Virus record (IMG/VR): IMGVR_UViG_3300025806_003155
Coordinates: 1-20,012 of that record
Strand: one strand, 5' to 3'
DNA from: a virus
DNA length: 20,012 nt
Shown here one piece after another: positions 1-20,012 of this stretch; the first letter of the stretch is position 1; each line of letters begins with the position of its first letter. Both the position numbers and the translations under genes were made by a program. The notes under the pieces were generated by a model. It had not been told where the DNA came from. It saw only the letters and a list, made by a program, of their open reading frames with translations, and searched no databases.

Positions 1-2499
1 TGAGGCGCTATTCCCTAAACTATCGGGGGCTGCGGATGTGAAGTCTCCCCTTCTTAACTTTTCTGTGTCATAAATAACGACTGTTTGCGCGTCTGGCGTA
101 TGACCACCCGTAATGGTAAAAGTTGTCTGGCCCGCCGTTGTTGTAAAAGTTTGCGACTTCGCAAGAACAAAGCGCCCCCAAACAACCGCATTTTGAGGAA
201 GATCCGACATTTGGGCAAGCAATGGATTAATCTCTAAGAACGCTTCATCAAGCTTTGCCTGAGTGGTTGAATTATTTGGTCTTGGATCGACCCCCGCCTC
301 ACTGCCTCCAACCTCGTTATTCATTGGTATTTCAGCGCCGTTTATAGAAACGACAAGACCACTTTGACCCGCTGGCCCCGTTGGCCCCTGCACATCAGCC
401 GCAACGGTTCCGTTTCCGACTGCGCTAAACCCAGAGATATTACCAGAAAAATCTTTTGCCTTGAGTTTATAGTAATGCGTTGTGTTCTGTGTAAGCCCGC
501 CATGAACAAGGCTGGTACCCGCAGATGTTCCAATCAAAGAATATGTGCCGCTGCTTGTTGTGCTATGGTGAACTTCCATAGAGGCGAAATCAGAAGGGAA
601 GCTGTATCCCTGCCACGAAACCTCTAATTGCTTTACCCCCGCTGTAACGGTTGGGGCGCTTGGGGTTGAGGGTGCGGTTGTATCAGTTACCGCAGTTGCA
701 TTGATTGTTGCATATGATCCTGAATTTTCCCGCACTGTAACCGCTCGAACCCTAAAATTATAAGTCGTTCCAGCAGTAAGAGGCTCTATTTCAATAGCAT
801 TGTTTGGAGCAATAGTTGAGGAGTAATTTGATAAACTACTTGGCTTCCATTCTACCTCATAATGCCTGAGAATTGGACTACTTACAGCATTCCAAGAAAG
901 AATTACCCTAGACATACTTGTGCCATCAGTTTGAAGGCTTGAAGCTAATGTAGTCGATAATCCAGTAATCGCTAAGTTAGATGTTGGGTCTCCTAAATTA
1001 GTATTATTCTGGGTTATCTGTTGATATTCATCAGAGCTAATTGACCATTGATAGGCTGTAGATGATGTTTCTTGGAGGGTCATGTTTACCACTGGAGCAG
1101 AACCATCCATTCCTGACATCTTCCAAGACATTACACGGAATGTTTTTCTAGCCCACCCATATCTATCAAGAGTTACTTCAACAGTATCGCCTATCTGAAC
1201 CCCAAAAGCTTTTTCTAAAGAAAAATCAGCACTGAATGTTATCTGCTCACGGCTAACAAACAAAACTTGCTTAGCTAATCTTTGAGCAGTCGCGCTATTA
1301 GTCGTAAGAGGCAACTCAAGATCAAGAATAGAAACTTCATCGTTATCTTCAGAAAGATCTGGGATTTGCTGTTGAGGGTAATCTGTAGCGATAAATCTAC
1401 CATCTGTAGAGCCATCAATAAATGTACCTCGAACAGTATTAGTTGTATCGCGCCTCGAAAGCCGCGTTGCTATACTTATATCGCTTCTAAAATCATCATA
1501 CCCAAAGGCATTAGCATTACTTACAGAAGCATCTGGTGATTTATATGCACCAGCCAAAAGCCTCCATTTACCCTGACCCCAGAAAAGCGTTCCATTCAAG
1601 GTTGTCATTAAGGTATTCAAATTTCCGCTTGGTGTTGCTCCTGTGTCAAGAACACCACCAATTTTGAATGCATTGTTTTGAACTCCTACAACACCAGTTG
1701 ACGCACAATCCGCAATAGCTGTTGCGATCATATTATCGTCAATATCTGACTGATCCGTATCCAAGCCAAGATTGCTTGTAAGATAATCCCTTATGGCAAG
1801 CGCTGGCTCGTCAGAATATTGCCATGTAGTGGGGTCATTGGTTCTGTGGGTGCCAACCCCTAGCGAATTATCGTAAGCGCTACTGGTGCTGTCTTTTCTG
1901 GGGTCATAGACTTTTTTGCCCTGTATTTTTGCAGTTACTAGAGGCATCCCATTTGGGAAGGTGTCTCTATCATATTCCAATCTTACATAAAGACAGGCAA
2001 TCCCTTGACCTTTAAAACTGCTGTTTATTTGAGTAGGTTTGTAGGTCAAAGAATTTAAAGTAGAATATACGCTTTGATTTGACGCCCCCGTAAATTTTTT
2101 AATATAAACCTTACTGTTCCACTTTGAGGTTGTAACAGTTCCATCTGACCCAGAAAACGAAACAACCTCATCATCAAGGTATATATCCCCAATACTATTT
2201 ACCTCATGTCCAGCAAGAGTAATGATCGTATGAAGATATTTATCATCGTTAGTAAGCTCCATATATGTTTTGGTGCCGCCCTTTCGGGTTTCGCCATATA
2301 TGATTTCAAAATTTGCAACAGGATCAATATTATTGTTTAGACCGCTGCCCCCACCCATCTGTGGCATCTTTGGTCGGCCCATCCCAAGAGCATTTCCAAA
2401 AACACTTGAAAGCCCATAGAGCGCAATACCTCCAACAACCGCATAGGTTATTGTTGCATATCCAGCGCCTAAGATAAGGGTTCCTGTTGTAATAGCCAT
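1..2499 (-). CDS. Tail tip / central fibre protein (gpJ-like), partial at left edge
   Basis: An uninterrupted minus-strand frame of 833 codons begins at the ATG at 2499 and is still open at base 1, so the C-terminus lies outside the window. Residues about 4-30 are hydrophobic and Gly-rich, as is common at the start of J-like tip proteins. A long beta-rich hub-like region follows to about residue 500. Two modules with fibronectin type III character come next, at about 505-600 (ending TYNFRVRAVT) and 603-700 (starting APSTPSAPTV, with YYKLKAKD). A short collagen-like stretch, GPTGPAGQSG, sits near residues 703-712. By family analogy it forms the tail tip that contacts the host surface. Its start touches the stop of the GNAT gene upstream, so the two are translationally coupled. 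I am sure it is a tail-tip-type protein. Which receptor it binds cannot be said. Confidence 0.85.
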   Translation of the reverse strand, partial: MAITTGTLILGAGYATITYAVVGGIALYGLSSVFGNALGMGRPKMPQMGGGSGLNNNIDPVANFEIIYGETRKGGTKTYMELTNDDKYLHTIITLAGHEVNSIGDIYLDDEVVSFSGSDGTVTTSKWNSKVYIKKFTGASNQSVYSTLNSLTYKPTQINSSFKGQGIACLYVRLEYDRDTFPNGMPLVTAKIQGKKVYDPRKDSTSSAYDNSLGVGTHRTNDPTTWQYSDEPALAIRDYLTSNLGLDTDQSDIDDNMIATAIADCASTGVVGVQNNAFKIGGVLDTGATPSGNLNTLMTTLNGTLFWGQGKWRLLAGAYKSPDASVSNANAFGYDDFRSDISIATRLSRRDTTNTVRGTFIDGSTDGRFIATDYPQQQIPDLSEDNDEVSILDLELPLTTNSATAQRLAKQVLFVSREQITFSADFSLEKAFGVQIGDTVEVTLDRYGWARKTFRVMSWKMSGMDGSAPVVNMTLQETSSTAYQWSISSDEYQQITQNNTNLGDPTSNLAITGLSTTLASSLQTDGTSMSRVILSWNAVSSPILRHYEVEWKPSSLSNYSSTIAPNNAIEIEPLTAGTTYNFRVRAVTVRENSGSYATINATAVTDTTAPSTPSAPTVTAGVKQLEVSWQGYSFPSDFASMEVHHSTTSSGTYSLIGTSAGTSLVHGGLTQNTTHYYKLKAKDFSGNISGFSAVGNGTVAADVQGPTGPAGQSGLVVSINGAEIPMNNEVGGSEAGVDPRPNNSTTQAKLDEAFLEINPLLAQMSDLPQNAVVWGRFVLAKSQTFTTTAGQTTFTITGGHTPDAQTVVIYDTEKLRRGDFTSAAPDSLGNSAS

Positions 2500-2948
2500 C
2501 AGAAAAGCCTCTTTGAAAATACGTTCTCAATGTGGTTATACCCTAATCTTGTCAGCAATACATCAAAGGGTTTATGAATTTTTGTATTAACAAACAGCAA
2601 TGAAACGCCATCTTGCTTTAAATATTTCTCCGCAGTCTTGAGCAAATGCCATCCCGCAAGCCCTTTTCTATAATCTGGGTGCAGATATATTACATCATTT
2701 GTAGCAAAGATATGATCCTTATAATGAAGGGATTTTGCTGTAGTAGTTACGAAATATCCAACAAGCCTTTTACCCTCTCTGGCTGTAAATATTTGAAGTT
2801 GACCAGATTTTTCAGCTTCCTCATATTGATCCCAATCAGGGTTCAGATGAATAAAGTCTTTATTTAACGCGATTTCTTGCCAGTGTGATTTTAGAAGATC
2901 TTGTATCTCCAGATATACAGAAGCAAGAAATTCTTGCTGATATTTCAT
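2499..2948 (-). CDS. GNAT-family acetyltransferase in the tail module
   Basis: This 149-aa protein has the GNAT pattern. Strand and helix segments lead to the acetyl-CoA binding motif A region, where NDVIYLHPDYRKGLAGWHLL (about residues 84-103) matches V-x-P-x-R-x-x-G-x-x-x-L. A C-terminal segment (FDVLLTRLGY) resembles GNAT motif B. It lies between two tail genes, overlapping the upstream one by 4 bp (ATGA) and meeting the tip gene at 2499, so it is made together with the tail proteins. Proteins of this kind recur beside tail genes in many phage genomes, but I know of no established substrate. It may modify a virion protein or a host target. Family assignment is firm; role is open. Confidence 0.8.
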   Translation of the reverse strand: MKYQQEFLASVYLEIQDLLKSHWQEIALNKDFIHLNPDWDQYEEAEKSGQLQIFTAREGKRLVGYFVTTTAKSLHYKDHIFATNDVIYLHPDYRKGLAGWHLLKTAEKYLKQDGVSLLFVNTKIHKPFDVLLTRLGYNHIENVFSKRLF

Positions 2949-3541
2949 CGTTGCGCGGCCTCTTGCTCTTTTTTAGTTATACCTTCGCCCCAATTAAGTT
3001 TTTTATCTTGAAGATCTTGTACGAATGAAAAAAACGTATCTCCAGAATATAAACTTTGTTGGATTTCCTCAGTGTATCGAAAAGGTCGAATTCTCTCCAA
3101 ATCTACTAATTTGCTTTCTACCTTAACCTCAATAGTCGAGCTTTCCCCACCATCCTTGATATTTAACTGATCCATATAACCAGAGAATATTTCTGTAAGA
3201 TTGCTATTTCCCTGAACCCCAAAATAAACCTTGCTCAATCTTCCATGATATTCGTGCGACAATGCCGCTGTAACAAGAGAAGATGGCACACCAGTAAGTG
3301 TAAGAGTAATCCCAGATGCTTTTAGTTCTGATGCTTCCTCAATTCCGCTAATTTGCAGAAGATCCCCAGCGCCTACATATGTATTTGAGTTTGCAGAAAG
3401 ATCACCTACTCCAGTCCAGAAATATACTGGTGCGGCTGCGCTAGTAGCCCCATTGTAAAAATTTAAATCTACTGCATAAAAAAGCTTTACCTCATCAGCT
3501 AACAATGCTGTGAGAATTGTGCTATTTACCGATCTTGGCAT
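2945..3541 (-). CDS. Tail assembly / tip-hub-associated protein
   Basis: This is a 198-aa beta-rich protein. It opens with a short helical segment and a strand containing VKLFYAVDLNFYNG, then WTGVGDLSANSNTYVGAGDL and SGIEEASELKASGITLTLTG. It ends with a charged segment containing KLVDLERIRPFRYTEE. I recognise this pattern (tip-hub-like proteins with GxGxL...YxGxGDLL...EE.sE..AsG) from a family that sits just upstream of tail-tip genes in many proteobacterial phages. By context it should act in distal tail or baseplate assembly. The gene overlaps the GNAT gene downstream by 4 bp. The C-terminal KKEQEAAQR tail is charged and probably flexible. I infer the role from position and family resemblance; no catalytic motif is visible. 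Confidence 0.65.
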   Translation of the reverse strand: MPRSVNSTILTALLADEVKLFYAVDLNFYNGATSAAAPVYFWTGVGDLSANSNTYVGAGDLLQISGIEEASELKASGITLTLTGVPSSLVTAALSHEYHGRLSKVYFGVQGNSNLTEIFSGYMDQLNIKDGGESSTIEVKVESKLVDLERIRPFRYTEEIQQSLYSGDTFFSFVQDLQDKKLNWGEGITKKEQEAAQR

Positions 3542-3550
3542 AATGCCCCC

Positions 3551-3772
3551 TTATTTTTTAACAGGGGCTTTCTTGCGCTTGGCTTTCGTTTCTTCTGGCC
3601 CCGCGTTGCCCTGCACTTCAATAGCCGCGCCACGCTCGATCATAGACTTTGCTAAAGCTTTTTGCCAAGGCTTATCTGTGGGCAAAATCTCACCAGCTAA
3701 ATATTTACGGGCTTCTGTTCCAGATGCGTTGCTTTCTCCAGCTACGCTATAAATCATTTTTATTTGTTTCAT
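3551..3772 (-). CDS. Small Lys-rich phage protein downstream of capsid
   Basis: This 73-aa protein is unrecognised as a function. It begins with a hydrophobic strand (MIYSVAG), has a middle region with ARKYLAGEILPTDKPWQKAL, and ends in a strongly basic tail (KAKRKKAPVKK). An AAGGTGGG ribosome-binding site lies just upstream of the ATG at 3772, immediately after a strong hairpin. It lies between the capsid and a tail gene, where head-tail connector or head-completion proteins are usual. It is shorter than most such proteins and no fold can be named. The basic tail could contact DNA or an acidic protein surface; this is inference. Confidence 0.65.
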   Translation of the reverse strand: MKQIKMIYSVAGESNASGTEARKYLAGEILPTDKPWQKALAKSMIERGAAIEVQGNAGPEETKAKRKKAPVKK

Positions 3773-3789
3773 TTACCCACCTTTTTTGA

Positions 3790-3827
3790 GGGAGAGGGAG
3801 GAAAGTGGACCCAAACCTCCCTCTCCC
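3790..3827. repeat. Perfect 12-bp inverted repeat after the capsid gene
   Basis: GGGAGAGGGAGG at 3790-3801 is exactly complementary to CCTCCCTCTCCC at 3816-3827, with a 14-base loop. It lies 7 bases past the capsid stop and just before the ribosome-binding site of the next gene. Neither strand has the T-run expected of a rho-independent terminator directly after the stem. It is more likely an mRNA 3'-end stabiliser, a processing signal, or a partial terminator that makes capsid mRNA more abundant than tail mRNA. The structure is seen directly; the role is inferred. Confidence 0.8.
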
Positions 3828-3834
3828 GTTATTC

Positions 3835-5058
3835 TTATGAAGTTGCGTGTTTCAGAACACGCATAGCTTCTGCAAGAACAACCTCACCGCCAACACGCTT
3901 ACGAGCGATATAGCGAACTAGACCACCAGAAGCTTGGCTAAATGGGTCACGCAGAACTGAAAGCGCAACACGATCAACGATCATATATCCTCGACGGAAA
4001 TCACCGATGAGAACAGATTTGGCACCAGAGGCCGCATTTGCTACATCAGGAGCTTCCACATATGGGATACCGATGATTGTGTTTGGAGCGCCAGACTGAC
4101 CAGAGAAACCAGTTTGGAAAATGTACTGGCCCGCTGTGTCTTTCAACTTACGGATAATGCCCAAAGTAGCACGGTTGAACATCATTGTAGCGTTAGCCGC
4201 ATACTCTGATTTCAAGCCATGCACCAAGTCCATCAGGTTATCGGTAGTAATAGCCGCTGATGCTGCACCTGTAGCGGTGTGAGCAACTACGTTACCATTT
4301 GTGATACCTGTTGGCTTATTTGTGCCATTACCAGAAATGAACGCCTCGCCTTCCGCTTTTGCGAATTGCTCAGCAAATTCTGTGTTCATTTCAGCTTCCA
4401 TATTGAACGCCGCGTCCTCTAGCAACTGGCTAGAAATATCTACCAGAGCATAGGCTTCATGAGTTCCAATGGTTTTCAAAGCAGTGGTGTAACCAGTTGT
4501 TTCTGAGCGTGTACCAGTTTCCGCAGTCCAAGCCGCTGCAAAGTTCGCGGTCTTTTGTGGAATTTCAATCTCTTTCGAGTTTGTTTGACGGATACGAGCA
4601 ACAGAACGCACAGGAGAGATTTCAGTTACGATCTTAATGATTTCTGCAACATATTCCTCTGGTGCCAAGTTACCAGCCGTTGCGGCTGTTCCAACAGTCA
4701 ACGCTTTAACTTCGTCAGCATCTAAGCCTTCGTTGCCTTTACGCATGAACTTGTCCCAAGCTTTGATAGCAAAATCAACTTCTTTTACTTCTACACCTGA
4801 GTTTGGACGCTTGAGCATTGTTTCAATGCTATCCAATTTTTCTGAGAAACCTTCCGCAGCTTTTTCTTGCTGTACAAGCTTTTGGTTTACAGTTTCAAAG
4901 CGGTCAAGATCGGCTTCGATCTTTGACAATTTAGCTTCAACCAACGGGTCGGCTTCGCCTTTCTTTTCGATTTCTGCAAGACGCTGATCGTTTGTCGCTT
5001 TAAATTCTTCAAAAGCACCGTTCAGCCCTTCCAGATAAGTTTTAAGGTTATCATCCAT
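3835..5058 (-). CDS. HK97-fold major capsid protein
   Basis: The 407-aa product has the classic two-part layout. Residues 1 to about 90 are charged and helical, a coiled-coil delta-like scaffold domain removed by the prohead protease in related phages. The HK97-fold shell domain begins near residue 115. Visible landmarks are TAGNLAPEEYVAEII, SPVRSVARI, the E-loop region with AAAWTAETGTRSETT, DISSQLLEDAAFN, and FISGNGTNKPTGIT. The C-terminal part has SVLIGDFRRGYMIVDR and MRVLKHATS. Length and order match the Phage_capsid family. A GAAAGGGCG ribosome-binding site precedes the ATG. The gene directly follows the protease gene, the usual protease-capsid pair, and is followed by a strong hairpin. 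Confidence 0.95.
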   Translation of the reverse strand: MDDNLKTYLEGLNGAFEEFKATNDQRLAEIEKKGEADPLVEAKLSKIEADLDRFETVNQKLVQQEKAAEGFSEKLDSIETMLKRPNSGVEVKEVDFAIKAWDKFMRKGNEGLDADEVKALTVGTAATAGNLAPEEYVAEIIKIVTEISPVRSVARIRQTNSKEIEIPQKTANFAAAWTAETGTRSETTGYTTALKTIGTHEAYALVDISSQLLEDAAFNMEAEMNTEFAEQFAKAEGEAFISGNGTNKPTGITNGNVVAHTATGAASAAITTDNLMDLVHGLKSEYAANATMMFNRATLGIIRKLKDTAGQYIFQTGFSGQSGAPNTIIGIPYVEAPDVANAASGAKSVLIGDFRRGYMIVDRVALSVLRDPFSQASGGLVRYIARKRVGGEVVLAEAMRVLKHATS

Positions 5059-5077
5059 GATAACGCCCTTTCTGAAT

Positions 5078-5794
5078 TTAGGATTTTAGGATTTTAGTAA
5101 GCTTTTCAATTTCGCTTACTACTTCAAGAGGCATTTCCTGAGTGCCAGCATCCCGCTGTTCAAGTGCCTTCGCTACGGCAGAAGCCGCAACTTTCGCCTC
5201 GCTTCTGGAAAGATCCGCTGCATCCCGCAGGACTTCTTCCCATTCACGGACTGTTCTGTCGGTCTTTACCGCTGAAACCCTAGCTTTGGGGTTCATAGGA
5301 AAGGTTACGGCAGAAATCTCCATAAGGTCTACTGACTTGAGATAACGGCGCTTACGCTTATCATCATAGTCATAACCTTTTGCATCAACGCGGTAGCCAA
5401 TAGACAAGCCATCAATCGCGCCCATTTTCATCAATTCATAAACTTCGCGGCCTCGCTGAGTTCCCATCGCCAAGCGACCCTTAACTTTAAGCCCGCGCTC
5501 ATCTTCTGTTATTTCATCAAAAACACCAATCGGCTCATCAGGACGATGCTGGTAAAGCATCTTAACTGCTCTTGCACCCTTGCGACCAATAGATTGAGCA
5601 AATGCCCCCTCTACTACAATGTCATTACCAAGATCTTTATTTCCAAAGATTGAGCCGTAACCGCTGAACTCGCCCTTCTCGTCATCTTCCATCGCTTTGA
5701 TGTCAAACTTAACGTCAAGCTGTCCATCTTCCTCTTTTGTCTCAATTTCAGAAGAAACTTCGTCAATATCGACTTGCTGTTCTTTATCGGTCAT
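5078..5794 (-). CDS. Prohead protease, HK97 / peptidase S78 family
   Basis: The 238-aa protein matches the S78 prohead protease family. The N-terminus is acidic (to about residue 25). Family landmarks follow: FSGYGSIFGNKDLGNDIV, then MLYQHRPDEPIG with the likely catalytic His at 83, GAIDGLSIGY with the likely catalytic Ser at 131, and VDLMEISAVTFPMNP near 156-169. The C-terminal third is helical and charged and is probably a propeptide or scaffold portion. The enzyme should cleave the capsid delta domain during head maturation. It lies immediately upstream of the capsid gene, 19 bases away. All expected residues are present. Confidence 0.92.
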   Translation of the reverse strand: MTDKEQQVDIDEVSSEIETKEEDGQLDVKFDIKAMEDDEKGEFSGYGSIFGNKDLGNDIVVEGAFAQSIGRKGARAVKMLYQHRPDEPIGVFDEITEDERGLKVKGRLAMGTQRGREVYELMKMGAIDGLSIGYRVDAKGYDYDDKRKRRYLKSVDLMEISAVTFPMNPKARVSAVKTDRTVREWEEVLRDAADLSRSEAKVAASAVAKALEQRDAGTQEMPLEVVSEIEKLTKILKS

Positions 5795-5812
5795 TTTGCT
5801 GCCCTCGTTATA

Positions 5813-5828
5813 TGCAAGCGTCCTTGCA
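5813..5828. repeat. Small hairpin between MuF-like and protease genes
   Basis: TGCAAG at 5813-5818 and CTTGCA at 5823-5828 form a perfect 6-bp stem with a 4-base loop. It sits in the 71-base gap between two head genes. No T-run follows on either strand, so it is unlikely to be a terminator. It may be an mRNA structure in the protease leader, or chance. Confidence 0.35.
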
Positions 5829-5865
5829 CTAAATTGAACTCAATCTATCATAAGTTTGCGTCGAT

Positions 5866-6654
5866 TTAAACCATGTCATCAAAAAGATCATCTTCCTCAG
5901 TAAAGTAGATCGCCAAACATCTGCAATTAACATTGTTTTTCGCCCCGCCGCTTCCATCATGCGGAAACTTCATTCGTATCTCTGCGCCACTGTCTCTAAG
6001 AATAAATGGCTCGTCAATCAATACCTCTTGACCATTAGCGGCTGAGTGAGAGGGTCGCGTTCTACTATCTCCTACAGATACCCATCTTTTCTTTTGATTA
6101 GGAAGGTTGAGAGATCGACTTGCAGTATCTGTAGCATATGAGGCTGCACCATTAGTTTCTGTCCTCGCAATCGTTGCGGCTCTTGATCTACCTACAGCAC
6201 CCGCTGTTCTCTCTATGATAAGCTTGGCTGTCTCATCTGCCCCAAGACCATCCGCTTCACCAATCTGAATTGCTTTGAGTATAAGGCGCCTTGTATAATT
6301 TGATACATTGCGAACTCTTAACGCTCCATAAAGAAGATAGTACATATCTATGAGGTCAATGAATATTGACTGCTTTCTTCCGTCATAAACTCTTTGAGCG
6401 AATGTATCTATTACCACTGTGTACTGAGCTTTGAATACTGCTCGCATTTCCAAGTCAAGATCTTCAATGGCTAAGATAGGGTTGCCATTATTTCTATATG
6501 CTTCTGCCGCTGTTCTTGCTGTTTTTGCAAATAAGCTGTTCAGCTTTCGCGCCATACCAAGATCAAAGCGCAGTCTGAGCCTATTTACCTCTCTAATTTC
6601 CTTAGAGATTGAGATGCGTTTTTTGCTTGATTTTATATAAACTGGGAACGCCAT
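5866..6654 (-). CDS. MuF-like head morphogenesis protein (SPP1 gp7 family)
   Basis: The 262-aa protein carries the MuF/SPP1 gp7 signature in its C-terminal half. IARTETNGAASYATDTAS (about 162-179) is followed by KRWVSVGDSRTRPSHSAANG, then FPHDGSGGAKNNVNCRC near 232-248. The N-terminal half is helical and basic. Members are minor head proteins that associate with the portal and help head assembly or DNA ejection. In most phages the gene lies directly beside the portal. Here it is separated from the portal gene by about 3.7 kb that includes an opposite-strand cluster, but it still precedes the protease and capsid. The ribosome-binding site is weak. The family call is firm. Confidence 0.9.
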   Translation of the reverse strand: MAFPVYIKSSKKRISISKEIREVNRLRLRFDLGMARKLNSLFAKTARTAAEAYRNNGNPILAIEDLDLEMRAVFKAQYTVVIDTFAQRVYDGRKQSIFIDLIDMYYLLYGALRVRNVSNYTRRLILKAIQIGEADGLGADETAKLIIERTAGAVGRSRAATIARTETNGAASYATDTASRSLNLPNQKKRWVSVGDSRTRPSHSAANGQEVLIDEPFILRDSGAEIRMKFPHDGSGGAKNNVNCRCLAIYFTEEDDLFDDMV

Positions 6655-6698
6655 ACCCAGTTGTAACTTATTTTAGGCTTGGTTTCAAACTCGTTAAA

Positions 6699-6974
6699 TT
6701 ACCCCTGATGGAAAACACCATATTTTATGTAGTGTTTTAAATCAGAAATATTATCTTTAATGAAGCTTTCCATGAGATCTTCGTGAGCTTGACAGGCTAA
6801 AATCATCGCAGACTTGATGTCTTTATGTTCGACGGTCTTTTTCTTTCCTCTGCATTTAACCGTTGCAGTTGGCCCGTCTAATGGGAAATCAGTCAAAAGC
6901 CCTACAACCTCATCTCCGTAAAAAATAGCCCAAGCTGGAACCAATCCATCTACCTGTTCTAAATTGTAATTCAT
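6699..6974 (-). CDS. Hypothetical 91-aa protein of the restarted late operon
   Basis: The function is not recognised. The 91-aa product has an N-terminal part rich in hydrophobic strands (AWAIFYGDEVVGLLTDFPL), a short basic patch (CRGKKKTVEHKD), then a helical half with HEDLMESFIKDN. Its ATG overlaps the TGA of the 44-aa gene upstream by 4 bp, so translation is coupled. It precedes the MuF-like gene by 44 bases. Co-transcription with head genes suggests a virion-assembly or late accessory role, but nothing in the sequence shows it. Confidence 0.6.
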   Translation of the reverse strand: MNYNLEQVDGLVPAWAIFYGDEVVGLLTDFPLDGPTATVKCRGKKKTVEHKDIKSAMILACQAHEDLMESFIKDNISDLKHYIKYGVFHQG

Positions 6975-7105
6975 TTTACAGCCTCCAGCTTATCTACGAT
7001 TGCTATGAACATTTCCTTGTTAAAAGCCTTGTCTTTGTAAAGCTTTGGATTTTCGATCAAGGCTTTATAATGCAGTGCCTTCGCTATCAATTCAGATTTA
7101 GTCAT
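6971..7105 (-). CDS. Small hypothetical protein, 44 aa
   Basis: ATG at 7105 to TGA at 6971 gives a 44-aa, Lys-rich helical protein beginning MTKSELIAKALHYKALIENP. A GGGGGATGG ribosome-binding stretch lies just before the ATG. The stop overlaps the start of the 91-aa gene in the ATGA manner typical of coupled phage genes. An in-frame ATG exists at 7117 but has no good ribosome-binding site. The function is unknown. The overlap and ribosome-binding site are the evidence that it is real. Confidence 0.55.
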   Translation of the reverse strand: MTKSELIAKALHYKALIENPKLYKDKAFNKEMFIAIVDKLEAVK

Positions 7106-7116
7106 GCCATCCCCCA

Positions 7117-7296
7117 TTATGGATAATAAAAAATTAGCGCGCTTCCGTCATTCAAATCACCCTCTAATTCTTCTCGTAAGGAATAGAGCGTATCGTATGC
7201 TTCGCGGCTTTCGCTTGAAATTTCCCAGTAACCTTTGCGATCCATGCATTTCAAAACTTGGTCAATCGCTTTTGTTACGTCTTTCTCCCTTGCCAT
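7117..7296 (-). CDS. Small hypothetical protein, 59 aa, first gene of the leftward operon
   Basis: ATG at 7296 to TAA at 7117 encodes 59 aa beginning MAREKDVTKAIDQVLKCMDR, mostly helical and charged, ending ALIFYYP. It has a strong AAGGAG ribosome-binding site about 7 bases upstream. It is the first gene after a well-formed minus-strand promoter, with a leader of about 20 bases. The 44-aa gene starts 12 bases beyond its stop in the same direction. No function is recognised. Confidence 0.6.
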   Translation of the reverse strand: MAREKDVTKAIDQVLKCMDRKGYWEISSESREAYDTLYSLREELEGDLNDGSALIFYYP

Positions 7297-7323
7297 TTCG
7301 TTTTCTCCTTATTGCCTGTTACA

Positions 7324-7352
7324 TATATATACACATCAAAAGTTAATGTCAA
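7324..7352 (-). promoter_or_regulatory. Leftward sigma70-type promoter for the head-gene operon
   Basis: On the minus strand TTGACA (7352-7347) and TATATA (7329-7324) are separated by exactly 17 bases. The predicted start lies about 20 bases before the first ATG at 7296. This promoter is divergent from the plus-strand promoter at 7386-7414. Its -35 hexamer sits inside a GTTA-N7-TAAC palindrome. Confidence 0.7.
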
Positions 7353-7356
7353 TAAC
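7342..7356. promoter_or_regulatory. Candidate operator over the leftward -35 box
   Basis: GTTAATGTCAATAAC has GTTA and TAAC half sites with a 7-base spacer. It has the same half sites, spacing and 15-base length as the palindromes in the rightward promoters at 7403 and 7981. Binding here would cover the leftward -35 hexamer. The shared spacing suggests one regulator controls both directions; this is inference. Confidence 0.45.
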
Positions 7357-7385
7357 ATTTTTATTAAATTATTTCACTTTTAGTG

Positions 7386-7414
7386 TTGACAGCTTGCTCA
7401 ATGTTAATTATATT
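7386..7414 (+). promoter_or_regulatory. Rightward promoter P1
   Basis: TTGACA (7386-7391), a 17-base spacer and TATATT (7409-7414) make a near-consensus sigma70 promoter. An AT-rich stretch lies upstream. It is the first of three related modules, followed by the coding start at 7440. Confidence 0.75.
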
Positions 7415-7417
7415 AAC
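7403..7417. promoter_or_regulatory. Candidate operator over P1 -10 box
   Basis: GTTAATTATATTAAC has perfect 6-base inverted arms, GTTAAT and ATTAAC, around a 3-base centre. It spans the -10 hexamer of P1. The identical 15-mer recurs at 7981-7995 and a one-base variant at 9204-9218. Position and repetition suggest a repressor site. Confidence 0.6.
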
Positions 7418-7439
7418 TATATAAGCAATGGAGAAAAAA

Positions 7440-7670
7440 ATGAAACCTTTTAGCATCATCATACAATTCGACAACGCATTCAGACGCGCAATCAAAGACC
7501 CAGATAACTTTACCAAAAATGGCATGAACTGGGATTTCGTAGAAAGCGACATCTGCATTGACCTAGATGATCTTGGATTTACCAGCGATGAAATTAACAA
7601 AGTAATTGAGGAAGAATTTGACTTTGCCGCAGAGGACTATGGCAAGACAGCTAAGGAGATGAACTCATGA
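7440..7670 (+). CDS. Acidic 76-aa early-type protein
   Basis: I place the start at ATG 7440, which has a GGAG ribosome-binding site 6 bases upstream, rather than the in-frame ATG at 7428, which lies only about 7 bases after the predicted transcription start. The product has 18 Asp/Glu against 8 Lys/Arg in 76 residues, with acidic runs such as DLDDLG and EEEFDF. No motif is recognised. It is the first gene of promoter P1 and overlaps the next gene by 4 bp. Small acidic early phage proteins are sometimes DNA mimics or host-enzyme inhibitors; that possibility is not shown here. Confidence 0.65.
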   Translation: MKPFSIIIQFDNAFRRAIKDPDNFTKNGMNWDFVESDICIDLDDLGFTSDEINKVIEEEFDFAAEDYGKTAKEMNS

Positions 7671-7909
7671 AAAATATTGGTTGGATTGATCGCAAGCACC
7701 GCAAAATTATAGACGAGGTAATTATTACTGACGAGGATTGCGGGGTATATCTCAAAAGACCTTGGATCTTCTCCGTCTCAGAAGCAAGCTGCACATTCTT
7801 CTGCTTTGACGATTTTGAGTATGATATGGAAAAAACATTCCAAGCATTGAACGAGTGCATAGCAATCGAAGCCGTCAAGATCAAACCAGAAGTCTGGGAT
7901 AAAGGGTAA
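7667..7909 (+). CDS. Hypothetical 80-aa protein, second gene of P1 unit
   Basis: The ATG overlaps the TGA of the preceding gene (ATGA), with AAGGAG upstream. The 80-aa product has strand-rich N-terminal and middle parts (MKNIGWIDRKHRKIIDEVII, IFSVSEASCTFFCFDDF) and a helical C-terminus. Three cysteines are present but without a paired CxxC motif. The function is not recognised. It ends P1's two-gene unit; about 55 bases of AT-rich sequence separate it from promoter P2. Confidence 0.6.
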   Translation: MKNIGWIDRKHRKIIDEVIITDEDCGVYLKRPWIFSVSEASCTFFCFDDFEYDMEKTFQALNECIAIEAVKIKPEVWDKG

Positions 7910-7963
7910 GAACTAGGCGAAGTTATTACCCAAAAATAATTTTAAAATAATTAACATTTAGTG

Positions 7964-7992
7964 TTGACTTACTGCTAGGTGTTAATTATATT
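7964..7992 (+). promoter_or_regulatory. Rightward promoter P2
   Basis: TTGACT (7964-7969), a 17-base spacer and TATATT (7987-7992). Upstream AT-rich sequence (AAAATAATTAACATTTAGTG, 7944-7963) and the region after the -10 closely match P1 and P3, so the whole module of about 60 bases is duplicated. Confidence 0.72.
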
Positions 7993-7995
7993 AAC
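7981..7995. promoter_or_regulatory. Candidate operator over P2 -10 box
   Basis: The 15-base palindrome GTTAATTATATTAAC is identical to that in P1 and occupies the same position over the -10 hexamer. Confidence 0.6.
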
Positions 7996-8021
7996 TTTAT
8001 AGGCAGCAAGGGAGCAACGCC

Positions 8022-8213
8022 ATGACAACGATGACTGACTTTTCAAAATGGGAAACACACGCCAAAACGCTCAGCATTGGCTCACTGAAATTCGTCATCG
8101 AAGATTGCGCTCGAGCCAGAGACGCAATGCGCGGCTGGAACCCTGAAAAGGAAAACTATTACGCTGACCAATGCTTTACCTATCAGGATGAACTCAGACG
8201 GAGATTGAAATGA
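8022..8213 (+). CDS. Hypothetical 63-aa protein, first gene of P2 unit
   Basis: An AAGGGAG ribosome-binding site lies 7 bases before the ATG. The 63-aa product is charged and helical, beginning MTTMTDFSKWETHAKTLSIG and ending DELRRRLK. No function is recognised. A pattern with Trp, Tyr and many charged residues (WNPEKENYYADQCFTYQDEL) suggests a small soluble helical protein. It overlaps the following 30-codon membrane-peptide gene by 4 bp. Confidence 0.6.
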   Translation: MTTMTDFSKWETHAKTLSIGSLKFVIEDCARARDAMRGWNPEKENYYADQCFTYQDELRRRLK

Positions 8214-8302
8214 GTAACTGGATGCAAGACATAATTATCGCCGCCGCTATCGGCACAGCAATCATTGGCTGGATAACAGCAGTATCAATGGGATGGATGT
8301 AA
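8210..8302 (+). CDS. Tiny single-span membrane protein, 30 aa
   Basis: ATG at 8210 overlaps the previous stop (ATGA) and its TAA at 8300-8302 overlaps the next ATG (TAATG). The 30-aa product is almost entirely a hydrophobic helix: DIIIAAAIGTAIIGWITAV, flanked by Trp/Met-rich ends (MSNWMQ and SMGWM). One transmembrane segment is therefore predicted. Being locked between two coupled genes argues that it is translated. Its role is unknown; a small membrane-acting early protein such as a superinfection-exclusion factor is possible but unproven. Holin activity is unlikely given its position in this cluster. Confidence 0.5.
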   Translation: MSNWMQDIIIAAAIGTAIIGWITAVSMGWM

Positions 8303-8496
8303 TGAGCAATCAAAGACAAGCAATAGAAGATCTCAACGAAGCTGCATATGCCGCACTGAGAGCCTTTAACATAGCTTATGGGGGTAAGGCGGGGGAACAC
8401 AAGATAGCCCGCATACTGAGGGAAATAACCGTAGGCTCTGACCTTGCATTTGACATGATCGTGCAAGAAGAAAACTCAGAAAGATTGGGGTACTGA
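8302..8496 (+). CDS. Hypothetical 64-aa protein of P2 unit
   Basis: I choose ATG 8302 (TAATG junction with the membrane-peptide gene) over the in-frame ATG at 8293 because it matches the coupling seen at neighbouring genes. The 64-aa product is helical, beginning MSNQRQAIEDLNEAAYAALR and ending EENSERLGY. No motif is recognised. The next gene starts 1 base after its stop. Confidence 0.6.
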   Translation: MSNQRQAIEDLNEAAYAALRAFNIAYGGKAGEHKIARILREITVGSDLAFDMIVQEENSERLGY

Positions 8497-8497
8497 T

Positions 8498-8806
8498 ATG
8501 AAGTACGCAAATCAAATCGGGTATTCTGACATTCATCCATATGAAGTTATAGAGCAACGCACTGAGCGCAAACTGATAATTAGGGCAATGGAAACTCTAG
8601 AGCTTGAGTGGGAGAAAGAGGTATACGCTGGCGGTTTCTCAGCGCACTTCGCAAATCAATCAGAACAAAAGTGGGATATTAAGCCTGACCAAGAAGGCCA
8701 TGTAGTATCCATCAGACAGCATAAAGATGGACATTGGTATGATACCTCAGGTGCGAGATACCGCCTGTCTGATAAACCTCGAAAATTTTATGACTATAAT
8801 TTCTGA
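8498..8806 (+). CDS. Conserved-type phage hypothetical protein, 102 aa
   Basis: The 102-aa product has a distinctive order: MKYANQIGYSDIHPYEVIEQ at the start, a short charged segment with RAMETLELEWE, then GGFSAHFANQSEQKW, and near the end HWYDTSGARYRLSDKPRKFY. I recognise this as a type of small phage protein that recurs in many tailed phages, with a beta-rich fold suggested by alternating polar and aromatic residues. No biochemical role is established to my knowledge. It sits in the P2 unit just before the winged-helix gene. Confidence 0.65.
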   Translation: MKYANQIGYSDIHPYEVIEQRTERKLIIRAMETLELEWEKEVYAGGFSAHFANQSEQKWDIKPDQEGHVVSIRQHKDGHWYDTSGARYRLSDKPRKFYDYNF

Positions 8807-8813
8807 GGTCGTT

Positions 8814-9167
8814 ATGAGAAATCCAAATCCATTTACAAGAGGCATTAAACTTATAGAAGTTTATAAAAAATATAACTCCAACAGAGTTGTATCTATGAGT
8901 GAGTATACAATATTTTTATTAATATCTGATCTGTGCGCTAACAATGCATGGGCAAGCCAAACACAAATTGCTAAATTAACTCGACTTGCGCCCAATGTAG
9001 TAAATAGACATCTTTCCACATTATCTAGTTATTCAAGAGCTAATAGTTCATTAAACCTTATTGAAATTGACATAGATCCTAATGACAGGCGTTACAGACG
9101 TTATAAGCTTACAAACAAGGGTCTAGCGCTCAGAACAGAAATGCTTGCAATAACGCAAAAATATTGA
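8814..9167 (+). CDS. Winged-helix (MarR-like) putative regulator
   Basis: The start is placed at ATG 8814, preceded by GAGGT, rather than upstream ATGs inside the previous gene. The 117-aa product has a winged-helix layout: a helix with SEYTIFLLISDLCANN, a helix-turn-helix region WASQTQIAKLTRLAPNVVNR, then HLSTLSSYSRA, a wing (IEIDIDPNDRRYRRYKLTNK) and a final helix. The wing pattern, D-x-x-D-x-R-x-x-x-Y-x-L-T-x-K-G, is typical of MarR-type proteins. It lies between promoters P2 and P3 and is a natural candidate for the protein that binds the repeated GTTA-N7-TAAC sites; this is inference. Confidence 0.7.
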   Translation: MRNPNPFTRGIKLIEVYKKYNSNRVVSMSEYTIFLLISDLCANNAWASQTQIAKLTRLAPNVVNRHLSTLSSYSRANSSLNLIEIDIDPNDRRYRRYKLTNKGLALRTEMLAITQKY

Positions 9168-9186
9168 AATAATTAACATTTTATTA

Positions 9187-9215
9187 TTGACGCTATACTG
9201 ATTGTTGATTATATT
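9187..9215 (+). promoter_or_regulatory. Rightward promoter P3
   Basis: TTGACG (9187-9192), a 17-base spacer and TATATT (9210-9215), with the same upstream AAATAATTAACATTT sequence and downstream AACTTTATAGRCAG sequence as P2. It starts the last four plus-strand genes. Confidence 0.7.
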
Positions 9216-9218
9216 AAC
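9204..9218. promoter_or_regulatory. Candidate operator variant over P3 -10 box
   Basis: GTTGATTATATTAAC differs by one base from the palindrome of P1 and P2, breaking one position of the left arm. A regulator might bind P3 less tightly than P1 and P2; this is inference. Confidence 0.5.
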
Positions 9219-9247
9219 TTTATAGACAGAAAAAATGGAGAGACTTA

Positions 9248-9442
9248 ATGATTGGACCGCTTAAAATAACCGCTGGCGAGTATTTCTACAAAGGCTGGAA
9301 AATATTCAAAGAAGGTAAGATCTGGACTATGACGCCAGAAGGAAACTTCCATCCAACAGATGCAGCAAACAGCTTGCGTGACGCATTCAATTTCATTGAC
9401 CATTGGGAAAAAACAACCCTCGCAGACATGAGGAATTACTAA
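9248..9442 (+). CDS. Hypothetical 64-aa protein, first gene of P3 unit
   Basis: GGAG lies 7 bases before the ATG. The 64-aa product starts MIGPLKITAGEYFYKGWKIF, has a strand pair around a turn (KEGKIWTMTPEGNFHPTDAA), and ends in a helix with RDAFNFIDHWEK. This suggests a small alpha/beta protein. No function is recognised. Its TAA overlaps the next start (TAATG). Confidence 0.6.
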   Translation: MIGPLKITAGEYFYKGWKIFKEGKIWTMTPEGNFHPTDAANSLRDAFNFIDHWEKTTLADMRNY

Positions 9443-9639
9443 TGGCTCGTACCCCTATTTATTTTCGATACCTCAAAGCAACTAAGGCGTCTAAATTTTT
9501 AGGGATGACAATAGATAAATTCTTGACCATGTCCAAAAATACAGACTTTCCACAGAGTATTTATTTTGGACATGGTTATAGATGGAATGAACAAGAACTG
9601 ATGGACTGGAAAAATGAAAATTCAAACCGCAATAAATGA
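9442..9639 (+). CDS. AlpA/excisionase-like HTH protein
   Basis: The start is ATG 9442 (TAATG with the previous gene); an in-frame ATG at 9403 lies inside that gene and is less likely. The 65-aa product resembles the AlpA / HTH_17 group of small MerR-like winged helices: YLKATKASKFLGMTIDKFLT is the helix-turn-helix, followed by the wing pattern DFPQSIYFGHGYRWNEQEL and a final helix with DWKNE. Relatives are transcription regulators or recombination directionality factors. No integrase is in the window, so an excisionase role cannot be supported. Confidence 0.6.
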   Translation: MARTPIYFRYLKATKASKFLGMTIDKFLTMSKNTDFPQSIYFGHGYRWNEQELMDWKNENSNRNK

Positions 9640-9862
9640 ACTGACCAAACTTGGGAAAGTAGTAGATGAAAGCTACGAGGCTGTAATGAAACGAAGGATG
9701 CCCAAGATGGAAGTAAAGGGGCCACTCTTTGCTGGGATAACTGCTTACAAGGCATTGAACATGGAAGGCGAGTTCAAAGACCTTGATGAAGCTTACAATG
9801 TTGTAACCGCATATATCCTTGACGAAATGTTAAAGCATCAAGGATCTCATAACATAAACTGA
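9614..9862 (+). CDS. Hypothetical 82-aa helical protein
   Basis: ATG at 9614 overlaps the previous gene by 26 bp. The 82-aa product appears mostly helical: MKIQTAINELTKLGKVVDES, a basic patch MKRRMPKMEVKG, then GITAYKALNMEGEFKDLDEA and a helix with AYILDEMLKHQ. No family is recognised. It is co-directional with and close to both neighbours. Confidence 0.6.
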   Translation: MKIQTAINELTKLGKVVDESYEAVMKRRMPKMEVKGPLFAGITAYKALNMEGEFKDLDEAYNVVTAYILDEMLKHQGSHNIN

Positions 9863-9869
9863 GGTTGAA

Positions 9870-10346
9870 ATGATTAAGTATAAGTGGGGAAAGAAAAAAG
9901 ACACATGGGATGCATATCTTGATATGGATGATTATGACGAGCTTCCAATCTTTGACCAATTACCATCTCAAGAGGAAATGTCCTATATCGTCAAAAGCCT
10001 ACAATCTGATGGACAAACCATAGGTGCTTCAAACAATTTCTGCTATCCTGACCCGCTTGAGGAAATTTCAAAATACGAACGGACAAATAGGCCAAGCCAA
10101 GAACATAGAAACTTAGCTCATGGCATGGCAACCCAATGGCATCTATTAACCAGAGAACAGCAAAAAAACATAAAAAGCGGCTTGGATGACGATTTTCTTG
10201 CTGTCTTAAATGCTGCAATTTGGGCTTATCAAAGCTACATGAATAGAGAGGCTCGCGCCGCTCAAATTGAACGCGAGCGCCTAGATGAACAAATAATTGA
10301 TCTTAAAACCGAGATCGCATACATGAAGAAGCAAAAATATCTTTAG
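9870..10346 (+). CDS. Hypothetical 158-aa protein with C-terminal coiled coil
   Basis: The 158-aa protein has a charged, Asp-rich N-terminus (MIKYKWGKKKDTWDAYLDMD then DYDELPIFDQ), a middle part with REQQKNIKSGLDDDFLAVLN, and a C-terminal segment with QIERERLDEQIIDLKTEIAY that fits a coiled coil. GAGGTTG precedes the ATG. It is the last plus-strand gene and its stop overlaps the portal stop on the other strand by 4 bp, with no terminator visible between the convergent genes. The function is unknown. Confidence 0.6.
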   Translation: MIKYKWGKKKDTWDAYLDMDDYDELPIFDQLPSQEEMSYIVKSLQSDGQTIGASNNFCYPDPLEEISKYERTNRPSQEHRNLAHGMATQWHLLTREQQKNIKSGLDDDFLAVLNAAIWAYQSYMNREARAAQIERERLDEQIIDLKTEIAYMKKQKYL

Positions 10347-12592
10347 CTTTTCTCTTTTGACTTGAGCGGATGACCCTCTGGCAAAAGATCAGTATCAAAC
10401 TTCCCGCTCTTATAACGACCTGTTCTAACTGCACTTAAAAATACATTAACCCTTGCGTATGCCCATTGATCGGCACTCCTTACAGATGGTCTGACACTCT
10501 GGGGATTTGTATTGTACGCCCCTATCCCTCTACGAAATACAGCCTCAAGCATACGCTGAGTAACGCGCTTACCCTTTTTGTCACCATGTTTATCGTTATG
10601 ATCTTTGACCTTTTCAGCTAAACCTTTTTTGACTGCCTCAGATATTTCAGTCGGCGCTTTTTCCTCCAGCGACAAATCTTCCATAAATGGTTCCAAAGCT
10701 TCAGTCTTATCACGCTCTTTATCTAACTCCGCTGTTTTGCGATTGGCCCAAGCTTGACCTTCATCACCGCCCCAACCCAGCCAAGCGATAAGTCCAGCAG
10801 TCGGCCATCCATCTTCACCTCTGCGAAAGCCCTCTGCCCGTTTGTCTACTTCATGCCTCGCAAAAAAGCTTTTCATGCGTCGAACTGTGCTAGGAGACAA
10901 TCTTTCTTTGTTAATAAGCTGGTTTGCTCTAGCTACACCAACTCTTGTCATCCCACGCCCGTATTCCTTACGAAGATCCAATGCTCGTTGACCGTTCTTC
11001 GCCATTGCATCTGTAGGAATTGTATTTACATCACTTTCAGCTTTTTCATCATGTTCATCATCTTCATAATCCTTTTCACGATGTCTCATATCATCTGGGC
11101 TTACATAACGATCAAGATAATTCCTTTTATCATTTACTAGATCTTCATATTCAACATGAGTGTCGCAAGGCATAAATACGACCTTACCATCAACCGTATG
11201 CTGATGAGTACCAACGCATCCTATTTCTTCCGCACGGGCTGACGCTTCTTCTCTGGTTGTGTAAGTGTCTTGTCCAACCTCTGACTTGCCTTCAAAACTA
11301 CCGTAGGCTTCTTTCCCCGCGTCCTCTGGGTCTTGCCCTTCGTCTGTCGCCACTTCTGGACCACCCAATGGGAATAGGTTTGCTGCGATGAAGACTTCGT
11401 CTCCTCCTGTGATCGGCTCAAGGCCCAATCTTTCACGCGCTTCATTACGAGAGATAATTCCATCTCTAACTGCCGCAGTAACATTCTCATAAACTCTACG
11501 CCTCCGCTCTGTCATCGCTGGGATGCTGTCAATATCATAACTAATCGAAATATCGTCACCAAATGCTGGTGCAAGCCATTCGTTTAAATCGCTTTCAATA
11601 CGCTTAGCCAATGGAATGATAGTTTCCTCATACAATGCTAGTCTAGCCTCTTGAACATTCGCATATGTCTGAGCATCAGGAACACCAATAAGCTGAGACG
11701 GAATGCCAAAACACAATGCAATATCTTTAGCACTCATGTTCATTTGGGATAGGAAGTCCATATCACGAGGAGACATTCCCATTTCTTTCCAGTCAAAATC
11801 ACCCTCAAGCAATACTGGCTTTCCAGCGTTATTGACCCCTTGAAATCTTGACTGCAAATCTGATTGCAACTGCTGGCGCTGACCATCTGATAGCATAGTA
11901 CGCATTCCAGCATCATCAGCGGGTTTGAATACAATTGCACCAGAGGGTCGCGCTCCATTAGCCAATAATGCAATATTGTGCTTTGCAATCATATTGTGCT
12001 GATCAACATCAATCGAAGCCGCCATAAGTGGAGAAAGCCCAAGATAATCGTCCAGAGGATTCCACATCTTGAAATGCTTAATCTCAGATGCGCCTGTTGA
12101 TGGATCGGCTGGATAGGTTCTTATTACCTCTTGCCCAACTTTATATTTATAAGACTTTGGAATTGCAGTACTGCTTGGTTCAATCTCAATTCTATCTGGC
12201 CTAAGAACGTGTAACTCTCTTGGAACGCCGTTTATATCTGATTGAAGCGCGTATGAATTTCCAGATAGTAGAAGGTATGAGTAAAGGCTTTGGAAATACT
12301 CGACGCCAGCTTGCAATGGGTTTGGTCTTTTTAATAAAGAAATAAGCGGGTGCCTATCAAGCTTAATATCTCCTTGATAAACACAAAACGGAATACTTGC
12401 TGCCCCATTAGCAATTTCATTTACACAGCGATAAACAATAGCGTTCTGCCTATATCCTTCGTTAGCATAAGCTCTAAAGTTATCTTTACGCGCGTGGTAT
12501 GGCATAGAGGCGTTCATATACACCTGTGGCGCTTCCTTACGCTCAAGCGGCGCGTCTCTGAATAATCCCGCTATATTGTCTAAAATACCCAT
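10343..12592 (-). CDS. Portal protein (HK97 type) with long C-terminal extension
   Basis: Residues 1 to about 405 of this 749-aa protein are an HK97-type portal: YRCVNEIANGAASIPF, LLKRPNP, SLYSYLLLSGNSYAL, LRPDRIEIEP, PLDDYLGLSPL, FGIPSQLIGVPDAQTYANVQ and ERLGLEP. The portal forms the dodecameric DNA channel and binds terminase. Typical family members end near residue 400-450. The remaining 340 residues contain a Cys/His cluster (C459, H463, H465, C476, H479), a module at about 523-615 (IPTDAMAKNGQRALDLRKEY, MKSFFARHEV, WLGWGGDEGQAWA), and another at about 650-735 (VTQRMLEAVFRRGIGAYNTN, SADQWAYARVNVFL). I recognise both modules as recurrent in phage structural proteins but not their function. 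The start meets the terminase stop at 12592. Confidence 0.92.
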   Translation of the reverse strand: MGILDNIAGLFRDAPLERKEAPQVYMNASMPYHARKDNFRAYANEGYRQNAIVYRCVNEIANGAASIPFCVYQGDIKLDRHPLISLLKRPNPLQAGVEYFQSLYSYLLLSGNSYALQSDINGVPRELHVLRPDRIEIEPSSTAIPKSYKYKVGQEVIRTYPADPSTGASEIKHFKMWNPLDDYLGLSPLMAASIDVDQHNMIAKHNIALLANGARPSGAIVFKPADDAGMRTMLSDGQRQQLQSDLQSRFQGVNNAGKPVLLEGDFDWKEMGMSPRDMDFLSQMNMSAKDIALCFGIPSQLIGVPDAQTYANVQEARLALYEETIIPLAKRIESDLNEWLAPAFGDDISISYDIDSIPAMTERRRRVYENVTAAVRDGIISRNEARERLGLEPITGGDEVFIAANLFPLGGPEVATDEGQDPEDAGKEAYGSFEGKSEVGQDTYTTREEASARAEEIGCVGTHQHTVDGKVVFMPCDTHVEYEDLVNDKRNYLDRYVSPDDMRHREKDYEDDEHDEKAESDVNTIPTDAMAKNGQRALDLRKEYGRGMTRVGVARANQLINKERLSPSTVRRMKSFFARHEVDKRAEGFRRGEDGWPTAGLIAWLGWGGDEGQAWANRKTAELDKERDKTEALEPFMEDLSLEEKAPTEISEAVKKGLAEKVKDHNDKHGDKKGKRVTQRMLEAVFRRGIGAYNTNPQSVRPSVRSADQWAYARVNVFLSAVRTGRYKSGKFDTDLLPEGHPLKSKEKS

Positions 12593-13890
12593 CAGCTAAT
12601 TCTCCAAACGGCCTTGCCTGTTCTTGAGTTCAATTCTGTTAATGCCCAAACTAAAGCATCAAGTCTATCAGGCGATTTCTTAGACATTGGGGTATAAGAC
12701 GCCATCTGTTCCTCTAATTCATTAAAAGCACCAACGTGCCTTACTTTGCCTTGTTCGTATAAAGCTGCAATGGGTTCTGCCCTTACAAGCTTTCCTCTGG
12801 ATGCCCTTACCGCAGTATACGGAACATTTCTCTCTACAGTTCTTACCACTTTTTCGACTAGATCGCCACCGTTGTTTACTTCTGCGATAATCCTGTCAGC
12901 TTCAAAAGTATGATAAAGGCTAACAGCTTTCCTTGCCCATTCGTCAGGAGACCCCCGCATAGACGCATCTTGCCTAACATAAAACCTTCCATCCTCTCCC
13001 AAGCTTGCTACTATTATTCCAGTCTCATCACTTTCATCATGGCTAGTTACGGCTGGATCAATAGATATAACTGTTCTGGTATATTGAGGTTCTTCGCTTG
13101 GGTTTGCCCTATGAGTCTCAAACATCTTGTAATTCCAGAGAGCGCCCTCAAGATCATCAAGAACTTCTGCGTAAAGCTCTTGTCTACCAAGCCTTGTTCC
13201 ATCATATTTTTCTTTAAGTTGCTGCAATGCGGCGGGTGCAAGATTTGCAGCGTTATCGAATGTGCTTCCTCTAGTTACAGCAGTGTTTGTACGTTTTAAT
13301 AGGCTGCGAGTAAGATCATTAGGCTTTGGTGTAGTTGTAATAACGCATTGAGGATTTTGCCCTAAACGCAATCCAAACATTAATTGGTCAAAAGCCTCTG
13401 GATAAAACCAAGCCGCTATCTCATCACACCACGCTCTATGAAACTGAGGACCGCGCAATCTCTCTGGCTCTGTAGCGGCGAAACCTTGTATTAAAGAGCC
13501 ATTATATAATCTGATTTCCTGTGCTGATGAAGAATACCCCTGCCCCCTACCTTTCAATAAACATTCGCTTGGGAGCCAGTTCATAATTCCTGACACGCCG
13601 CCAAAAGCAACCCTTCTCAGATCTCCAAACGTAGGAACAACAACTGCACATCTGCTATTGGGGTTATTCAATGCATAAAGCATAGTATCGAAAGCGCCTG
13701 TCATAGTTTTGCCCCATCCACGACCTGCTAAAATTAACCAAACATTCCATTGACCAGATGGAGTGATTTGCTCTGGTCGAGCCATCTTTAACCAATTACT
13801 GTATAATGTGCTTTGCTGATGATGACTTGATTGCGGCAAGTTCGTCCAGTTCTGCGATAATTTCTCGTAAACTATCTGGTGCTGAGACAT
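12592..13890 (-). CDS. terL: Terminase large subunit (packaging ATPase-nuclease)
   Basis: The 432-aa protein has Walker A AGRGWGKT (55-62), Walker B ending in D156-E157 (AWCDEI), the coupling motif TTTP (185-188), and nuclease-domain acids D278 (ISIDPAV), E337 (IIAEVNNGG) and D411 (SPDRLDALVW). The short length and the W-x(2-3)-ARPEQ-x(6)-W lead-in to Walker A match the gene-transfer-agent/alphaproteobacterial terminase type. It pumps DNA into the prohead and cuts it. I keep the start at 13890, 95 bp inside the small-subunit gene, because the family lead-in residues lie upstream of the alternative Met36 and an AAGG is present. Confidence 0.95.
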   Translation of the reverse strand: MSQHQIVYEKLSQNWTNLPQSSHHQQSTLYSNWLKMARPEQITPSGQWNVWLILAGRGWGKTMTGAFDTMLYALNNPNSRCAVVVPTFGDLRRVAFGGVSGIMNWLPSECLLKGRGQGYSSSAQEIRLYNGSLIQGFAATEPERLRGPQFHRAWCDEIAAWFYPEAFDQLMFGLRLGQNPQCVITTTPKPNDLTRSLLKRTNTAVTRGSTFDNAANLAPAALQQLKEKYDGTRLGRQELYAEVLDDLEGALWNYKMFETHRANPSEEPQYTRTVISIDPAVTSHDESDETGIIVASLGEDGRFYVRQDASMRGSPDEWARKAVSLYHTFEADRIIAEVNNGGDLVEKVVRTVERNVPYTAVRASRGKLVRAEPIAALYEQGKVRHVGAFNELEEQMASYTPMSKKSPDRLDALVWALTELNSRTGKAVWRIS

Positions 13891-14416
13891 TGGCTGATAC
13901 CTTGCTGATTTCTTGTGCTTGACCCATAGCTAATTTGCCTATCTTCTGAGCCTGTGCAACCACTCCAGCGATAGAACTTAGATCATGCGCTGTCATAATC
14001 TTATTTTTTATATGAAACTTTTTAAGCTGTTCATCTCTATCAGGTCCATCAGGCAAATCTAATATGCGACTGAGCTTATCTCTGTTTTCCTGATCTTCAG
14101 TTAATCTACGCGCTACATCCCCCATCATTCCAAATGCGAGATTTATAGATCTGTCATCTAAAACAGCGCCGTTCTTGACCATCTTTTCAAGACGCTCTCT
14201 AGCAATGGCTTCCTCATACTCTGTCTGGACCTTATTCTTTTCAGACTGCCAATCTTCCTTTTTGGAATGCCTATGAAGGGTTACGTTTGGAATGTCATGG
14301 CGCTTTGCTAGAGCCATAATCGTAGGATATTGACGCACTCCATTTTCATCCATGAACCCATGAACAAACTCATCTTTGATGGTGCGCTTTAGCGCTTCTT
14401 CTAACTTGTTACTCAT
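13796..14416 (-). CDS. terS: Putative terminase small subunit
   Basis: The 206-aa protein lies directly upstream of and overlaps the large terminase gene. The N-terminal 60 residues look like a DNA-binding helix-turn-helix domain: YPTIMALAKRHDIPNVTLHR then HSKKEDWQSEK. A long helical, charged central region follows, and the C-terminus is helical (LREIIAELDELAAIKSS). This is the usual layout of small terminase subunits: HTH, oligomerisation core, C-terminal contact with the large subunit. It should recognise packaging DNA. Sequence is too variable in this family to be certain, so the call rests on position, length and HTH. Confidence 0.72.
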   Translation of the reverse strand: MSNKLEEALKRTIKDEFVHGFMDENGVRQYPTIMALAKRHDIPNVTLHRHSKKEDWQSEKNKVQTEYEEAIARERLEKMVKNGAVLDDRSINLAFGMMGDVARRLTEDQENRDKLSRILDLPDGPDRDEQLKKFHIKNKIMTAHDLSSIAGVVAQAQKIGKLAMGQAQEISKVSANVSAPDSLREIIAELDELAAIKSSSAKHIIQ

Positions 14417-14429
14417 AATCTAATCATTA

Positions 14430-15092
14430 TCACTTATTTTCACTATTTTCCAGTTCATAATTTTTCTTAATCAAAATCTGTTGTTTTGTAACCCATGCTT
14501 TCTTGTATTCAGCATCCGCAAACAGCTTTGAAAATCCAGTAATATGCTTGAGCCTTAGTAATTCCTCTGGTTCCATCCCAAGATGGTTGCATATATCCTC
14601 GTCTTTCCAGCCCTCTCCAAGCATTGAGAAAACCATATTAGCCATTCCATCTACGCTATGTGATCCTCTGGCTCTGTTATGACGAACTGTTGCCGCCATC
14701 CGTTCATTTATATCTTTCTCAATAACGACTATAGGCAACCGACCATGGTTTCGATCTTTGATGTCTTGATTGCTTTTGCATGTAAAGAACCTATGAAACC
14801 CATCTACAATAACGTATTTATCATTTTCCTGATCATAAATAGTTACGACTGGCTGAGTATATCCATCATGTTTAATTGAGGTGTAAAGAAGCTTCATTTC
14901 CTTGCCCGCAACGCTATTGGGATTGTAATCGTTAGCTTGCACCTTCTCTATTGGAACCCATTTAACTCTGTCGACTGGCTGCTGTATCGGCGTAATTTCA
15001 TGCAAAAAATCTTTGATCTTTTCCATCATGTCAATTTTTGTTTGATCATCTGTGCCATGAAAGGCTTTTTCTAACTCATGCAAAATTTTCAT
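14430..15092 (-). CDS. ibrB: IbrB-like ParB/Srx-fold protein
   Basis: I place the start at ATG 15092, which overlaps the preceding stop as ATGA; an upstream TTG at 15110 is less likely. The 220-aa protein has a ParB/sulfiredoxin-fold domain: WVPIEKVQANDYNPNSVAGK, then VIVDGFHRFFT (the ParB box, about residues 94-104) and AATVRHNRARGSH (about 133-145). A helix-turn-helix region follows (WKDEDICNHLGMEPEELLRL). This order matches IbrB, whose partner IbrA is encoded next to it here too. In E. coli IbrA and IbrB together raise expression of eib immunoglobulin-binding genes. How they act is not established to my knowledge. Co-transcribed with packaging genes. Confidence 0.78.
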   Translation of the reverse strand: MKILHELEKAFHGTDDQTKIDMMEKIKDFLHEITPIQQPVDRVKWVPIEKVQANDYNPNSVAGKEMKLLYTSIKHDGYTQPVVTIYDQENDKYVIVDGFHRFFTCKSNQDIKDRNHGRLPIVVIEKDINERMAATVRHNRARGSHSVDGMANMVFSMLGEGWKDEDICNHLGMEPEELLRLKHITGFSKLFADAEYKKAWVTKQQILIKKNYELENSENK

Positions 15093-16261
15093 ACTGTTAC
15101 TGGTATCCAATCTTTCGCTTCTGATTTCTGGACGAATTTAATATCTTTGGGTTCGCCTCTACGCCACCTTCTATAAGTAATGGCATAAGGGCTTTGTTCA
15201 AAGTTGCTGCACTTAGTAAAATCAATATCTTGTGCAAGGACTGTTGCGATATGAACTTTATGAAGCTTTGAAACGTCTTTCATAAGGCCATACTTCTCAT
15301 CCATAGCATCAAACCGCTTTCTCATTGCGTCCTGATAGGATTGATCCGTTACAAGATTGACCAGCAAATGATCTCTATATTCCTTCCAATCTTTGAACAT
15401 ATATGGAAGCTTTTTGGCTTGGAACATATCCTCTTTGGTCATGTGACGGGCTTGATTAATACCCTCTAATCGCTTGGTTAATTTATTCCATGTCTCGCGC
15501 TCTATCTCTTGAAGATAAAAAAGCTGGTGAACTGCTGTTTCATGATGAAGGTTTGAAACCCTCATTTTAGTCGGGCTTATCCCATATTGATAAAAGTAGT
15601 CATATGCTTTGGCGTATTGCCATCCATGCTCATGTATGGATTTCCAAATGTCCGTATATGACCAATCATAAAGCGGATAGAAATTGTACTGCCCGACTTT
15701 CTTATCTACAGCCTTTCCCCAAGTTATCCATTTATATGTTGCTGCCGTTGTTAAGCCCGCAAGACGAGCAGGGCTTTCCTCTGCCCTTACTCCTGCTAGA
15801 ACTGCTAATTTTTTACTGGGCCAATGATGCTTCATAATTGCTGGGAAAAGATCAAAGAACCTATCTGTGCCGTATATATTCTCTGTTATGGCGAAATCTT
15901 CCTTTGGTCTCATCCAATCTTCGTCATCACCTTCTGTCCAGCAATGCAGAAAATGCTGATCATTCGACGTCGAGTTAGTCATGCGAATTGGCATCTGAAA
16001 CCACATAGGATCTACACGGGGATCTGTCATAACATCTCTGACGTAATCTATTACGTTCTGCCACTCAGCTTCTTGATCTAAGAACATGACCTTAAGCGGA
16101 AGCCTGTTTCGCTTCTCAGCGACCATCATGGCAAGCTGGAATGTTACTGTGCTATCCTTCCCACCTGAGAATGAAACAACAACATCCTCAAACTCATCAA
16201 ATATATACTCTATACGCTCTAAGGCTGCATCCCATACATTTTGTTTAACGTAAATTTTCAT
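15089..16261 (-). CDS. ibrA: IbrA-like PP-loop (PAPS reductase-family) protein
   Basis: The 390-aa protein has an N-type PP-loop, VVSFSGGKDSTVTF, with SGGKDS at 32-37, followed by LKVMFLDQEAEW (56-67) and the conserved LAGVRAEESPAR (155-166), as in PAPS reductases and related adenylating enzymes. The C-terminal half (FYPLYDWSYTDIW, GISPTKMRVSNLHHE) matches the DUF3440/IbrA branch. I see no ECGIH-like C-terminal catalytic Cys motif of true PAPS reductases, so sulfonucleotide reduction is unlikely. It probably binds ATP and activates a substrate by adenylation. It overlaps the GNAT gene upstream and the IbrB-like gene downstream by 4 bp each, which makes a joint function with IbrB likely. Confidence 0.85.
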   Translation of the reverse strand: MKIYVKQNVWDAALERIEYIFDEFEDVVVSFSGGKDSTVTFQLAMMVAEKRNRLPLKVMFLDQEAEWQNVIDYVRDVMTDPRVDPMWFQMPIRMTNSTSNDQHFLHCWTEGDDEDWMRPKEDFAITENIYGTDRFFDLFPAIMKHHWPSKKLAVLAGVRAEESPARLAGLTTAATYKWITWGKAVDKKVGQYNFYPLYDWSYTDIWKSIHEHGWQYAKAYDYFYQYGISPTKMRVSNLHHETAVHQLFYLQEIERETWNKLTKRLEGINQARHMTKEDMFQAKKLPYMFKDWKEYRDHLLVNLVTDQSYQDAMRKRFDAMDEKYGLMKDVSKLHKVHIATVLAQDIDFTKCSNFEQSPYAITYRRWRRGEPKDIKFVQKSEAKDWIPVTV

Positions 16262-16635
16262 AGCTCTAATATTAACTTTCTACCGCTGCACTTATATTCA
16301 ATCCCAGTAGGTTGGAACCCAAACTTCTTAGTGAAAAGAGAAGATTTAGACGTGGTTTCGATTGATTTGATACCCAAGGTCATAGCATAGCGTATTAATG
16401 TATGAGTTAAGAATGATGCAACGCCACCCTTACGAAAGGCAGTTTTAACATACAAATGATTTAATCTACCTTTGTTTTTTCCTAAAATCCTTAACGCAAC
16501 ACATCCTGCAATATTACCACCCATATCAGCGCAAAACCAAATCATATTCTTTCCGTCATGAAACTCTACAATACCTCTGTCATCCTCATTTTGCAGATGC
16601 TTAATTTCATTGAATTTACAGGTGCGGAATTTCAT
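16258..16635 (-). CDS. GNAT-family acetyltransferase of the cassette
   Basis: This 125-aa protein has a recognisable GNAT core: the beta4 strand and motif A are in LNHLYVKTAFRKGGVASFLT (about 58-77), with R-K-G-G-V-A the acetyl-CoA pyrophosphate loop. A helix with LIRYAMTLGI follows, then SSLFTKKFGFQPTG, the usual C-terminal GNAT strand. It is near the minimum GNAT length. Both ends overlap neighbours by 4 bp (ATGA). The substrate is not evident. Within the cassette it could acetylate a modified base, a sugar or a protein; this is inference. It is unrelated in sequence to the second GNAT gene at 2499-2948 beyond the family motif. Confidence 0.78.
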   Translation of the reverse strand: MKFRTCKFNEIKHLQNEDDRGIVEFHDGKNMIWFCADMGGNIAGCVALRILGKNKGRLNHLYVKTAFRKGGVASFLTHTLIRYAMTLGIKSIETTSKSSLFTKKFGFQPTGIEYKCSGRKLILEL

Positions 16636-17306
16636 ATCTCTAAATGCAAATCGTTTGCGCTGTTTCTGATTTTAAGATTAAGAGCTTCAAATGATTGATC
16701 TACAGAGGCAATGCTTTTTGTATCTCTTACTACTGAACCTATCGAAGATGGTGTGCCAAGAGTAGATTTTACGCTGAGATCATGACGTGCGAAACTATGA
16801 CAGAGAGTTACAATTCTCTTTTTATATTTCTGAGCGGCAAATCTAAACCTTACCTCATCGTGATATTTTGCTTTTGCTCTATCAATAAGCTCGTTGCATT
16901 CTATTACATCTTGAGCGAAATCAGGCGAAATCATATAAAACTGCGCCCATAAAAAATTGTTATCATTAAACCCATCAAAACCCTTTTCAGATATTTCTTG
17001 GAACTCTTTTCTTGGAGGGGTAAATAAGCTTATTAATCCTATTGGGTCTGCCAAGTGACCTTTCAAAACATTTATGTGAGCATCTATCGCTGTAGGCAAT
17101 GGCTTGATGTCATCTTGAGCAATCAAACAAATCTCAGTTCCCGATGCTATAACCGTTAATGCTTGCAAGGTATTGAACCACGGCCCCTTATACTCATGAT
17201 CAATATGTATTGTTATTTGATCTATAGATTTACAGAGAGAAAACGAGTGGACTAGGCGTCTAAGGGGCGCTGATCTATCTGGAACTGTAATTATGTGAGC
17301 CTTCAT
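16632..17306 (-). CDS. Glycosyltransferase-like protein (GT-A type)
   Basis: The 224-aa protein starts with strand-turn segments typical of nucleotide-sugar binding: AHIITVPDRSAPLRRLVHSF. SGTEICLIAQDDIKPLPTAI (about 55-74) then places QDDI where GT-A enzymes carry the metal-binding DXD motif at the end of a hydrophobic strand. Later features fit too: FLWAQFYMISPDFAQDVI, YHDEVRF (148-154) and IVTLCHSFARHDLSVKSTLG, which recalls the His/Ser-rich C-terminal segment of small glycosyltransferases. Overlaps of 1 bp and 4 bp join it to its neighbours. A role in glycosylating DNA or a protein is plausible but not shown. The glycosyltransferase call is moderate. Confidence 0.6.
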   Translation of the reverse strand: MKAHIITVPDRSAPLRRLVHSFSLCKSIDQITIHIDHEYKGPWFNTLQALTVIASGTEICLIAQDDIKPLPTAIDAHINVLKGHLADPIGLISLFTPPRKEFQEISEKGFDGFNDNNFLWAQFYMISPDFAQDVIECNELIDRAKAKYHDEVRFRFAAQKYKKRIVTLCHSFARHDLSVKSTLGTPSSIGSVVRDTKSIASVDQSFEALNLKIRNSANDLHLEI

Positions 17307-17611
17307 TATTTAAGAGGCTCCTTTGGTTTCCTTATATCTTCACGCTCTCTGTTAAATATTTTGCTGTTATTAGGATCGTCTGACATGATCCAATATCTCC
17401 ACCCATCAAGATAATAATAGTTGCGAGGCTTTTTGAAAAACTGCTGTTCTATGCCATGCTTTTTGATCATATGAGCAGTCCATGTAAACTCCTCTTTGCT
17501 TTCCCATGTGTCTCCAACAGTGTAAAAATGCGGCATCCAAGGCATGGTTTTTGCAAATTTATATTTAGCTGATCTCAAATTTTCGTTTAACCGCTCTATC
17601 TCATTACTCAT
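17306..17611 (-). CDS. Aromatic-rich 101-aa protein, methyltransferase-associated type
   Basis: The 101-aa product is rich in Trp, Tyr and Phe: KFAKTMPWMPHFYTVGDTWE, EEFTWTAHMIKKHG, NYYYLDGWRYWIMSDDPN, then a charged tail ending REREDIRKPKEP. This pattern, MPH-x-Y-T plus a G-x-x-Y-W-x-M turn, resembles small domains I associate with phage methyltransferase proteins, but I cannot name its function. The gene overlaps the methyltransferase gene upstream by 8 bp and meets the glycosyltransferase-like gene at one base, so it is part of the coupled cassette. Confidence 0.6.
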   Translation of the reverse strand: MSNEIERLNENLRSAKYKFAKTMPWMPHFYTVGDTWESKEEFTWTAHMIKKHGIEQQFFKKPRNYYYLDGWRYWIMSDDPNNSKIFNREREDIRKPKEPLK

Positions 17612-18155
17612 TAAATTTCTCCTGCAACTTTTGAGCGCGACCAGGGTTTAATTCAGCCGCAACAATATCAACTCCCCATCCATCCATAATTTTAGAGGTT
17701 ATCCCAAGGCCAGCGAATGGTTCAAATATACATGAGGGATTATGGTGCTTGATCGCCAGTTCCAGAACATCGAAGCCATTTATGGCTTTTTTGGGTTGTG
17801 GCAAATCTGAATTAAACTGCAATACGCAGAATGGCTGTTTAGTTGTTTGATAGCCAAAGATCTTACGAACAAAGTCAAATCCATGATCTCTACCTATATT
17901 AATAACTCTCTCAAACCCCTTCTTCCCATACTCTATAAAGGTAGGCTTTCCAGATGGTGCAAGCTCGAATAGACGGGATATGATATCATCAATATCATTC
18001 TTAGGCGGCGTATATCCCTTCTTACGCATATCCGTTTCAAACCACTTTACCATCCTATTTTCCCAAGGTGGATCTGTATAGGTCATATCGCACTCATCTG
18101 CGTAGTCAGATGGTAAGCTAAGAATGTCAGAAACTTGGAATTTTCTAAGAGGCAT
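17604..18155 (-). CDS. Short DNA-methyltransferase-like protein
   Basis: The 183-aa protein has the catalytic motif IV DPPW at 28-31 (MTYTDPPWENR), usual in N6-adenine and N4-cytosine methyltransferases. Motif I, the SAM-binding FEPFAGLG (144-151), lies near the C-terminus, followed by VAAELNPGRAQKL. Motif IV before motif I is the permuted, beta-class order. A separate target-recognition domain is not apparent and the protein is shorter than usual, so partner proteins may supply specificity. The ParB-like protein encoded immediately upstream, overlapping by one base, is a good candidate because such domains are fused to methyltransferases in other phages. Whether it acts on DNA needs testing. 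Confidence 0.75.
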   Translation of the reverse strand: MPLRKFQVSDILSLPSDYADECDMTYTDPPWENRMVKWFETDMRKKGYTPPKNDIDDIISRLFELAPSGKPTFIEYGKKGFERVINIGRDHGFDFVRKIFGYQTTKQPFCVLQFNSDLPQPKKAINGFDVLELAIKHHNPSCIFEPFAGLGITSKIMDGWGVDIVAAELNPGRAQKLQEKFNE

Positions 18156-18730
18156 TATCTGCCACCAAATGTAAATTCTTCACCGCAATGGGGGCATATA
18201 ACATCTGTTGTTTGTTGTGGCTGCAATCTACTACTTTGATCGTTTTGCATAGACTGATCAGCCTTTATCATCTTACCTTCGTCAATCTCTGAGGCATCAA
18301 AACTAGGCTCATATACTGGATTGAAATTGAATGCTGACATATCAATATCAACGCCCATCAAGGTCAAATCGTATCCATCATTACTCATTTCCTTTAGCTG
18401 GTTAAAATACTCATTAGTATCCCACTCCCCATTCTCAGCTAATTTGTTGTCCGCAATGACATAAGCTTTCTTCTGTTGCTCAGTCCAGCCTTCCGCTCTA
18501 GTGCATGGGACTTCTGAGATCCCAAGCTTTTTAGCTGCAAACAATCTACCATGACCCGCTATAATTTGATCATTTTCATCAATGAGGATTGGCATGGTCC
18601 AACCCCATTCTCTAATACTATTAGCAAGTTGATCAATTTGTGTATCGGGATGGATCTTTGGGTTTCGATCATATGGTACAAGATCATCTACTGATTTGAT
18701 CTCAATTTTATTTGCGGCCCAATTTTGCAT
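18155..18730 (-). CDS. ParB-like nuclease/Srx-fold protein with C-terminal CxxC
   Basis: The 191-aa protein begins with a ParB/Srx N-terminal domain: VDDLVPYDRNPKIHPDTQID, GWTMPILIDENDQIIAGHGR (the GHGR box at 59-62), FAAKKLGISEVP, and AYVIADNKLAENGEWD. The C-terminal third is less ordered and ends with ICPHCGEEFTFGG (C179, C182), half of a zinc-ribbon. This domain is commonly fused or adjacent to DNA methyltransferases in phages. It is the first gene after the promoter at 18753-18781, with a strong AAGGGAG ribosome-binding site. It is distinct from the IbrB-like ParB protein at the other end of the cassette. Confidence 0.82.
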   Translation of the reverse strand: MQNWAANKIEIKSVDDLVPYDRNPKIHPDTQIDQLANSIREWGWTMPILIDENDQIIAGHGRLFAAKKLGISEVPCTRAEGWTEQQKKAYVIADNKLAENGEWDTNEYFNQLKEMSNDGYDLTLMGVDIDMSAFNFNPVYEPSFDASEIDEGKMIKADQSMQNDQSSRLQPQQTTDVICPHCGEEFTFGGR

Positions 18731-18752
18731 AATAACTCCCTTTGTTTCTTAT

Positions 18753-18781
18753 TTTATAAAGAGCGTGAATAGATTTATCAA
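18753..18781 (-). promoter_or_regulatory. Leftward promoter for the modification/packaging operon
   Basis: On the minus strand TTGATA (18781-18776), a 17-base spacer and TATAAA (18758-18753) form a good sigma70-type promoter. It lies between the upstream terminator and the ParB-like gene at 18730. No later minus-strand promoter was noticed before the portal, so this may drive the whole run to 10343. Confidence 0.65.
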
Positions 18782-18793
18782 TACTCTTAGTTA

Positions 18794-18843
18794 AAATAAA
18801 AAACCCGTCCTCATCGCAGTGCGTATCCTAGCCAGAGAACGGG
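18794..18843 (-). terminator. Rho-independent terminator after the replication genes
   Basis: On the minus strand CCCGTTCTC (18843-18835) pairs with GAGGACGGG (18812-18804) as a 9-bp stem with one G-T wobble. A long loop contains a small inner GCA/TGC stem, and TTTTTTATTTT follows. It lies 35 bases past the stop of the 130-aa gene and separates replication from the next operon. Confidence 0.75.
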
Positions 18844-18877
18844 AAGTATTGAGGTAAAGTGCCTAAGCATTTTTATA

Positions 18878-19270
18878 CTACATCCTTTTGATGCCGCCTA
18901 GCAACTCCTCTGATAATCTTTTTCTTGCCTCTGCATCTGGGTTCTTTCTTGGCGGCGCTTCTATTTGAACTCTAGGCGTGGCATCGACAATCCTTTTTCT
19001 ATTTTTAAGAAGCATCTGAACTATCAATCCTTCGTGCGGCCTAGTCCTTGGGTATTCTATCAAATATTGCCTGCAAGCCGTATCTATCTCATCGCGGGTA
19101 TAATCCTGCAAACAATCCATCCATCCTAAAAGAATATCTCTCTTGACTAGCTCGTCCTGTGGAAGCTGAAAGTATCGCCCCATAAGAGCCTGTGCTTTGA
19201 TAGCTATATAGCCCCTGTGCTTTGTAAGCTGCCCATCGTCCATAATTTTGCTTTGAAGCGCTGGTAACAT
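18878..19270 (-). CDS. Putative replication partner / helicase-loader-like protein
   Basis: The 130-aa protein is mostly helical. The central part has ILLGWMDCLQDYTRDEIDTA and CRQYLIEYPRTRPHEGLIVQ, a pattern (W-x3-L-x2-Y-x4-[IV]-x2-A, followed by P-x(3-5)-I) that recurs in small phage proteins encoded next to O-like initiators. The C-terminus is basic and charged. Its start overlaps the stop of the O-like gene by one base. Position suggests a lambda-P-like or DnaC-like loading function, but there is no Walker motif, so this rests on context. Confidence 0.5.
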   Translation of the reverse strand: MLPALQSKIMDDGQLTKHRGYIAIKAQALMGRYFQLPQDELVKRDILLGWMDCLQDYTRDEIDTACRQYLIEYPRTRPHEGLIVQMLLKNRKRIVDATPRVQIEAPPRKNPDAEARKRLSEELLGGIKRM

Positions 19271-19953
19271 TATCTTAGCCTCGCAAGATCATTAACCATT
19301 CCGCGAAATCTAATATCAACACCCTGAGGTGCTTCTATCTCATCATCCCATCGCTCTTGGTTAAGCCATGTAGCGGCATGAGGTATAAACTTCGCATCTT
19401 TTCCATGTACGCTCTGAGCATATTCAGAAACAGCATCCATGATTTTTAATAGGGTTGTCTTGCGAACTGCCTTATTGAATGCGTCCTTGGCTTTTGCCTT
19501 GCCTATCTTTCTAGGGTAAATTTTCCAAAATTTATCGAAAGCAATTTGCACACTATATAAAGGTTCTTTTCCAAGCTTATTGCTTACAAGGTTAAGGGTA
19601 GGAAGATTTTTCTGGGGATGGGTGGAAATATTTTCCTTGGGGGTAGGAATATTTTTCCTAGGGCTTGTGTCTCCATAAGTATCAGTAAGTATCAGGAGAT
19701 ATCCATTGCTAGTTTGAGATCCGTTATCCCTATTCCGCTGTATGATCTGTATCAATCCCTTGTCAGCCAAATCTCCAAGGTGGTTTCTTACACTTCTATC
19801 TGTCATTTCTGATAGTTCAGCCAATCGTTTATGGCTTGGGAAGCAATCTCCTGTTTCTCCGTTATGATGGTCAGCCAACCAATAAAGAATAATCTTGGCG
19901 GCTGGTGATAGCCCCTGTTGCTTCATAGCCAATGCAGTCATGTAATGTGACAT
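19270..19953 (-). CDS. O-like replication initiator, winged-helix N-terminus
   Basis: The 227-aa protein has an N-terminal winged helix (HTH_36 type): LSPAAKIILYWLADHHNGET, then CFPSHKRLAELSEMTDRSVR and LADKGLIQIIQRN. A linker with repeated K-[NE]-[IL]-[PS]-T motifs follows (about 98-118). The C-terminal domain has the pattern FDKFWKIYPRKIGKAKAKDA and IPHAATWLNQERWDDEIE, typical of phage replication proteins of the lambda O group. Three iteron-like repeats lie within the coding region of the linker, as the lambda origin lies within O. It should bind the origin and recruit the host helicase with the next gene's product. Confidence 0.82.
   Translation of the reverse strand: MSHYMTALAMKQQGLSPAAKIILYWLADHHNGETGDCFPSHKRLAELSEMTDRSVRNHLGDLADKGLIQIIQRNRDNGSQTSNGYLLILTDTYGDTSPRKNIPTPKENISTHPQKNLPTLNLVSNKLGKEPLYSVQIAFDKFWKIYPRKIGKAKAKDAFNKAVRKTTLLKIMDAVSEYAQSVHGKDAKFIPHAATWLNQERWDDEIEAPQGVDIRFRGMVNDLARLR
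19596..19663. repeat. Three iteron-like repeats in the initiator gene, candidate replication origin
   Basis: On the plus strand, related cores GGAAGATTTTTCT (19601), GGAAATATTTTCC (19624) and GGAATATTTTTCC (19646) recur every 22-23 bases. They are preceded by GGGT or GGGTA and followed by short G-rich runs. Each core is nearly palindromic (GGAAA...TTTCC). An AT-rich stretch with one degenerate copy lies at about 19513-19538. Iterons in the middle of an O-like gene next to AT-rich DNA match the lambda origin plan. The repeats are seen; origin function is inferred. Confidence 0.6.
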
Positions 19954-20012
19954 ATTCTATACGCCCCTTTCATATTATTAACATTTCTTATTGCGTTATC
20001 CAGAAATGCCAT
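19938..20012 (-). CDS. C-terminal end of an upstream frame, partial
   Basis: A minus-strand frame is open from the right edge and ends in TGA at 19938, overlapping the start of the O-like gene by 16 bases. It shows about 24 residues, MAFLDNAIRNVNNMKGAYRI and onward. The ATG at the very edge may be internal. It could be the end of a real upstream gene, since such overlaps are common here. Too little is visible to name it. Confidence 0.3.
   Translation of the reverse strand: MAFLDNAIRNVNNMKGAYRICHIT

Follow-up and report, generated by a model that had tools for sequence, protein, structure and literature searches.

Among the known systems that come close to the locus described here is CmoA/CmoX/CmoY of phages, in which a SAM-analogue maker, a methyltransferase-fold transferase and an adenylating ligase, often accompanied by a ParB protein, give carboxymethylcytosine in phage DNA, as in Synechococcus phage S-B43 (PMC12783734). 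Our locus is a seven-gene cassette within a 20,012-nt stretch of viral DNA, the whole of which is called the window below. It resembles CmoA/X/Y in that a phage methyltransferase-fold transferase would work with an AMP-forming ligase, often beside a ParB-domain protein, and in that a handle would be installed and elaborated on the base. However, CmoX works at C5 of cytosine and CmoY is homologous to asparagine synthetase, whereas the cassette has DPPW amino-methyltransferases and IbrA, a PP-loop protein of the CysD/PAPS-reductase type; the published CmoA/X/Y system does not include the glycosyltransferase (GT), GNAT, small or dioxygenase-like domains of this cassette and its relatives (PMC12783734). 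At the level of Pfam and NCBIfam family models, the window proteins gave no match to CmoA/X/Y-type families.

The phosphorothioation systems DndBCDE, SspABCD and type-4 BREX share PP-loop relatives with the cassette (DndC, SspD and BrxP), and many Dnd loci have the ParB-family protein DndB. IbrA is a DndC-related PP-loop ATPase, but it has no invariant cysteines, whereas DndC has a conserved cysteine dyad. No cysteine desulfurase, DndD, DndE or PglZ was recognised among the cassette ORFs and families examined by eye and with Pfam, and a host desulfurase could serve. Moreover, Escherichia phage PhiR5_2 carries a homologous IbrA/IbrB pair in the same arrangement, but without small, GT, methyltransferase or GNAT neighbours; since the pair stands alone in some phages, this one among them, the tailoring enzymes are optional. 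In the ParB-DNA methyltransferase fusions (phrog_498 and PADLOC MTase_II), the N-terminal domain corresponds to the first cassette protein, ParB1 (4e-44 and 2e-32, respectively), and the part after it in phrog_498 to the methyltransferase MTaseC (2e-5), although the cassette version is split in two genes and lies within a larger set. Finally, like Mu Mom and GNAT-based DNA acylation, the cassette offers a phage GNAT-fold enzyme that possibly modifies DNA, but the cassette GNATs match generic acetyltransferase families and accompany IbrA/IbrB, and no Mom match was returned for them. No described system of this kind was found in the open literature searched.

Organization of the cassette

Seven minus-strand ORFs at 14430-18730 follow one another in the order ParB1, MTase, small, GT, GNAT, IbrA and IbrB. 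As stated in the initial annotation, all six junctions overlap: by 1 bp (ParB1/MTase), 8 bp (MTase/small), 1 bp (small/GT) and 4 bp each (GT/GNAT, GNAT/IbrA and IbrA/IbrB), where the start of IbrB is taken as ATG 15092 and not TTG 15110. The two ParB/Srx proteins, the acetyltransferase and the IbrA-like protein named there were all recovered in family searches (ParB_N twice, GNAT, and PAPS_reduct with DUF3440).

IbrA and IbrB

IbrA (15089-16261; phrog_2302, 4e-85) carries PAPS_reduct and DUF3440 domains and adjoins the ParB/Srx-fold protein IbrB (14430-15092; ParB_N, 6e-6; phrog_2159, 1e-72), which is the arrangement of an IbrA/IbrB pair. According to its Pfam match (PAPS_reduct, 8e-16) and to PHROG and GenBank annotation, IbrA would be a genuine PAPS reductase (CysH), a metabolic gene that serves sulfur assimilation and has no relation to its neighbours. 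But the ECGLH-type CysH catalytic motif is found in 0 of 128 full-length IbrA proteins, while the PP-loop SGGKD is kept in 127 of them, and for this reason the PAPS-reductase label looks wrong. In addition, no cysteine is invariant among 22 diverse IbrA proteins (18/22 in the best column), and among proteins of solved structure, CysD and FAD synthase are the closest to it in sequence. We therefore reject a PAPS reductase on the motif evidence, and consider the sulfur-assimilation reading hardly credible.

Among the defence-library models of PADLOC, those nearest to IbrA are BrxP (2e-9), DndC (3e-6) and SspD (6e-5). This PP-loop similarity to Dnd and BREX type-4 enzymes, together with the reported nicking of DNA by some ParB/Srx proteins (PMC12839542), would fit a phage-carried modification-and-restriction system against superinfection, with the ParB-fold protein as the nickase. 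However, no nuclease family is recognisable in the cassette and none of the examined operon ORFs was noted as a conserved restriction gene, so that we hold such a system to be very unlikely.

ParB1 and the methyltransferase

ParB1 (18155-18730; ParB_N, 4.9e-6; phrog_620, 7e-52) consists of a ParB/Srx domain and a C-terminal zinc-ribbon-like CxxC, and represents the type that occurs in fusions with DNA methyltransferases. The next gene (17604-18155) encodes a protein with a DPPW motif; like GT, it has no Pfam match when searched singly. In the alignment of its family, however, DPP, GxG and ExN are invariant, 10 of 12 family members match N6_N4_Mtase, and DPPW (motif IV) precedes the FxGxG-type motif I, which is the beta-class order. 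This family evidence supports the methyltransferase identity given earlier and predicts a beta-class amino DNA methyltransferase. A link of the cassette to DNA is supported at the sequence level by the membership of ParB1 in ParB-DNA-methyltransferase fusion families and by the closeness of IbrA to BrxP, DndC and SspD. The proposal of the initial annotation that the set acts in DNA modification or anti-defence is upheld in part.

The small domain, glycosyltransferase-like, GNAT and dioxygenase-like proteins

The small protein (17306-17611) is a 101-aa domain that belongs to the conserved core. Its AF2 model is confident (pLDDT 93), but no PDB match was obtained at E<=1e-3 and only one viral model was hit in BFVD. 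Profiles of the small and dioxygenase-like families returned nothing convincing against the sequences of solved structures, and the small domain was counted 0 times in 398 genomes of one phylum, a search in which an empty answer is weak. The AF2 model of GT (16632-17306; pLDDT 82) gave 107 PDB matches at E<=1e-3, the listed ones being mostly glycosyl- and nucleotidyltransferases; its family shows weak Pfam matches to Glyco_transf_25 and GT2, and the acidic DxD-like motif of GT-A enzymes appears as an invariant D66 in QDD/EED. The suspected glycosyltransferase is therefore supported by fold and family as a putative small GT-A enzyme. A surface-polysaccharide role (serotype conversion) was set aside: the parts are small proteins, linked through fusions to IbrA and the small domain, and the methyltransferase and ParB proteins are of DNA families.

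The GNAT protein (16258-16635) matches Acetyltransf_1 at 3.5e-10, and comparison with contig L009 shows an unrelated methyltransferase gene in its slot there. The dioxygenase-like family, which occurs in relatives and is absent from the window, is called from its HxD...H motif alone (HxD and a distal H are invariant); searches against Pfam, PHROG and the sequences in PDB gave no match for it. tblastn of the window MTase, small and GT proteins against 50,697 GenBank phages returned nothing, and their relatives come from IMG/VR and profiles only.

Recurrence, allele swaps and gene fusions

One refuting outcome named in the initial annotation was that the homologues would rarely be found together, and the proposal withstood this check. 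Among 54 independent IbrA loci on viral contigs, a ParB-family gene adjoins IbrA in all 54 and the small domain is present in 43; GT occurs in 25 and GTC in 5 loci, MTase in 15 and MTaseB in 6, GNAT in 15 and the dioxygenase-like gene in 10. The GT-A-like, DPPW-type methyltransferase, GNAT and dioxygenase-like genes vary in combination between the loci, and none of these families was seen only at the outer flanks. The cultured Microbacterium phage Hendrix also carries the module, with two GT genes, a small-domain protein annotated as methyltransferase, GNAT, IbrA, three ParB genes and TerL, and it is the sole match of the L017 GT among the 50,697 phage records. In the Mycobacterium phage Compostia, the arrangement is ParB-IbrA-ParB-terminase. 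This conserved co-occurrence in unrelated phages shows that the grouping is beyond chance. The gene order varies, for example in contig L121, where all seven families are present in a different order.

Furthermore, phages that are nearly identical (about 92–95% in their DNA) differ in the enzymes encoded between ParB1 and IbrA, which have been replaced with breaks at gene boundaries; the L012 and L013 types are two such swap alleles. In the lineage of the window, the breakpoint is exactly the IbrA start codon, and on the IbrA tree the gene adjoining IbrA changes at least 24 times. The constant part of the locus is IbrA with IbrB, to which a second ParB protein and the small domain are usually added; the group-transfer enzymes are interchangeable and are allele-swapped between near-identical phages. 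Fusions elsewhere link the parts to one another: the small domain is joined with a SAM-methyltransferase, GNAT, SET and SpeD (small::MTase, small::GNAT, SET::small and SpeD::small), and GT with IbrA. The high gene turnover at the site could also suggest a hot spot for unrelated moron genes beside IbrA/IbrB as transcription co-activators of prophage genes, as E. coli IbrAB are described to activate the prophage eib genes (Sandt 2002, as cited in PMC10434257). But the same few enzyme families recur repeatedly and form fusions with IbrA and the small domain, which are core or shared parts, and within the same loci they were not seen solely outside the cassette zone, which makes this explanation quite improbable.

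Transcription and the packaging genes

Downstream on the minus strand and outside the cassette are a probable terminase small subunit (13796-14416; weak PHROG matches, kept beside TerL in related loci) and the terminase large subunit (12592-13890; tblastn to annotated terminases, e.g. 48% to Roseobacter phage CRP-6). Because the gap after IbrB is 13 bp and no terminator was found in it, the cassette transcript probably continues into the packaging genes. Upstream of ParB1, the region 18735-18877 has a strong minus-strand fold (z = -4.4) with a terminator-like hairpin followed by the promoter-like TTGATA-17-TATAAA at 18781-18753, which was read by eye and is not listed by the consensus promoter scan; an own promoter is plausible there as a candidate by motif. 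Of the earlier picture of one unit made from its own promoter ahead of the terminase, the position stands, and a closed unit is not supported. This placement is common, since TerL lies within 3 kb of IbrA in 33 of the 54 loci. We rejected the idea that the cassette always accompanies this terminase lineage: in CRP-6, Mae-JY09 and Strzyga, whose annotated regions were scanned for genes with named products, no named counterpart stands beside the terminase.

A probable modular DNA-hypermodification cassette

Taken together, we assume, with a probability of roughly 0.6, that the locus is a modular phage system for post-replicative DNA hypermodification with an IbrA/IbrB core; both the chemistry and DNA as its substrate are inferred. 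On phage DNA, to which the enzymes may be guided by the ParB proteins and by the split pair of ParB and DPPW-methyltransferase, the PP-loop of IbrA would adenylate a base or a base-attached group, to which a nucleophile would then be joined, and the small domain might recruit the substrate or present it. The resulting handle could be decorated by the exchangeable enzymes through methyl-, acetyl- and glycosyl-transfer, and in some phages through dioxygenase-like or SpeD/SET-derived chemistry. A decoration differing between phages would evade host restriction, and the position and likely co-transcription with the terminase would place the modification around packaging. Most likely, the cassette decorates the phage's own DNA and so hides it from bacterial defences.

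The target might instead be a protein side chain of host or phage, a tRNA or other RNA, or a nucleotide signal, with a role in anti-defence or host takeover. Counting against DNA, GNAT, GT, SET and SpeD domains act also on proteins or small molecules; members of the SET, GNAT, SpeD and GT25-like families commonly work on proteins, amino acids or polyamines, the nearest PDB relative of the SET domain is the free-methionine methyltransferase BurB, EctC lies between IbrA and a ParB gene in XCL1123, and tRNA is the substrate of TilS-type PP-loop enzymes. However, ParB1 and MTase fall in DNA-methyltransferase families, an SNF2-type helicase adjoins IbrAB in Flavobacterium and Streptococcus phages, the terminase neighbourhood is frequent, and allele swapping fits the anti-restriction expectation. 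We therefore regard a target other than DNA as unlikely.

Beyond the DNA-hypermodification reading itself, we tentatively suggest, at less than even odds, a widespread undescribed class in which IbrA provides a base with a handle that bears an amine or an amino acid, and a combinatorial set of allele-swapped enzymes (methyl, acetyl, glycosyl, hydroxyl, aminopropyl or sulfonium-derived) makes the DNA chemistry differ between related phages; among the viral genes read as "cysH sulfur-cycling", some might then be misread members. For virus ecology, cysH is counted among the globally conserved viral auxiliary genes and interpreted as sulfur cycling (PMC9301287), while the PAPS_reduct and DUF3440 proteins studied here are without the CysH motif and are located in predicted modification cassettes. 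With the cultured Microbacterium phage Hendrix, the idea is testable now. If true, it would provide a function for the new small domain and for IbrA/IbrB, whose only known role for over twenty years has been that of prophage co-activators, and the swapping of whole DNA-decorating enzyme sets between near-identical phages would be a direct sign of the arms race.

Gene organization of the cassette

The seven overlapping genes reported in the initial annotation at 14430-18730 are all present on the minus strand of the window, which is a complete IMG/VR virus record. The ORFs are ParB1 (18155-18730), MTase (17604-18155), small (17306-17611), GT (16632-17306), GNAT (16258-16635), IbrA (15089-16261) and IbrB (14430-15092), and the junction overlaps are 1, 8, 1, 4, 4 and 4 bp. 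Only 13 bp separate the end of IbrB from a gene probably encoding the terminase small subunit, so the cassette likely reads on into the packaging genes and would not be a closed unit. The promoter of its own, also proposed, has a candidate in the promoter-like TTGATA-17-TATAAA 5' of ParB1, which was spotted by eye and is absent from the list of the consensus promoter scan. The region upstream of ParB1 also shows a strong fold.

Elsewhere in the window, an 842-codon minus-strand frame (1-2526), open at the left end, has fibronectin-like and collagen-like (GPTGPAG) stretches and is therefore probably a large tail protein truncated by the contig end. Adjoining the tail genes is a second acetyltransferase gene (2499-2948, minus), matching phrog_1249 (4e-11), a family also weakly matched by the cassette GNAT. 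A 64-nt element containing TTGAC and a TTAATTATATTAA-like stretch occurs in three copies (7364-7427, 7942-8005 and 9165-9228; 70-100% identity), which look like repeated promoter/operator modules 5' of small plus-strand genes, and a transcriptional-regulator-like gene lies at 8727-9167.

Identities of the cassette proteins

IbrA contains PAPS_reduct and DUF3440 domains; its closest PDB relatives by sequence are CysD and FAD synthase, and its closest PADLOC models are BrxP, DndC and SspD. The SGGKD loop is kept in 127 of 128 full-length relatives, the ECGLH-type motif, the catalytic motif of CysH, is found in none of the 128, and no cysteine is invariant among 22 diverse aligned members. Viral cysH has been described as a globally conserved gene and interpreted as sulfur cycling (PMC9301287).

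ParB1 matches ParB_N, and its far stronger matches are to the N-terminal portion of ParB-DNA-methyltransferase families (phrog_498, 4e-44; PADLOC MTase_II, 2e-32). The MTase searched by itself has no Pfam match; in its family alignment the DPP and GxG motifs are invariant and follow the beta-class arrangement, and N6_N4_Mtase is matched by 10 of the 12 members. The predicted structure of GT (pLDDT 82) gave 107 PDB fold matches at E<=1e-3, most of those listed being glycosyltransferases or nucleotidyltransferases, with collagen hydroxylysine transferase folds among them, and the model is of GT-A-like fold. GNAT has a standard family match. The confident model of small (pLDDT 93) has no PDB fold relative at E<=1e-3.

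Conservation across IbrA loci

IbrA scans of IMG/VR gave loci including L002-L056 and L088-L167, and 90% clustering with flanks required left 54 loci with close IbrA. Family profiles were made from the first locus set and run on all loci; the second set was mostly outside profile building, and about half of the evidence still comes from loci used for it. Cassette homologues co-occur as conserved neighbour families at these 54 loci: a ParB-family gene adjoins IbrA in all 54, and small is present in 43, GT in 25 (GTC in 5 more), MTase in 15 (MTaseB in 6 more), GNAT in 15 and a dioxygenase-like gene in 10, in 15 non-empty combinations. TerL lies <=3 kb away in 33 of 54, and no tailoring family is confined to the outer flanks at these loci. 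Moreover, all seven families recur in locus L121, in the order ParB1-small-GT-MTase-GNAT-IbrA-IbrB and with IbrA identity of 47%, and six (GNAT missing) in L007 in a different order.

Fusions are also found. Small occurs joined to a class I SAM-MTase in L034, L041, L100, L102, L106, L130 and L138 (by sequence, with Pfam support in a subset), to GNAT in L037, to SET in L091 and L093 (Pfam 2e-9 and 2e-8) and to SpeD in L096 (5e-11), and L125 encodes a GT-IbrA fusion whose GT part has 38% identity to the L010 GT (E 1e-33). The closest solved relative of the SET domain is BurB (8e-20), which methylates methionine. Stand-alone SpeD-like genes occur in L036, L091, L093, L125 and L127.

Allele swapping

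The window and locus L009 share 91.5% DNA identity over a 4240-b stretch that begins at the start codon of IbrA (16261) and extends downstream, and upstream of this codon they do not align, L009 having a different GT and an unrelated methyltransferase there. L012 and L013 are 92.7% identical through the ParB1 end and 95.0% from the IbrA start, with small-GT-MTaseB versus small-GT-dioxygenase-like in between. In L035 and L049 a single gene is exchanged (MTase versus GT) between adjoining flanks of 93-94%, and L030 and L031 are 92% identical from IbrA on with different enzymes ahead of it. The IbrA tree requires at least 24 changes of the gene immediately upstream of IbrA. These comparisons rest on metagenomic contigs, any single one of which could be a chimera, but the breaks recur at gene boundaries, which argues against chance chimeras.

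Cultured and named phage relatives

Microbacterium phage Hendrix carries at its genome end two GT-family genes, a small-domain protein (E 9e-9 to small; annotated as methyltransferase), GNAT and IbrA, and at its genome start three ParB genes followed by the terminase region; it was the sole match of the L017 GT among 50,697 phage records. Mycobacterium phage Compostia and Arthrobacter phage Wheelbite have ParB-IbrA-ParB adjoining terminase. A SNF2-type helicase adjoins IbrAB in Flavobacterium and Streptococcus phages; helicase genes of this type were located beside IbrA/IbrB in L169 (3243-4454), L172 (2761-3999) and L137 (3996-5258), on a separate branch of the IbrA family. In Pseudoalteromonas phage XCL1123 (L173) an ectoine synthase gene (EctC, 2e-35; 5305-5697) is flanked by IbrA and a ParB gene.

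Proposed mechanism

The nearest published logic is that of CmoA/CmoX/CmoY, in which a ParB partner is frequent (PMC12783734), although the key enzymes of that system are not, as far as seen, homologous to those of the cassette. The open-licence PubMed Central literature yielded no account of the cassette, an absence that is weak evidence. The loci combine a conserved core with exchangeable enzymes, fusions and allele swaps, and we infer that the substrate is DNA. In known systems, several of the exchangeable families use amine or amino-acid substrates, which points, as a guess, to an amine- or amino-acid-like handle. IbrA may adenylate an acceptor, the small domain would present it and the remaining enzymes would decorate it, and variation in this decoration may allow the phages to evade restriction.
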